64,000 bases of DNA from an uncultured Lachnospiraceae bacterium (GTDB lineage: Bacteria; Bacillota; Clostridia; Lachnospirales; Lachnospiraceae): NCBI GenBank assembly GCA_904395885.1, contig CAJFOF010000001.1, positions 25,765-89,764 on the forward strand, given 5' to 3'. The position numbers and the translations under genes are program-made. Shown here one piece after another: positions 1 to 64,000 of this stretch. The notes under the pieces were generated by a model that saw only the letters and a list, made by a program, of their open reading frames with translations, ran no database searches and had not been told where the DNA came from. Each line of letters begins with the position of its first letter. Positions within the stretch are counted from its first letter, which is position 1.

Positions 1-58
1 CGCAGGGCTCGCATACATATTTCTGCATATTATTGACCTCCTAAATTAAATTTCTGTT

Positions 59-2155
59 TTATGATTCATCCTTCTGAGCAGCTCTGGCCTCCACTTCTTT
101 CTTCTGGATGTCTCCAGGTGCCTGCTCGTAGCGGCTGAACTCGTATTCAAATACACCGATTCCTCCGGTTATTGAGCGCAGATCCGTGTTGTATCCGTAA
201 AGCTCAGACATCGGAATGTCGGCCTCGATAATCTGTTTCCCGTGATGATCCGGGTTCATTCCCAGAACACGGCCGCGGCGCCGGTTCAGATCTCCCATAA
301 CATCCCCGGTGAATTTATCCGGAACGGTAACTTTCAGAGATGCAATGGGTTCCAAAAGGACAGGATTGGCCTCCATGAAGCCCTTCTTAAAGGCCAAAAT
401 CGTAGCCATCTTAAATGCCATCTCCGAAGAATCTACCGGATGATAAGATCCATCTACCAGAGTAGCCTTCAAGCCCACTACCGGATATCCGGCCAACGGA
501 CCTTTCTGAACGCATTCCTGAAGACCCTTTTCTACTGCCGGGAAGTAATTCTTGGGAACGGAACCGCCAAAAATCTTTTCCTCAAAAATATAAGGTGTCT
601 CCAGATCGCCGGAGGGTTCAAACTCCATCCATACGTCGCCGTACTGGCCATGGCCGCCGGACTGCTTCTTATGGCGTCCCTGTACCTTTACTTTCTTTCT
701 TAAGGTTTCTCTGAAAGCGAACTTAGGCTTTTCCAAAACAATCTCTACTTTATAGCGGTTTATCAGTTTGCTGGCAACCACCTCCAACTGCTGGTCTCCA
801 ATTCCATACAGCAGGGACTGACGATTCTCGCTGTCATTGACAATTCTTAAGGTCAGATCCTCCTCCATCATCTTGGACAGAGCTGAGGAAACCTTATCAT
901 CCTCCCCTTTATTGGCCGCTTTGTAAGCCATATAGGTATAAGGAGTGGAGATTTCCGGCTTATGATACACAATGGGAGCGCTTCTTAAAGCAATCGTGTC
1001 CCCTGTCTGTGTAACCGAAAGCTTTGACACAGCGCCGATATCTCCAGCTTTCAGTTCCGGAACCTCGATCTGGTCCTTGCCTCTTAAGACATAAAGCTTT
1101 CCGACCTTCTCTTCTGTCTCTTTATTTACATTATAGATCGTGCTGTCAGGTTTTAACGTTCCAGTACAGATTTTCATCAGGGAATATTTTCCAATAAATG
1201 GATCCACAATAGTCTTAAATACCCGGGCTGACAGGGAAACGTCATCGTTGTACTTGGCGGTGAAGCGCTCTCCTGTGGAAACATCTACACCGATGCACTC
1301 ATATTTATCTGGTGACGGGAAATATTTGTCGATTGCCTGGAGAAGGCCTGAAAATCCCTGGCAGTTAATGCCGGAGCCAAGCAGAATCGGCACAATATTG
1401 CCTTCGATTACGTGGCTTCTCAGAGCGCCTGAAATTTCTTCCTGGGTAAACTCTTCACCTGAGAAATAGCGCTCCATGTATTCTTCGCTGGTCTCTGCCA
1501 CGGCTTCCATCAAAGCCTCTCTGGCAATTCCAAGGTTTTTCTGAACATATTCCGGGATTTCACACTCTTCGTAATTGCTGAGAGTGGTAAATCTCCGTCC
1601 TGCCATCTTCACCACATTGACAAATCCAACGAATTTTTCATTTTCTCTGATCGGCAACTGGAAAGGAGCGATCTTCCGGCCAAAGCGGGTTTCCAGCTTT
1701 AACACCAGTTCCCGGTAGCTGGCATGGTCGTCGTCCATATTGGTTACAAAGAACAGTCTGGGAAGCCTGTACTTTTCACACATTTCCCATGCCTTCTCGG
1801 TTCCTACTTCAATACCTGCCTTACAGTTTACTACGATCACAGCGGCGTCGGCAACACTGATAGCCTCCTCCACTTCCCCCACAAAATCGAAATATCCAGG
1901 AGTATCTAACAGATTGATCTTAATCGGGCCATTTTCTCCATTATATTCCAAAGGGATCAGGGACGTGGAAATAGAAAACTGTCTCTTTATCTCCTCTTTG
2001 TCGTAATCGCTGATGGTATTGCCGTCAGCAACCTTTCCCATTCTCTTTGTAACCCCAGTAACTAATGCCAATGCTTCTGCCACTGTAGTTTTCCCTGCTC
2101 CGCCATGCCCCAAAAGCACAACGTTGCGTATCTGGCTGGTTCCATAAACGTTCAT
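59..2155 (-). CDS. Elongation factor G paralog (EF-G-like translational GTPase)
   Basis: GTPase motifs GHGGAGKTT, DTPGYFDF and NMDD plus EF-G C-terminal domains; start placed at internal MNVYGTSQIRNV. Confidence 0.93.
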   Translation of the reverse strand: MNVYGTSQIRNVVLLGHGGAGKTTVAEALALVTGVTKRMGKVADGNTISDYDKEEIKRQFSISTSLIPLEYNGENGPIKINLLDTPGYFDFVGEVEEAISVADAAVIVVNCKAGIEVGTEKAWEMCEKYRLPRLFFVTNMDDDHASYRELVLKLETRFGRKIAPFQLPIRENEKFVGFVNVVKMAGRRFTTLSNYEECEIPEYVQKNLGIAREALMEAVAETSEEYMERYFSGEEFTQEEISGALRSHVIEGNIVPILLGSGINCQGFSGLLQAIDKYFPSPDKYECIGVDVSTGERFTAKYNDDVSLSARVFKTIVDPFIGKYSLMKICTGTLKPDSTIYNVNKETEEKVGKLYVLRGKDQIEVPELKAGDIGAVSKLSVTQTGDTIALRSAPIVYHKPEISTPYTYMAYKAANKGEDDKVSSALSKMMEEDLTLRIVNDSENRQSLLYGIGDQQLEVVASKLINRYKVEIVLEKPKFAFRETLRKKVKVQGRHKKQSGGHGQYGDVWMEFEPSGDLETPYIFEEKIFGGSVPKNYFPAVEKGLQECVQKGPLAGYPVVGLKATLVDGSYHPVDSSEMAFKMATILAFKKGFMEANPVLLEPIASLKVTVPDKFTGDVMGDLNRRRGRVLGMNPDHHGKQIIEADIPMSELYGYNTDLRSITGGIGVFEYEFSRYEQAPGDIQKKEVEARAAQKDES

Positions 2156-2255
2156 AAGAAAATCCCTCCTGTACCTCAATAATTAGTCCATGAATGTATT
2201 TTACCAAAAATTTCAGAAATTCACAAGTAAAACATGCAATTTATACAAAAACTTT

Positions 2256-3314
2256 TCAATTCTCCCGGCTAAAATTCTGAACCCAGTACAGAGTGCCATT
2301 CTGAGAATAGCAGCCTACGCCGATCTTTGTATAAGTGCTTCTCAAAATATTGGCCCGGTGCCCGGAAGAATTCATCCAGCCATTCATAACCTGCTTTGGT
2401 GAGGCATATCCCATAGCGATATTTTCACCCCGGTAAGTATCTTCCCCGCCTAATTCTTCATAGAGAGTGGACCAGTGGCTTCCGTCCGGTCTATTATGGC
2501 TGAATGTTTCCGTAAGCTCCTCTGCCCGCAGAGCCGCACACTCCGCCAGAGTATCGTCCCATTCCAGCGGGCTCAGGCCTTCTGCCTCCCGTTCCTGGTT
2601 GACGAGATCAAAAACCTGCTGGGCGTAAGCATCCGTATCCACGCTTTCGCTCTCAGTCTCCTTCTCCTCGTTCCATGTAAAGGTATAGCCGCCCTGTCCA
2701 ACGGAAGACTCTTCCCCTCCATCATCCTCGTGCTCCTCGTACCAATCGTAAAGATCCGTCATGTCCGTGATTGTTCCATCCTTCTGAACGGTATAGCGAA
2801 CATCACCCAGGGTAAAGGACTTGGTCTGAAGAGTGCCGTCCTCATTAAAGTAGTAGTCTTCCCCGTCAATCGTATAAAAGTCAATGACCATAGTGCCATT
2901 TTCGTCAAAATAGTACTTTTCTTCGTCAATCCGCTTCCACTCGTCCGTCAGCGGCTGCCCATCCTCGTAATAGCTCCAGGTGCCATTCGTTTCTTTTTTC
3001 CATCCGTCTGCCGTCTGAACCTGCTGAGTCTGAACCTTGCCATCCACAATCCATGCCCCGCTCGCATCTACCGTATATCCGTCAGGTGTTGCCGCGTTCA
3101 TCAGACAGTAACCATTTTCATTAAAATAGTAGCACTCGGCAATCCCATCCTGGTTGCCATCCAGCCACAGCCAGGTATTGACAGGATAAGACAGATCGTC
3201 ATTCTGCCACCACCAGCCGCCTGCATCCTGTTTCCACTGTGCCCCAAAAGCTGTAAGTGTCATCCCGCACATCACCAAGGCACTCCCCGCAACTGCTGCA
3301 ACAAATTTTTTCAT
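2256..3314 (-). CDS. Secreted CAP-domain (SCP/PR1-like) protein with N-terminal cell-wall-binding (choline-binding-like) repeats
   Basis: Signal peptide MKKFVAAVAGSALVMCG; WxxxxGxWxYYEDG repeats; C-terminal CAP domain (NQEREAEGLSPLEWDDTLAECAALRAEEL, GENIAMGYASPKQVMNGWMNSSGHRANIL). Confidence 0.9.
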   Translation of the reverse strand: MKKFVAAVAGSALVMCGMTLTAFGAQWKQDAGGWWWQNDDLSYPVNTWLWLDGNQDGIAECYYFNENGYCLMNAATPDGYTVDASGAWIVDGKVQTQQVQTADGWKKETNGTWSYYEDGQPLTDEWKRIDEEKYYFDENGTMVIDFYTIDGEDYYFNEDGTLQTKSFTLGDVRYTVQKDGTITDMTDLYDWYEEHEDDGGEESSVGQGGYTFTWNEEKETESESVDTDAYAQQVFDLVNQEREAEGLSPLEWDDTLAECAALRAEELTETFSHNRPDGSHWSTLYEELGGEDTYRGENIAMGYASPKQVMNGWMNSSGHRANILRSTYTKIGVGCYSQNGTLYWVQNFSREN

Positions 3315-3444
3315 GTATCCTTCCTCCTTAAAACATGGCAATTCCACCATAAATCCTGCATCTATCATACCATTTTTCTCCATTTATTACAATTCTCTTT
3401 TCACGCCTTTAATTTAAAGTGTTGAAGTTTAAAGAAATAAAGCG

Positions 3445-3473
3445 TTGACATTTCAGCTTTGATGCCTTACAAT
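3445..3473 (+). promoter_or_regulatory. Sigma-A-type promoter for tyrA-aroA (TTGACA-17 nt-TACAAT)
   Basis: TTGACA at 3445-3450, 17-nt spacer, TACAAT at 3468-3473, upstream of tyrA. Confidence 0.7.
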
Positions 3474-3524
3474 GGACGTGTTTCAAATATTCTGCATTTT
3501 TGCTGATGTACAGGAGGTTTTACG

Positions 3525-4622
3525 GTGTCAGAACAAACGATCGCTTTTATCGGCCTGGGGCTGATCGGCGGTTCCATCGCCAGAGGATTGAAGAGGGCCA
3601 GACCGGATATTTCTATCATGGCTTACACGAGAAGCCGTGCAGGGCTTGAACAGGCAAAAAAAGACGGTATCGTGGATATCATTCTGGATAAAGCCGGACA
3701 GGAGCTGGCCGCCTGCGATATGGTGTTCCTCTGTACGCCTGTGGAGTACAATGCCGGGTATTTAAAGTCCATCCGCCCCTACCTGAAGCCCGGCGCCATC
3801 ATTACCGATGTGGGCAGCACAAAAACCAACATCCATGAGGAAGTGCTGCGCCTGGGCATGGAAGATGTGTTTGTGGGCGGCCATCCAATGGCCGGATCCG
3901 AAAAGACCGGATATGAACATTCCACCGACCATCTTCTGGAAAATGCATACTATATCATCACCCCGGCTGAAAAATCTTCCGACGAGCAGATTGAACGGGT
4001 GAAAAATGTGGCCAATCTGTTAGGCGCTATTCCCATGGTTCTGGACTATCGGGAACACGACCAGGCTGTGGCGGCGGTCAGCCATCTTCCTCACCTTATC
4101 GCCTCTTCTCTGGTCAATCTGGTTAAAGATTCCGATGATTCCAGTGAAACGATGAAACGCATTGCTGCCGGCGGTTTTAAGGATATCACCCGAATCGCCT
4201 CATCTTCTCCTGAAATGTGGGAGCAGATCTGCATGGCCAATTGCGGTCCTATCTGCGATATTTTAGAGCGGTACATTGCATCCCTCTCCCAGGTTCTTCA
4301 GGAGATCCGCAGCAAACAGGAGGATTCCATCTACCGGCTTCTGGAGGAATCCAGGGCCTACCGCAACTCCATAAGTGATCGGGCTAAGGGCGCGCTGGAG
4401 CCGGATTACTCCTTCTCCGTAGATATTGTTGACGAGGCCGGCGCTATCTCCACTTTGTCCGTCATCCTGGCCGCAAAAGGCATCAATATCAAAAATATCG
4501 GAATCAACAATAACAGAGAGCGGGGAGAAGGCGCTCTCCGCATTACCTTTTACGATGAAGCGTCTCTGGAGGCTGCCTGGGCCCAGCTCACCAAATATCA
4601 TTATGAATTATTCCGTCAATAG
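3525..4622 (+). CDS. tyrA: Prephenate dehydrogenase with C-terminal ACT-like domain
   Basis: Rossmann motif GLGLIGGSIARGLKR, TDVGSTK, GGHPMAGSEKTG; precedes aroA. Confidence 0.95.
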   Translation: MSEQTIAFIGLGLIGGSIARGLKRARPDISIMAYTRSRAGLEQAKKDGIVDIILDKAGQELAACDMVFLCTPVEYNAGYLKSIRPYLKPGAIITDVGSTKTNIHEEVLRLGMEDVFVGGHPMAGSEKTGYEHSTDHLLENAYYIITPAEKSSDEQIERVKNVANLLGAIPMVLDYREHDQAVAAVSHLPHLIASSLVNLVKDSDDSSETMKRIAAGGFKDITRIASSSPEMWEQICMANCGPICDILERYIASLSQVLQEIRSKQEDSIYRLLEESRAYRNSISDRAKGALEPDYSFSVDIVDEAGAISTLSVILAAKGINIKNIGINNNRERGEGALRITFYDEASLEAAWAQLTKYHYELFRQ

Positions 4623-4631
4623 GAGGATCCT

Positions 4632-5924
4632 ATGTTATTTCATTCTGTTTCACAGCTAAAGGGGGAAGTTTCTGTCCCCGGCGATAAATCCATTTCTCAC
4701 AGAAGCGTTATGTTAGGCTCTATAGCCAAAGGCACCACTGAGATCACCAACTATCTCCAGGGAGCTGACTGCCTTTCTACCATTTCCTGTTTCCGGAGGA
4801 TGGGAATTTCCATTGAGAACAATGGCAGCACCGTCCTTGTCCACGGAAATGGTCTGAGGGGGCTGAAAGCCCCTGGAAGCGAGCCCTTAGACTGCGGCAA
4901 CTCCGGTACCACTACCCGGCTGATTTCCGGAATCCTGGCCCCCCAGGATTTCTCCGTGACTCTGACCGGAGACGCCTCCATACAGAAGAGACCTATGAAG
5001 AGGATCATAGCGCCTCTTACCCAGATGGGAGCCGACATCACAAGCATAAAGGGCAACGGATGCGCCCCTCTCGCCATTCACGGGAGACGTCTCCACGGAA
5101 TCCACTATATCTCCCCCGTAGCTTCCGCCCAGGTAAAATCTGCTATTCTTCTGGCTGGCCTGTATGCAGAAGGGGAAACCAGGGTGACAGAACCCTCCGT
5201 CTCCCGCAACCATACGGAGCTGATGCTGAAAGGCTTCGGAGCCGATGTTAGCACGGAGGGAAGAGATGCTGTTGTCACACAGGCCAGAGAGCTCCATGCA
5301 GCCAAGCTGGCTGTGCCCGGAGACATCTCCTCTGCGGCCTTTTTCCTGGCTGCCGGTTTGATGGTGCCCGGCTCTGAAGTCCTTTTGAAAAACGTCGGGA
5401 TCAATCCCACCCGGGACGGAATTCTCCGGGTATGCCGCCAGATGGGCGGAGATGTGACCATTGTGCGCCAATGGGAAGAAGGTGGGGAGCCTGCCGCGGA
5501 TATCCTTGTCCGTCACAGCACTCTCACCGGAACTGTCATCCAGGGGGAGATCATTCCCACTCTGATCGATGAGCTTCCGGTAATCGCCGCCATGGCGTGC
5601 CTTGCCAAAGGCGAGACCGTTATCCGGGATGCGGCAGAATTGAAAGTCAAGGAATCCAACCGCATTGAAGTCATGGTCAGAAATCTTTCCGCCATAGGTG
5701 CCGATGTAACCGAAACCGATGACGGTATGATCATCCGGGGCGGGCGCCCCCTCCACGGCGCCGTCATTGACAGTTGCCTGGATCACCGGATCGCCATGAC
5801 CTTCGCGGTAGCTGCCCTGTGTGCAGAGGGCGTGACGGAAATCCGCGGCGCTGAGTGCGTCAATATCTCCTACCCGGATTTCTATCGGGATCTGAACCGC
5901 CTGTCGGGGCAGAGCAATGCCTGA
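4632..5924 (+). CDS. aroA: 3-phosphoshikimate 1-carboxyvinyltransferase (EPSP synthase)
   Basis: PGDKSISHRSVMLGSIA, LDCGNSGTTTRL, KESNRIEVM, DHRIAMTFAVAAL. Confidence 0.97.
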   Translation: MLFHSVSQLKGEVSVPGDKSISHRSVMLGSIAKGTTEITNYLQGADCLSTISCFRRMGISIENNGSTVLVHGNGLRGLKAPGSEPLDCGNSGTTTRLISGILAPQDFSVTLTGDASIQKRPMKRIIAPLTQMGADITSIKGNGCAPLAIHGRRLHGIHYISPVASAQVKSAILLAGLYAEGETRVTEPSVSRNHTELMLKGFGADVSTEGRDAVVTQARELHAAKLAVPGDISSAAFFLAAGLMVPGSEVLLKNVGINPTRDGILRVCRQMGGDVTIVRQWEEGGEPAADILVRHSTLTGTVIQGEIIPTLIDELPVIAAMACLAKGETVIRDAAELKVKESNRIEVMVRNLSAIGADVTETDDGMIIRGGRPLHGAVIDSCLDHRIAMTFAVAALCAEGVTEIRGAECVNISYPDFYRDLNRLSGQSNA

Positions 5925-5964
5925 CCATCAAAAAACTGCAATATCTGTATCAAACTGCTCCATA

Positions 5965-6014
5965 CTGCTGGAAAAGGAGGCCCTGGCTTACAGCCCGGCC
6001 TCCTTTTCCAGCAG
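5965..6014. repeat. Perfect 18-bp inverted repeat between convergent aroA and engB, one arm inside the engB 3' end
   Basis: ctgctggaaaaggaggcc (5965-5982) versus ggcctccttttccagcag (5997-6014), 14-nt loop containing the engB stop. Confidence 0.9.
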
Positions 6015-6575
6015 TTCCCATATCTGATCCCGTCCCTGCTTTGTCTCCGCCGAGAAGGGGATGAGGATGTCCTCTTTGGAGAGGCCCAGCCCCATCTGGA
6101 TCTGCTTCACCTGCTTTGCCACCTGGCTTCTCTTCAGTTTGTCCAGCTTGGTGGCAATGATGACCGGCTGGTACCCATTATGGACAATCCAGTCGTACAT
6201 CATTTTGTCGTTTTCCGAAGGTTCATGGCGAATGTCCACCAGCAGAAAAACCTTTTTCAGCATTGCCGATTTGTGAAGGTAATTTTCGATCATTTTCCCC
6301 CACCTGGCCTTTTCCTCCAGGGAGACTTTCGCGTAGCCGTAACCCGGCAGATCCACAAAATACATATCATCGTTGATCCGGTAAAAATTGATGGTCTGGG
6401 TCTTTCCCGGCTGCCCGGAAGTCCTGGCGTAGGCCTTCCGGTTCATCAGGGCGTTGATCAGGGAAGATTTTCCCACATTGGACTTCCCTGCGAATGCAAA
6501 CTCCGGGAGCGTATTCTCCGGGAGTTTGCTTGTGATTCCGCACACAGTCTCCAGATTCACTGTTTTGATAATCAT
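5988..6575 (-). CDS. engB: Ribosome biogenesis GTP-binding protein YsxC/EngB
   Basis: GKSNVGKSSLINALMNR, DLPGYGYAKV, TKLDKL; follows lon. Confidence 0.95.
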   Translation of the reverse strand: MIIKTVNLETVCGITSKLPENTLPEFAFAGKSNVGKSSLINALMNRKAYARTSGQPGKTQTINFYRINDDMYFVDLPGYGYAKVSLEEKARWGKMIENYLHKSAMLKKVFLLVDIRHEPSENDKMMYDWIVHNGYQPVIIATKLDKLKRSQVAKQVKQIQMGLGLSKEDILIPFSAETKQGRDQIWELLEKEAGL

Positions 6576-8881
6576 ACCAGCGCCTCCTTCAACACCTCTT
6601 CCATAGTGCTTACAAACTTAATTTCCAGACCCTTGGTGATCTCTTTGGACAGCTCTCCGATCTCCGGCTTATTTTTGTCCGGTACCAGAACTTTTTCAAT
6701 GTGAGCCATCTTGGCTGCCAGGATCTTTTCCTTCAGCCCTCCGATAGGGAGAACGCGGCCCCGCAGAGTAATCTCCCCTGTCATAGCCACCTTAGCCTTC
6801 ACCGGACGGCCAACAACAGCAGAAATCATTGCTGTGGCCATAGTAATGCCGGCCGAAGGCCCGTCTTTCGGCACTGCGCCTTCCGGAATGTGGATGTGAA
6901 TATCGTGTTTTTCAAAGTAGTCGTCAGGGATCTGGTATACCGGGCACACAGATCTGACATAAGTCAGTGCCGTCTGTGCAGACTCTTTCATCACATCGCC
7001 CAATTGGCCTGTAAGCTGAAGATTTCCTTTTCCCGGCATAACATTGACCTCAATCTGAAGGGTGTCTCCCCCCACACTGGTCCAGGCCAGACCACGGACA
7101 ATCCCGATCTCATCTTTTTCATTGGCATCCGTAAAGGTAATCCGCTCTCTTCCCAGATACTTCTCCAGATTCCCCTCTGTGATACGAACGCTCTCCTTTT
7201 TGTTCTCCAGAAACTCTCTGGCCGCTTTCCGGCACAAGTCGCCAATTCGGCGCTCCAGGTTCCGGACACCGGCCTCCCTGGTGTAATTGTGAATGATCTT
7301 TTCCAGGGCATGATCGGAGATCGTCACCTGGCCCTCCTTCAGGCCGTTTCGTTCCATCTGCTTTTTCACGAGAAATTCTCTGGCAATATGAAATTTTTCA
7401 TTTTCTGTGTAGCTGGTGATTTCGATAACCTCCATACGGTCCAAAAGAGGGGTGGGGATTGTCTGGGTAGTGTTGGCCGTAGCGATAAACATTACCTGGG
7501 AAAGGTCAATAGGGAGCTCCACATAGTGATCCCGGAATTTTACATTCTGCTCCCCGTCCAAAACTTCCAGGAGCGCCGATGAAGTGTCTCCTTTGTAGTC
7601 GCTGCTGACCTTGTCGATCTCATCCAAAAGCATCAGGGGATTGCTGACACCGGCCTGCCGCAGTCCGTCCACCAGACGTCCCGGCATTGCCCCTACATAG
7701 GTTCTCCTGTGACCTCTGATCTCTGCCTCATCCCGGACGCCTCCCAGACTGATCCGCACGTACTTTTTATTCAGAGCCCGTGCCACTGATCTTGCAATAG
7801 AGGTCTTCCCTGTTCCAGGCGGGCCTACCAGACACAGAATCGGACTGACGCCCTTGTCTGTCAGAGTCCGGACCGCCAGATATTCCAGAATTCTCTCCTT
7901 TACTTTATCCAGCCCGTAGTGATCCTCATTGAGAATCTTCTCCGCATGGCGGATATCGTTGTTATCCCGGGAAACCTTTTTCCACGGCAAATCCAGAAGG
8001 GTTTCGATATATGTCCTGCTGACATTGCTCTCCTGGCTTCCGCTGGGCATGGTCTTCAGGCGGTCAATCTCTTTTTCGATCTTTGCCTTTACCTCTTTAT
8101 CAGCTTTCAGCCCATTCAGTTTCTTTTTATATTCCTCGGCATCTGAAAGAGGGTTGTCCTCCCCCAGCTCTTCCCGAATAATTTTTAGCTGTTCTCTCAG
8201 GATGTAATCCCTCTGATTTTTATCTACAGCCGCCTTGACCTTGCTCTGGAACTCTTTCTTGATCCTAAGGATCTCCAGCTCCGAGATCAGATTGCCTACC
8301 ACCTTCTCATAGCGGTCCGGCACATCTGTGGTCTCCAGGATTTCCTGGCGAACCGTATACTCCCAGGGCATCTGAACAGCCACCTGATCCAAAAGCTCCC
8401 CGATGGTGTCAATTCCCAGAAGGTTGGGCAAAAGCTCCTTGGCAAGCCTGGGGTTTTCCCGTCCAAATTCTTCCAGTTTCTCCTTCACGATCCTCAGCAT
8501 GGCTTCCCCTGCCGCGTAATCTGCGAATTCCGGCTCCTCTGTCACTTCTATCTCTGCCATGAGTGCCGGCTGATCGGTATCCAGATCCAAAAGGACGGCT
8601 TTCTGCAGGCCCTCTACCATCACTCTGACGACTCCATCCGGCAGTTTTACCAACTGCTTGATCTCGGCCACACAGCCCATATGAAACAGATCTTCTATGG
8701 ACGGCTCCGGCATATCGCTCTGCCGCTGTGTAATCAGAAATACCTTCTGATCCGCCACCATAGACCGTTCTGCTGCTGCTTTGGATTTTGGCCTGGTAAT
8801 GTCAAAATGAATCATCATTTTGGGCATCACCGTCAGCCCTCTCAGAGCTATGGCAGGCATTTTCATGGTTCTGTCTTCCAT
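6572..8881 (-). CDS. lon: ATP-dependent protease Lon
   Basis: [15 protein letters not shown] Walker A and [14 protein letters not shown] catalytic Ser motif; start placed at [15 protein letters not shown]. Confidence 0.96.
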
Positions 8882-8958
8882 TTGTTTCCTCCTAACGTAC
8901 CTTTCCTCTTGTATGGAAAAGGGCCATTGCCATGCAACAGCCCGCTTATTACGAATCA

Positions 8959-10257
8959 TTATGCGATCTCACCAGATCTGTCTTTCTTCACTTTGGAGGG
9001 TATCTTTCTCGGAACCGCTGTATCCCGGTAGACAATCTCCGGCTGGCCGGTTCCCTCGATCACCTCACGGGTAATCGTACAGATACCAATAGTATCATCC
9101 GATGGAATCTCATACATAATGTCCATCATCACTTTCTCAATGATCGCTCTCAGGCCCCGAGCGCCGGTTCTTCTCTCCACCGCCTGTTCTGCAATGGCTT
9201 CCAGAGCATCCGCCGTAAATTCCAGCTTCACGTCATCCAGCTCGAACAATTTTTCGTACTGCTTCGTAAGAGCGTTCTTTGGTTCTGTCAGGATTCTGAC
9301 CAGAGATGCTTTGTCCAGAAGCTGAAGAGATACCGTAACGGGCACACGGCCGATAAATTCCGGAATCAATCCGTATTTCACCAGATCCTGAGGCATCACC
9401 TGTCTCAGCAGATCGTCGATATCCCGCTCGTTCTTATCTATGATTTCTGCGTTAAATCCAATAGAACCAGCACTGAGACGACTCTCCACAATTCGCTCTA
9501 ACCCATCAAAAGCTCCGCCGCAGATGAACAGAATATTGGTTGTATCAATCTGCAGCAGTTCCTGGTGGGGATGTTTCCTGCCGCCCTGAGGCGGAACGCT
9601 GGCCACAGTTCCCTCAAGAATCTTCAGCAATGCCTGCTGAACGCCTTCTCCGGAAACATCTCTGGTGATAGACACATTTTCAGACTTCTTGGTGATTTTA
9701 TCAATCTCATCGATATAAATAATTCCATACTCGGCCTTGGCAATGTCATAATCCGCAGCCTGAATCAGCTTCAGGAGAATATTTTCCACATCTTCTCCCA
9801 CATAGCCGGCTTCTGTAAGAGCTGTGGCGTCTGCAATGGCAAAGGGAACTCCAAGAATCCTGGCCATAGTCTGAGCCAGATATGTCTTTCCGGAACCGGT
9901 TGGTCCCAGCATCAAAATATTGCTTTTCTGCACTTCCACATCCAGCTTTTTTCTGGAAGTGATTCTCTTATAATGGTTATAGACCGCTACGGAAAGAACC
10001 TTTTTCGCTTCATCCTGGCCAATGACATATTCATCCAGAAAAGCCTTCATTTCCTTCGGCTTATACAGGTTAATGTCACCAAAATCCATGGTCTCATCTC
10101 CCTGGTCGGCCAGCTCTTCCTCCAGAATTTCGCCGCACAGTTCAATACACTCGTCACAAATGTATACGTTATTCGATCCTGCGATCAGTTTTCTCACCTG
10201 ATCCTGGCTTTTCCCGCAAAAAGAGCAGCGAATCTTATCCTCTGGTCTAATTGGCAT
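8959..10257 (-). CDS. clpX: ATP-dependent Clp protease ATP-binding subunit ClpX
   Basis: Zinc-binding domain [17 protein letters not shown]...[26 protein letters not shown]. Confidence 0.97.
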
Positions 10258-10283
10258 ATCTCCACCTCATTTCGCTGAGCCAA

Positions 10284-10865
10284 TTAGTGATTGACAATTA
10301 CTGCATCCACCAGGCCGTATTCCTTTGCTTCCTGGGCTGTCATATAATTGTCTCTCTCCGTATCCCTCTCGATCACCTCGAGAGGCTGGCCGGTATTGGC
10401 TGCTAATATCTCGTTTAATTTTTTCTTGGTTTTTAAAATCTGATCTGCAACGATCTTAATATCCGTCGCCTGGCCCTGTGCTCCGCCGGAAGGCTGATGG
10501 ATCATCACCTCGGCATTGGGGAGGGCATATCTCTTTCCTTTGGCACCGCTGGACAGAAGGAATGCTCCCATACTGGCAGCCATACCGATACACACTGTCG
10601 AGACGTCGCACTTAATGTAATTCATAGTGTCATAGATCGCCATGCCGGCTGTGACAGAACCGCCGGGGCTGTTGATATACATATTGATATCTTTTCCGGG
10701 ATCCTCAGACTCCAAAAACAGGAGCTGTGCGACTACCAGGCTGGCCGTCACATCATTTACTTCTTCCCCCAGAAATACAATTCTCTCCTTCAAAAGACGA
10801 GAATATATATCGTAAGAGCGTTCTCCGCGGCTCGTAGATTCAATGACATAAGGTACTAAACTCAT
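10284..10865 (-). CDS. clpP: ATP-dependent Clp protease proteolytic subunit ClpP
   Basis: [55 protein letters not shown]. Confidence 0.98.
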
Positions 10866-10987
10866 AAGTCCTGCTCCTTTCTTTGCATACTTCGTAATGA
10901 CAGAAGTTGCAGACAGCGGTCCTGCCTTTGCACAGCCCCCCTTTCTGCAACTTCAACCGTTTTCAGATTTACGAATGGCCGGAGGTT

Positions 10988-12274
10988 TTATACCAGCTTG
11001 GCTTCTGATACCAGGAGATCAACGGCTTCCTGCACCGCCAGGTCCTTCTTCATCTGTTCTTTTTCAAACTCGCCCATGTATTCTTTCAGCTTTTCTACTT
11101 CCATCTGATAGGAATCAGCCATCTTCTTCAGTTCTTCTTCCAGCTTTTCATCAGAAATCGTAATATTCTCAGCGGCAGCGACAGCCTCCAGCACCAATCT
11201 GGTCTGGATTCTTCTGATTGCCTGTGGCTTCATCTGCTCCTTCATCGTGTCAACTGTCTGGCCGGTATACTGAAGATACTGATCCAGAGATAAGCCCTGG
11301 CTCTGCATCCGACGTGCAGTGTCCTGAAGCATATTCATAACTTCATTGTCCACCATAGGATCCGGAATATCCATCTGGGCATTCTCCACAACTTTCTCAA
11401 CAACCCGGTTTTCGTTTTCCGTTGTCGCAGCTTTCTGCTTTCTATCTGCCAGCTTTGTGCGGATATCATTCTTGTACTCTTCCAGAGTTTCAAATTCAGA
11501 AACTTCGCTTGCAAACTCGTCGTTCAGTTCCGGAAGCTCTTTCTTCTTAATCTCTTTTACAGTTACTTTGAATGTGGCAGGCTTATTCACAAGCTCCTTT
11601 GCGTGGTACTCGCCGGGGAAGGTCACGTTCACTTCACACTCTTCTCCGATATTCTTACCAATCAACTGCTCTTCAAAGGTGTCGATAAAGGAATGGGATC
11701 CGATAGTAAGCGGATAATCGGTGCCCTTGCCGCCGTCAAAAGGCTTGCCGTCAACAAAGCCCTCGAAATCAATCACTGTCTGGTCGCCATCCTCTACAGG
11801 CCGATCCTCGATGGATACCAGTCTGGCATTCTGATCCTGGACTCTCTTTAACTCTGTCTCTACATCGCTGTCCGTTACTTCAGCGTCTGCTTTCTGAACT
11901 TCAACGCCCTTGTACTGTCCCAGAGTCACTTCCGGTCTGACAGCTACTGTAGCTGTATAGATAAAAGCTTTTCCTTTTTCAATCTGGGTAATATCGATCT
12001 CCGGTCTGGAAACGATCTCCAGCCCGCTTTCTTTCATAGCATCTCCATAGCTGGAATCAATGGCCTCATTCGCCGCATCCTCATAAAAAACGCCTGGGCC
12101 GTACATCTTCTCGATCATGGCCTGCGGAGCTTTTCCCTTGCGGAAGCCAGGAATGTTAAATCTGTTTTTATTCTTGTTATAAGCGGCCTTGATAGCCTCA
12201 TCGAACTGTTCAGCCGGTACTTCCACAGTCAGCTTCGCCATGTTCTTCTCTAACTTTTCTACTTGTAAACTCAT
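10988..12274 (-). CDS. tig: Trigger factor
   Basis: FNIPGFRKGKAPQ, FKBP-like and C-terminal domains; start placed at MSLQVEKLEKN. Confidence 0.96.
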   Translation of the reverse strand: MSLQVEKLEKNMAKLTVEVPAEQFDEAIKAAYNKNKNRFNIPGFRKGKAPQAMIEKMYGPGVFYEDAANEAIDSSYGDAMKESGLEIVSRPEIDITQIEKGKAFIYTATVAVRPEVTLGQYKGVEVQKADAEVTDSDVETELKRVQDQNARLVSIEDRPVEDGDQTVIDFEGFVDGKPFDGGKGTDYPLTIGSHSFIDTFEEQLIGKNIGEECEVNVTFPGEYHAKELVNKPATFKVTVKEIKKKELPELNDEFASEVSEFETLEEYKNDIRTKLADRKQKAATTENENRVVEKVVENAQMDIPDPMVDNEVMNMLQDTARRMQSQGLSLDQYLQYTGQTVDTMKEQMKPQAIRRIQTRLVLEAVAAAENITISDEKLEEELKKMADSYQMEVEKLKEYMGEFEKEQMKKDLAVQEAVDLLVSEAKLV

Positions 12275-12392
12275 GATATGGGTTCCTCCTTGCATAATAT
12301 GTGAACCGCCATCTCTCCACAGGGCGTTACACTTCAAGGTACGATTATATCACAAGTATTTTATAAAAGCCAGCATTATTTTTGAGATTTTG

Positions 12393-13157
12393 CTATTCCT
12401 GAATCACAAAAGTCACCTGAATACTGGCCTGGATTTCCAGCTCACCTGCAGCCACATCCATTGTCTTATAGTTTGAACTGCCTGCGACTGGCTCCGCCTC
12501 CGCAACAGCGTAATCCGCTGCAATGTAGCGTGCAGACTGATTTTCTCTGTATTCCTCAATAGATGCCACCTGAAGGACCTGGAAATTACCGGCCTCTCCC
12601 ATAGCCTCTGCCTTCGCCTTGGCGCTCTCCACAGCCTTTTTCAGTGCCTCCTGATAGCTGTCGTCATAGGTACTGCACAGATACCGCACATAATCCACGG
12701 AATTCGCTCCGGCATCCACCGCGCCTGACAAAATTTCCCCTGTCTGCTCCATCGGGATCCCGGAAACGGTGATCTGAGTCGCCATTTCATAGCCGGTCAA
12801 AACCTGGCCCTCCGTCTCAGTCCAATTATATACCGGATTTAAAGAATAGCCGGACGTCTGAATAGAATTTTCCTCCAGCCCCTGACTCTCCAAATATTCC
12901 AGAACACGTTCCAGAGCGGCCTGATTTTCCTGCTGGCACACATTGGCCTCCTGCCCTTCTGTGCGAACTGTAAACATGACCTCCGCTATATCCGGCACCG
13001 CCATGACGGTTTCTGTGCTCTCCACTGTCACAGTATGTTCTTCCTGCCCTTGGCTGACCTCAATCGTGCTGGGGAACGAAACCGGGGTGGATGCCGCACA
13101 GCCTCCCATTAATACTGCCGCTCCGGTCAGACCTGCCACTAAGTATATCTTCTTCAT
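12393..13157 (-). CDS. SIMPL-domain (DUF541) lipoprotein
   Basis: Lipobox LMGGCAAS; SIMPL-type ..VPDIAEVMFTVRTEGQEA.. and ..ESAKAKAEAMGEAGNFQVLQVASIEE.. Confidence 0.85.
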   Translation of the reverse strand: MKKIYLVAGLTGAAVLMGGCAASTPVSFPSTIEVSQGQEEHTVTVESTETVMAVPDIAEVMFTVRTEGQEANVCQQENQAALERVLEYLESQGLEENSIQTSGYSLNPVYNWTETEGQVLTGYEMATQITVSGIPMEQTGEILSGAVDAGANSVDYVRYLCSTYDDSYQEALKKAVESAKAKAEAMGEAGNFQVLQVASIEEYRENQSARYIAADYAVAEAEPVAGSSNYKTMDVAAGELEIQASIQVTFVIQE

Positions 13158-13299
13158 AATAAACCTCCTCTTTATACTATATAGATTTTATCTTTGATTT
13201 CAAATCTATTATAAAAGCAGACCGGATTTTTTGCTTTGCTTTTCTCTTAATAAATACTTACAAATAATGCAGAATTTCGTCCCCAGCTTTCTCCGCCCG

Positions 13300-14163
13300 T
13301 CATGCCGTGCAGGCAGCATTTCCCCATTGGAGGAACGGACTAACCTTTTCTCGGTTAGATTTTAAAAATGAAATATGATATATGACATTTAGCTCAGGAT
13401 CGTTCATTGGGACAAGTTTTCGGTGTGTTCCGTCATTTCGTAAATCCAGCGATAATGTTGAAATAGTAGTCAAAAAATTAGTCGTTCGAATCATATGCTG
13501 TGTAATATTAAAATTATTTTTAATTAGAGTGATGGGCAATTTGTTTTCCAAAATAATTTTTTCTATTTGTATAAGGAAGTAACCGCCAATCTGCGGATAG
13601 AGCAAGGGCTGTGCAGGTATTTCACACATGGAGATACTCTCACATTCTGATAGCTTATTCTCTATAGGAACTGAAAGATACACTCGATCCGGCAGGAAAG
13701 AAACACTTTGGATATGAGTACCTTTTACGGGTGTTGGTGTAATAACCAAATCATAAACTCTTTCTGTAAGCAGTCTCTGGGCCTCATTTCCCACATATAA
13801 TTCATCTTTTATTTTAATCTCTGGATATGCCATAGAAAAGCGCGGAACACAAAACCAGCGAACACCAGGATCGCAAAACGCAATGGAAAGTGTTAAATGT
13901 TGCTGTGCAGCACTCAGAAGGTCGGCTTTCATTTGTTCTACATTCCGTAGAATCGTATTAGCATGAACCAAAGCAATCTCGCCGACCATATTTAAATGAA
14001 TCCGGTTTGGGCTTCTGTCAAATAACTCTACATTCAATTCTTCCTCAAACTTTTTAAGCATAGCGCTCATGGCCGGCTGAGATATATGTAGTATTTCAGC
14101 GGCTTTCGTAAGTGATCCTGTTTCTGCTATAAGTTTGAAATATTGAAGCTGCATAATATCCAT
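13300..14163 (-). CDS. LysR family transcriptional regulator
   Basis: N-terminal HTH MQLQYFKLIAETGSLTKAAEILHISQPAMSAMLKKFEEELNVELFDR; divergent from aldo/keto reductase. Confidence 0.92.
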   Translation of the reverse strand: MDIMQLQYFKLIAETGSLTKAAEILHISQPAMSAMLKKFEEELNVELFDRSPNRIHLNMVGEIALVHANTILRNVEQMKADLLSAAQQHLTLSIAFCDPGVRWFCVPRFSMAYPEIKIKDELYVGNEAQRLLTERVYDLVITPTPVKGTHIQSVSFLPDRVYLSVPIENKLSECESISMCEIPAQPLLYPQIGGYFLIQIEKIILENKLPITLIKNNFNITQHMIRTTNFLTTISTLSLDLRNDGTHRKLVPMNDPELNVIYHISFLKSNREKVSPFLQWGNAACTA

Positions 14164-14356
14164 CAGTTATCCCTCACATTCTTAGCATAATTATTTATTT
14201 ATGCACCATAAAAATTATGTAGTGTACATCTCTCAAATCATCTTTTACAATAAGTATTGTAAAGAGGTTCTCATATTCACTCACATTATAGCATAATCAA
14301 ATATTTTCTGTAAGCAGAACAATGTTTATGAGCAAAACCTCGTATCAAATCTATGA

Positions 14357-15226
<870 letters not shown>

Positions 15227-15491
15227 CCGCATTTCTGTCAGGAGTTGGGTTGGTCCATTCCAAACGTCAAGAGCGATAAACAGTATGTGCCGTATCTCCT
15301 ATGACCAGGTATTCCGCTTCAGGGATACGACACTACCTGTACTAAATGAAAAATAGAAGGAGTGGCTTCTTTGGATATAAAGAAAACTCCAGAACATCCA
15401 TATACAAGCATACTCAGACAAGGAGAAACGGATTCTTACTTAAATCTAAAAATTTTTTCTCTGCTATGCAGGGCCTTTTATTATGTCACAG

Positions 15492-15539
15492 TAAAAGGCC
15501 CTGCAACTATACGTTTTCCGCATATCTGCAAGGCCTTTT
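15492..15539 (-). terminator. Intrinsic terminator following tmRNA
   Basis: Minus strand AAAAGGCCTTGCA...TGCAGGGCCTTTT (13-bp stem with one G-U); a second overlapping hairpin uses 15468-15480 with 15492-15504. Confidence 0.7.
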
Positions 15540-15545
15540 AAAAAG

Positions 15546-15886
15546 TGGACCTGAGGGGAATCGAACCCCTGTCCGAAAATCAATTCCCTGTTCTTCTACT
15601 ATCATAGTCTGCTATTTATCATTCCCTCTGCCATCCGAAAACAGACATCCTGATGGGTTCAGTAGCTTCATAATTACGCCCGCAGGTTCAAAGCTTTGCC
15701 TGTGTCGTTTCCCGCATCGTCGATGCCAGATTCTCTATGTGCGGGTGCACAGAGGCTGACAGTCGCTGCAATTAAGCAGCGTATGCTAAATTATCTTCAG
15801 CGTTTATATTTAGGTTTGCCATTTAACCCATTGCATGGGGATAGCTTCACCAGCTTCATGATCCCCGTCGAAACCAGTACAAGCCC
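15546..15886 (-). ncRNA. ssrA: Transfer-messenger RNA
   Basis: Acceptor strands GGGCTTG (5', 15886-15880) and CAGGTCC (3', 15553-15547) pair with two wobbles; TTTCGACGGGG and GGTTCGATTCCCC T-arm; tag ORF 15819-15772 reads ANLNINAEDNLAYAA*. Confidence 0.95.
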
Positions 15887-16112
15887 TTACTGGCCCTCTC
15901 TACGAGGCAGAACTATCGTAACATACTACCCTTTCCTTGTCAAGCTCTGAAAAGATCTTGTTTCCGGCATCAATGGCAGATTGCTGAGTCTGTTCACCTC
16001 AGGAAGCAAGGGTGCTGCGGCGGAAAAGGAAAAGCTGTTTCGCGATCCGCCGCAGGTGAAAAGTCCCGCAATGCAGAATTCTTTTTTCTTGTCAGTGTGC
16101 AGAGCCAACACA

Positions 16113-16751
16113 CTACAGTAATTTCTTTAATTTAAGGTAATTTTTGATCAGGATGGCCATTTCATCAAAATTAATGCGGCTGGCATTAATCGGCAAATCA
16201 TAGTTGTTCATATCCATCCAGTCTTTGCCTGTGTAGTAACGATAGTAATCTTTTCTTTCCTTATCGATCCTTTTAATCCGGCGCACAGCCTCTTTCTCAT
16301 CTATTTTATCCACATCCATAGCTCTCTGTACACGGGTCGGGAAATCAGCATACACAAAGATACGGACCAGACAGTCCAGCCCCGCTTCCTCCAGCACGTA
16401 ATCCGCACATCTTCCGGCAAAAATACATGACTCCTCCGCCGCCAACCGACGAATTACAGATGCCTGGAACCGGAACAGATTATCCGGGGAAGTCAGATTG
16501 TCGCCTGTAGACGGCTCTCCCAATTCCGGTTTCCTGTCGCTCACGATTCGATACAACAAGTTGTTTCCCGCTTTTTCATCAGCCAGCCGAAAATATTTTT
16601 CACCAATCGCACTCTCCTCTGAAGTCATCTTCAGAATCTCTTCGTCGTAAAAATGAACGCCAAGCTCTTCCGCCAGCTTCTTGCCTACTAATCGGCCTCC
16701 GCTGCCGTACTGTCTCCCTATTGTAATGACAAAATGTTTCTTTTCTTCCAT
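16113..16751 (-). CDS. Cytidylate kinase-like family protein
   Basis: ITIGRQYGSGGRLVGKKLAEELGVHFYDEEIL...IDKERKDYYRYYTGKDWMDMNNYDLPINAS. Confidence 0.9.
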   Translation of the reverse strand: MEEKKHFVITIGRQYGSGGRLVGKKLAEELGVHFYDEEILKMTSEESAIGEKYFRLADEKAGNNLLYRIVSDRKPELGEPSTGDNLTSPDNLFRFQASVIRRLAAEESCIFAGRCADYVLEEAGLDCLVRIFVYADFPTRVQRAMDVDKIDEKEAVRRIKRIDKERKDYYRYYTGKDWMDMNNYDLPINASRINFDEMAILIKNYLKLKKLL

Positions 16752-16820
16752 AAGTCTGCCCCTCCTCTCCGGTTTATCCTTCTATAAACCACGTTGTGGT
16801 TATATGCCATACTTCATTCT

Positions 16821-16952
16821 ATGAGCAGTGCACTCGATTCCGCTTCGCTTCATCTCGCTTGCGGGCTTCGCCCTATGTCAACTGATAAACAGCTCGCTGC
16901 TTCTGCGTAAACGCCGCGCAGCACGCCGCTTATCAGTTGACGCACTGCTCAT
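16821..16952. repeat. Bipartite nested inverted repeat (REP/MITE-like, unidentified)
   Basis: atgagcagtgc (16821-16831)/gcactgctcat (16942-16952) and gtcaactgataa (16877-16888)/ttatcagttgac (16930-16941). Confidence 0.8.
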
Positions 16953-17089
16953 TGCTTTCGCAAATATTATACCATATTCCGCCAAAATTAAAAAGGTGTT
17001 TTCCACTTTGTCGCCCGTTTGCATTAGTCATTTATGGATAATATGCAAATCCATTTTCTCACTGTTTAATAAAAGCAGAGGTGATAATA

Positions 17090-17326
17090 ATGGTGACATA
17101 TGACAGGCTCTGGGAGACAATGAAGAAAAAAAATATCACCCAGTATCGTCTAATCAAATACTATGGCATCAGTGCCGGCCAAATTGGCCGCCTGAAAAAA
17201 AATATGTATGTTTCGACCCATACGCTGGACGTCCTCTGCAATATCCTTAGGTGTCCTATTGAGGACATTATGGAAGTCCAGATGGATCCTATCGATTATG
17301 AACAAAAAGAGGAATCAGAATCTTAA
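17090..17326 (+). CDS. Small XRE/Cro-type HTH regulator
   Basis: MVTYDRLWETMKKKNITQYRLIKYYGISAGQIGRLKKNMYVSTHTLDVLCNILRCPIEDIMEV; GAGGTGAT RBS. Confidence 0.88.
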   Translation: MVTYDRLWETMKKKNITQYRLIKYYGISAGQIGRLKKNMYVSTHTLDVLCNILRCPIEDIMEVQMDPIDYEQKEESES

Positions 17327-17331
17327 CTGTC

Positions 17332-17649
17332 CTACACTCCGCCCAACTGGGCCAGAAGCACTGCAGCGGCCGCCCCAAGGGCGACTGTCAGCAGACCTTT
17401 GTTCCAGTAAGCCAGCGCCAGAGCAGCCGCACAGCCGGCCGCTGCGCTGGCCACTGATCCGGTAGAGTAGAAAATCGCTGGAAATGTCATAGCGGAAAGT
17501 ACTGCGTAGGGCACGTAGCTTAAAAAAGAACGAACGAAGCGGTTCGTTATTTTTTTGCGAAAAACTGCCATGGGAATCACTCTGATCAAATACGTCATCC
17601 CCGCCATGATCCCCATCCCAATCAGCAGATACTGCCAGTCTGTCCTCAT
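17332..17649 (-). CDS. azlD: Branched-chain amino acid transport protein AzlD
   Basis: GMGIMAGMTYLIRVIPMAVFRKKI..RSFLSYVPYAVLSAMTFPAIF; adjacent to azlC. Confidence 0.9.
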   Translation of the reverse strand: MRTDWQYLLIGMGIMAGMTYLIRVIPMAVFRKKITNRFVRSFLSYVPYAVLSAMTFPAIFYSTGSVASAAAGCAAALALAYWNKGLLTVALGAAAAVLLAQLGGV

Positions 17650-18392
17650 ATCTCCCTTTCCTCCTCTTCCGTCTCTGAATCTTCTGTCTTCTCATCCTGT
17701 ATCGGAAAAAGAACGGCCGCTGCCCCGCTGGCGATAACCGTTATCACAATGATACTCCATCCACCGGACAAAAATTCCAGAGCTGGCGTGTAATAGCATA
17801 TCATGCTGAGGATTACTGCCAGAACTGCGGTAAACAGGACCGGTTTGGATTCTTTTGCTGCGGGAACCACTACAGCAATGAACATTCCGTAAAGGGCAAT
17901 CCCAAATGCATTGGAAATGCTGGCCGGAAGCAGATTGGTCAGAGCACCTCCCACAAAGGTGCCTCCTACCCATCCCAGGATGGGCACGCAAATCAGCCCT
18001 GCCATATATGCCGCAGACAAGGCTTTGGGGTGTTTCATCGCAACAGCAAAAATTTCATCGGTGATTCCAAAGGCCACTCCAAGCCTTTGGCCCAATGTCA
18101 TCTTTTCCTCCACTTTCTGGGACATGGACAGGGACATTAAAAAATACCGTATATTGATGACCAGCATCGTGATTGCCAGCTCCAGCCAGGTTCCTCCTGC
18201 CAAAATCAGGTTGGTTCCGGCAAACTGCCCGGCGCTGGTAAGATTGGTAAGCGAAATCATAACGGCTGCCGGAAGGGGCAGGCCAGACAGCACTGCGGTC
18301 ATCCCGTAAGCCATGGACACAGAAAAATATCCCAGGCAAATAGGAATCCCATCCTGAACCCCTTCCCTCAGCTCACTGGCATCTACCTTCAT
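17646..18392 (-). CDS. azlC: Branched-chain amino acid transporter permease AzlC
   Basis: REGVQDGIPICLGYFSVSMAYGMTA, TSAGQFAGTNLI; start placed at MKVDASELREG. Confidence 0.9.
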   Translation of the reverse strand: MKVDASELREGVQDGIPICLGYFSVSMAYGMTAVLSGLPLPAAVMISLTNLTSAGQFAGTNLILAGGTWLELAITMLVINIRYFLMSLSMSQKVEEKMTLGQRLGVAFGITDEIFAVAMKHPKALSAAYMAGLICVPILGWVGGTFVGGALTNLLPASISNAFGIALYGMFIAVVVPAAKESKPVLFTAVLAVILSMICYYTPALEFLSGGWSIIVITVIASGAAAVLFPIQDEKTEDSETEEEEREI

Positions 18393-19426
18393 TATCTGGC
18401 CATCTCTAACTGAGGCCCTGTAGATTTGTGAGCCTTGATAATGGTCTCGATTTCCTCTAAGTTGGAGGACGGAAGATCTCCTGGAATCGTATTCTTTACT
18501 GCGCTGGTTGCATTTCCGTATTCCACCGCTTTGGCGCAATCTCCACCACTGGACAGCAGGCCGTAAAGTGCTCCGGAGATATAGGCATCGCCGCTTCCAA
18601 TCCGATCTACAACCTCAATGTCCCTGTAAGGTTCTTCCTCGTAATATTCATCCCTGGCTGCGTCATACATCACAGAGCCGAATGTATGACGCTTCGGGCT
18701 ATGTACAATCCTCTGCGTTGCAGCCACAATGGAAATCGGATATTCCTGGGCAAAGCTCTTCATCATCTCTCTTGCCGTTCCCGTCTTCAAAAACGTCAGG
18801 CGGGCTGTATCCTCTGAGCAGAAAAAGATATCTACATAGGGGAGAATCCGTTCAATACATTCTTTCGCTTCTGCTCCTGTCCATAAATTTCCTCGGAAAT
18901 TCACATCAAAAGACACAAGAGTTCCTGCCGCTTTAAAACGTTTGATCATCTCAATGGCTGTTTCTCTCACCTGGGGGTTGAGAGCCAAAGTGATTCCGCT
19001 TGTATGGAAACATTTGGTGGCAGAATAGACCTCCTCTGGAATCTCGTCAATTTTTAAAGAATAGAACGAGCTGTTGGCCCGGTCATAAATTACTTTTGGT
19101 TTTCTGGGGTAGGCTCCGTTCTCGTAGTAGTATATACCGACTCTGGCCGACGGGGACTTGTCGTAAATAAAGAAGTCATCGCTGACGCCATAGGAACGTA
19201 TCTTTCCCTTCATAAAACTCCCCACGTCATGGGATGGCAGTTTCGAGATAATACCGGTGTGGAGTCCCAAAAGAGAAACTCCTACCGCCACATTCAGCTC
19301 CGCTCCGCCTACCTGCTTTTCAAACGTATCGCAACGCATCAGACGCTCATTGTTTGGAGGCGACAGTCTGAGAAGAAGCTGCCCCAACGTTATCAGATCA
19401 AAAGTCCTGCTATTATTCTCACTCAT
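18392..19426 (-). CDS. PfkB family sugar kinase (2-keto-3-deoxygluconate kinase-like)
   Basis: GGAELNVAVGVSLLG, DVNFRGNLW, DRIGSGDAYISGALYG; start MSENNSRTFDL. Confidence 0.85.
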   Translation of the reverse strand: MSENNSRTFDLITLGQLLLRLSPPNNERLMRCDTFEKQVGGAELNVAVGVSLLGLHTGIISKLPSHDVGSFMKGKIRSYGVSDDFFIYDKSPSARVGIYYYENGAYPRKPKVIYDRANSSFYSLKIDEIPEEVYSATKCFHTSGITLALNPQVRETAIEMIKRFKAAGTLVSFDVNFRGNLWTGAEAKECIERILPYVDIFFCSEDTARLTFLKTGTAREMMKSFAQEYPISIVAATQRIVHSPKRHTFGSVMYDAARDEYYEEEPYRDIEVVDRIGSGDAYISGALYGLLSSGGDCAKAVEYGNATSAVKNTIPGDLPSSNLEEIETIIKAHKSTGPQLEMAR

Positions 19427-19468
19427 AGTCAAATCTCCTTCTTCTTTCACATAGGTAATTCCTATACG

Positions 19469-19508
19469 GAAAAAGCGGCCTGGCCCAAAAAGGACCGGCC
19501 GCTTTTGG
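19469..19508. terminator. Rho-independent terminator hairpin
   Basis: aaaaagcggcctggcccaaaaaggaccggccgctttt. Confidence 0.7.
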
Positions 19509-19542
19509 TCACATGCCTTCTTTTATCAAACAGAAAGAATCG

Positions 19543-20574
19543 TTATCTCTGTACACGGCCGGAACCATCGCCGCCTGCCAGATTGTCAACATCTGCACGG
19601 GTTACCAGGTTGAAGTCGCCAGGAATCGTATGCTTTAATGCAGAAGCTGCAACAGCAAATTCAAGAGCTGCCTTCATATCCTTACCGTCTAACAGGCCGC
19701 AGATCAGACCTGCTGCGAAAGAGTCGCCTCCGCCTACGCGGTCAACGATCGGGGTGATGGAATACTTTCTGGAGTGATAGAACTCACGGGTATTGCCATC
19801 CATGATGCAGGCAGACCAGCCATTGTTGGATGCAGAATAGCTTTCACGCAGAGAGCTGATGATATACTTAAAGCCAAACTTGTCAGCCATCTGATTGAAG
19901 ATATCTACATAACCTGCCAGCTCCAGCTCACCGGAGGTAACATCAGTCTTGCCAGGCTTAAAGCCCAGAACCTTCTCTGCATCTTCCTCGTTTCCGATGC
20001 AGACATCTACATACTGCATTAAATTGGTCATAACCTTCTGAGCCTTCTCGGAAGACCATAATTTCTTGCGGAAGTTCAGGTCAACAGATACGGTAACGCC
20101 ATGCTTCTTTGCAGCCTGAAGAGCCTTCTCTGTCAGCTCTGCAGCAGAATCGCTGACAGCCGGGGTGATACCGGTAAAGTGGAACCAGTCAGCATCTTTA
20201 AAAATCTCATCAAAATCAAACTCATCTGCAGTTGCAGTAGAGATAGAAGAATGTGCTCTGTCGTAAACAACATTAGAAGCTCTCATTGCAGAGCCGGTCT
20301 CCAGATAGTAAATGCCCAGTCTCTCGCCGCTTCTGGAAATGAATTTGGTTCCTACATTATACTTCCTCAGAGCTGCAACAGCGCACTCTCCGATGGGGTT
20401 TGCCGGAACTGCTGTTACGAATTCAGCCTCGTGGCCGTAGTTAGCCAGAGATACTGCTACGTTAGCCTCGCCGCCGCCATAGTTAATGTCAAACTCGTCT
20501 GCCTGGATGAATTTCTCATTGTTGGGGGTAGATAATCTTAACATGATCTCGCCCATGGTTACAACTTTTGCCAT
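19543..20574 (-). CDS. kdgK: 2-dehydro-3-deoxygluconokinase (PfkB family)
   Basis: GGGEANVAVSLANYGHEAEFVTAVP, DLNFRKKLWS, DRVGGGDSFAAGLICGL; adjacent to eda. Confidence 0.88.
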   Translation of the reverse strand: MAKVVTMGEIMLRLSTPNNEKFIQADEFDINYGGGEANVAVSLANYGHEAEFVTAVPANPIGECAVAALRKYNVGTKFISRSGERLGIYYLETGSAMRASNVVYDRAHSSISTATADEFDFDEIFKDADWFHFTGITPAVSDSAAELTEKALQAAKKHGVTVSVDLNFRKKLWSSEKAQKVMTNLMQYVDVCIGNEEDAEKVLGFKPGKTDVTSGELELAGYVDIFNQMADKFGFKYIISSLRESYSASNNGWSACIMDGNTREFYHSRKYSITPIVDRVGGGDSFAAGLICGLLDGKDMKAALEFAVAASALKHTIPGDFNLVTRADVDNLAGGDGSGRVQR

Positions 20575-20621
20575 TTTTCTTATTCTCCTTTTATTCTAGG
20601 GAATTTTTCCCTCATATGCTA

Positions 20622-21272
20622 TTATTTACGCGCTGCCGCAACTGCCGCAACAAACTCCTGAGCCTTCTTGGTCACAGCCTCAAAATCACCGGTCTTGGCA
20701 CCCTTGGTAAGGCTGCTTCCAGTGCCGACTGCGTATGCGCCTGCATTGATCCACTTGTCAACGTTGTCTACATCTACGCCGCCGGAAGGCATAAACTCGC
20801 CCTGAGGCAGGGGGCCTTTAAAAGAGCTGATCGCTGCCGGTCCAACAATGTTGCCCGGGAAGATCTTGATGACATCGCATCCTGCTTCCATTGCAGTAAC
20901 TGCTTCGGTTGGGGTCATAACGCCCGGAAGCATCGGAACTCTGTAACGGTTGCAGAGCTTAATGGTCTCTACATTCAGGCTGGGGCTTACAACGTAATTT
21001 GCGCCTGCCAGAATAACCTGTCTTGCAGTCTCCGGATCCAGAACAGTGCCTGCACCGATCACTACCTTATCGTTGTCTTTGTACTTCTCTGCCATCATCT
21101 TAATGAACTCTACAGGATTGCCTTCATCCATAGTCATGGTGATTTCAATGAAATTGATACCGCCTGCAATAATTGCATCGACAACTTTTTCGCCCTGCTC
21201 TAAATTCTTGGCACGAACAACGGCTACCAGGCAATCTTCTTTCAGTCTCGCCAATACCTGCTCTTTTTTCAT
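20622..21272 (-). CDS. eda: 2-dehydro-3-deoxyphosphogluconate (KDPG/KHG) aldolase
   Basis: GGINFIEITMTM, GAGTVLDPETARQ, MLPGVMTPTEAVTAMEAGCDVIKIFPGNIVGP. Confidence 0.94.
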   Translation of the reverse strand: MKKEQVLARLKEDCLVAVVRAKNLEQGEKVVDAIIAGGINFIEITMTMDEGNPVEFIKMMAEKYKDNDKVVIGAGTVLDPETARQVILAGANYVVSPSLNVETIKLCNRYRVPMLPGVMTPTEAVTAMEAGCDVIKIFPGNIVGPAAISSFKGPLPQGEFMPSGGVDVDNVDKWINAGAYAVGTGSSLTKGAKTGDFEAVTKKAQEFVAAVAAARK

Positions 21273-21297
21273 TTCGATTCTCCTTCTTTCTTTTAAT

Positions 21298-21327
21298 TCG
21301 CATATGCGATTTTATTACGCAAATGCG
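21298..21327. promoter_or_regulatory. Palindromic operator candidates upstream of eda
   Basis: Perfect palindrome TCGCATATGCGA (21298-21309) followed by CGCAAATGCG (21318-21327). Confidence 0.6.
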
Positions 21328-21381
21328 ATTTTCTACTGAATATTTTAATCGCTTCCATAGGATTTGTCAACAGCAAAAACC

Positions 21382-22143
21382 CTAGATTTTGCCTAAAAAT
21401 CCCAACATTTTTGACACTTCTTTTGCCTTTTCCCGGACAATGCGGCCAAGGGTCTCATAATCCTCCGAAGGCTTGTACAGACTGGACACACTGATAGCTC
21501 CCAGAACGGCGCCGTCCCGCCCAAATACAGGGGCTCCGGCGCATTCCATGTGATCTTCTATCTCCCGTGCATCCAACGCGTATCCTTTTTTCCGAACCTG
21601 TTCCAGCTCTTTTCTCAGAGCAGCCTTGGTAGTGATTGTCTGTTCTGTCTTTTTGGTCAATGTAATCCGTTCCAGCAGATCTTCTCTGACTGTCTCATCG
21701 GTAAAGGCCAAAATTGCTTTTCCCAGAGAAGTACAGTAAATCGGGTTTTTTGTGCCAACTGTTGCTGTTGTTATAATTGGGTTTTCCGGCTCAAATTTAC
21801 ACAGATAAACGATTTCATCATCGGAACGCACGCCAAAAAACACGGTCTTTCCTACACTGTGAGAAAAATCTTTCAGCACCGGTTCCACTGTCCGTACGAC
21901 GTCCAAGTTATTTGTATAGCTGACTCCGATCCGATAAGCTGCAAGGCCGATGGTATAATGCTGCTTCTGCCCACGGGTAATGTTGACCATTCCGGTTTCT
22001 GCCAGAGTCGTCACAATATCGTAAGCACTGGTTTTGGGAAGTTCCAGTTCTTCGCAGATTTCATCAAGGGTAATTCCGTCCGGCCTTTTTGATACCAGTT
22101 TCAGAATCTGTATTGTCCTCAGTGTCGTCCGGTTGAGTTTCAT
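21382..22143 (-). CDS. IclR family transcriptional regulator (KdgR-like)
   Basis: RTIQILKLVSKRPDGITLDEICEELELPKTSAYDIVTTLAETGMV; IclR effector domain; within hexuronate cluster. Confidence 0.9.
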   Translation of the reverse strand: MKLNRTTLRTIQILKLVSKRPDGITLDEICEELELPKTSAYDIVTTLAETGMVNITRGQKQHYTIGLAAYRIGVSYTNNLDVVRTVEPVLKDFSHSVGKTVFFGVRSDDEIVYLCKFEPENPIITTATVGTKNPIYCTSLGKAILAFTDETVREDLLERITLTKKTEQTITTKAALRKELEQVRKKGYALDAREIEDHMECAGAPVFGRDGAVLGAISVSSLYKPSEDYETLGRIVREKAKEVSKMLGFLGKI

Positions 22144-22244
22144 TGTGTACGCCCTCCCATACTGTATATCCGCTTATGCGAATTGTGTTCGTATATTCGA
22201 TATTATATCCAAGAACGCCTGGAAATTCAACTGGTTTTTTCGTT

Positions 22245-23726
22245 TTAGAGAGTCACGCCCTGTTTAAAGATTGCCATATCGTGGAATCCGGCTTCTTCTG
22301 CCTTCACTTTCCTTCCGGAAGCAACTTCCAGCACATATTCAAACAGCTTCTGAGCCAGTTCTTCTTTCGTCATGTCCTCCACCATACGGCCGGCATTGAA
22401 ATCGATCCAATTTTCCTTATGGCCGGCCAGCTTGGAATTGCTGGATATCTTCACAGTCGGCACCGGGGAAGCAAACGGTGTGCCTCTGCCCGTGGTGAAG
22501 AGGACGATCTGAGCCCCGGACATCGCCAGGGCCGTCGCTGCAACCAGATCGTTTCCTGGCGCCGACAGAAGGTTCAGTCCTTTTGTCTTCACCTGCTCTC
22601 CGTAAGCCAGAACTCCCTTTACAGGAGCGCTCCCTGATTTCTGAGTGCAGCCCAGGGACTTGTCCTCCAGGGTAGAGATTCCGCCTTTTTTATTGCCCGG
22701 TGACGGGTTCTCGTAGATAGTCTGGTTATGGCTGGTGAAGTAATTCTTAAAATCGTTAATCAGATGAACCGTCTTGTCAAACAGTTCCGGCGTTTCACAG
22801 CGGTTCATCAGCAGAGTTTCCGCACCGAACATCTCCGGAACCTCCGTCAAAATTGTAGTGCCGCCTTTGGAGATCAGAATGTCGGAGAAAGCTCCCACTG
22901 TTGGATTAGCAGTAATTCCAGACAGTCCGTCAGAACCTCCGCATTTCATGCCGATGATCAGCTCGCTGGCATCGATCTTCTCCCTGGAGAAAGCGCCGGC
23001 ATAGGCCGCCAGTTCTTCCAGCAGAGCCATGGCTGCTTCCTGCTCATCTTCCACATCCTGACACTGCAAAAACTTTACTCTCTGTTCGTCATACTCCCCA
23101 ATATAGTCCATCAACACCGGGATATTACTGTTTTCACAGCCAAGCCCGAGGACCAAAACGCCCCCTGCATTGGGATGATGAATCATATCCGCCAGAATCT
23201 TTCTGGTATTTTCCTGGTCATCTCCCATCTGGGAACAGCCGTAAGGATGAGGGAACGCAATGACGTCCTCAATATTTCCGCCTACAAATTTCTGGGCTTT
23301 TTTCTCCAATGCCTTTGCGATGGAATTGACACAGCCCACTGTAGGAACAATCCAGATCTCATTCCGGACTCCCACTTTGCCGTCCGTTCTGCGGTATCCA
23401 TCAAAATATGCGTGTTCCGTTTCCTTTAAATCTGATTTTACAGGTTCGTAAGTATATGAAAGCAGGTCTCCCAAAGCAGTTTTCAGATTGTGGACATGAA
23501 CCCACTGCCCTTTTTCGATATTTTCCTTTGCGTGGCCAATACGGAATCCGTATTTAACAACATCCTCGCCCTTCTGAATGGGCTTTAAGGCAAATTTATG
23601 TCCCTGTGGAATCTCTTCCAGAGTTGTTACTTCTGTATTGCCCACCTGGAGAGTCTCGCCTTTGGCAATCGGACGCAAAGCCACCGCAACATTGTCATTT
23701 TGGTTAATTTTGACAAAATCCTGCAT
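22245..23726 (-). CDS. uxaA: Altronate dehydratase
   Basis: GYRRTDGKVGVRNEIWIVPTVGCVNSIAK, GCEN, KCGGSDGLSGITANPTVG, TTGRGTPFASPVPTVKISSNS. Confidence 0.93.
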   Translation of the reverse strand: MQDFVKINQNDNVAVALRPIAKGETLQVGNTEVTTLEEIPQGHKFALKPIQKGEDVVKYGFRIGHAKENIEKGQWVHVHNLKTALGDLLSYTYEPVKSDLKETEHAYFDGYRRTDGKVGVRNEIWIVPTVGCVNSIAKALEKKAQKFVGGNIEDVIAFPHPYGCSQMGDDQENTRKILADMIHHPNAGGVLVLGLGCENSNIPVLMDYIGEYDEQRVKFLQCQDVEDEQEAAMALLEELAAYAGAFSREKIDASELIIGMKCGGSDGLSGITANPTVGAFSDILISKGGTTILTEVPEMFGAETLLMNRCETPELFDKTVHLINDFKNYFTSHNQTIYENPSPGNKKGGISTLEDKSLGCTQKSGSAPVKGVLAYGEQVKTKGLNLLSAPGNDLVAATALAMSGAQIVLFTTGRGTPFASPVPTVKISSNSKLAGHKENWIDFNAGRMVEDMTKEELAQKLFEYVLEVASGRKVKAEEAGFHDMAIFKQGVTL

Positions 23727-23784
23727 ATCCTTTTTCTCCTCTTAAAATGAAATTAAACCGCAGAAAAACCGCTGTGCTGCGGAA

Positions 23785-23800
23785 TTGTAAGTGCTTACAA
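23785..23800. promoter_or_regulatory. LacI-type operator candidate (uxaA side)
   Basis: TTGTAAG-TG-CTTACAA. Confidence 0.7.
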
Positions 23801-23886
23801 TTATTCTACAAAAAATCAGTGAAAAAGTCAATAATAAATTAAAACCTATTGCAATCTTTGTGAATTATAGGTATAATAAGTACAGG

Positions 23887-23902
23887 TTGTAAGCACTTAC
23901 AG
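23887..23902. promoter_or_regulatory. LacI-type operator candidate (lacI-type regulator/uxaC side)
   Basis: TTGTAAG-CA-CTTACAG, same element in opposite orientation to 23785-23800. Confidence 0.7.
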
Positions 23903-23925
23903 CCGCAAAACTGGGAGGTGCAAGC

Positions 23926-24927
23926 ATGAATATATATGACGTATCAAGGAAGGCAGAAGTTTCTATTGCCACCGTCTCCCGCGTTTTAAACGGAAATCCT
24001 AACGTAAGTGAAAAAACGCGAAACCGTGTTCTGGAAGTAATGAATGAACTGGGGTATACTCCTAATATTTTTGCCAGAGGACTCGGACTGAATACCATGA
24101 AAACCATTGGGATTATGTGCTCTGACTCTTCAGACCTTTATCTGGCCAATGCCATATATTTTCTGGAGAGAGAACTGCGGAACAATGGATACGATTCTAT
24201 TCTCTGCTGTACCGGAGTAGCCTTGGAGACGAAACAAAAGTATTTTGATCTTCTCCGCTCCAAAAGAGTAGATGCTATTATTCTGGCTGGTTCAAAGTTT
24301 ATTGAGATGAAGGCAAAGGACAATTCCTATCTCATCGACGCTGCCAAAGAGCTTCCACTGATGCTGGTCAACGGTTATCTGGACGGACCGAATATTTATT
24401 CCACTCTGTGCGATGATCATGCCGCCACGTACGATGCCGTTTCCAGACTGATCAAGTCCGGAAGAAGGAAAATTCTATACCTTTACACCAGTCACTCATA
24501 CAGTGGGATCAATAAAATGCATGGATATCAGGACGCCCTTGCTGACAATGGCCTTCCGGCTTCCGATGACTATATTCGCCAGTGTCCCAAAGATATTGCC
24601 AAAGCCCAGGCGCTGTGTTCCCGGCTGCATGAAGAAGGACTGGTTTTTGATGCCGTACTGACGTCTGACGATTCCCTGGCTATAGGTGCTGTAAAGTTTG
24701 CCTATGCCTTCCAAATATCCATACCGGAGCAGCTTTCCATAATCGGCTATAACAATTCAATTCTTGCGTCCTGTTCTTATCCGGAACTTACCAGCATTGA
24801 CAGTAAAGTAGAATCTCTGTGCATCACTACTGTCAACACGCTCATGGGAGTTTTCAGCGGAACCAATGTTCCAAGCCGAACCACGATTTCTGCTGATCTC
24901 ATAAAACGAGGTACCACGAATTTTTAA
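23926..24927 (+). CDS. LacI family transcriptional regulator
   Basis: MNIYDVSRKAEVSIATVSRVLNGNPNVSEKTRNRVLEVMNELGYTPN. Confidence 0.95.
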   Translation: MNIYDVSRKAEVSIATVSRVLNGNPNVSEKTRNRVLEVMNELGYTPNIFARGLGLNTMKTIGIMCSDSSDLYLANAIYFLERELRNNGYDSILCCTGVALETKQKYFDLLRSKRVDAIILAGSKFIEMKAKDNSYLIDAAKELPLMLVNGYLDGPNIYSTLCDDHAATYDAVSRLIKSGRRKILYLYTSHSYSGINKMHGYQDALADNGLPASDDYIRQCPKDIAKAQALCSRLHEEGLVFDAVLTSDDSLAIGAVKFAYAFQISIPEQLSIIGYNNSILASCSYPELTSIDSKVESLCITTVNTLMGVFSGTNVPSRTTISADLIKRGTTNF

Positions 24928-24947
24928 AACGAGGAGGAGCAACAACT

Positions 24948-26357
24948 ATGAAACAATTTTTGGACAAAGATTTCCTGCTGTCCACCGACATGGCAAAGAC
25001 CTTGTATCACGACTATGCTGAAATAATGCCTATCGTTGACTATCACTGCCACATCAATCCCCAAGAGATCTATGAAGACCGGAAGTTTGACAACATCACC
25101 CAGGTTTGGCTCGGAGGCGACCATTATAAATGGCGTCAGATGCGCTCCAACGGAGTAGATGAAAAATACATCACCGGTGACGCCTCTGACCGTGAAAAAT
25201 TCCAGAAATGGGCGGAAACTATGCCCAAGCTGATTGGAAATCCCCTGTATCACTGGAGCCATCTGGAGCTTCGCAGATATTTTGGATACGAGGGATATTT
25301 AAACGGCGACACTGCTGAGGAAGTCTGGAATCTATGCAATGATAAGCTGCAGAATGATCCTTCCATGACCGTTCGCGGTCTGATTCGCCATTATAATGTA
25401 AAGTTGATCTGCACTACTGACGATCCGATTGATTCTCTGGAATGGCATGAGAAAATCGCTGCAGATGAAACCTGCAAAGATATCAAGGTTCTGCCGGCCT
25501 GGCGCCCAGACAAGGCCATGAACGTAGAAAAGCCGACCTATGCAGAGTACATTGATTCTCTTTCAAAAGCCAGCGGCATTGAAATCAAGGACTTCTCTTC
25601 CCTGAAAGACGCGTTAAAAGCAAGGATGGCGTACTTTGCAGAAAGAGGCTGCTGCATTTCCGACCACGCACTGGAATACGTCATGTACGCTCCTGCTGAC
25701 GATGCCCAGATTGATGAGATTATAGCAAAAGGCTTAAAAGGCGAGGCTATCTCCAAGGAAGAAGAATTAAAATATAAAACCGCCTTCATGCTTTTTGTCG
25801 CAAAGGAATATAACCGTCTTGGATGGGTTATGCAGCTCCATTACGGATGCAAGCGCGACAATAACGCTCTGATGTTTGAAAAACTTGGCCCTGATACCGG
25901 TTATGACTGCATCAATAACTATGCTCCCAGCGCACAGATGGCTGACTTCTTAAATGCCCTGAGCGCTACCGGCGAGGTTCCCAAGACGATTATTTATTCT
26001 CTGAACCCCAACGACAACGCCGCTATCGGCACTATCCTGGGATGCTTCCAGAGTGCTCCTGCAGGAAGAATTCAGCAGGGTTCCGCATGGTGGTTCAATG
26101 ATCATAAGACCGGCATGACCGATCAGATGATCAGCCTGGCAAATCTGGGCTGCCTGGGCAACTTTATCGGCATGCTTACGGATTCCAGAAGTTTCCTGTC
26201 CTACACGAGACACGAATACTTCAGAAGAATCATGTGTGATTTGATTGGCGGATGGGTTGAAAATGGAGAATATCCAAACGATCAGAAGTCCCTGGAAGAG
26301 ATTGTGAAGGGTATTTCTTACAACAATGCAGTGAAATATTTTGGATTTGATATCTAA
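24948..26357 (+). CDS. uxaC: Glucuronate isomerase
   Basis: VDYHCHINPQEIYEDRKFDNITQVWLGGDHYKWRQMRSNGV, SLNPNDNAAIGTI, MLTDSRSFLSYTRHEYFRRI. Confidence 0.96.
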   Translation: MKQFLDKDFLLSTDMAKTLYHDYAEIMPIVDYHCHINPQEIYEDRKFDNITQVWLGGDHYKWRQMRSNGVDEKYITGDASDREKFQKWAETMPKLIGNPLYHWSHLELRRYFGYEGYLNGDTAEEVWNLCNDKLQNDPSMTVRGLIRHYNVKLICTTDDPIDSLEWHEKIAADETCKDIKVLPAWRPDKAMNVEKPTYAEYIDSLSKASGIEIKDFSSLKDALKARMAYFAERGCCISDHALEYVMYAPADDAQIDEIIAKGLKGEAISKEEELKYKTAFMLFVAKEYNRLGWVMQLHYGCKRDNNALMFEKLGPDTGYDCINNYAPSAQMADFLNALSATGEVPKTIIYSLNPNDNAAIGTILGCFQSAPAGRIQQGSAWWFNDHKTGMTDQMISLANLGCLGNFIGMLTDSRSFLSYTRHEYFRRIMCDLIGGWVENGEYPNDQKSLEEIVKGISYNNAVKYFGFDI

Positions 26358-26385
26358 TTGGCAAAAATCTCTGCCAATCTGGTTT

Positions 26386-26424
26386 GGCGGCGCGGGCTTT
26401 CAGCCGGCGCCGCCTATTATTTTT
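26386..26424. terminator. Hairpin/terminator between convergent uxaC and GH25 gene
   Basis: ggcggcgcgggctttcagccggcgccgcc followed by tattattttt. Confidence 0.65.
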
Positions 26425-27436
26425 AAAGCATAGCTCCATCTGGTCCAAACTGGTAAACGGTTCCGTCAATAGTCAGGCTGGTATTGGCCGCCATAATCCC
26501 GCCATTGTCCGGATTCAAATAATACCAGGTCTCTCCAAGCTGGACCCATCCCACAGCTTTCTGATAGTTCTGGAAGTAATACCAGGAACCGTCAATGAGT
26601 TTCCAGCCGTCAGCCGGAATTATCTGGCTGTAGTCCGTAAATGCCAGTTCCAGACAGACTGATCCTTCAATCCCATTTACCGTGCCGCTGTCAGTACACT
26701 GCCAAATTGTCCGGTTCGGGTAACTATTTATTGTCCCGTAACGGGCGTACCAGATGTCATAGGGAATCTGTGTGGTATCCATCTTATTTACCAGCCAGTC
26801 ATTGTAGCTGAACACGATGGGATGGAACCCTGCATCCTGCACAGTCTTGCAGAAAGCGTTTACAATATCTGTAAGCTGCTGCTTCGTGAGGCCTGCGTCT
26901 GTAATAACCTTTGACTCCACATCCATAGCAATGGGATAAGAAATTTTATAATCTTTTGCAGTACGCACGGCAAACTGGGCTTCTTTCACCGCATCCTCCA
27001 CTGTCAATGCCTGAGAATACAGATACGTCCCCACCTGCAGTCCTGCCGCCGCTGCTTCTTTCATGTTAGTGTCAAAGTAAGGATCCAGATCATCCACATA
27101 CCCCATGCGGATAAACGTAAAGCTCACATCATCCGCCGCCACTGCATTCCAGTCAATGTCCTGCTGGTATTTTGACACGCTGACTCCTCTTGAAATCGCT
27201 CCCTGAATGATATTTCCTTCCGAATCCACATACTGACCGTTTACTTTGGTATACGGTCCCTGGGACTCCGCCGTATATTCCTGGCTCAGTCCATCAGCCA
27301 AAGGCATTCCCACACCCGGCCCGATCTCTGTAGTATCTGCCAGGGATGTAAATGCGGCAGCCCAGCACATAAGGCCCGCCGCTGCGGCAACGACTGCCAG
27401 TCTGCTTTTTCTAATGATTTTTGTATGAATTACCAT
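26423..27436 (-). CDS. Secreted GH25 lysozyme-like hydrolase with C-terminal cell-wall-binding repeats
   Basis: GVSVSKYQQDIDWNAVAADDVSFTFIRMGY, YPIAMDVES, WYARYG; WKLIDGSWYYFQNYQKAVGWVQLGETWYYLNPDNGG. Confidence 0.9.
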   Translation of the reverse strand: MVIHTKIIRKSRLAVVAAAAGLMCWAAAFTSLADTTEIGPGVGMPLADGLSQEYTAESQGPYTKVNGQYVDSEGNIIQGAISRGVSVSKYQQDIDWNAVAADDVSFTFIRMGYVDDLDPYFDTNMKEAAAAGLQVGTYLYSQALTVEDAVKEAQFAVRTAKDYKISYPIAMDVESKVITDAGLTKQQLTDIVNAFCKTVQDAGFHPIVFSYNDWLVNKMDTTQIPYDIWYARYGTINSYPNRTIWQCTDSGTVNGIEGSVCLELAFTDYSQIIPADGWKLIDGSWYYFQNYQKAVGWVQLGETWYYLNPDNGGIMAANTSLTIDGTVYQFGPDGAML

Positions 27437-27647
27437 CTCTTAATTCTATCCTCCTTATTGTCAGCCGGTTTCTACATTTGTCAGATAAGCAATAGAAATT
27501 TGCAGTATCTATCATACCTCAGAGGATTTTCCAGTTCAAGAACTGGAAAAAAATTGTAATCATTTGTAATATTTCTGTAAGGAGTGGCAGACTGCCTCAT
27601 TTGCAGTTCTTTTCCCTCCGATGTCCAAGAAGAATCCTTGGTTTAAC

Positions 27648-27697
27648 ACAAAAAAGACCTTCCTCTGTCTATCAGTGATGATATACAGAAGAAGGTC
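27648..27697 (-). terminator. Intrinsic terminator downstream of yebC / upstream of GH25 gene
   Basis: Minus strand GACCTTCTTCTGTATATCATCACTGATAGACAGAGGAAGGTC-TTTTTTGTG. Confidence 0.85.
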
Positions 27698-27723
27698 ATT
27701 GCACACCCATCATTGAGGGCTTT

Positions 27724-27759
27724 AAAATCTGCCCAGATACCATCACTGGTACAGATTTT
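27724..27759 (-). other. Hairpin with loop complementary to the adjacent terminator loop
   Basis: Minus strand AAAATCTG-TAC-CAGTGATG-GTA-TCTGGG-CAGATTTT; loop AGTGAT pairs with terminator loop ATCACT. Confidence 0.6.
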
Positions 27760-27836
27760 GTACAATTTTCTTATTCTTATTGATTGCTTCATTTCTCACA
27801 AAGCCTTATTTTAAGCCTTTTTCCATGGTTTCTGGC

Positions 27837-28574
27837 TTACCGCTCATCCGTATCCCAGTTGTGGTAAACCGCCTGCACGTCGTCATCCTCGTCTAACAGA
27901 TCCAGAGTGCGGTTCAGCTTCTTGATATCCTCCTCACTGGTCAGCTCTACCCAGGTCTGGGGAATCATGGTCACATCTGCCTGTGCCATGGGAATTCCCG
28001 CGGCCTCTAAAGCCTCTCTCACCTGGCTGAAGTCATCTGGTCCGGTCAGGACCTCATAGCTGTCCTCTTCCTCTGAAAAGTCCTCCGCGCCAGCATCCAG
28101 AGCCATCATCATCAGTTCGTCAGCATCCATGTCGCAGTCTTCTTTTGCAATAATGATCTGTCCCTTTTTATCAAAGAGATAAGATACGCATCCTGGGGTT
28201 CCTACGTTTCCGCCGCCCTTGGTAAATGCGCTTCTGACATTGGCTGCCGTACGGTTCTTGTTATCGGTAAGCGCGTCTACAATGATTGCAACGCCGCTGG
28301 GGCCATATCCTTCATAGGTGATCACTTCATAATTGACGGCATTGGCGTCTCCTGCAGCCTTTTTAATTCCTCTGTCAATGGTATCATTCGGCATATTGTT
28401 GGCTTTTGCCTTCGCGATCACATCGCGCAGCTTGCTGTTATTTGCCGGATCCGGTCCGCCTTCCTTTACGGCAACAGCGATTTCACGGCCAATTACAGTG
28501 AAAATCTTTCCTTTTGCTGCATCGTTCTTTTCTTTCTTATGCTTGATATTTGCGAACTTTGAATGTCCTGACAT
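27837..28574 (-). CDS. yebC: YebC/PmpR family DNA-binding regulatory protein
   Basis: [40 protein letters not shown]. Confidence 0.96.
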
Positions 28575-28634
28575 AAAATAACAACTCCTTCTTCTCTATC
28601 TTCAGTGTCAACATCTTTTCTATCTTATCACTAT

Positions 28635-29612
28635 TTACTGGCTTTCGCAAGTAGGAACCGAGAAAGAAGACAGAATCTCTGCGGCTATGCCGCGTCCTTC
28701 CTCCTCGCCATCTTTCATCAGAATCTGCACCTGCCAGAAATGCCCGCCGCAGTACAGCGCGTAGCGCTCTTCGTATCCGTATTCTGCATCCTGATCCGTA
28801 TATCTTACCTGAATATGGTAATAGGATGCCTCCGGATCGTTGGCAGAATCCGCCAGACCGGCCTGGAAATCAGTGATTTCAAAGTTGCTGCTGATCCCTG
28901 TATTTAAAATCAGCTCCTCACACGCTTCCTCCGTATCAATGTAGGGGTAGACCTCTTCCGCTTCTTCTCCGCTCATCTGGATTACCATCACCATCCCCCC
29001 GTTTCCGGTAAAGGTACTGATACCGGAGTCCCCGCCTTCAAGCTGTCTCCAGCTTCCATCCGGGAATGTGATACGAAATCCGTTCTGCTGTCCTGTCTGG
29101 TCGAAGGTCCAGGGTTCTCTGGAATATTCATAAGCAGAAGCCACGTCGCTGTAAGGAATAAAGGCTGACCAGACCCCGTCCTGCTTCACAAAAATGGTGT
29201 TGGACTCTCCTTCAGAGCGGGTATAAATCTCCGCCCCCTCTTTGATTCCCATTGCCTCAAAATCCTCCTGAGGTCTGGAATCCGTCTCTGCATCTACGGT
29301 TCCCGTCAGAGAGTAGTCCTGGGGTGTCTCCGCAAACTCTGCATCGTATGCCCAGATGTACAGAGTTCCGCCCACCATGACCATTGCATCCCTCAGGGCC
29401 GGCTGTCCTGCCGTTTCCAAGCTGGTTTCGGTTTCCGTCTCCGCCTCAGTCGTCTCCGGCTGTTCAGAAGAAGTCTCCGCTGCAGTTTCTGCACCAGAAG
29501 AAACCTCCACTTCTCCTCTTTCCCCAAAGAAACAGCCGCTCAGTCCTAGCACTGCCATCCCGCAGACTGCCAGCACACTTCCAATTGCTTTCTTTCTCCA
29601 GTTTTGTCTCAT
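28635..29612 (-). CDS. Hypothetical lipoprotein
   Basis: Lipobox LGLSGCFFG with acidic Ser/Thr/Glu linker; start placed at MRQNWRKKAIGSVLAVC. Confidence 0.75.
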   Translation of the reverse strand: MRQNWRKKAIGSVLAVCGMAVLGLSGCFFGERGEVEVSSGAETAAETSSEQPETTEAETETETSLETAGQPALRDAMVMVGGTLYIWAYDAEFAETPQDYSLTGTVDAETDSRPQEDFEAMGIKEGAEIYTRSEGESNTIFVKQDGVWSAFIPYSDVASAYEYSREPWTFDQTGQQNGFRITFPDGSWRQLEGGDSGISTFTGNGGMVMVIQMSGEEAEEVYPYIDTEEACEELILNTGISSNFEITDFQAGLADSANDPEASYYHIQVRYTDQDAEYGYEERYALYCGGHFWQVQILMKDGEEEGRGIAAEILSSFSVPTCESQ

Positions 29613-31000
29613 CCAATACTCCTTTCCAGTGAAGTTTCCATCTTTTCTGTTCCAAATAAAACTGACAATTTCCTTAGGCAACTATGAAAGGCCGGTACCA
29701 AAAACAAATCTGCACAGATCCAGGCCACAGGACTGCCAATGCAGACCACAGGGTATCCAAATATGGGCACCAGACAGAAGCCAACTACAGACCGGCCTAC
29801 CATCTCACAGACACCGGCCAGAATCGCGAATTTGCTGTACCCCATTCCCTGAATTGAGAACCGCAGCACATTGACCAGCACCAACGGAATAAAGAACAGG
29901 CTGTTTCCCACCAGATACATCCATGACTGATCCAGAATCACCGTTTCCCCTGCATCCACAAATAAAAGCGCAATGGACTTGCCAAAAAAGAACAGAATGA
30001 CAAATGCCGCTAATGAATATACGAATCCAATCATGTTGGCATACCTTGCGCCCACTCTGACCCGATCCAGCTTCCCCGCACCGACATTCTGTCCTGCCCA
30101 TGTCGCCATGGTTCCTCCCAGAGCATCAAAGGGCGTACAGAAAAACATGGATACCCGGCTTCCCGCCGTAACGGCCGCCACAGCCATGGAACCAAGGGAA
30201 TTCACTGCTGCCTGAAGAATCACATTTCCGATTGCGGTAATCGAATATTGAAAGCCCATGGGGAATCCCATTCCACAGAGCACCGCTATTTTCGACCTGT
30301 CGATCCGCCTTTCCTCTCTTGTCATTCTTAAAATCGAATACTTATAGCGCATGAAGACCAGACACAGTGCTCCTGAAACCCCCTGAGAAAATACCGTGGC
30401 GTAAGCCGCTCCCGCCGGCCCCATTTTCAATACAATAATCGTAAATAGATCAAGGCCGATATTTAACAGAGATGCCAGCAAAAGAAAATATACTGGCGTT
30501 TTGCTGTCTCCCAGGGAACGTATGATTCCCGAAGTCATATTGTAGAGAAATGTGGTGGGAATCCCCAGGAAAATAATGAAAATATAGCTGTACGCCTGGT
30601 CAATAATATCGCCTGGAGTCTTCATCCAAATCAGAATATTCATACACAGAGCTGATACCACCGCTGTCAGTATGACAGCTACTGCGATGGAAAGCCAAGC
30701 TGCATTCGCCACAAATCTCCGAAGGCCGGAATAATCTCTTGCCCCGAATTTTTGCGCCACCGGTATTGCAAAACCATTGCACACTCCGATGCAGAACCCA
30801 TTTATCATAAAATTAATAGAAGCTGTGGAGCCAACGGCAGCCAGGGCTGTTACCCCCAGATACTTTCCTACAATAATTGTATCTGCCATGCTGTAGAACT
30901 GTTGAAATAAAAGCCCCAGAAACATCGGAACTGCAAATTCCAGAATAAGCTTCAGAGGACTTCCCTCAGTCATATCTTTCATTTTCTCCTGTGCCATCAC
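29609..31000 (-). CDS. MATE family efflux transporter
   Basis: Twelve-TM MATE pattern; MFLGLLFQQFYSMADTIIVGKYLGVTALAAVGSTASINF. Confidence 0.93.
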   Translation of the reverse strand: MMAQEKMKDMTEGSPLKLILEFAVPMFLGLLFQQFYSMADTIIVGKYLGVTALAAVGSTASINFMINGFCIGVCNGFAIPVAQKFGARDYSGLRRFVANAAWLSIAVAVILTAVVSALCMNILIWMKTPGDIIDQAYSYIFIIFLGIPTTFLYNMTSGIIRSLGDSKTPVYFLLLASLLNIGLDLFTIIVLKMGPAGAAYATVFSQGVSGALCLVFMRYKYSILRMTREERRIDRSKIAVLCGMGFPMGFQYSITAIGNVILQAAVNSLGSMAVAAVTAGSRVSMFFCTPFDALGGTMATWAGQNVGAGKLDRVRVGARYANMIGFVYSLAAFVILFFFGKSIALLFVDAGETVILDQSWMYLVGNSLFFIPLVLVNVLRFSIQGMGYSKFAILAGVCEMVGRSVVGFCLVPIFGYPVVCIGSPVAWICADLFLVPAFHSCLRKLSVLFGTEKMETSLERSIG

Positions 31001-31146
31001 ACGTAATCCTTTCTTCTCCAGTTACTTGCGCCCGTTCCGGCGCGCCTTATTATCATACATCAACTTTGTGATTTTGCAACAGGATTTTTTCCTAAATGAT
31101 ACAAGAAAACGCGCCAAAGACGCGTTCTCTCCAAGTATCTTAAAAC

Positions 31147-32508
31147 CTATGTTTCTTCTGGTTCCCTCTCTTCTTCTGTCTCTTTTCGGACAACCCGCAC
31201 AGACTGAATCATTTTGTTGCCCACTTTCAAAATCTGAAACTCATATCCAAAACATTCCACCACCGGATTCTCTCCTTCATCGGGAATCCGTCCCAATTTC
31301 GAAATCAGAAAGCCATTAATCGTATCGTACAGTTCCTCATCCTCTTCGTCAAATTCAATTCCCAGAACACCGGATACCTCATCCAAAGGCGCCATGCCGC
31401 TGAGTACAAAGCTTCCATCTTCTTGAGCCGCAATGAAATCTTCGTCCACATCGTATTCATCCAGAATATTTCCTACGATCTCTTCCAGAATATCTTCCAT
31501 AGTAACCAGGCCGGCCGTCTGACCGTATTCATCCACCACAATCTCCAGATGGATCTTTTTGGACTGCATTTCTTTAAACAGCGTGTCCAGGTTTCTCGTC
31601 TCCGGAATAAAATGGGCCTCTCTCAAAAGCTGCGGTATCTTCTCCAGAGGCCTGTCTCTGTATTCAGGTCTCTCAAAAAACAGAACAGCATCCCTCATAT
31701 GTAAGATTCCGATAATATCATCCACATCTTCTCTATACACTGGATATCGGGAATTGCTCCCCTCTTTCAGAATAAACTGCAAAGCCTCTCTTAACGGCAT
31801 TGTACCGTCCAGAGCAACTATATTTTTCCGGTGGGTCATAACGTCCTCTGCGTTCTTGTCTCCCATCTCAAAAATATTGGTTATCATCTCAGCCTCGTCG
31901 GCTTCCAGAACCCCCTGCTCATGGCCCTCATTGACCATAGACATGATCTCTTCCTCTGTCACATTATCGTCAGATATATTGCTGTCGATTCCGGCTAATT
32001 TCAGCAACAGATCAGAAATTCCCTCCATAACTGCTGTGACCGGCAGGCAGATCTTCATAAACACATTTACCACAGGCAAAAGGGTTAATCCCCATCTCTC
32101 AGGGTTTCTGGCTGCCAGCTTTCTTGGAATGATAACGCCCAAGACAATCAAAAGAATCAGAAAAATCAGGGCGGTTACGACCACGCAGACAGGCGTCAGC
32201 CAAATCATGTTCAGAGAGAACCGGCTGCTCAGCATATACGCCGCATTGAAGGCTGTCTGACCCAGAATGCAGAAGCCGGCTGCCAGTCCTATCGCATGGA
32301 CCACCAGATGAAACGTATTGAGAAAGCGTTTCGGCTGGTCTGCCACCTTCAGCAGCTTCTTTTTCTGAGAATCTCCCTCCTCAGCCTCCTCTTCCAGCTT
32401 GGGCACATTCAGATTCTGGATTGCAGATTCAAATCCATAAAATACCGCACTCAGTATCAGGAAAATGATAAACAGCACTATACTGGCGGGCGAATAACCA
32501 TCGTCCAT
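31147..32508 (-). CDS. CNNM/CorC-HlyC-type membrane protein (DUF21, CBS pair, transporter-associated domain)
   Basis: VTEEEIMSMVNEGHEQGVLEADEAEMITNIFEMGDKNAEDVMTHR; EIVVDEYGQTAGLVTMEDILEEIVGNILDEYD. Confidence 0.92.
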   Translation of the reverse strand: MDDGYSPASIVLFIIFLILSAVFYGFESAIQNLNVPKLEEEAEEGDSQKKKLLKVADQPKRFLNTFHLVVHAIGLAAGFCILGQTAFNAAYMLSSRFSLNMIWLTPVCVVVTALIFLILLIVLGVIIPRKLAARNPERWGLTLLPVVNVFMKICLPVTAVMEGISDLLLKLAGIDSNISDDNVTEEEIMSMVNEGHEQGVLEADEAEMITNIFEMGDKNAEDVMTHRKNIVALDGTMPLREALQFILKEGSNSRYPVYREDVDDIIGILHMRDAVLFFERPEYRDRPLEKIPQLLREAHFIPETRNLDTLFKEMQSKKIHLEIVVDEYGQTAGLVTMEDILEEIVGNILDEYDVDEDFIAAQEDGSFVLSGMAPLDEVSGVLGIEFDEEDEELYDTINGFLISKLGRIPDEGENPVVECFGYEFQILKVGNKMIQSVRVVRKETEEEREPEET

Positions 32509-32602
32509 TGGACCATCAACACTCCTTTTTTAGAATATAGCAAGCTCTATCATACCATCTTTCCAAATATTCGTCAATGGCGCCAAAAGGCCGGAACCGG
32601 AT

Positions 32603-32950
32603 TTATGTATCCAGTTCCAGACTTATTTTTAGGGCATAGTCCACCTTTTTTTGAAGCTCTCCGTCAATCCGGCATATTTTTTCTTTGAGGCGCTGCTTAT
32701 CAATGGTTCTGAGCTGCTCCAGCAAAATCACCGAATCCTTTACCATATTACAGTGGCGGGCGTCCAGCTCCACATGAGTCGGTAATTTTGCTTTATTCAT
32801 TCTGGAAGTAATCGCCGCGCAGATTACGGTGGGGCTATGCTTGTTCCCTACATCGTTCTGAATAATCAGCACCGGCCGGATTCCTCCCTGCTCAGATCCG
32901 ACCACTGGCCTTAGATCAGCATAATAGATATCTCCGCGTCTGATGATCAC
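32603..32950 (-). CDS. mazF: MazF/PemK family endoribonuclease toxin
   Basis: [49 protein letters not shown]; downstream of alr. Confidence 0.94.
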
Positions 32951-33057
32951 GTTTTCACTCTCCTATCCTTCGGATAGTATTGACATAAACCGCTGGGTGT
33001 ATACATTAAAAACGGTCACATGATACTTTATGCGAAGATATAAGCTGCTGTGCAGCC

Positions 33058-34233
33058 TTACGAATTCAGGCAGGCGGCGGTCTCAGTCAGGACGCCGTTT
33101 CGGATATAAGCCCTTGGCACACGTTTTCCAATTCCACATAAAATTTCGTAGTGAAATCTTCCGGACAGAGCGGCCATCTCTTCTGCCGTCAGTTCTATTT
33201 TCCCAGATTTTCCCAAGAGGACGGCCGTCGTTCCCTCTTCAGCTTCCGGAATATCTGTCACATCCACCATAAACTGATCCATACAGACTCTTCCCAAAAT
33301 CGGCGCTCTCTTTCCGTCTATCAGAACGTATCCTTTGCCGGACAGGGACCGGGGATATCCATCCCCGTAGCCTGCGGCAACCGTCGCTACTCTGGTAGGT
33401 TTTTCCGCTTTGAAAGTTCCGCCATAGCTGACCTCTTCTCCTGCTTCAATATTCTTAATATATGTAATTCTTGCCTTCCAGGAAAGAGCCGGATTCAACT
33501 GCACAGCCTTGTGATCCACCTCGTCGGAAGGATACAGTCCATAGATCGATATGCCGGCCCGGACCATATCCAGGGCCGTACCGATTCCATCGATAATTCC
33601 TGCACTGTTGGCACAGTGGCAAACCGGGATCCGAACGCCCCTCTCCGCCAAAAGCCTGTTAAAATACAGATATTTCTCATACTGGCAGCCAGCCGCTGTC
33701 TTATCTGCCTCATCCGCCCTGGCAAAATGAGTAAAAAGTCCCTCGATCTCCAAGCCCGGCAAGCCGGCCAGAGATGCCACCATATCAGCAGCCTCGACAG
33801 TGGGCTTCATGCCGATCCGATTCATCCCCGTGTCCAACGCCAGATGAATTTTCCCTGTCTTTTTTAATTCTGCTGCTATTTCTGCAAAACGTCGGATCGC
33901 CGACTCCGTAAACATAGCGGGCCTGATGTCCTCCTCAATCAATTGACGGTAACGGCATTCTGCCACGGGTCCCAGTATTAAAATGGGTTTTTCGATTCCA
34001 TGGCGCCTCAGCTCAAGCGCCTCATCCGCCGCTGCCACAGCATACCCTTCCACATAAGGGTCGATGGCACCTGCAACCTGGACGGCGCCGTGGCCATAGG
34101 CATCAGTTTTAATCACACCGATCATCCCTGTTTTTTCCGGGAGATTCTTTTTCATTTCTTCCATATTCTGTCCAATGGCATCCAAATTCACCTCTGCCCA
34201 TGTTCTGTCATAAATCCAGTCTGAATGCTCCAT
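33058..34233 (-). CDS. alr: Alanine racemase
   Basis: RTWAEVNLDAIGQNMEEMKK..VIKTDAYGHGAVQVA; CMDQFMVDVTD. Confidence 0.96.
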   Translation of the reverse strand: MEHSDWIYDRTWAEVNLDAIGQNMEEMKKNLPEKTGMIGVIKTDAYGHGAVQVAGAIDPYVEGYAVAAADEALELRRHGIEKPILILGPVAECRYRQLIEEDIRPAMFTESAIRRFAEIAAELKKTGKIHLALDTGMNRIGMKPTVEAADMVASLAGLPGLEIEGLFTHFARADEADKTAAGCQYEKYLYFNRLLAERGVRIPVCHCANSAGIIDGIGTALDMVRAGISIYGLYPSDEVDHKAVQLNPALSWKARITYIKNIEAGEEVSYGGTFKAEKPTRVATVAAGYGDGYPRSLSGKGYVLIDGKRAPILGRVCMDQFMVDVTDIPEAEEGTTAVLLGKSGKIELTAEEMAALSGRFHYEILCGIGKRVPRAYIRNGVLTETAACLNS

Positions 34234-34269
34234 TTTTTCTTTCCTCCGTTTTTCCGTCTCTTTTTTAAA

Positions 34270-35856
34270 TCATTCTTCCTGCCTCATAACTCTGCCCAGA
34301 GCGTCGGCAAGCTCCCCAGCCAAGAGACCGTAAGCTCCGCCTTCTCTCCGCAGCAAATCTCCGGCAAGCCCGTGGAGATATACGCCTAAAAAAGCCCCTT
34401 CTGCCGGTTCCATTCCCTGGGCACAGAGGGCCGCAATGGCTCCTGTCAGCACATCACCGGAACCGGCCTTTGCCATGGCGCTGTTGCCGCTGGTGTTCAG
34501 GAAAAGCCTTCCCTCCCGGTCTGCCGCAGCCGTAGCTGCATCTTTCAAAACACAGGTAATTCCATAGCGCCGCGCATATCCGGAAGCCGCCTCTGCTATA
34601 TTTTCCTGAAGATCCTTTATCGTCTGCCCTGTAAGGCGCGCCATCTCCCCCATATGGGGCGTAATAATCACGCTATCTGTATAAAACCGGGTCATCTCCG
34701 GATTCGCCGCAATCGTATTCAGTCCGTCGGCGTCCAATATAATTGCAGAGCAGGCGGCGGAAAGAACTGCCGGAACCAGGTTCCTGACGTAAGGTTCTGT
34801 TCCAAGTCCCGGTCCTAAAACCACCGCATCAGCCCAGACACACTGTTCTTCCAGAAAGCGGCCGAATCTTTCTGGTTCTTCTTCCACTGCCTCAATCTCA
34901 TAGGTGCTGATAATCGCTTCAGGAATCTGACTCTGCAAGATCTGCCTGTTAGCCTCCGGCGTCAAAATCTTCACCAGCCCTGCTCCGCACCGGTAAGCCG
35001 CCTTTGCACTCAGGTAAGCCGCTCCACTCATATTGACCGATCCGGCCACAATTAGGACGTGGCCAAAGGTTCCTTTATTTGAGTAAGCCGGCCGTTTGGG
35101 AATCAGATTCAGATCCTCCGGCCCATAAGAAAAAGCAGTCTGTTTGCTCTCCCCTGATTGTTCCACAGCTTTCTGAAAACTGATCTGGGGAAATCCGATA
35201 TCGCCAATGACCACCGTTCCGGCAAAATCCCTGCCCGGATACAGAACTGTCCCCCTCTTTTCCCATCCAAACGTCACGGTCACATCTGCTTTTAGAGCGA
35301 TTCCCATCATCCGGCCGGTATCAGAATGGATTCCAGAGGGCATGTCCACTGCCACTGTCAGTTCTTTTTCCTGTCCCTTCAGCATCTCAAGGAATCTACG
35401 GTAATCTCCTTCTACATTTCTTGCAAGCCCCACTCCGAAAACTCCGTCGATCAGAACCTGGCAGCGCCCAGGAATAAAGTCCGTCCATTCTGTCACCGGA
35501 ATCCCCAGCTTTTCTGCAATAGACCTCTGAAGGCGGCACTCTTCCGTTTCTCTCTCTCTGTTCCCGCACAAAAGCACCGTCACATAATAACCATCCAAAA
35601 ACAACATTCTGGCAGCCGCAATCGCGTCTGCTCCATTGTTCCCCGTACCGCAGGCAGCCCAGACGAAGGCGCCTTTCTGCACCCTCTTTCTCACCTCATC
35701 TGCCACGCAGCAGGCCGCTCTCTCCTGAAGGACCAGAGACGGGATCCCAATCTCCTCGATGGTGTATCTGTCAATTGCCTTCATCTGTTCTCCTGTCACC
35801 AGACTCCGCATAGCCACTCCTCCCAACATTTCAGCGGTGCGGCCAGAACCCCGCAC
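34270..35856 (-). CDS. Bifunctional NAD(P)H-hydrate repair enzyme (epimerase + ADP-dependent dehydratase)
   Basis: N-terminal YjeF_N (VWAACGTGNNGADAIAAARML); C-terminal carbohydrate kinase-like NTSGNSAMAKAGSGDVLTG. Confidence 0.93.
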   Translation of the reverse strand: MRGSGRTAEMLGGVAMRSLVTGEQMKAIDRYTIEEIGIPSLVLQERAACCVADEVRKRVQKGAFVWAACGTGNNGADAIAAARMLFLDGYYVTVLLCGNRERETEECRLQRSIAEKLGIPVTEWTDFIPGRCQVLIDGVFGVGLARNVEGDYRRFLEMLKGQEKELTVAVDMPSGIHSDTGRMMGIALKADVTVTFGWEKRGTVLYPGRDFAGTVVIGDIGFPQISFQKAVEQSGESKQTAFSYGPEDLNLIPKRPAYSNKGTFGHVLIVAGSVNMSGAAYLSAKAAYRCGAGLVKILTPEANRQILQSQIPEAIISTYEIEAVEEEPERFGRFLEEQCVWADAVVLGPGLGTEPYVRNLVPAVLSAACSAIILDADGLNTIAANPEMTRFYTDSVIITPHMGEMARLTGQTIKDLQENIAEAASGYARRYGITCVLKDAATAAADREGRLFLNTSGNSAMAKAGSGDVLTGAIAALCAQGMEPAEGAFLGVYLHGLAGDLLRREGGAYGLLAGELADALGRVMRQEE

Positions 35857-35948
35857 CTACTTTGTATGCCAATAAATGCCGGAAAGGCGCCTCCGCTGCC
35901 CTCACCGGCATTCTTCCCCTGACCCATTGCCCTGAAAACAGACATAGA

Positions 35949-36641
35949 TCACTTTTCCTTCTTTTTTTTCGTTTCTTTCTCTTTCTTTTCCCTTTCCTCT
36001 TTATCCTGCATACTGCACACCCGGTAAGACAAACGCATTAGGCTTTCTGACAGATGAACATTCTCTACCACCACATCGTCCGGCACCACCAGGTCTGTAT
36101 GGGCAAAATTCCAGATAGCCTTTACTCCTGCCTTAATAACCCGATCTGCTATCTCCGGAGCCTTTGTCTTCGGTATTGTCAAAGCTGCTATCTGAACCTC
36201 ATTTTCCACAATGAACTGCTCCAGATCTTCTACACCGCGAATCTCAATTCCACGGACTACCAGGCCGATGAGGCGGGGATTAATATCAAACATTCCCTTG
36301 ATCATAAAACCTCTCTTCTCAAAATTCGCATAATTTGCAATGGCCTGTCCCAGATTGCCAGCTCCGATAATAATGATATTATGCTGGCGGTCAATTCCTA
36401 GAATTTTGGCAATTTCTGTATAGAGATACTTTACATTATAGCCATAGCCCTGCTGCCCAAAACCGCCAAAATTGTTCAAGTCCTGACGAATCTGGGATGC
36501 AGTTACTTTCATCCGTTTGCTCAGCTCATTGGAGGAAATGCGTTCTACGCCATCTTCCAGGAGTTCTCCCAGATAACGGTAATACCTGGGCAGCCGTGAA
36601 ATGACTGCTTTGGAAATCACCTTATCATCCACATTTTCCAC
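35949..36641 (-). CDS. rex: Redox-sensing transcriptional repressor Rex
   Basis: VISRLPRYYRYLGELLEDGVERISSNELS; IIIGAGNLGQAIANY. Confidence 0.95.
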   Translation of the reverse strand: MENVDDKVISKAVISRLPRYYRYLGELLEDGVERISSNELSKRMKVTASQIRQDLNNFGGFGQQGYGYNVKYLYTEIAKILGIDRQHNIIIIGAGNLGQAIANYANFEKRGFMIKGMFDINPRLIGLVVRGIEIRGVEDLEQFIVENEVQIAALTIPKTKAPEIADRVIKAGVKAIWNFAHTDLVVPDDVVVENVHLSESLMRLSYRVCSMQDKEEREKKEKETKKKKEK

Positions 36642-36798
36642 CTGACCTTTCTCTTTCCAATTCTTTTTTCTGACTTCTATTATAAATTTGTGTCAAATTC
36701 TTGTCAAATTGTTTTTTTCTCACAGCATGTACTTCTTGCAAAAAAGACCCCTGTATATTATACTAAAGCCGTAGTTTTTACGCATTCAGGAGGTTTTT

Positions 36799-38796
36799 AT
36801 GATACTATCGTGCAGTAATATCTGCAAAGCATTCGGAAGCGATACCATTTTGGATCACGTCTCCTTTCATATAGAAGAACACGAAAAAGCGGCCATTGTA
36901 GGAATCAACGGTGCCGGGAAATCCACTCTGCTAAAAATAATTATCGGCGAGCTGCCGGCTGATGACGGCGTGGTGGCTGTCTCCAAGGGAAAAACTCTGG
37001 GTTATCTGGCCCAACATCAAGATCTGGACAGCAGCCGTTCCATCTATGATGAGGTTCTGGAGGTAAAGCGGCCAGTTCTGGAAATGGAAGAACGGCTCCG
37101 TTTTCTGGAGAGGGAAATGAAAGAAAAAGACGGGGAAGACCTGGAAGCTATGTTCCGGGAATACAACCGGCTCAGTCACGAATTTGATCTGGCCAACGGC
37201 TATGCCTGCCAGAGCGAGGTTATCGGCGTACTGAAGGGTCTGGGCTTTGGGGAAGAGGACTTTTCAAAGCCGATCTCCACACTCTCCGGCGGCCAGAAAA
37301 CCCGTGTCGCTCTGGGAAAACTCCTGCTTACCGAACCGGATATTCTGCTTCTGGACGAGCCTACCAACCACCTGGATATGGAGAGTATTGCCTGGCTGGA
37401 AACCTATCTTTCAAATTATACGGGAAGCGTCATTATCGTGGCTCACGACCGGTACTTTTTGGATCGGACTGTCAAAAAAATCATCGAGCTGGACGGCGGA
37501 AAGTCCACGGTCTTTTCCGGCGGCTATACGGCATACAGCGAAAAAAAAGCTCTGCTCCGTCAGGCCCAGGTCAAAGCATATTTGAACCAGCAGCAGGAAA
37601 TCCGCCACCAGGAAGAGGTCATTGCAAAATTAAAGTCTTTTAACCGGGAAAAATCCATCAAGCGGGCGGAAAGCCGCGAAAAAATGCTGGCAAAAATCGA
37701 AGTTCTGGAAAAGCCCACAGAAATCAATGACGCTATGGACATACATCTGGAACCCAGGGTAGTCAGTGGAAACGATGTCCTTACTGTGACCGGGCTGTCC
37801 AAGGCCTTTGGCCCTCTCTCACTCTTCTCCGATGTAAACTTTGAGATCAAGCGGGGAGAACGGGTTGCTGTCATCGGAAACAACGGGACAGGCAAGACCA
37901 CCCTGCTGAAGATCATCAATCAGATGGTTCCGGCTGATTCTGGCGATATTCGCCTGGGGTCTAAGGTTCAGATCGGATATTATGACCAGGAGCATCAGGT
38001 TCTCCACATGGAAAAAACGGTCTTTGAAGAGGTTCAGGACGCCTATCCCAATATGAACAATACCCAGGTGCGGAACATTCTCGCCGCTTTCCTTTTTACC
38101 GGCGACGATGTTTTTAAACGGATCAGTGATCTCAGCGGCGGGGAGCGGGGACGGGTCTCATTGGCCAAACTGATGCTGTCTGAATCCAATTTTCTGATTC
38201 TGGACGAGCCCACCAACCATCTGGACATTACTTCAAAGGAGATTCTGGAGGACGCCCTGAACCGCTACACCGGCACAGTGCTCTATGTGTCCCATGACCG
38301 GTATTTCATCAACCGCACGGCCACACGTATTTTGGAACTGACCGGACAGACGTTTATCAGTTATATCGGCAATTACGATTATTATCTGGAAAAGAAAGAC
38401 CTGATGCAGTCACTCTACGCTTCCAGGGAGCCGGAAACCCGCAAAAATTCTTCCGGAAGCTTCTCCTCCGGCGGATTTTCAGCAGCTCCTTCCGGCGCGC
38501 CCCTCACCGCGGAAGACGGTGGCGGAAAAGCGTCAGCCTCCACTGATTCCAAGCAGGACTGGAAAGCCCAAAAGGAAGAACAGGCCCGCATCCGGAAACG
38601 CCAGAATGAATTAAAACGAACCGAAGAAGAAATCCACCGCCTGGAAACCCGCAACAGCGAAATTGATGAACTCCTGACGCACGAGGACATCTGCCGGGAT
38701 GTTCCTAAGCTGATCGAGCTGAACACTGAAAAGGAAAATCTGGAAGAGCGCCTGCTGGCTCTCTATGAACAGTGGGAATCCTTAGCTCAAGCCTAA
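36799..38796 (+). CDS. ABC-F family ATPase
   Basis: Two NBDs (GINGAGKSTLLK, GNNGTGKTTLLK), two signature motifs (LSGGQKTRVALGKLLL, LSGGERGRVSLAKLML), no TM domain. Confidence 0.95.
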   Translation: MILSCSNICKAFGSDTILDHVSFHIEEHEKAAIVGINGAGKSTLLKIIIGELPADDGVVAVSKGKTLGYLAQHQDLDSSRSIYDEVLEVKRPVLEMEERLRFLEREMKEKDGEDLEAMFREYNRLSHEFDLANGYACQSEVIGVLKGLGFGEEDFSKPISTLSGGQKTRVALGKLLLTEPDILLLDEPTNHLDMESIAWLETYLSNYTGSVIIVAHDRYFLDRTVKKIIELDGGKSTVFSGGYTAYSEKKALLRQAQVKAYLNQQQEIRHQEEVIAKLKSFNREKSIKRAESREKMLAKIEVLEKPTEINDAMDIHLEPRVVSGNDVLTVTGLSKAFGPLSLFSDVNFEIKRGERVAVIGNNGTGKTTLLKIINQMVPADSGDIRLGSKVQIGYYDQEHQVLHMEKTVFEEVQDAYPNMNNTQVRNILAAFLFTGDDVFKRISDLSGGERGRVSLAKLMLSESNFLILDEPTNHLDITSKEILEDALNRYTGTVLYVSHDRYFINRTATRILELTGQTFISYIGNYDYYLEKKDLMQSLYASREPETRKNSSGSFSSGGFSAAPSGAPLTAEDGGGKASASTDSKQDWKAQKEEQARIRKRQNELKRTEEEIHRLETRNSEIDELLTHEDICRDVPKLIELNTEKENLEERLLALYEQWESLAQA

Positions 38797-38807
38797 AAGG
38801 AGGCACT

Positions 38808-39011
38808 ATGAAACAATATACAAAACTCCAGCGCCGGCTGGCTTTAGCCGGCGCCGTTTTCCTGATCTTTATCTATATCTTGGCTTTGGTCTTTGCCCTC
38901 TCTGACAGCCCGCTGGCTCCCAGAGTCATTGCCGCCGCCATTTTCTGCACAGTCGCTATTCCGATCTTTATTTACGCCTTCATCATGGTAACGAAAATGA
39001 TGAAAAAGTAG
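38808..39011 (+). CDS. Small two-TM membrane protein
   Basis: MKQYTKLQRRLALAGAVFLIFIYILALVFALSDS...YAFIMVTKMMKK; AAAGGAGG RBS. Confidence 0.75.
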   Translation: MKQYTKLQRRLALAGAVFLIFIYILALVFALSDSPLAPRVIAAAIFCTVAIPIFIYAFIMVTKMMKK

Positions 39012-39060
39012 GACGCGGCCTGCTGTTTAATAGTATGTTCAATCCTTCGTTTAAAGGAGA

Positions 39061-39261
39061 GTGTATGTAATAAATCAACGATGTATCTCCAACGAATGCC
39101 TCAGCTCCACTTTAAAGGAGCTGGAAGCCGATCAGCTTGTACATCGAGAAGAGTATCCTCAGATCCCGCCAAAAGTGGAATACAGTTTAACGGAAAGAGG
39201 AAAATCTCTGATTCCCATTTTGGACAAAATGTGCGAGTGGGGAGATAAAAACCGGATTTAA
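39061..39261 (+). pseudogene. Truncated HxlR-type HTH regulator (C-terminal half only)
   Basis: [50 protein letters not shown] matches the HxlR C-terminal pattern; N-terminal half missing. Confidence 0.75.
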
Positions 39262-39323
39262 CTATCCGATATGGACGAATCCGGATCTGTCTGCAGCCCG
39301 GTCTTTTCCAAAAGAACCGGGTT

Positions 39324-40541
39324 TCATTTGCTCAAAAGACACACAGTCTCTATGCTCCCTGTCCAGGGGAAGAGGTCCACGCCCCACCCTTCTCTGGCGT
39401 GATAGCCCAGAGTCTTCATATATCTCAAGTCTCTGGCCAGAGTATCCGGACCGCAGGAAATATAGATAACCCGTTCCGGTTCCAGGGCAGCGATGGAATC
39501 CATAAAAGCCTTTGTGCTTCCTGTCCGGGGCGGGTCCATAATAACTACATCGGCCTTCCCTTTCCGCCTTGCCATCTCCGTCATAAACCGTCCTGCATCG
39601 TTACAGTAGAAACGGATATTGTTCACACTGTTGCGTCTGGCATTCTGGACGGCATCTCTCACCGCGTCCGGATTCAGTTCTATGCCGATCACTTCTTTTG
39701 CCTTTTTGCTGGCAATGATCCCAATCGTACCGATCCCGCAGTAGGCGTCAATGACTGTCTCTTTACCCGTCAATCCGGCCATTTCAAGGGCTTTTCCGTA
39801 GAGGATCTCTGTCTGGACCGGATTGACCTGATAAAAGGATTTTGAGGAAATCCGAAAGGTGCAGCTACACAGGACATCCTCGATATATCCGGGGCCGTAA
39901 AGGGTGTGTTCTTTTTCTCCCAAAACCATGCTGGTTCCCCGGCCGTTGATGTTCTGAATAATGGTGGTAATATCCGGATGTTCTTTCAACAGGGCTTTGA
40001 CGAAATTATTTTTTGAGGGAAAAACCGGAGATGCTGTCACCAGAACTACCATGATCTCTCCCGTAGAAAATCCCCGTTTTACCAGCACGTGCCGCAGCAG
40101 CCCGTAGCCGGTATCTTCATCGTAATTGCGGATCTTAAATGATGGAAGGAGGCGGCGAACTGTCCCGATGATCTCATCTGCTTTTTCATCCTCAATCAGA
40201 CAGGACTCTACCGGAACGATCCTGTGGCTGTTCGCCTCGTAAATTCCGGAGACTGGTTTCCCTCTTCTGTCACAGCCAAATACAGCGTGAACTTTATTGC
40301 GGTAATGGTAAGGATTGTCCATACCGATCATCCCGCGCAAAGGACACAGCCCCTTCAGCAGAGCTGACAAAGTATTCTGTTTCGCTTTCAACTGTTCCTG
40401 GTATGACAAATGGAGGTACTGGCAGCTTCCGCATTTGCCTGATACCGGACACGGAGATTTTGTATGCCTCACAGGTTTTCCTCTTTTCTTTTTCTGATTT
40501 TCTTGCATTTTTTTCGTTCCAGCCTTATGATGATTTTGCAT
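39324..40541 (-). CDS. 23S rRNA (uracil-C5)-methyltransferase, RlmD/RumA-like
   Basis: CPVSGKCGSCQYLHLSYQEQL; VIDAYCGIGTIGI; VIMDPPRTG; ISCGPDTLARDL; start uncertain. Confidence 0.9.
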   Translation of the reverse strand: MQNHHKAGTKKMQENQKKKRGKPVRHTKSPCPVSGKCGSCQYLHLSYQEQLKAKQNTLSALLKGLCPLRGMIGMDNPYHYRNKVHAVFGCDRRGKPVSGIYEANSHRIVPVESCLIEDEKADEIIGTVRRLLPSFKIRNYDEDTGYGLLRHVLVKRGFSTGEIMVVLVTASPVFPSKNNFVKALLKEHPDITTIIQNINGRGTSMVLGEKEHTLYGPGYIEDVLCSCTFRISSKSFYQVNPVQTEILYGKALEMAGLTGKETVIDAYCGIGTIGIIASKKAKEVIGIELNPDAVRDAVQNARRNSVNNIRFYCNDAGRFMTEMARRKGKADVVIMDPPRTGSTKAFMDSIAALEPERVIYISCGPDTLARDLRYMKTLGYHAREGWGVDLFPWTGSIETVCLLSK

Positions 40542-40562
40542 AAATGATAAAAGGAGCTTACT

Positions 40563-41114
40563 ATGACTGAATTTACACTTTTTTCCGGACGCCCCCAAGG
40601 AGCCGATGCCCTTGGCCGCCTGAAGAAGGAACTGGATACCTACGATCTGCTGGATCAATTACAGATCCCTTATTTCCGGGTGGATCACCCGGCTGTGGAT
40701 ACCATTGCAGAATGCAGCGCTATCGGCGATCTTCTGGGTGTCTCTATCTGCAAAAATTTATTTCTCACCAATGCCCAGAAATCAAAATTTTATCTTCTTG
40801 CAATGCCGGGGGACAAAAAATTCCGCACGGCCATTCTCTCCAAGCAAATCAGTTCTTCCAGACTGTCCTTTGCCGGCCCAGAATATCTGCAGGAGTTTCT
40901 CGATCTGACCCCCGGCTCAGTCAGCATCCTGGGATTAAAAAACGACACCGGCTGCCGCGTCCAACTCCTGCTGGACAGGGATGTCGTCCTGGGACAGGAG
41001 TTTTTCGGCTGTCACCCCTGTATCAATACATCCAGCCTAAAGCTGGCTACGGCAGACCTGCTGAACACATTTCTCCCTTACACCGGCCATTCTCCAATCA
41101 TCGTAGACCTTTGA
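40563..41114 (+). CDS. YbaK/ProX-type aminoacyl-tRNA deacylase (prolyl-tRNA editing domain)
   Basis: KNLFLTNAQKSKFYLLAMPGDKKF, SSSRLSFAGPEYLQEFLDLTPGSVSILGL. Confidence 0.9.
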   Translation: MTEFTLFSGRPQGADALGRLKKELDTYDLLDQLQIPYFRVDHPAVDTIAECSAIGDLLGVSICKNLFLTNAQKSKFYLLAMPGDKKFRTAILSKQISSSRLSFAGPEYLQEFLDLTPGSVSILGLKNDTGCRVQLLLDRDVVLGQEFFGCHPCINTSSLKLATADLLNTFLPYTGHSPIIVDL

Positions 41115-41133
41115 CAGTCTGGCCTGTCACACA

Positions 41134-41213
41134 GAAAAATAGGGGTACCGCACAGTATTCTTCTCCGGAAATCTCAGGAATTCTATTGTGCGGCATCCCC
41201 TCTATTTTTTTGT
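41134..41213. terminator. Bidirectional intrinsic terminator between convergent genes
   Basis: gaaaaataggggtaccgcacag...ctattgtgcggcatcccctctatttttttg. Confidence 0.85.
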
Positions 41214-41215
41214 CC

Positions 41216-43009
41216 TTAAATGGCTCTTGTAGCTTCCTTCAGCCATTCTCTTTCTTCTTCCTCCAGATACGGAGAAATTTTTTCATAAACCACTTTATGG
41301 TACTGGTTCAGGTGCTCGATATCTTCCGGCCGCATCAGGCTCTTGTCGATAGCGTCCAGATCGATGGGCACATAGGTCAGAAATTCAAATTTCATAAACT
41401 GGCCGTACTCGTTCTTTTCGTCTTTGACACAGACCATCAGATTTTCTGTCCGGATTCCATGGCTTCCCTCAATATAAATCCCCGGTTCATCTGAAGTCAC
41501 CATTCCAGCCTCCAGCACGCAGTTGTCCTGACGCTCCGGCACCATCTTCCAGCGGATTCCGTTGGGCCGTTCGTGGACATTCAGCAGATAGCCTACACCA
41601 TGTCCCGTCCCATGATCAAAGTTCAGGCCCCGGCTCCAGAAGGGCTCCCTTGCCACATAATCTAAATTCAGGCCCCGGCATCCGTACAGGAAGCGCACAT
41701 TTCCCAAGCGCAGCATGCTGATCAGCGTCAGTGTAAAATGTTCCCGTTCCCCGTCTGTCAGTTCTCCCAAAGCAATGGTTCTGGTGATATCCGTCGTTCC
41801 CTCATAGTATTGGCCGCCTGAGTCCACCAGATAAAAGCCTCTCGCCTCCAGTTTGGCGTTGCTCTCCTCTGTAGCCGAATAGTGGCACATTGCAGCATTG
41901 GCCCCATAGGCAGATATGGTCGGAAAGCTCAGCCCCAGATTCCCTTCCTGGCCGCGGCGAAGGCTGTTTAAGTAGTCTGCAACACTGATCTCGTCCATAG
42001 GGATCTTCCCGATATTTTTCTTTAACCAGTAAATAAACTTGGTCATTGCCACTCCGTCTTTGATATGGGCCTTCCTGATGTTTTCAATCTCCACCGGATT
42101 TTTAATAGCCTTCATCAGAGCTGTGGGATTCTGGATATTGATGATCTCATTGGTGCCGTCCAGAAGCTGGGTAAGCGCAAAATTCGTCCGGCTCTTTTCC
42201 AGCATCACGGTCTCGCCGTGCAGCTTGGCAACATCGCTGTAAATGGCATCATAGGGCCTGATTGTCACGCCTTTTTCCTTCAGATAACCCGTTACGCTGC
42301 TGTCCAGAACCGCCTCGTTAATATAGAGGTACAAACTCTCTCTGGTTGCCATCAGGTAAGAAAGAACCACCGGATTGCAGTCCACATCATTGCCGCGGAT
42401 ATTCAGCAGCCAGACAATGTCGTCCAGGGTCGTCAGGATATGGACGGTGGCTCCGCAGTCTTCCATTTTCTTCCGAAGGTCCCCAATTTTATCCTCAGCA
42501 TCTTTTCCCGCATATTTCACATCCAGGACCCACACAGGTTCAGCCGGAAGCGCAGGGCGGTCTTCCCAGATTTCTCCCACCAGATCTTCCTGGCAGGCAA
42601 TGGCAATGTCTTTTACGCCCAAAGCGTCTTCCAGTTCTTCTCCCTCAGCGGTGTTTACTACCCGTCCGTCAAAAGCCAGGGTTCCGCCCTGCGGAATCTT
42701 TTCCAGAAGATATTCCTTTATAGAAGGCGTCCCCTCCTGTCCCATCTTCTGCAGAACTACTGTGGAACCCTCAAGCTGTGCGGCAGCCTGAACAAAATAG
42801 CGGCCGTCTGTCCACAGTGCGGCATCATCCTTTGTAATCACTGCCGTGCCGGCTGATCCGGTAAAACCAGTCATAAATTCTCTGCATTTAAAGTGCTTCC
42901 CTACATACTCAGACTCGTGGAAATCAGAGGTAGGAATCATATAAGCATCTATGGAGCGCTCCTGCATCAGTGCTCTCAGTTTCTGTAAACGTTCCTGAAT
43001 CTGGTTCAT
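41216..43009 (-). CDS. Xaa-Pro aminopeptidase (M24B, aminopeptidase P family)
   Basis: LVDSGGQYYEGTTDITRTIALG, FDHGTGHGVGYLLNVHE, EPGIYIEGSHGIRTENL. Confidence 0.94.
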   Translation of the reverse strand: MNQIQERLQKLRALMQERSIDAYMIPTSDFHESEYVGKHFKCREFMTGFTGSAGTAVITKDDAALWTDGRYFVQAAAQLEGSTVVLQKMGQEGTPSIKEYLLEKIPQGGTLAFDGRVVNTAEGEELEDALGVKDIAIACQEDLVGEIWEDRPALPAEPVWVLDVKYAGKDAEDKIGDLRKKMEDCGATVHILTTLDDIVWLLNIRGNDVDCNPVVLSYLMATRESLYLYINEAVLDSSVTGYLKEKGVTIRPYDAIYSDVAKLHGETVMLEKSRTNFALTQLLDGTNEIINIQNPTALMKAIKNPVEIENIRKAHIKDGVAMTKFIYWLKKNIGKIPMDEISVADYLNSLRRGQEGNLGLSFPTISAYGANAAMCHYSATEESNAKLEARGFYLVDSGGQYYEGTTDITRTIALGELTDGEREHFTLTLISMLRLGNVRFLYGCRGLNLDYVAREPFWSRGLNFDHGTGHGVGYLLNVHERPNGIRWKMVPERQDNCVLEAGMVTSDEPGIYIEGSHGIRTENLMVCVKDEKNEYGQFMKFEFLTYVPIDLDAIDKSLMRPEDIEHLNQYHKVVYEKISPYLEEEEREWLKEATRAI

Positions 43010-43041
43010 TGTACATTCATCCTCTTTCTTCTTACAATTTT

Positions 43042-43845
43042 TTATATTTCAAATGGCCCTTCCGGAATCCATCCAAAATGGCGGCATGCTCTATATACCC
43101 CATGATCCCCAATATCCGCCGTAATATAATCGGCGACCGGTTTCAAGTCCTCTATGGAATTTCCCATGGCAATGCCGATCCCGGCTGTCTGTAAGATCTC
43201 GTAATCATTCATACTGTCTCCTACTGCCACCGTATCCTTCAGGTCTACCCCATAATACTGGCACAGCCGCTTTAAGCCTTCTGCCTTGGACGCCTTCTTC
43301 TCCACCACATCGGCTCCCATCTTTCCTGCAAACATAGGAAGTTTCAGTTCCGGAAAATGAGCTTCAAAATCCAGCACTCCCGGTTCTGTCCCCTGGTAAG
43401 CCAGTGTGTGGATGTCCATATCCATCAGCAGCCAGGGATCCCGGAAATTCCTCACGCATTTTCCCCAGCGCTTGATATCCATTGCCTCCACTACCGGAGG
43501 ATTTATATAGTAATCTTCATCCCCAATGGTCACACCGACACTGTAAGAGTGTTCCTGTGCGTAGGATAAAATCTTCCTCAGCAGCTCCTTATCCATAAAA
43601 TGCTCAAAGATCACTTCATCGCCGACCGTAATCTTCGTCCCATTAAGATGGATAATCGCATCAGGCTTTACGATCTCTTTAAACTGGCGGCTGTAATGGT
43701 TGTCCATATCCCGCCCGGTCCCCAGGACAACGATAAACTCCCGGCGAAGGTGTTCCAGGGCGTAAAGAGCGCTGTCCGGTATGGAAAATGTGGAATGATC
43801 CAGCAGCGTCTGATCCAGATCCAGGCTGATAATCTTTTTTGCCAT
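43042..43845 (-). CDS. Cof-type HAD-IIB family hydrolase
   Basis: ISLDLDQTLLDHS, VVLGTGRDMDN, VAVGDSMNDYEILQTAGIGIAMGNS. Confidence 0.92.
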   Translation of the reverse strand: MAKKIISLDLDQTLLDHSTFSIPDSALYALEHLRREFIVVLGTGRDMDNHYSRQFKEIVKPDAIIHLNGTKITVGDEVIFEHFMDKELLRKILSYAQEHSYSVGVTIGDEDYYINPPVVEAMDIKRWGKCVRNFRDPWLLMDMDIHTLAYQGTEPGVLDFEAHFPELKLPMFAGKMGADVVEKKASKAEGLKRLCQYYGVDLKDTVAVGDSMNDYEILQTAGIGIAMGNSIEDLKPVADYITADIGDHGVYRACRHFGWIPEGPFEI

Positions 43846-43873
43846 GTCATACTCCTTTGTGTGTCATTAAAAT

Positions 43874-45097
43874 CTAGTCGTCGAGACTCTGTACGTACTC
43901 ATCGATAGCGTCTGCAATCATTTTGGAGTACTTTACAGCTTCTACCACAGTCTTTGCCCCGGTAACGACATCTCCGGAAGCGAAAATACCCGGTTTGGTG
44001 GTCTGCCCGTGGGCATCTGTCTTCAACAGACCTCTCTGATCCACTTCCAGCCCCTTTGTTCTGTTGACGATCCGGTCCTGGGGCCCCTGGCTGATAGAAA
44101 TCAGTGTAGAATCTGCCGGGAAAAGCCGCGCCGTCTCCATATGCTTCACCATATTGCCGTCCTCGTCCCAGGAGATATCTACCATAACAGGCCCTTCGTC
44201 CTTGATCTCCACAGGCGCCTTCAGGTACTCAAACTTCACACCGTCAATCTGGGCGTATTCCACTTCTCTGGGCGATGCCGCCGGAACTTCCGTGATGGAA
44301 AATACGGTGACTTCCCTGCTTCCATGGCGAATCGCAGTCCTTGCAACGTCCATAGCCGCATTTCCGGCCCCGATCACTGCAACCCGATCCCCCAGATGGT
44401 AGACCTCAGGATTTCTCAGATAGTGGATTGCAAAGTGGACGTTTCCAAACGTCTCACCTGGAATTTTCAACGTGTTGGGCCTCCAGACTCCGGTTCCCAC
44501 AAAAATCGCCTTATAGCCATCCCGGAACATATCGTCCGTACTGATGGAACCGCCAATAGCGATATTGGGTCTGAATAAAATGCCCATTTTTTCCATCTTC
44601 TTTTTATATCGGTCCAGTATTGATTTCGGCAGCCGAAATTCCGGAATCCCATAGCGGAGGATGCCGCCGATCTTCTCCCGGTCTTCAAAAACTGTGATCT
44701 TATAACCCCTCTGGGCCAGCAGGATCGCTATCGTGATCCCCGCAGGTCCCGCTCCGATTACAGCCACTTTCTTTCCGTTGGACTCTTTCATAGGGATTTC
44801 CAGACGCTCAAAGCAGGAATCAGAAATATAATTTTCAATGCTGCTGATGTGAACCGGAGACTCTTTGATTCCTCTGATGCAGTGCCCCTCACACTGCTTT
44901 TCATGGTCGCATACCAGAGAACAAATCACAGACAGAGGGTTATTGGCAAATACCATTTCTCCTGCCTTCAGTACATCGTTATTCAGAAACATCTGAATCA
45001 TCTCCGGAATCGGCGTATTGATCGGGCAGCCCTGACGGCATCTCGGTTTTTTGCAATTCAGACAGCGCTTTGCTTCATCAATTACATGTACAGCCAT
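43874..45097 (-). CDS. FAD-dependent NAD(P)H oxidoreductase, glutamate synthase small subunit-like
   Basis: CLNCKKPRCRQGCPINTPIPEMI; VAVIGAGPAGITIAILLAQRGYKITVFE; IFASGDVVTGAKTVVEAV. Confidence 0.9.
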   Translation of the reverse strand: MAVHVIDEAKRCLNCKKPRCRQGCPINTPIPEMIQMFLNNDVLKAGEMVFANNPLSVICSLVCDHEKQCEGHCIRGIKESPVHISSIENYISDSCFERLEIPMKESNGKKVAVIGAGPAGITIAILLAQRGYKITVFEDREKIGGILRYGIPEFRLPKSILDRYKKKMEKMGILFRPNIAIGGSISTDDMFRDGYKAIFVGTGVWRPNTLKIPGETFGNVHFAIHYLRNPEVYHLGDRVAVIGAGNAAMDVARTAIRHGSREVTVFSITEVPAASPREVEYAQIDGVKFEYLKAPVEIKDEGPVMVDISWDEDGNMVKHMETARLFPADSTLISISQGPQDRIVNRTKGLEVDQRGLLKTDAHGQTTKPGIFASGDVVTGAKTVVEAVKYSKMIADAIDEYVQSLDD

Positions 45098-45172
45098 AAC
45101 TACTCACTCCTCCATTTTCTCAACTGGTTCCAGTATACCTTAATTTTTTCAATCTGTCACCTGTTACCTCGC

Positions 45173-46555
45173 CTATGCGGCCGAAAATCTCTTCCATTTT
45201 CCGCCGCGGTACCGCCCTGCAAAGCACAGAACACGAACCAGCCAGTCCAGCACCATAGCCGCCCAGACTCCAACTGCCCCCATCCCAAAGTTCTCTGCCA
45301 AGATGTACCCGATTCCCAAACGGAATGTGATCATAGAGACGATGGAAACGCACATTGGGAATCTGACATCGTTTGCTGCCCTCAAAACATTGGGAAGGGT
45401 AAACGAGGCAGGCCATAAAAGGATTGCAAATCCATTGTGGATCAACACCAGAACTGCAGCCAGGGCAAGCGTCTCCTCCGACAAACCGTACAGCATCAGG
45501 GTAAGAGGCATAGTGAAAATCACGCCTGCACAGCACAGGCCATTGATCAAGTATGTAATTTTCATCATTTTTTTTGCATAATATTCCGCCTGCGGAAAAT
45601 CGCCTGCCCCGACGCACCGCCCAATGACTGTGATCATAGCCAGATTCATTGCCTGTCCGGGCAAAACTCCCATACTGTCCAGGTTGTTGGCCACAGCATT
45701 CGCTGCGATCTGGGTTGTTCCAAACATTGCAATGATGCTGACCACCAGAACTCTTCCCAACTGAAAGATGCTGTTCTCAATTCCTCCCGGAATCCCGATA
45801 TTCAGGATACTTTTTACCAGGCGTCCCCTGAACTTCGCCCCCTTCAGCCGAACATGGATCTCCAGTGCCGGATCATGAAGGCGCCGCAGAAGGATCACGC
45901 AGGCTACAGCACGTGAAACCAGAGTCGCCGTCGCTGCCCCAGCTGCTCCCCAGTGAAATCCAAAAATCAGCACTCCATCTCCCACAATGTTAATCAGGTT
46001 CATTACGATTGCTGCTTCCATCGAAATTTTAGAGTTTCCCATGGAGCGGAACAGTGCGGCACAGGAATTATATACAGCCAAAAACGGATAGGAGAAAGCG
46101 CATATAACCAGATAGATCAACGCATTTTCCATAACATCTGGTTCTATATTTCCATAAAGCAGAGTTAAAAGACCTTTCCGGAACACTATCGAGAGAACCA
46201 TTACAACCAGAGAAATCAGTCCTGTAACCAGAATAAGCTGATTTGCCGCCTCGCAAGCTCTTCCTCTCTTTTTCTGCCCCAAAAACTGAGAGGACACCAC
46301 GGCGCCTCCCGTCGAAACGGCCGCAAATAAATTGATCAAAAGGTTATTGATCATATCCACCAGAGACACCCCAGATGTGGCGGCTTCCCCGGCGCTGGAC
46401 ACCATCATAGTATCCACCATCCCCACTGTTACAGCCAGTATCTGCTCCACCACCAGCGGAGCAATCAGCCTGGTCAGATCTCTGTTGGTAAACAGATATC
46501 CGTCCGGCAGCGGCCTCTTTTCTCTTCTTATTCCCCTGTAAAATATTGTTTTCAT
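45173..46555 (-). CDS. MATE family efflux transporter
   Basis: LIAPLVVEQILAVTVGMVDTMMVSSAGEAATSGVSLVDMINNLLINLF; multiple TM segments. Confidence 0.93.
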   Translation of the reverse strand: MKTIFYRGIRREKRPLPDGYLFTNRDLTRLIAPLVVEQILAVTVGMVDTMMVSSAGEAATSGVSLVDMINNLLINLFAAVSTGGAVVSSQFLGQKKRGRACEAANQLILVTGLISLVVMVLSIVFRKGLLTLLYGNIEPDVMENALIYLVICAFSYPFLAVYNSCAALFRSMGNSKISMEAAIVMNLINIVGDGVLIFGFHWGAAGAATATLVSRAVACVILLRRLHDPALEIHVRLKGAKFRGRLVKSILNIGIPGGIENSIFQLGRVLVVSIIAMFGTTQIAANAVANNLDSMGVLPGQAMNLAMITVIGRCVGAGDFPQAEYYAKKMMKITYLINGLCCAGVIFTMPLTLMLYGLSEETLALAAVLVLIHNGFAILLWPASFTLPNVLRAANDVRFPMCVSIVSMITFRLGIGYILAENFGMGAVGVWAAMVLDWLVRVLCFAGRYRGGKWKRFSAA

Positions 46556-46777
46556 TTCATCCCTCTGTCCATATCAGATCCGCATATAGCGGCGCTGTTA
46601 TTCTACTTCTCATAGCCTACTCCTGTTATGGCTCAAACGTCAATAAGCAATTTGACGAAAACTACTGTATCTGCATCCGTTTTTTCTTTACGTCAATTGT
46701 ATTCTTGTTGAAAATCATTTATAATTTAAAAAGTATACGAAGAAGACTCTTATTACACTTACATAGGAGGTGTTTTC

Positions 46778-47626
46778 ATGGAATCCAACGTATTAGATTC
46801 CATTTCCAGTCAATATAACTCTCTGACACATTCTGAAAAAAAGTTGGCAGACTATATCTTTTCCCATAAAACAGGGGTACAGCATATGTCTGTGGCTAAT
46901 CTTGCCGAAGTCAGCCATGTCTCAGAAACCACGATCCATCGTTTTTGCAAACTCCTGGGGTTGTCTTATCATGAGTTTAAGCTGGCTTTGTCTCAGGCAG
47001 CTCCGTCTCCCGGTCTGCCTGACAGCAACAAGCCCTGTGCGATCAGCAACAACGGTCTTAAAAACATTTGTCAGGGATTGTATCAGGCTAATATAGATGC
47101 GCTGGCAGAAACACTGGCTCGTTTTGACGAATCCAGCATCCATCAGGCAATCACCCTTTTGTCAAAGGCACAGAAAGTCTATTGTTTTGGTCAGGGGAGC
47201 AGCAATATCATGGCCATGGAAGCCTGGGCACGTTTTGCCACCGTTTCTTCCAGCTTTATCCATATTGAAGATTCCCATATGCAGGCAATGGCTTCCGCCC
47301 TGTGCCGAAAGGGAGATGTGATTCTTTTTTTCTCCTACTCCGGCGCCACTAAAGATATGCTGGACATTTTAAAACCGGCCAAATCCAATGGAGCCTCCAT
47401 CATTCTGGTCACCCATTTTTCTGCGTCCCCTGCCGCCATGCTGGCAAATGTCTGTCTGTTGTGCGGTCCCAGCGAAAGACCTCTCCAGTCCGGATCTATT
47501 ACAACAAAAATTGGTCAGCTTTTTATTATAGACTGCCTGTTTCACGGCTACTGCCAGCAAAATTCAAGGGCCTGTGCTCAGGCACAGGCCGCAACTTCCC
47601 AGGCAACAGCCCGCAAGCTTTTATAA
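46778..47626 (+). CDS. MurR/RpiR family transcriptional regulator
   Basis: RpiR HTH (LTHSEKKLADYIFSHKTGVQHMSVANLAEVSHVSETTIHRFCKLLG) plus SIS domain (VYCFGQGSSNIMAMEAWARF..FFSYSGATKDML). Confidence 0.93.
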   Translation: MESNVLDSISSQYNSLTHSEKKLADYIFSHKTGVQHMSVANLAEVSHVSETTIHRFCKLLGLSYHEFKLALSQAAPSPGLPDSNKPCAISNNGLKNICQGLYQANIDALAETLARFDESSIHQAITLLSKAQKVYCFGQGSSNIMAMEAWARFATVSSSFIHIEDSHMQAMASALCRKGDVILFFSYSGATKDMLDILKPAKSNGASIILVTHFSASPAAMLANVCLLCGPSERPLQSGSITTKIGQLFIIDCLFHGYCQQNSRACAQAQAATSQATARKLL

Positions 47627-47678
47627 ATCAATCCTGATAGAAACAACACATCATACCGTGGAGACGAGGAACAACGTT

Positions 47679-48302
47679 CTAACAGCTCTGCCCTCTGCCA
47701 TCCTTCGTGTCAAAAGCAGGATTAAATGCATAAAAATTCTTAGAATCCAACTGGTCGCAGACGATCCGGAGCGCTTCACCAAATCTCTGATAATGGACAA
47801 TCTCCCTGGCTCTCAGGAACCGGATCGGCTCTGCTACCTCAGGGTCTTTTACCATCCGCAGAATATTGTCATATGTTACCCTGGCCTTCTGTTCCGCAGC
47901 CAGGTTCTCGTGCAGATCTGTGATCGGATCGCCTTTTGACTGGAATTCGCAGGCGTTAAACGGTATCCCTCCGGCAGCCTGAGGCCACAGCCCTGTTGTG
48001 TGGTCAATATAGTACGGCCCAAAGCCGGACTCTTCAATCTGCTGCGGGGTAAGATTCCTGGTCAATTGGTGTACAATCGCTCCGATGATCTCAAAATGTC
48101 CCAGTTCTTCCGTACCGATATCTGTCAATACCCCTTTACATTCTTTATAAGGCATAGCGTATCTCTGCGACAAATACCTCATAGCCGCAGCACTCTCTCC
48201 GTCAGGGCCGCCATACTGGCTGATGATAAAAGAAGCCAGCTTGGGATTTGGCTGTGAAATTTTCACCGGATATTGAAGCCTTTTTTCATATTTCCACATT
48301 AT
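47679..48302 (-). CDS. cotJC: Spore coat protein CotJC / manganese catalase family
   Basis: MWKYEKRLQYPVKISQPNPKLASFIISQYGGPDGESAAAMRYLSQRYAM; TDIGTEELGHFEIIG. Confidence 0.95.
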   Translation of the reverse strand: MMWKYEKRLQYPVKISQPNPKLASFIISQYGGPDGESAAAMRYLSQRYAMPYKECKGVLTDIGTEELGHFEIIGAIVHQLTRNLTPQQIEESGFGPYYIDHTTGLWPQAAGGIPFNACEFQSKGDPITDLHENLAAEQKARVTYDNILRMVKDPEVAEPIRFLRAREIVHYQRFGEALRIVCDQLDSKNFYAFNPAFDTKDGRGQSC

Positions 48303-48568
48303 TCGCATCCTCCTTCCCAGGGCCAGGGATTTTCTACCCAAGTCCAATAGCAGTCAGATTGAACTCCTTCAATTGTCAGCGGGCCGCACTGATTTTCAAA
48401 AGCGCCAACAGCGTCAGCGTAATCCTGGGAAGCCCGTTTATAGCATTCTAAAGCCCTCGGGTCACAGGGATGGGTATCCAGATAAAGAATCAGGTCATCC
48501 AGCATAAATCCTGTTTCATAGACTCGCCTCATCAGCGATTCACAATTGCGATTCATCATACTCGGCAC
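48299..48568 (-). CDS. cotJB: Spore coat protein CotJB
   Basis: ETGFMLDDLILYLDTHPCDPRALECYKRASQDYADA..YGPLT-like..W..NPWPWEGGCE. Confidence 0.94.
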   Translation of the reverse strand: MPSMMNRNCESLMRRVYETGFMLDDLILYLDTHPCDPRALECYKRASQDYADAVGAFENQCGPLTIEGVQSDCYWTWVENPWPWEGGCE

Positions 48569-49122
48569 CCCCTTGGCTGGAATGGCAGATATAAATCCGG
48601 GAAAATCGTCCCCTTACAGAATCCTTCTTCCATGGAATACAGTTTTTGCCATTGCTGCCACGGAACGTAAGCCATGGCAATCTGGTAATGGTTTTCTAAT
48701 GGACCAGGCGATGTGTCAGTACATTTATCTTTCCATTTGCAGCATGGCTCCGGCTGCATCGGTCTGTTTCCTGTCCCCGGTCCCATACCGGGCATCATAT
48801 TCGGGCCATAACCAGGCATCACGTTCGGACCGCAGCCAGGCATCACGTTCGGACCGCAGCCAGGCTTCGTATTGTTAGAACCGCAGCCGGGGTTACCGCC
48901 TGGTTTTGAACCACAATTGCACAGAGGCGCTGAGGAAACACAGCCTCCGACTGCAGATGGTTTAGAGGAACAGGAACTGCAGGAGGAAGCTTTTACCGCC
49001 TCCTTGTCTTCACCGGCTTCCGGCTTCGTCGGCGCCGACTTCTGGGAAGTCCCTGGCGAGACGGGCAAAGGACCGCGAAAATGTCCGGAATTCATATTTC
49101 TTCTGGAAGAATAGAAATCCAT
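48556..49122 (-). CDS. cotJA: CotJA-like spore coat associated protein with Gly/Pro/Asn/Cys-rich repeat extension
   Basis: C-terminal MAYVPWQQWQKLYSMEEGFCKGTIFPDLYLPFQP; repeat CGPNVMPG; overlaps cotJB. Confidence 0.9.
   Translation of the reverse strand: MDFYSSRRNMNSGHFRGPLPVSPGTSQKSAPTKPEAGEDKEAVKASSCSSCSSKPSAVGGCVSSAPLCNCGSKPGGNPGCGSNNTKPGCGPNVMPGCGPNVMPGYGPNMMPGMGPGTGNRPMQPEPCCKWKDKCTDTSPGPLENHYQIAMAYVPWQQWQKLYSMEEGFCKGTIFPDLYLPFQPRGCRV
48812..48861. repeat. 24-bp tandem repeat (CGPNVMPG codons) within cotJA
   Basis: ccaggcatcacgttcggaccgcag twice in tandem with degenerate flanking copies. Confidence 0.9.
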
Positions 49123-49247
49123 ACTTAAACTCCTTTCAGGAAATTTCTAATACTAATCTATGAAGTCTCTGCCGGAAAGTGAGAGTAACACATTATCTTT
49201 CTGTCCATATCTTATAGTACAACCTTATATAAAGGAGAGTAACTCAT

Positions 49248-49547
49248 ATGTGTAGATGTAATTGCAGATGCCACAACTGGAGATGTTGCTGCCACAATAA
49301 CAATAATTGCTGCTGGAACTCTGACTCAGACAATTCCGAAGACTGGAATTCCCGTGAGCAAATTTACAAACGCGGGTATGCTGATGGCTTCCGCGCAGGA
49401 TGCAACGTAGGATTTAACAACGGATATATTGCCGGCTATACGGATGCACTGAACCAGTATTGTATCACTTCCCACGGATGCGGTTCCTGCTGCAATACCT
49501 GGAACCGAAATTTCCGGTCAGAATCTTCCTGTGAATGTGATTCCTGA
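49248..49547 (+). CDS. Cys/Asn-rich small protein with GX3 repeat block
   Basis: AAAGGAGAG RBS; MCRCNCRCHNWRCCCHNNNNCC...RGYADGFRAGCNVGFNNGYIAGYTDAL; strong hairpin 49611-49648 downstream. Confidence 0.8.
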   Translation: MCRCNCRCHNWRCCCHNNNNCCWNSDSDNSEDWNSREQIYKRGYADGFRAGCNVGFNNGYIAGYTDALNQYCITSHGCGSCCNTWNRNFRSESSCECDS

Positions 49548-49610
49548 TGCAAAACAGTTTTTATCCACTGCCCTGAGAAAACAAAGTAATTTAACCCAGG
49601 ATAATTTCTG

Positions 49611-49648
49611 CAGAATCCCCGGCCAAAGGCCTTTGGCCGGGGATTCTG
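49611..49648 (+). terminator. Terminator hairpin downstream of the Cys-rich gene
   Basis: cagaatccccggccaaa-ggcc-tttggccggggattctg. Confidence 0.8.
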
Positions 49649-49862
49649 TCTGTTGTTCTTCTCTCAATGGCCAAAATCAAGGGTCCTCTTTTCTTGGAAA
49701 GTTTACATTTCGTCCATATTTTCTTCACATCTAACTGCTAATATAGAGAATGTCAAGAAGGAAACTCCTTTTTCACATTTTCATTAAAACTTTTTCATAC
49801 TTATGGCCGGCAGTGATTTGCCGGCCCCTCCCTTTTATATCGGCCTGATTTTCTGTCCTGTC

Positions 49863-49891
49863 TTGCATTTTCCTCTTTACCGTGCTAAAAT
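49863..49891 (+). promoter_or_regulatory. Extended -10 promoter candidate for the 49897-49998 RNA
   Basis: TTGCAT - 17 nt - TAAAAT with TGC extended -10 (TGCTAAAAT). Confidence 0.5.
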
Positions 49892-49896
49892 GAATG

Positions 49897-49998
49897 ATCA
49901 TACCAGTTCCGGGAGGAGTGCGGTTTTGCCCGTATCGCAGGTGTCCGGTCTCACACTAATTTATCCCGGGAACACGCTGCGGCTGGTATGATTTTTTC
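49897..49998 (+). ncRNA. Candidate ~100-nt structured RNA, unidentified
   Basis: Outer stem ATCATACCAG (49897-49906)/CTGGTATGAT (49983-49992), inner TTCCGGGA/TCCCGGGAA with one bulge, then TTTTTT. Confidence 0.5.
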
Positions 49999-50063
49999 TA
50001 ATTTTTTAAAAAACTAGTTGCAATTTCCTCAACTATTTGCTATAATGATTGAGCGTTGAAGAA

Positions 50064-50137
50064 CGGGGTATGGCGTAGCTTGGTAGCGCGCTCGGCTGGG
50101 GGCCGAGAGGTCGCAGGTTCAAATCCTGTTGCCCCGA
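50064..50137 (+). tRNA. tRNA-Pro (anticodon GGG)
   Basis: CGGGGTA acceptor / TGCCCCG; anticodon arm CTCGG-CTGGGGG-CCGAG; GGTTCAAAT T-loop; preceded by TTGCAA-17-TATAAT. Confidence 0.96.
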
Positions 50138-50250
50138 TTTTTCTTTGCAGAATGTGGGTTTGCCGGATGATTTTCATTCGGCAGGCTCATTTTTTTATGA
50201 TTACCTTTGATTACCTCAAATACGCCTTTCATGGCTGCATTCCCCTTTCC

Positions 50251-51537
50251 TCAGTGGCTTGCGGGCATCTTCTGATTAATGTTTTCCAAAATTTTCCTTT
50301 TCTCATCTAATCCGCTAATGTCGAAAGTATAATATTTGTTATTCACAGCTTCCGAATGTCCTAAAAGAGAGGCGGCTACCGTAACCGGCACACCGGCGCA
50401 ACGCATCTTGGAATTTACGGTTCTTCGGTAAGCGTGGATTCCCTTTTCTGTGATTTTCAGCTGACGGCATTTGTTTTTGGAACAGGAAGAAATCACCGGA
50501 GCATGAATCCTTCCATCTTCATCAGCGAACACCCACTCGCAAAGATAACCGTTCTCCATTTCCGCTTTCTTTACTCGATCAAGCAGGTCCCTGATTTCTT
50601 CCGTCAATGGTATAACGCGCTCCTTAACATTTTTTGTGTCATCAATGAAATACTCTTTTTTCATTCGGTCGTACTTTTCCGATTGATTCACGATGATGTA
50701 AGAATCTTTGACTTTATCCCAAGTCAATGCAGAAATTTCTCCCACTCTCATCCCTGTAAGGCTGGCAAGCTCTACCGCATATGTCGGGATATATCCGGAT
50801 TTTTTTTCATGATCATTGTAAAACCGTTCATACAGTTCAGCCATTTCCGTATCTGAGACCAAAAGAGTATCCGCTGTTCTTTTCCGCTCGGTACAGTACC
50901 GGTAAAAGTCCTTTGCTCCAAGATCATCCATGGGATTCTTCTGGATCATTCCGCTTCTCACTGCGCGATAAAACGTTCTGTTCAGATAGCTGAAAAGCGT
51001 TTTACACGCTTCTTTGCAAAGCTTTTTTTCTTTCACCGTCCTGCAAATAAAAAGTTTCACCTCATCCTCGCCAATCGATTCGACATTCTGTTTGCAAAAT
51101 TCTGCATTTTCAAAGTACCTCCGATAATCGGACGCATACTTCGTGATCGTATTGGAACCCACCAGCTGATCCTGATAATTTCTCCATTTGAAATAAGCAT
51201 CCTCAAAGGTAACGATATGACTGTTTGCTTCTTTTCCTTTATAGAATGCAACAATCGCATCTTCGATGCTTTCTCTCGTGCTTCGTTTTACCAGCCGTCT
51301 GTCATTATTTATCTCCGGTAAGTACGTGCGCCATTTTCCATCCTTGCCCTCCCAGATTTTGTACTTGTGCTGCTCTATAATTTTTCTTTTTTCTTCCATG
51401 GCATAATCAGCCTGCACCTGCGCCAGGTCAAGCTTACCACATTTGATCGCGTATTTCAACAATTCGTCTTGAGTCATCATTTTATCCAGGAGCCGATGTA
51501 CATCCTTAGCCCGGCCGGGGGCTCGGTCTCCTTTCAT
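50251..51537 (-). CDS. Tyrosine recombinase / phage-type integrase
   Basis: ELASLTGMRVGEISALTWDKV; GIHAYRRTVNSKMRCAGVPVTVAASLLGHSEAVNNKYYTFD. Confidence 0.95.
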   Translation of the reverse strand: MKGDRAPGRAKDVHRLLDKMMTQDELLKYAIKCGKLDLAQVQADYAMEEKRKIIEQHKYKIWEGKDGKWRTYLPEINNDRRLVKRSTRESIEDAIVAFYKGKEANSHIVTFEDAYFKWRNYQDQLVGSNTITKYASDYRRYFENAEFCKQNVESIGEDEVKLFICRTVKEKKLCKEACKTLFSYLNRTFYRAVRSGMIQKNPMDDLGAKDFYRYCTERKRTADTLLVSDTEMAELYERFYNDHEKKSGYIPTYAVELASLTGMRVGEISALTWDKVKDSYIIVNQSEKYDRMKKEYFIDDTKNVKERVIPLTEEIRDLLDRVKKAEMENGYLCEWVFADEDGRIHAPVISSCSKNKCRQLKITEKGIHAYRRTVNSKMRCAGVPVTVAASLLGHSEAVNNKYYTFDISGLDEKRKILENINQKMPASH

Positions 51538-51544
51538 AATAATC

Positions 51545-51575
51545 GGAATGGCCGCACCATTTTTGCGGCCATTCC
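51545..51575. terminator. 12-bp perfect hairpin between integrase and ATPase genes
   Basis: ggaatggccgca-ccatttt-tgcggccattcc. Confidence 0.6.
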
Positions 51576-51651
51576 TTATTTATTTTTCTAACGAATTTTT
51601 TCGTTAACTAGCAGTCTTTTCGGATTTTAAAAAAGCCAAGAAATCCAAAGT

Positions 51652-53700
51652 TTACAGCTTTTTCTTCTGAAAAACCCTTCGTCCCGAAATAAAGGCCTTT
51701 CTGGCCTTCCGGCTTTCCTTCTGCTGCTGCGTATCCAGTGCTGCCGGGACGTCCTCTTTCGGAAAAGATTCCTCCAGAAGATTTTGAAAAAGGTCGTGCT
51801 TCAGATTCAGGCATATCGCCTCTTCGTTCCACAGTTCTCCACGGTGGCCGGTGTATTCACTGCCGTCATACCGAGCCCGACACTGAACCGCCCAATACCT
51901 CAGCCTCGGATACGGCTTGCTGTACCGAGCCCCGCTGTCCCAGCGAGGCCAGGTCAGAATTATCTGCTGTTTTGCCAGAACTGATAATGTGATCCGCCTG
52001 CCTTCCTCCTCCGTCAACCGCTTCTCCGCAACATACTTCTTTACTTGCTGTTCAAGCATCTGCGTAAAATCGTCCCGCAAAATCACCAGTGCTGCTTCCT
52101 CATGTGCAGAAATCCCACATAGATCCGCACCATCCAGGGATTTTTGCACATTTCGAACCAAAAGGGCATCATATTTGAGAGGTTTATCAATTTCCTCTGC
52201 AAACATGAACTGCTCCTCCTCCAGTTTTCCCCACCGACTCTCCAATTTTGCTTCACGGATTCTGTCCTCCTTTATCAGCCGGCTGATTACGTCCCGTGTC
52301 AGGTTCTGGACAACGTTATCTATTCCTCCAAGATTTTCCATCGTATAGCGCACTGAGTGCTCCACGCTTCGCCTTGCTGCCTCTAAAAATGTCTGAATCT
52401 CATTCCTTGCATCGGGAAAAGTCGTCATCAGAAAGTTTCCAAAAACATCCGTAACGAAGAGCAGCCGATCTCTTGTATCCCTCATTCTCTGTCCATTGGA
52501 GCGACTCTCATATTCCCACGGCTTATTGCGTAAATCCCGCATTTTCTCTCGCCAGACCTCTCTGCTTCCAGTTTCATTGGCTTGCCGGATAAGCCATAAA
52601 ATAAACCCTCCCACCAGGTCCGCCTGCCACTCAAGATGCTGCTGCAGCTCCGTCAGTATTCTCTTTTTCTCCGGTTCCTGGATGAAATCACCCACATCCA
52701 CAATGATCATTCTGGCGCTCTGCGACTCCGTGGTCCGGCGATACTCACCCGTAAAGATTGCGCAGGTTCCAACCACGGTATCAGCTTCCTCCGTATTTTG
52801 GGATTTTCGTTCCGTTACTCTTCCCCGGTAAACACTTCTCACGATAATGTCGAGAATTGCTCGCGTTTTCTCCCGCTGCCTCTGCGAATCTTCATCCTTG
52901 AAATCATCAGCAATCAGCGCATGACCGTCGCTTTCCACCAATGTTCTGACTGCGCAGGCAACTTTTTCCGTAGCCGATAAAACCGACCTTTCATTCCACA
53001 CGAGTTTACCGTCTTCGTCGAAAGGTTCCGGTTCAACAAATGTGCCGACCGTTTTCGCCAATGTAGTTTTCCCCACGCCGGAATCCCCCTCCAGCCAAAG
53101 ACTCAGGCTCAGGTCAATGCCCATATTACGGAACAAATTCCGAACCGCAGCTAACAGGTTTACAGCAAAAATCGGATACAACGTATCTGACTGCCGGCGG
53201 ATCAGTTCCAGAAAGGCAGTCGCATCCTTCATATCCTGCCAATCACAGGTCCCGAAATAGTAACAATCCGTAACCTCTGCGCGTATCGTTTCGCAAACAC
53301 CATTCTCCGTAATCGCTCCATTTGAAAAAGCAAAGATCCATTTGCCATCCACCTTTTGAAAGCCTGTTCGCGCAGTGATAATTTCCGTCCTGGGGAAATG
53401 ATCTTCGGCCGCCGACAAGGCCCGCCTAAAGTTTTGGTTAAACTCCGCAGGATTCTCCGTCCAGATTATCGGAGAAATCTTTTTGCGCCAGCCTCCCGAA
53501 TTCACCTCGCCCGCGCTGATGTTCACCGTTTTCTCCTTACTACCGTTAATGACAAGCCTAATCCGGTATATGGTCTGCCCTGTCGCAAGGTTCTGCTCAA
53601 GTGCTTCCGGATACAGGAGAAAATTGGAAATTCTTTTTCCATTTTCGTAATAACCGTCGCCACGTGCTTCGTAATTTTGAAATTGGAGTTCCATCTTCAT
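51652..53700 (-). CDS. P-loop ATPase, DUF927-like / replicative helicase-type mobile element protein
   Basis: Walker A GDSGVGKTTLAKTVG, Walker B-like HALIADDFKDE; position in element. Confidence 0.65.
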   Translation of the reverse strand: MKMELQFQNYEARGDGYYENGKRISNFLLYPEALEQNLATGQTIYRIRLVINGSKEKTVNISAGEVNSGGWRKKISPIIWTENPAEFNQNFRRALSAAEDHFPRTEIITARTGFQKVDGKWIFAFSNGAITENGVCETIRAEVTDCYYFGTCDWQDMKDATAFLELIRRQSDTLYPIFAVNLLAAVRNLFRNMGIDLSLSLWLEGDSGVGKTTLAKTVGTFVEPEPFDEDGKLVWNERSVLSATEKVACAVRTLVESDGHALIADDFKDEDSQRQREKTRAILDIIVRSVYRGRVTERKSQNTEEADTVVGTCAIFTGEYRRTTESQSARMIIVDVGDFIQEPEKKRILTELQQHLEWQADLVGGFILWLIRQANETGSREVWREKMRDLRNKPWEYESRSNGQRMRDTRDRLLFVTDVFGNFLMTTFPDARNEIQTFLEAARRSVEHSVRYTMENLGGIDNVVQNLTRDVISRLIKEDRIREAKLESRWGKLEEEQFMFAEEIDKPLKYDALLVRNVQKSLDGADLCGISAHEEAALVILRDDFTQMLEQQVKKYVAEKRLTEEEGRRITLSVLAKQQIILTWPRWDSGARYSKPYPRLRYWAVQCRARYDGSEYTGHRGELWNEEAICLNLKHDLFQNLLEESFPKEDVPAALDTQQQKESRKARKAFISGRRVFQKKKL

Positions 53701-53724
53701 TACCTCCTTTTTGTTATGAACCCA

Positions 53725-53895
53725 TTTTACCGAATTAAATTTGACAGCATAACTTATTAAAATTTTTTATTATTTACTTTTTAAATCAATTTTTTCTTTT
53801 ATTTTCTTTATTTTTATAACAAAATTTATTATTTTGAATATTATTATGTTTTTTTGATTTTATAGTTTGGTAAAATATATATTATTTTACTAAAT
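53725..53895. other. Extremely AT-rich intergenic segment with three TTTTACYRAA-like motifs; origin candidate
   Basis: ttttaccgaa (53725-53734), tttggtaaaata (53866-53877), tattttactaaat (53883-53895). Confidence 0.4.
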
Positions 53896-53927
53896 CGTAC
53901 TACATCGACTCGAGGCTTGCAGGACAC

Positions 53928-53960
53928 AAAAACAGCGGAGCGTTTTACCGTCCCGCTGTC
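53928..53960 (-). terminator. Terminator of the 53972-55519 gene
   Basis: Minus strand ACAGCGG...CCGCTGT-TTTTGTG. Confidence 0.7.
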
Positions 53961-53971
53961 ATTCACAACAT

Positions 53972-55519
53972 TTAATTACTCTTTTTGGGCCATTTTCCCG
54001 TTAATGCCGGTATAAATTCTCGAGAATTTAATCGATACATGCAATCCTCTAAATTAATCTTATTCGCATCAAAAATCTCCTGCTCAACACGATATCTTAT
54101 AAATGCTTCTTTTAATTCTTCCTTTGTTTTTTCTGCACAAGCTGTAATCTCATTGCTCATATCAGGTTTTATCAGCTTCCCTTCCTCCATCAGTTTCACC
54201 AAATACTCCAGCTGCACCAACTCGTCCCTCGCTATCTCACTGATGCTGCCGGCTGCCGTCACGCAGCGGTATCCTTGTTTCCACTTTTCCTTTATTCTTT
54301 CTTCCGGAAAGTAGATCTTGGGATAAAACTGTTTTGCTTTAATCGCCAGATTTCTAATTGCTTCCTTCTGTTTCTCACTTAGTCCAGGAGAATGATTCCA
54401 GAAATACCGATTAAACCCCGAAACCGATAAACTCAGCGGATTGTCCGGAAGAGCCGCTTCCGTCTCATCCAGCAGATAATTTAATTTTTCCAGCAACTCA
54501 TTCCTGATATTGCTATCTCGGATTGTCGTTGCTTCCACCGCCATCTCCTCCTGGCATAAATCATCTTCTTCCGCCCCATTCTCCTCTGGACGTAAATTCT
54601 CTTCTTCAGAAATTTCGATCTTTTGCTGATTTTTTCCCGTTCTGATCGTTTTATTTTCCTGGGCATTCTGCAGCGCATGGCCTAACATACGGAAGTTTTT
54701 TTCCAGATCCTTTCCCTCCCACAAAAGTCCCTCAATATCACTGATGCGTATGCCAAGGCCTTCTAAACTTTGAATACTGTCACAAAGCTGCGCAATCACC
54801 TCTTCTTTCATATCCTTAAGATTTTCCAGACCAAATTTTATCCAGAGATTTTGTTTCAGGTCCTCCACCTGCGTCTTTACACTTTCCATTTCCTGCTCTG
54901 GCTTCTCTACTCCCCATTTTTTGTACAGTCTTTCCCGTTTCTCTGTTTCTTTGCGGATTTTTTCATTTTCCCATGTTCTTTTCTTACGCTTGACCTCCGG
55001 ATCATCCGCATCATCTGTGCCTGGGAAAAATGGCATTCCAAAATGGGCATAATTTTCTTTAAGAATTTTCCTGTATTCTCTCATGCTCATGCAATAGCGC
55101 TTCCCCCAGCCATCCAGCATATCAGTCAGCAGTTTCCACTCCAGCAAACGGTCAGTGCTGCATTTTTTCTCCATCTTATTTCTATCGAATGTAAGAATAT
55201 ACCATACACCCTCCCAATCATCAGGTAGATAAAAATCGAAATCAGTAGAAAGCTTCGGTTTAAAATTTGGTTTGTTTCTGATATTATCCGTTAAAAGATG
55301 CAGCTTCTTACAAAACTCCAAAATGCCAAGTTCTTCTGCTTTTGGCGCAAAGAGTTTCTTTTGATTATCGATCCAATATTTTTCTAATTCCCGTATCTTC
55401 TTCTCTAAACTCTGAGGATCAGAAGTCCCTTTATCGATCAGCTTTTTCTTTGCCTTATCCGCTTTCCCCGACTTGCCATAAATGCTTCTTAATAACTCAT
55501 ATGCTGTCATTATTTTCAT
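53972..55519 (-). CDS. Uncharacterised ~515 aa protein, charged, coiled-coil-like middle
   Basis: Long uninterrupted ORF with GGGGAGAG RBS before MKIMTAYELL; no family recognised. Confidence 0.75.
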   Translation of the reverse strand: MKIMTAYELLRSIYGKSGKADKAKKKLIDKGTSDPQSLEKKIRELEKYWIDNQKKLFAPKAEELGILEFCKKLHLLTDNIRNKPNFKPKLSTDFDFYLPDDWEGVWYILTFDRNKMEKKCSTDRLLEWKLLTDMLDGWGKRYCMSMREYRKILKENYAHFGMPFFPGTDDADDPEVKRKKRTWENEKIRKETEKRERLYKKWGVEKPEQEMESVKTQVEDLKQNLWIKFGLENLKDMKEEVIAQLCDSIQSLEGLGIRISDIEGLLWEGKDLEKNFRMLGHALQNAQENKTIRTGKNQQKIEISEEENLRPEENGAEEDDLCQEEMAVEATTIRDSNIRNELLEKLNYLLDETEAALPDNPLSLSVSGFNRYFWNHSPGLSEKQKEAIRNLAIKAKQFYPKIYFPEERIKEKWKQGYRCVTAAGSISEIARDELVQLEYLVKLMEEGKLIKPDMSNEITACAEKTKEELKEAFIRYRVEQEIFDANKINLEDCMYRLNSREFIPALTGKWPKKSN

Positions 55520-55574
55520 TATTCTCTCCCCACAGGTGCAGTCCAGAGAAAGCAAACTGCGATTATTCTATTCT

Positions 55575-56945
55575 TCACAGACTTCTCCCCAAATCAAACC
55601 GGATTCTCCCTGCCAGATAAAGAGGAACTGTATACTTTCTGCCATTTATACCTCCATAAGTATTTTTCAGATTATACACATAATCCAATTTTCCTTTCTC
55701 CAGCAGACCATTTGCCGTTACCGCAATTTCATTCCCCCGCTTTACCTCGATGCCATAATTTTTATAGTCCAGACGGCTGCGGACGTAAAAATCCAATTCT
55801 CCGCTTGTCTTCTCATCGGTTCCAAACCATGGAGACTGCCCTGCAATCTCCCGGCGTTTAATCCGTTCAACCAGATCCAGGTATACAAAATTCTCGCACA
55901 AGCTCCCGTCAATCGCCTCCTGGCTTGTACCGGTCAATGACAGAAACTGATTCGCGATCCCCAGATCCATAAAGTAGTACCTGCAGTTCTCCACAATATT
56001 CAGGTTATCGCAGTCCACACTTTTTCCGCAGTATCCGATTTGATGCGACAAATACAGCCAGCTGATCGCATAGTTCACAGTCCGCTTGGCAATTTTACCG
56101 CTTTCTTCTTTGAAAATAATGCTCGTCAGATCCGTGATTAAATCTTTCGTCCCCTTCTTTTCTTTCAGCATCATCACCGCAATAGACGAAAGCACTTTAT
56201 CAAAGGTGGCCGTTTCTAACGGATTATCAAAATAACGGGAGGATTCCCTGATAAAAATGGATACCAGTTCGCCGATGATATCTGCGCAGGCTTCCACGCT
56301 TTCCGTTTCCAGATAAGTTTTTACCACTTCCGGATAGCCTCCGATATGAAGATATAAGTCAAAATAACGTTTCAAACTATCGTACTCGTCATGGCTGGAA
56401 GCGCCGAACAGATCAACCGTTTCATACCGTTCTCTCAGTTGAAAAGCATCCAGAAATTCTGGGAAGGTCAGTGGAGTCATCGTCAGCGATTCCACATCTC
56501 CGGCGGACAAAAAGAATTCCTTTTCCCTGGTCTTTCCCAGATAGCTTCCGGTTACAATAAAGTGACACCGAAATTCCCGTGCAAATTCCCGGATCTTGCT
56601 GTAAACTACCGATGACTCCTGGATTTCATCAATCACCACCAGCGTATCCTCCTGATCCGAAAAATCCGGAGCATACAGTTTAAACGCTTTATGAAGAGGC
56701 TTATCCGGCGGTGTTTGTCCCGGAGTCCAGCTGGATGCTGCTTCCAGACACTGCAAAAACCGTTCTCCAGTGGACCCAATCATATTAATATAGATATAAG
56801 ACCGATATTCCTGTGAAAAACGGTTCAGTATATAGGTCTTTCCAACCTGTCTGGCCCCTTCGAGTTCTAGTACCTTATGTGTATTTTTCTTCTTCCAGGT
56901 CAAAAGCTTTTGATAAATATCCCGTTTTAATTCCATCTGCATCAC
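55575..56945 (-). CDS. AAA ATPase with DUF4143-type C-terminal domain
   Basis: LELEGARQVGKTYILNRF, LVVIDEIQESSVVYSKIREFAREFRCHFIVTGSYLG, SGELDFYVRS..YGIEVKRG. Confidence 0.9.
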   Translation of the reverse strand: MMQMELKRDIYQKLLTWKKKNTHKVLELEGARQVGKTYILNRFSQEYRSYIYINMIGSTGERFLQCLEAASSWTPGQTPPDKPLHKAFKLYAPDFSDQEDTLVVIDEIQESSVVYSKIREFAREFRCHFIVTGSYLGKTREKEFFLSAGDVESLTMTPLTFPEFLDAFQLRERYETVDLFGASSHDEYDSLKRYFDLYLHIGGYPEVVKTYLETESVEACADIIGELVSIFIRESSRYFDNPLETATFDKVLSSIAVMMLKEKKGTKDLITDLTSIIFKEESGKIAKRTVNYAISWLYLSHQIGYCGKSVDCDNLNIVENCRYYFMDLGIANQFLSLTGTSQEAIDGSLCENFVYLDLVERIKRREIAGQSPWFGTDEKTSGELDFYVRSRLDYKNYGIEVKRGNEIAVTANGLLEKGKLDYVYNLKNTYGGINGRKYTVPLYLAGRIRFDLGRSL

Positions 56946-57128
56946 CTTATCTCTTCACCAAATAAACATTTCCATAGTTTCTATTCTAACATAGATTGAT
57001 GATAGAACCAATCGCAAATTCGTTTTCCTGGCCGGCAAAAATTTGCGACAATAACCTGTACTTTATTCTCCCGGTCCCCATGTATCCGTTTTCCAGGGGA
57101 AAAATCTCCGTTTTCTGCTCCCTTCAGA

Positions 57129-57154
57129 GGAATAAGCCGTTGCCGGCTTATTCC
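57129..57154 (-). terminator. Hairpin overlapping the end of the serine recombinase gene
   Basis: ggaataagccg-ttgc-cggcttattcc. Confidence 0.6.
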
Positions 57155-57789
57155 CCCTTCTTCTCTTTCTCATACTTTTTCTTCAGGTACTTAAATCGCT
57201 CTGCTCCAATTCCCAGCTGCTCCATCACATACTTCCGGGTCAGTTCCCCTTTTTTATATCGGGCATAGTAAACTTCCCATTCCTCAGGATACCCTTTATC
57301 CGGCGGACCAAATCTTACACCGGCATTCTTTGCTGCATCTATCCCCTCTCTCTGCCTCCGCCGGATAGTATTCCGCTCCTCCTCTGCAATGCTGGACAAC
57401 ACCTCAATCAAAATATTATTCACCATATCCTGAATCCATTCCTGACCGGCGTCAAACCGGATCATCGTAGTAGGAAGGTCGATTACCTTTAATCGGATTC
57501 CATGATCCTTAAACCACTGCAGCTCCTGCTTCATCTCCTGCTTATTCCGGCTTAAGCGGTCCAGGGATTTGATGACTAGCACGTCTCCTTTTCTCAATCC
57601 CAAGGGACCTTTCAGCGCCTGATATCCGGGGCGGTTTAAATCTTTCCCGCTCTGCTTATCCGTAACGATATTTTCCTCCGGAACGTACTTCTTTAATTCA
57701 ACCAGCTGCCTTGCCAGATTCTGCTCTGTACTGCTTACTCTGGCATAGCCCATGATTCTTGATTCTGCCATCTTAATTCTGCACTCCAT
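57148..57789 (-). CDS. Serine recombinase (resolvase/invertase family)
   Basis: IMGYARVSSTEQNLARQLVELKKYV..DKQSGKDLNRPGYQAL; LVIKSLDRLSRNKQEM; IAEEERNTIRRRQREGI. Confidence 0.94.
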   Translation of the reverse strand: MECRIKMAESRIMGYARVSSTEQNLARQLVELKKYVPEENIVTDKQSGKDLNRPGYQALKGPLGLRKGDVLVIKSLDRLSRNKQEMKQELQWFKDHGIRLKVIDLPTTMIRFDAGQEWIQDMVNNILIEVLSSIAEEERNTIRRRQREGIDAAKNAGVRFGPPDKGYPEEWEVYYARYKKGELTRKYVMEQLGIGAERFKYLKKKYEKEKKGE

Positions 57790-57967
57790 TCTTACAGGAT
57801 CTTTCTGGTATTTTCAAACCTTTCTCAGATCCTTCACAAGATATTGAAAGGCATTTCCCCGGCGTATAAGCCGGTTCTATTGTAAAGAAAATGGCTGTCA
57901 TCACCTCATCTGACAACAGCCATCCATTCTTTCTGCATTCTGCCTTTAATCAATCCTCATTGCCGCG

Positions 57968-58243
57968 TCATTCCCCATTTTCCCCCTGCCGGGAAACCCG
58001 GATCCCAAGCCACAGCCCGTCCAAAAATGCCGCGCGGTACAAAACCTGATGTTCCATGGCAGCCCGGCTGATCCCCTGTTCCAGAAGTTCTTCTGCCTTC
58101 GCCTTTTCTCCAGGAATAACCAGCGCAAGAATTTCCCCCTCAAGCTCTTTCTCTTTCCTGCCATTCTTCTCCATACAATACTTTTCCAGAATCATTTCCA
58201 CCCGCTGATATACCATATCCCGAATCCATTCTTCTCTTCCCAT
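57968..58243 (-). CDS. Small hypothetical element protein
   Basis: RBS-proximal ORF followed by hairpin atggctgtca..tgacaacagccat (about 57890-57925). Confidence 0.6.
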   Translation of the reverse strand: MGREEWIRDMVYQRVEMILEKYCMEKNGRKEKELEGEILALVIPGEKAKAEELLEQGISRAAMEHQVLYRAAFLDGLWLGIRVSRQGENGE

Positions 58244-58264
58244 CTCGTTTTCCTCCTTAATCCC

Positions 58265-58978
58265 CTATTCTTCCTTTGCTCTGACACACTCGATCCTCCC
58301 GCTGTCTTTCCGGTAGACATACACGCAATCTGCCAGTACCTCTTCCGGTGCCACATCCTGCCGGTTAATGATTTTTACCATCTCCGCCGCCACTTCCAGA
58401 TCAATCTCTCCATCCCACTTTTGGATAAGAACCTCATGAATACTGGAGGGCAAAATCAGCAGATCTCCGGCGATCTGTTTCGCTGCCGATTCAAGAATTC
58501 CGGGGTACAGAAGTGCCGCAGCGCCATTTACTCCCATTAAGTTCGTAAGAACATACAGAGGCCTCTTCTGATTCTCCTGCATCCTGCGATCATCCAACAG
58601 GTCGTTCTCCAGCAGGTCCTGCTCCGCTCCCTTCCCCCGAACGCGGATCAGTTCACGCAGAACCTCATCCAGGGGCCGAAGAACTGCCGGATAACGTCTC
58701 GGTGTATTCTTCCATGCATAATTCCAGAGTTCTTCCTCTTCCATTCCCCATCGCGCCGCGTCTTCCCTGGTAATCCGCCTCTCTGCCCGGATTCCCCGCC
58801 GCAAATCCGTCATAAGATCCATGGATAACACTGCCGTCAGATTCCCAAATACGTTTCTTTTTACGCTCCTTTCCAGCAGTTCCGGATCCTGTCTGCAGCC
58901 TGCCAGCCGGTAAATGATCCTGCTTTTCTCCGCTTCGTTCATCATCATTTCTCCCTGTCCCATTTTTATTTCCTTCAT
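58265..58978 (-). CDS. DUF5688-like protein
   Basis: PLYVLTNLMGVNGAAALLYPGILESAAKQIAGDLLILPSSIHEVLI. Confidence 0.75.
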   Translation of the reverse strand: MKEIKMGQGEMMMNEAEKSRIIYRLAGCRQDPELLERSVKRNVFGNLTAVLSMDLMTDLRRGIRAERRITREDAARWGMEEEELWNYAWKNTPRRYPAVLRPLDEVLRELIRVRGKGAEQDLLENDLLDDRRMQENQKRPLYVLTNLMGVNGAAALLYPGILESAAKQIAGDLLILPSSIHEVLIQKWDGEIDLEVAAEMVKIINRQDVAPEEVLADCVYVYRKDSGRIECVRAKEE

Positions 58979-59039
58979 GGTTCAATCTCCTCTCCTGTTC
59001 TCGTCCTTCCTCAACAAAACCTCTATGCTTACTTGTGGA

Positions 59040-59366
59040 TCACAGCTTCATGATCTGCAGCATCATGCGGATCCCATCCTCAAGGCCATATCGGTAAAAT
59101 GCTTCGATCTCCTGTCCCTGGCTGGCGGTAATCCAATCCAGAAACTCCTGGCTCTGTTTTGCCAGTTCCGGATATTCTTCCTGGATCAGCCGGTCCCACT
59201 CCCGGAAACGAAGTTCTTCCTCTTTCTGGAGGGAAGGATCCTCCTCCCTCCGTCTCCAGGCAAGACTGCTGATTCTCTCCGTCAGAAGGAGTTCCAACAA
59301 ATCCTTGATCTCTTCTCGGTCCTCTTCCCCGGAAAAATTTTCCTTCAAACATTCTTTCTCTTTCAT
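59040..59366 (-). CDS. Small hypothetical element protein
   Basis: Overlaps the upstream gene start; C-terminal FYRYGLEDGIRMMLQ resembles LYRAAFLDGLWLGI of the 57968-58243 product. Confidence 0.6.
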   Translation of the reverse strand: MKEKECLKENFSGEEDREEIKDLLELLLTERISSLAWRRREEDPSLQKEEELRFREWDRLIQEEYPELAKQSQEFLDWITASQGQEIEAFYRYGLEDGIRMMLQIMKL

Positions 59367-60118
59367 GCAATCCCCCTGCTCTTTGATTTTCTAAGTCCTT
59401 TCATGGCATCGGCATAGATGGCTTCCGTCATCTGCTCTACCGCAGAAATCCCATACCGGCCCAGCACACAGTCAAGGCTTACGCCGGTTCTCTGCAGTTC
59501 CTGCTCCAGCGCGCTCAGCTGGCCACCGTTTAATCCAGACAGGCAAGAAGCATCTGCCCGGCCTTTCGGCAGCCTCCCGCTTTTTCCCGCTTCTTCCGCC
59601 GCTCTCTCCCTGCGATTCCACTGGTAAACCACCTGTCCTGCCTCATTGACAATGGTTAAAAGGCAAATCGCCCGTTCCTGATTGCAGCTGATTTCCCGCA
59701 CATGGAACCGTTCCTCACTGTACAGTTTCTCTCCCTTTCGCTTTAGCTTCGCTAACTCCGCCGGAATCCAGATAAAGGGCGCGGTGTAAAGTTCCCTCCC
59801 GATTCCCCAGTTAAAGCAGGCCCGCTTAAAACTGTCTGAGGCCTGCCCTTTTTCTTTTTCGGAATAGCTCATGGTCCCCACATCCTGTTTGGCAACCCAC
59901 TGCTGTTTTTCCCCGTCCCAAATCTCCACCGTGCAGTACAGGTTTCCATCCAGGACCTGATGGCTCCGTTTCCATCCAAAGGGAGTAAAAACCTCATCCA
60001 AGATCTTCTGGTCCACCCTGGCATCCTTAAATAATAAGAGGCTCACGCCTTTTTCATTGATTATCCCTATCCGGCACTCGATCTCTTCCGCCCGTAAAAG
60101 CCGAAGCTTAACTTCCAT
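59363..60118 (-). CDS. Rad52/Rad22-like single-strand annealing protein
   Basis: WVAKQDVGTMSYSEKEKGQASDSFKRACFNWGIGRELYTAPFIWIP. Confidence 0.8.
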   Translation of the reverse strand: MEVKLRLLRAEEIECRIGIINEKGVSLLLFKDARVDQKILDEVFTPFGWKRSHQVLDGNLYCTVEIWDGEKQQWVAKQDVGTMSYSEKEKGQASDSFKRACFNWGIGRELYTAPFIWIPAELAKLKRKGEKLYSEERFHVREISCNQERAICLLTIVNEAGQVVYQWNRRERAAEEAGKSGRLPKGRADASCLSGLNGGQLSALEQELQRTGVSLDCVLGRYGISAVEQMTEAIYADAMKGLRKSKSRGIA

Positions 60119-60160
60119 TATTGATTTCCCCTTCTGATTTAAAATAAAATCTTTTTCGGT

Positions 60161-60484
60161 TTACCCCGCTTCCGGCATCCTCCATTCCAGCAGCATCCCT
60201 TCCAGCAGTTCCTCAATCCCTTCCCAGGTAAGATACATCGTATGTTCGTATTTCAAATAAAACTGCCACATGGCCTGAATCGGCTCCGCAGCCTCCATCA
60301 CCAGACAAATGTATCCCCTGGGAATCTCCGGATTATACTGAAAATACTCTTTCAGACAGCAATAAAAATGAATCTTCCAGCAGGCCTCCCAGATCTCCGC
60401 TTTCGTGGAAGACGTCAGCAGTCTCCGCTTATACCTTCTGAATTCCCGCAGGATTTTCCGGTATGCTTTTTTCTGTTCATCCAT
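60161..60484 (-). CDS. Small hypothetical protein
   Basis: ORF between the Rad52-like and YqaJ-like genes in the same orientation. Confidence 0.55.
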   Translation of the reverse strand: MDEQKKAYRKILREFRRYKRRLLTSSTKAEIWEACWKIHFYCCLKEYFQYNPEIPRGYICLVMEAAEPIQAMWQFYLKYEHTMYLTWEGIEELLEGMLLEWRMPEAG

Positions 60485-60500
60485 CTGTTAACTCCCCTTT

Positions 60501-61427
60501 CTACGCGGCATGAATCTGAAGCTTACGATAATGGGAGATTTTCGAGAACTTCTGGTACAGTTCCGGCTGCTCTTCCTTCATCCGCTTGGTATCCAGCTTT
60601 ACCGAATCAATATTCTGCCATCTGACCCGGTATCGGTCGCTGGCCGCCGTCTCATTATCCTTCAGATAGAGCTTAATTTCCTGCTCAATCTGCTTCTGTT
60701 CCCGCTCCAGTTCTTCTGCCTGCCGGATTAATTCCTCCCGCCGGTTAAGCTTTTCATCAAACCCGATCAGCGGGATTTCGCTTCCTTTCCTGGCTGAATG
60801 GAAGTACTTGGCCAGAACATCATCACACGCTTTCGAACCGTCCGGCTCCGGGATAATCCGGGAAAGCACATTCCGCGTCCAGAAAATCTCTTCCACAGCC
60901 ACCAGTTTTCGGATCACTTCCTCGTTCCAGGTAATCTTGTGATATTTAAACTCCCGGCCAAGAATGACCACCGCAAGATACCATGTCCTCTTCCCGGTCA
61001 CTGCCATATAATGCAGGCACTGAACCAGGTAATGGGGCGGGATTTTCCCATCTTTCCATTTGTCTGCGCTGAAGGCGCTGGCGGTCTTGCACTCCAGGCC
61101 GGCATCCTGCCCTACGATCAGCCGGTCCACATTGGCCAGCATAAAGGGATACGCCTCACTTCGATACATCTGACCGGACCGGCGCACCTTTAATCCGGTT
61201 TCTTCCATAAAGCGCCTTGCCACGTATTCTTCCAGATCTCGCCCCTGTCTCATGGATTCATTGTCTTCCTCTTCCGTCTCCTCCTGGGTTTTCTCCTGAT
61301 AGACCTTCATGGGACTGCTGTAAGGATTCAGTCCGCAGATCGCTCCCGCATCGGAACCGCCAATCCCGGTTTTCCGAAGCTTAAGCCACTCCTCTCTTGT
61401 CATTCCTTTTGTCGATATTCGAATCAT
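60501..61427 (-). CDS. YqaJ-type viral recombinase/exonuclease
   Basis: WLKLRKTGIGGSDAGAICGLNPYSSPMKVYQEKT; AGLECKTASAF; HYLVQCLHYMAVTGKRTWYLAVVILG; start placed at MIRISTKG. Confidence 0.9.
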   Translation of the reverse strand: MIRISTKGMTREEWLKLRKTGIGGSDAGAICGLNPYSSPMKVYQEKTQEETEEEDNESMRQGRDLEEYVARRFMEETGLKVRRSGQMYRSEAYPFMLANVDRLIVGQDAGLECKTASAFSADKWKDGKIPPHYLVQCLHYMAVTGKRTWYLAVVILGREFKYHKITWNEEVIRKLVAVEEIFWTRNVLSRIIPEPDGSKACDDVLAKYFHSARKGSEIPLIGFDEKLNRREELIRQAEELEREQKQIEQEIKLYLKDNETAASDRYRVRWQNIDSVKLDTKRMKEEQPELYQKFSKISHYRKLQIHAA

Positions 61428-61452
61428 TGCAATTTTCCCCCTCTTCTCTGCG

Positions 61453-61475
61453 CATAAAAATAAGGAACTCTCGTT
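61453..61475 (-). terminator. Short hairpin plus U-rich tract after the 15-codon ORF
   Basis: Minus strand GGAAC-GAGA-GTTCC-TTATTTTTATG. Confidence 0.5.
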
Positions 61476-61479
61476 CCCG

Positions 61480-61527
61480 CTATCGTTTAAACAATTTAAT
61501 GATGATTTCAATCACAATCCACGGCAA
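61480..61527 (-). CDS. Candidate 15-aa hydrophobic micropeptide (TTG start)
   Basis: AGGAGGTGATTTTC-TTG; MPWIVIEIIIKLFKR*. Confidence 0.45.
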   Translation of the reverse strand: MPWIVIEIIIKLFKR

Positions 61528-61563
61528 GAAAATCACCTCCTCTCATCCAAGGTTTTCCCGCCA

Positions 61564-62079
61564 TTACGCCGCTCCGCCTCCATTCATCCATCCCTGCTCC
61601 GCAAAGCTTAAGTAGGCGCCTTCCTGGCCGATAATGATGTGATCAACTAAAGGGATCCCCAGCAGCTTCCCGCATTCCTCCAGCCTTCTTGTCATCGCCA
61701 TATCTTCCCGGCTGGGTTCACAATCTCCTGAAGGGTGATTATGGAAGCAAATAATGGAGGCGCTGTTGTTCAAAATTGCGTGCTTGAACAGATTCGCTAC
61801 CTCAACCCTGCAGCAATTTAGTCCCCCCACAGCAGCAATCTCCAACGCCACAGGCTCCAGACGGCCATCCAGAGACAGGACTGCCATAATCTCCCGATCT
61901 GCCCGTTTCAATAGAGGTGCCACAATTTCAGCCGCTTCCTTTGGTCCACTCAGCCGTGCCATTCCATACAGGCTGCGGCTCTCCCTCACCATTTCCAGAT
62001 GAACAATCCCTATCTTCTTTTTCTGTACAGGCCTCTCCATCATTTCCTGAATTTGCTCCTCCTGCATATATACTTTCAT
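61564..62079 (-). CDS. radC: RadC-like JAB domain protein
   Basis: ASIICFHNHPSGDCEPSREDMAMTRRLEECGKLLGIPLVDHIIIG; start placed at MKVYMQEEQ. Confidence 0.93.
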   Translation of the reverse strand: MKVYMQEEQIQEMMERPVQKKKIGIVHLEMVRESRSLYGMARLSGPKEAAEIVAPLLKRADREIMAVLSLDGRLEPVALEIAAVGGLNCCRVEVANLFKHAILNNSASIICFHNHPSGDCEPSREDMAMTRRLEECGKLLGIPLVDHIIIGQEGAYLSFAEQGWMNGGGAA

Positions 62080-62184
62080 AATATTTCCCCTTTCTCCAAT
62101 CAGCAATCAAAAATAGAGCAGAAACACGTTTGAATTTCGTGCTCCTGCTCTACATCATTGCAATATGTTCTGGTCTACAGCCTT

Positions 62185-62908
62185 CTACTTTAAATACTCT
62201 TCCAGTTCCTGTCCCGTAAGCTGATACTTTTCTTGTATCTTCTTCTGAATTTCTTCCCTCGAAATCCCAAAATCTCGAAGGGCGGACACCATTAGGCGGA
62301 TCCCTTCCTGGCGGCCCTCTACACGGCCTTCTTCTCGACCCATTTCAATTCCTTTTTCAATGTTTTCCTGATCTCGCAACATTAAGGTCATCTATTCACG
62401 CCTCCATTCTCGATTTTTCTTTGCCTCATCTACTGCACTTTCCAACTCCTGGACAAATGCATCGTCACTCAGCCTTCCGTCCACATAATCCAGAAACGCT
62501 CGCAAACTTGCGCTTACGTCCTCCATAGTTCCTTTCGTATTCAGAAAAATCCGGGTAGCACCATCCTCAATCGTAAGCTCTGGATCCTCCTTACATCTTC
62601 CGTCAAAGGTATACATATGCCGTCCTTTTCCATACAAGTCAAAGGGGCAGATGAAGATAATATAGGAGTCATTTAAGTATCGGTAGCGAATTCCTTTATC
62701 CAGCAGCTGCAGGTCAATCATTGCTAAATAGTACCTGCTTCTCTTGGGCAGCTCTTTTGTGTCCGTCATCTGCATTTCAATCGAATAGACCCTTTCCAAA
62801 TCATCCTTTACATTTTCCAAACAAAAAGTCATTGGAGATTCCGATTGTTTCCCATGAGCGTTCCAGCCCTGCCAAATTCTGTTTCCAATTTCTATTTTCA
62901 CGGGCCAT
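62185..62908 (-). pseudogene. Rpn family (PD-(D/E)XK) nuclease, disrupted by frameshifting deletion and amber codon
   Basis: Start frame MARENRNWKQNLAGLERSWETIGISNDFLFGK-CKG*; core NVKDDLERVYSIEMQMTDTKELPKRSRYYLAMIDLQLLDKG..YIIFICPFDLYGKGRHMYTF in another frame; EWRRE-TAG-MTLML. Confidence 0.85.
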
Positions 62909-63015
62909 AACTGCTTTATAATCTCCTCCTTCAGGTGATTCATTTAACCGCTGTTTTCGTTCGTTTTATGTAACTTCATATTAACATAATAGAGCGTCTA
63001 CTTCAAGCTTGCCCA

Positions 63016-63948
63016 TTAGGCTGCCCAAAGCATTTGATAGGCCCGGTCAATCAGCGCGTTCCCATCCACCGTCCTGGCAAACAAACTTTCCCTGTAATTA
63101 CTTCGAGCCCTCAAAGGCTTTGTGTGGGTGGCAAAATCCGATACCGCATTGACAAACCGGTATCCGTTTTTCCCTACATGCTGAAGGTCCGGCGCGTCAA
63201 AATACCGCGTCTTTACCTCTTCTTTCAGGCGCAGAAGATTTTTCTTCTGCTGTTCCGTAATCCCATCCATCAGCGGAAACAGCGCATTGATATACTCATA
63301 AACCTTCTGATCCGAAAGGCGGACCTGCTGCAGCCGGTCAATGGCCTTCCCCAGTTCTCCCATGTACCGGTCTGCATACAGCAAAGTATTCCGGGCGTCC
63401 TCCAGCTTTCCCTTAATATCTCCTGTATGGTTCGTAGACCAACTGCGCTTTGCCGTAGAGAGCGCCAGATTCAGCGTATTCTGGCAGACTACGCGCACCG
63501 GCGTCATTGCTGCCTTAATCGCGCCGGTTCCATCATGAGAATTCATGAAAACCAGATACGGCGTGATCTCATCCCCACTGATAATGTAACGCTGGGGAAG
63601 TTTGGCCAGAATCCAGGTGCGCCGTCCATCCTGCAGGGAACCAGCTGTTTCATAAGTAACGCCTTCGCCCAACAGTTTGTCTGTAAAGGCGAAGGCGTCT
63701 TCATTCTGTACGACTTTGTAGCGATTGGTTACAACCCCCAACACCTGGCTGTCCCGATCCCGGATATTGGCCTTAAATCCATTTACTGGCAGGCCATCCT
63801 CTGTAACAATCGGTTTCTGGACCACTTTCCAGTCCAGTCCGGCAAGCGCCAGGGCCTCTTTCGATCCCGGCGCTTCCTCCACCCTGGTTCCCAGATCATG
63901 CCATGGGGTTACTCTTGTGTAAAACATGGTTTCTACATTTGCTGACAT
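63016..63948 (-). CDS. DUF932 / phage-plasmid-like TIGR03299-type protein
   Basis: METMFYTRVTPWHDLGTRVEEAPGSKEALALAGLDWKVVQKPI; TPVRVVCQNTLNLALSTAKRSWSTNHTGDI. Confidence 0.9.
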   Translation of the reverse strand: MSANVETMFYTRVTPWHDLGTRVEEAPGSKEALALAGLDWKVVQKPIVTEDGLPVNGFKANIRDRDSQVLGVVTNRYKVVQNEDAFAFTDKLLGEGVTYETAGSLQDGRRTWILAKLPQRYIISGDEITPYLVFMNSHDGTGAIKAAMTPVRVVCQNTLNLALSTAKRSWSTNHTGDIKGKLEDARNTLLYADRYMGELGKAIDRLQQVRLSDQKVYEYINALFPLMDGITEQQKKNLLRLKEEVKTRYFDAPDLQHVGKNGYRFVNAVSDFATHTKPLRARSNYRESLFARTVDGNALIDRAYQMLWAA

Positions 63949-64000
63949 ATCAACTGCCTCCTTTGAAATATTGATTATTAGTTCAAAGGAATAATATATA

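Follow-up and report, generated by a model that had tools for sequence, protein, structure and literature searches.

Among the structured RNAs that bacteria express from genes of their own, 6S RNA (RF00013) is a stand-alone, single-copy molecule that works by binding RNA polymerase and not by antisense pairing. An RNA encoded in the 64,000-nucleotide stretch of Lachnospiraceae DNA analysed here (the window) is likewise stand-alone, single-copy and structured, but 6S RNA is ~180 nt long and forms one long hairpin with a bubble, whereas the Lachnospiraceae RNA is a four-way junction of ~100 nt. It is neither 6S RNA nor a replacement for it, since 6S RNA coexists with it in the genomes that carry it (16/17 carriers, against 17/17 non-carriers tested) and in G000 lies elsewhere (C21), not at this locus. 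Bacterial Y RNAs of the YrlA type resemble it in being ~100 nt long with paired ends and a U-rich 3′ end; however, no tRNA-like T-arm is seen in the Lachnospiraceae RNA, and the Ro60 (TROVE) gene was found in 0/30 carriers, which rules out a Ro-associated Y RNA. CsrA decoys of the CsrB/RsmZ type display GGA in a hairpin loop, as does the window RNA (GGGAGGA), but in relatives GAAA or UUCG types take the place of this loop. Finally, orphan structured RNA classes have been discovered, as here, by comparative genomics from conservation and covariation (PMC8632094, PMC11109978); the present RNA differs in matching no Rfam family, in having been found only in Lachnospiraceae and in being unattached to a gene. 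As far as shown, it adds a new family to an established category, the orphan stand-alone RNAs of bacteria, and does not amount to a novel type of system.

The initial annotation had not recognised this RNA as tmRNA, SRP RNA, 6S RNA, RNase P RNA or a common riboswitch, and the Rfam scan that it proposed supports this for these and every other Rfam family: nothing in Rfam 15 overlaps 49895-49998 even at E up to 10, no family was found for locus L014, and nothing came near the cut-off for L119. Across the whole window, Rfam at gathering cut-offs and ARAGORN report only a tmRNA (15543-15886) and a tRNA-Pro (50064-50137). No description was found in the published literature, motifs listed solely in survey supplements falling outside the scope of that search.

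Gene anatomy

A discrete RNA gene, equipped with a promoter of its own (TTGCAT-17-TAAAAT) and a U-tract, occupies 49897-49992 (+) (Table 1); its status as a true structured RNA gene is almost certain. The extended -10 element TGCTAAAAT (49883-49891), 17 nt past TTGCAT, and the complementary strands of the closing stem, ATCATACCAG and CTGGTATGAT, are present as first described. Two details shift slightly: the short gap between the -10 element and the stem, put at about 6 nt, is 5 nt, and of the TTTTTT said to follow the stem, five Ts lie beyond it, the remaining one being the final base of the stem.

Table 1. Sequence and structural features of the RNA gene (window coordinates)
Feature	Position	Strand	Remarks
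-35 element TTGCAT	49863..49868	+	Read directly; TTG-like -35 enriched at the same distance in relatives
-10 element TAAAAT	49886..49891	+	Extended TG at 49883-49884; 17-nt spacer; read directly
Structured RNA	49896..49997	+	Ends deduced from the distance to the promoter and from the U-tract
P1 closing stem, 5′ strand	49897..49906	+	10 pairs, all changed on both sides in divergent set A4
Junction U, invariant	49907	+	Faces invariant G 49982; U and G in 98/98 sequences having both letters
P2, 3-bp hairpin UCC[GGGA]GGA with GNRA tetraloop	49908..49917	+	Third pair C-G becomes U-A in relatives
P3 hairpin GUGCGG...CCGUAU	49918..49935	+	Conserved G.U wobbles at base; 97.5-99.5% of cells paired, covarying; sequence variable
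P4: CGCAG-GUGU / ACAC-(G bulge)-CUGCG, GA bulge, CCGG/CCGG, 17-nt loop	49936..49981	+	13 pairs covary
P4 terminal loop, 17 nt	49949..49965	+	Candidate binding site; YUCAC and AUUAUC segments conserved
P1 closing stem, 3′ strand	49983..49992	+	Pairs with 49897..49906, covarying
U-tract after P1, probable terminator	49992..49997	+	T enriched at the same place in relatives

The same arrangement recurs in relatives. A perfect TATAAT stands upstream in 72 of 108 distinct loci compared with 40 of 2220 controls (p about 1e-79 by Fisher's test, with related loci counted as though independent), and at these 108 loci the -10 hexamers with 5-6 matches mostly end 13-15 nt ahead of the last P1 5′ base; the distance from promoter to RNA is thus fixed across loci. 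A TTG -35 element is also enriched, and a U-rich stretch lies past P1: numbered from the first base of the 3′ strand of P1, positions 10-14 have 54-63% T, which returns to background by about position 18. A sigma-A-type promoter would be expected to start transcription at the foot of P1, and the U-tract directly past P1 would end it. Own promoter, covarying structure, terminator-like U-tract and independence from neighbouring genes, the hallmarks of a stand-alone bacterial structured RNA gene, were all found, in agreement with the earlier reading as a discrete RNA gene without an ORF.

On the other side of the balance, a few members (L018, L039 and L051) have no clear promoter of their own, and there the RNA lies directly past a CDS or tRNA. 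In the lineage comprising L039, L051, L060, L064 and L072, the RNA, again without a clear promoter, directly follows a CDS stop in an apparent 3′ UTR, and P3 is longer; the preceding CDS, named by eye, is presumably a pyruvate-carboxylase-like subunit.

Structure and covariation

The window RNA has a minimum free energy of -42.4 kcal/mol versus -29.3 ± 3.5 for shuffles (z -3.8; 0/200 shuffles as good), and its compact four-way junction, P1-P4, is common to relatives. Changes on both sides were observed for 15 of 29 pairs among 67 close relatives and for 29 of 32 pairs among 60 more divergent ones (set A4), an outcome that answers the covariation check proposed at the outset in favour of the structure. 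For the divergent set, which was fitted to a covariance model and therefore leans towards structure, the covariation score was 0.591 (shuffles 0.200 ± 0.009) and 94.7% of cells were paired (shuffles 75.0%), while every register slide left less than 49% paired. The first alignment, made structure-free by MAFFT, revealed the same helices, and an alignment of 100 sequences left the structure and covariation picture unchanged; two weak members, L139 and L145, were excluded from the largest alignment. Folding of single sequences gave the same shape for the window RNA and L119 and close variants for L141, L142 and L138, L135 alone folding differently. No pseudoknot is supported by mutual information, which yields only nested helices and extra P3 pairs.

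At the junction, U 49907 and G 49982 probably form a U.G pair stacked on P1, which, if formed, would leave zero unpaired bases there. The P2 loop is of the GAAA, GGAA, GAGA or UUCG type in relatives and looks structural because it is replaceable (GNRA or UUCG). The upper part of P4 swaps among CCGG/CCGG, CUAAG/CUUAG and CCAG/CUGG, with GCAU/AUGC variants also occurring in P4. The inner pairing TTCCGGGA/TCCCGGGAA that had been proposed just inside the closing stem is not the conserved structure, since it is impossible in relatives whose P4 has CUAAG/CUUAG; its strands instead contribute to the GNRA hairpin P2, where UCC pairs with GGA around the GGGA loop, and to the top of P4, where the partner of the downstream CCGG is the CCGG at 49945-49948. 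The unpaired bases that are conserved cluster in P4, in the GA bulge (A 98%) and in the terminal loop (in A4, central A 93% and UC 91-93%), and the loop sequence varies by subfamily (CUCAC versus GUGCAAAC). An apparent likeness to the 16S rRNA 3′ end (CCGTATCGGA..GGTG) was dropped, being confined to one subfamily, with the rest changing by covariation.

Distribution

BLAST against 98 related genomes gave matches far beyond chance (E 3e-54 within the genus and 4e-24 in another genus), and those in other genera were confined to the RNA domain, as in G022 (bases 39-132 of a 201-base query, 87% identical). The core pattern GGGAGGAGTGCN{8,30}GGTGTCCNGNCTC, run on a genome collection of 84,980 species, returned 71 stretches, of which 66 are the RNA and 5 are chance matches in Actinobacteria or Gemmatimonadetes; the true matches are nearly all titled Lachnospiraceae or Enterocloster, Hungatella, Merdimonas, Acetatifactor and the like. 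Enterocloster citroniae and Hungatella hathewayi are among the carriers. Three successive covariance models then identified the RNA in 56, 64 and 66 of 397 Lachnospiraceae genomes, always in one copy per positive genome. This amounts to roughly one carrier for every six genomes sampled from the family (66/397), a frequency that the true one may exceed because large scans use strict filters. At higher ranks, model R2 found it in 1 of 245 genomes of the class, namely the window's own, and model R3 in 3 of 146 genomes of the order, all Lachnospiraceae. In total, about 110 relatives were collected, all Lachnospiraceae as far as sampled, with a median identity to the window RNA of 75% and a minimum of 44%; the models match the window at 49896-49999 with 109-119 bits. 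A 27-bit match (L146) in an apparent coding stretch was judged false. A phage or plasmid origin was rejected, there being no match among phages or plasmids and viral contigs being negative in a pattern search.

Candidate partners and mode of action

With moderate confidence, we read the locus as a stand-alone gene that belongs to a new RNA family and whose four-way-junction product works in trans without Hfq, CsrA or Ro60, protein binding through P4 being the likeliest route; the grade given to this full statement reflects its mechanism, which is deduced. In the proposed mechanism, the ~100-nt transcript would fold so that P1 meets a short tetraloop hairpin (P2), a variable hairpin (P3) and the long P4, with its two conserved bulges and conserved 17-nt loop. 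The RNA would be constitutive and act in trans; most likely the junction serves as a rigid scaffold from which the bulges and loop of P4 are offered to a partner protein, the RNA being a regulator or a decoy.

Three protein families were tested as partners (Hfq, CsrA and Ro60), and none of them emerged as one. An Hfq gene was found in 0 of 80 Lachnospiraceae genomes with a model (PF17209) that detects the E. coli and B. subtilis controls, which rules out an Hfq-dependent small RNA. CsrA is rarer in carriers (8/40) than in non-carriers (24/40; Fisher p 5e-4, a value that ignores phylogeny), and this scarcity may reflect only lineage or flagella loss. A role as CsrA decoy was ruled out, as the GGA loop is not conserved in relatives and only those 8 of 40 carriers have CsrA.

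The strongest competing explanation is a trans-acting antisense small RNA, in which the P4 loop (YUCAC...AUUAUC) would pair with mRNAs and the junction would only protect and present it. The loop is the only long conserved single-stranded stretch, its conservation would also suit mRNA pairing, and the gene is stand-alone with promoter and U-tract; yet the helices and bulges are conserved far beyond what a seed requires, the loop differs by subfamily, and no Hfq gene was found in the 80 genomes. We regard antisense action as rather unlikely. Protein binding is preferred to it, at roughly even confidence, because there is no attached gene and no Hfq, and because a rigid fold holds conserved unpaired bases in P4.

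Genomic context

Flanking gene families recur within lineages only and are unrelated between lineages, and the downstream gene lies on the plus strand at 41 loci and on the minus strand at 58 (binomial p 0.11). Since flanking genes and strands are arbitrary, the RNA is a stand-alone gene and not a riboswitch. At some loci, a close same-strand gene downstream (at L042 and L015, ORFs that we take by eye to be FMN-reductase-like and Uma2-like, respectively) would suit a leader or riboswitch acting on it in cis, but downstream strand is arbitrary and gene identity differs between lineages, a U-rich stretch closes the RNA, and no consistent same-strand downstream gene was found. The cis-acting reading is thus largely refuted and very improbable.

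A tRNA-linked or tRNA-processing role, suggested by the tRNA-Pro neighbour that the initial annotation had pointed out, fares slightly worse still. Within 400 bp of the RNA, 19 tRNAs occur in 17 of 111 loci, a raw count that looked enriched, and at L018, L127 and L128 a tRNA directly abuts it. However, at the same loci, long intergenic regions with the RNA contain tRNAs about as often (14/75) as those without (7/47; p 0.63), and the isolated tRNA kinds are alike in both. Among genomes of the same genus as the window, the arrangement with tRNA-Pro is retained in G001, tRNA-Pro and the RNA stand at separate places in G003, and G002 has tRNA-Pro and no match to the RNA. The adjacency is accordingly incidental.

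A catalytic function, such as that of a self-cleaving ribozyme, might be suspected from the compact, conserved junction and the invariant bases left unpaired, but is equally remote, given that no Rfam ribozyme matches, the conserved unpaired bases lie mostly in the P4 bulges and loop, and the gene setting is stand-alone.

Other features near the RNA

Directly after the tRNA-Pro, a tyrosine recombinase (50251-51537, -; PF00589, E 1e-15) is followed by a large ORF (51652-53700) with no Pfam match; together they look like an integrative element at the tRNA-Pro 3′ end. No second copy of the tRNA-Pro end was found in the window, and no integrase was seen in the sequence examined just past the tRNA-Pro of G001.

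Upstream, 49739-49825 (+) weakly matches the Listeria small RNA rli22 (RF01457, clan CL00114; 35.9 bits against a cut-off of 80, E 4e-4). It has TAATATAGA near its start and a hairpin of GGCCGGCAGTGATTTGCCGGCC with CCTCCCTTTT at its end, and is possibly a second, CU-rich small RNA; similar stretches also precede the RNA at L002 and L003. A near-perfect palindrome at 49611-49648 (CCCCGGCCAAAGGCCTTTGGCCGGGG), which drew many spurious miRNA matches in the Rfam search at E up to 10, is probably the terminator of a small Cys-rich ORF (49248-49547). A spore coat operon of CotJA, CotJB and a CotJC-like manganese catalase (47679-49122, -) lies nearby, and at L042 and L058 the RNA likewise has relatives of this catalase and of CotJB in its vicinity.

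Implications for Lachnospiraceae

A bolder proposal is that four-way-junction RNAs of this type, dependent on a protein or acting in trans in some other way, form a class of their own: an accessory regulator unique to Lachnospiraceae, at work in bacteria that lack Hfq and for the most part CsrA, and by a mechanism unlike that of described small RNAs; we offer this tentatively, as a possibility. Lachnospiraceae rank with the commonest bacteria of the human gut, and the 80 genomes of the family tested show no Hfq gene. The ~110 sequences, the well-supported structure and the promoter together provide a handle for detection, deletion and partner pull-down, and should that partner turn out to be an unknown protein, a new RNA-protein regulator would be indicated for these bacteria.
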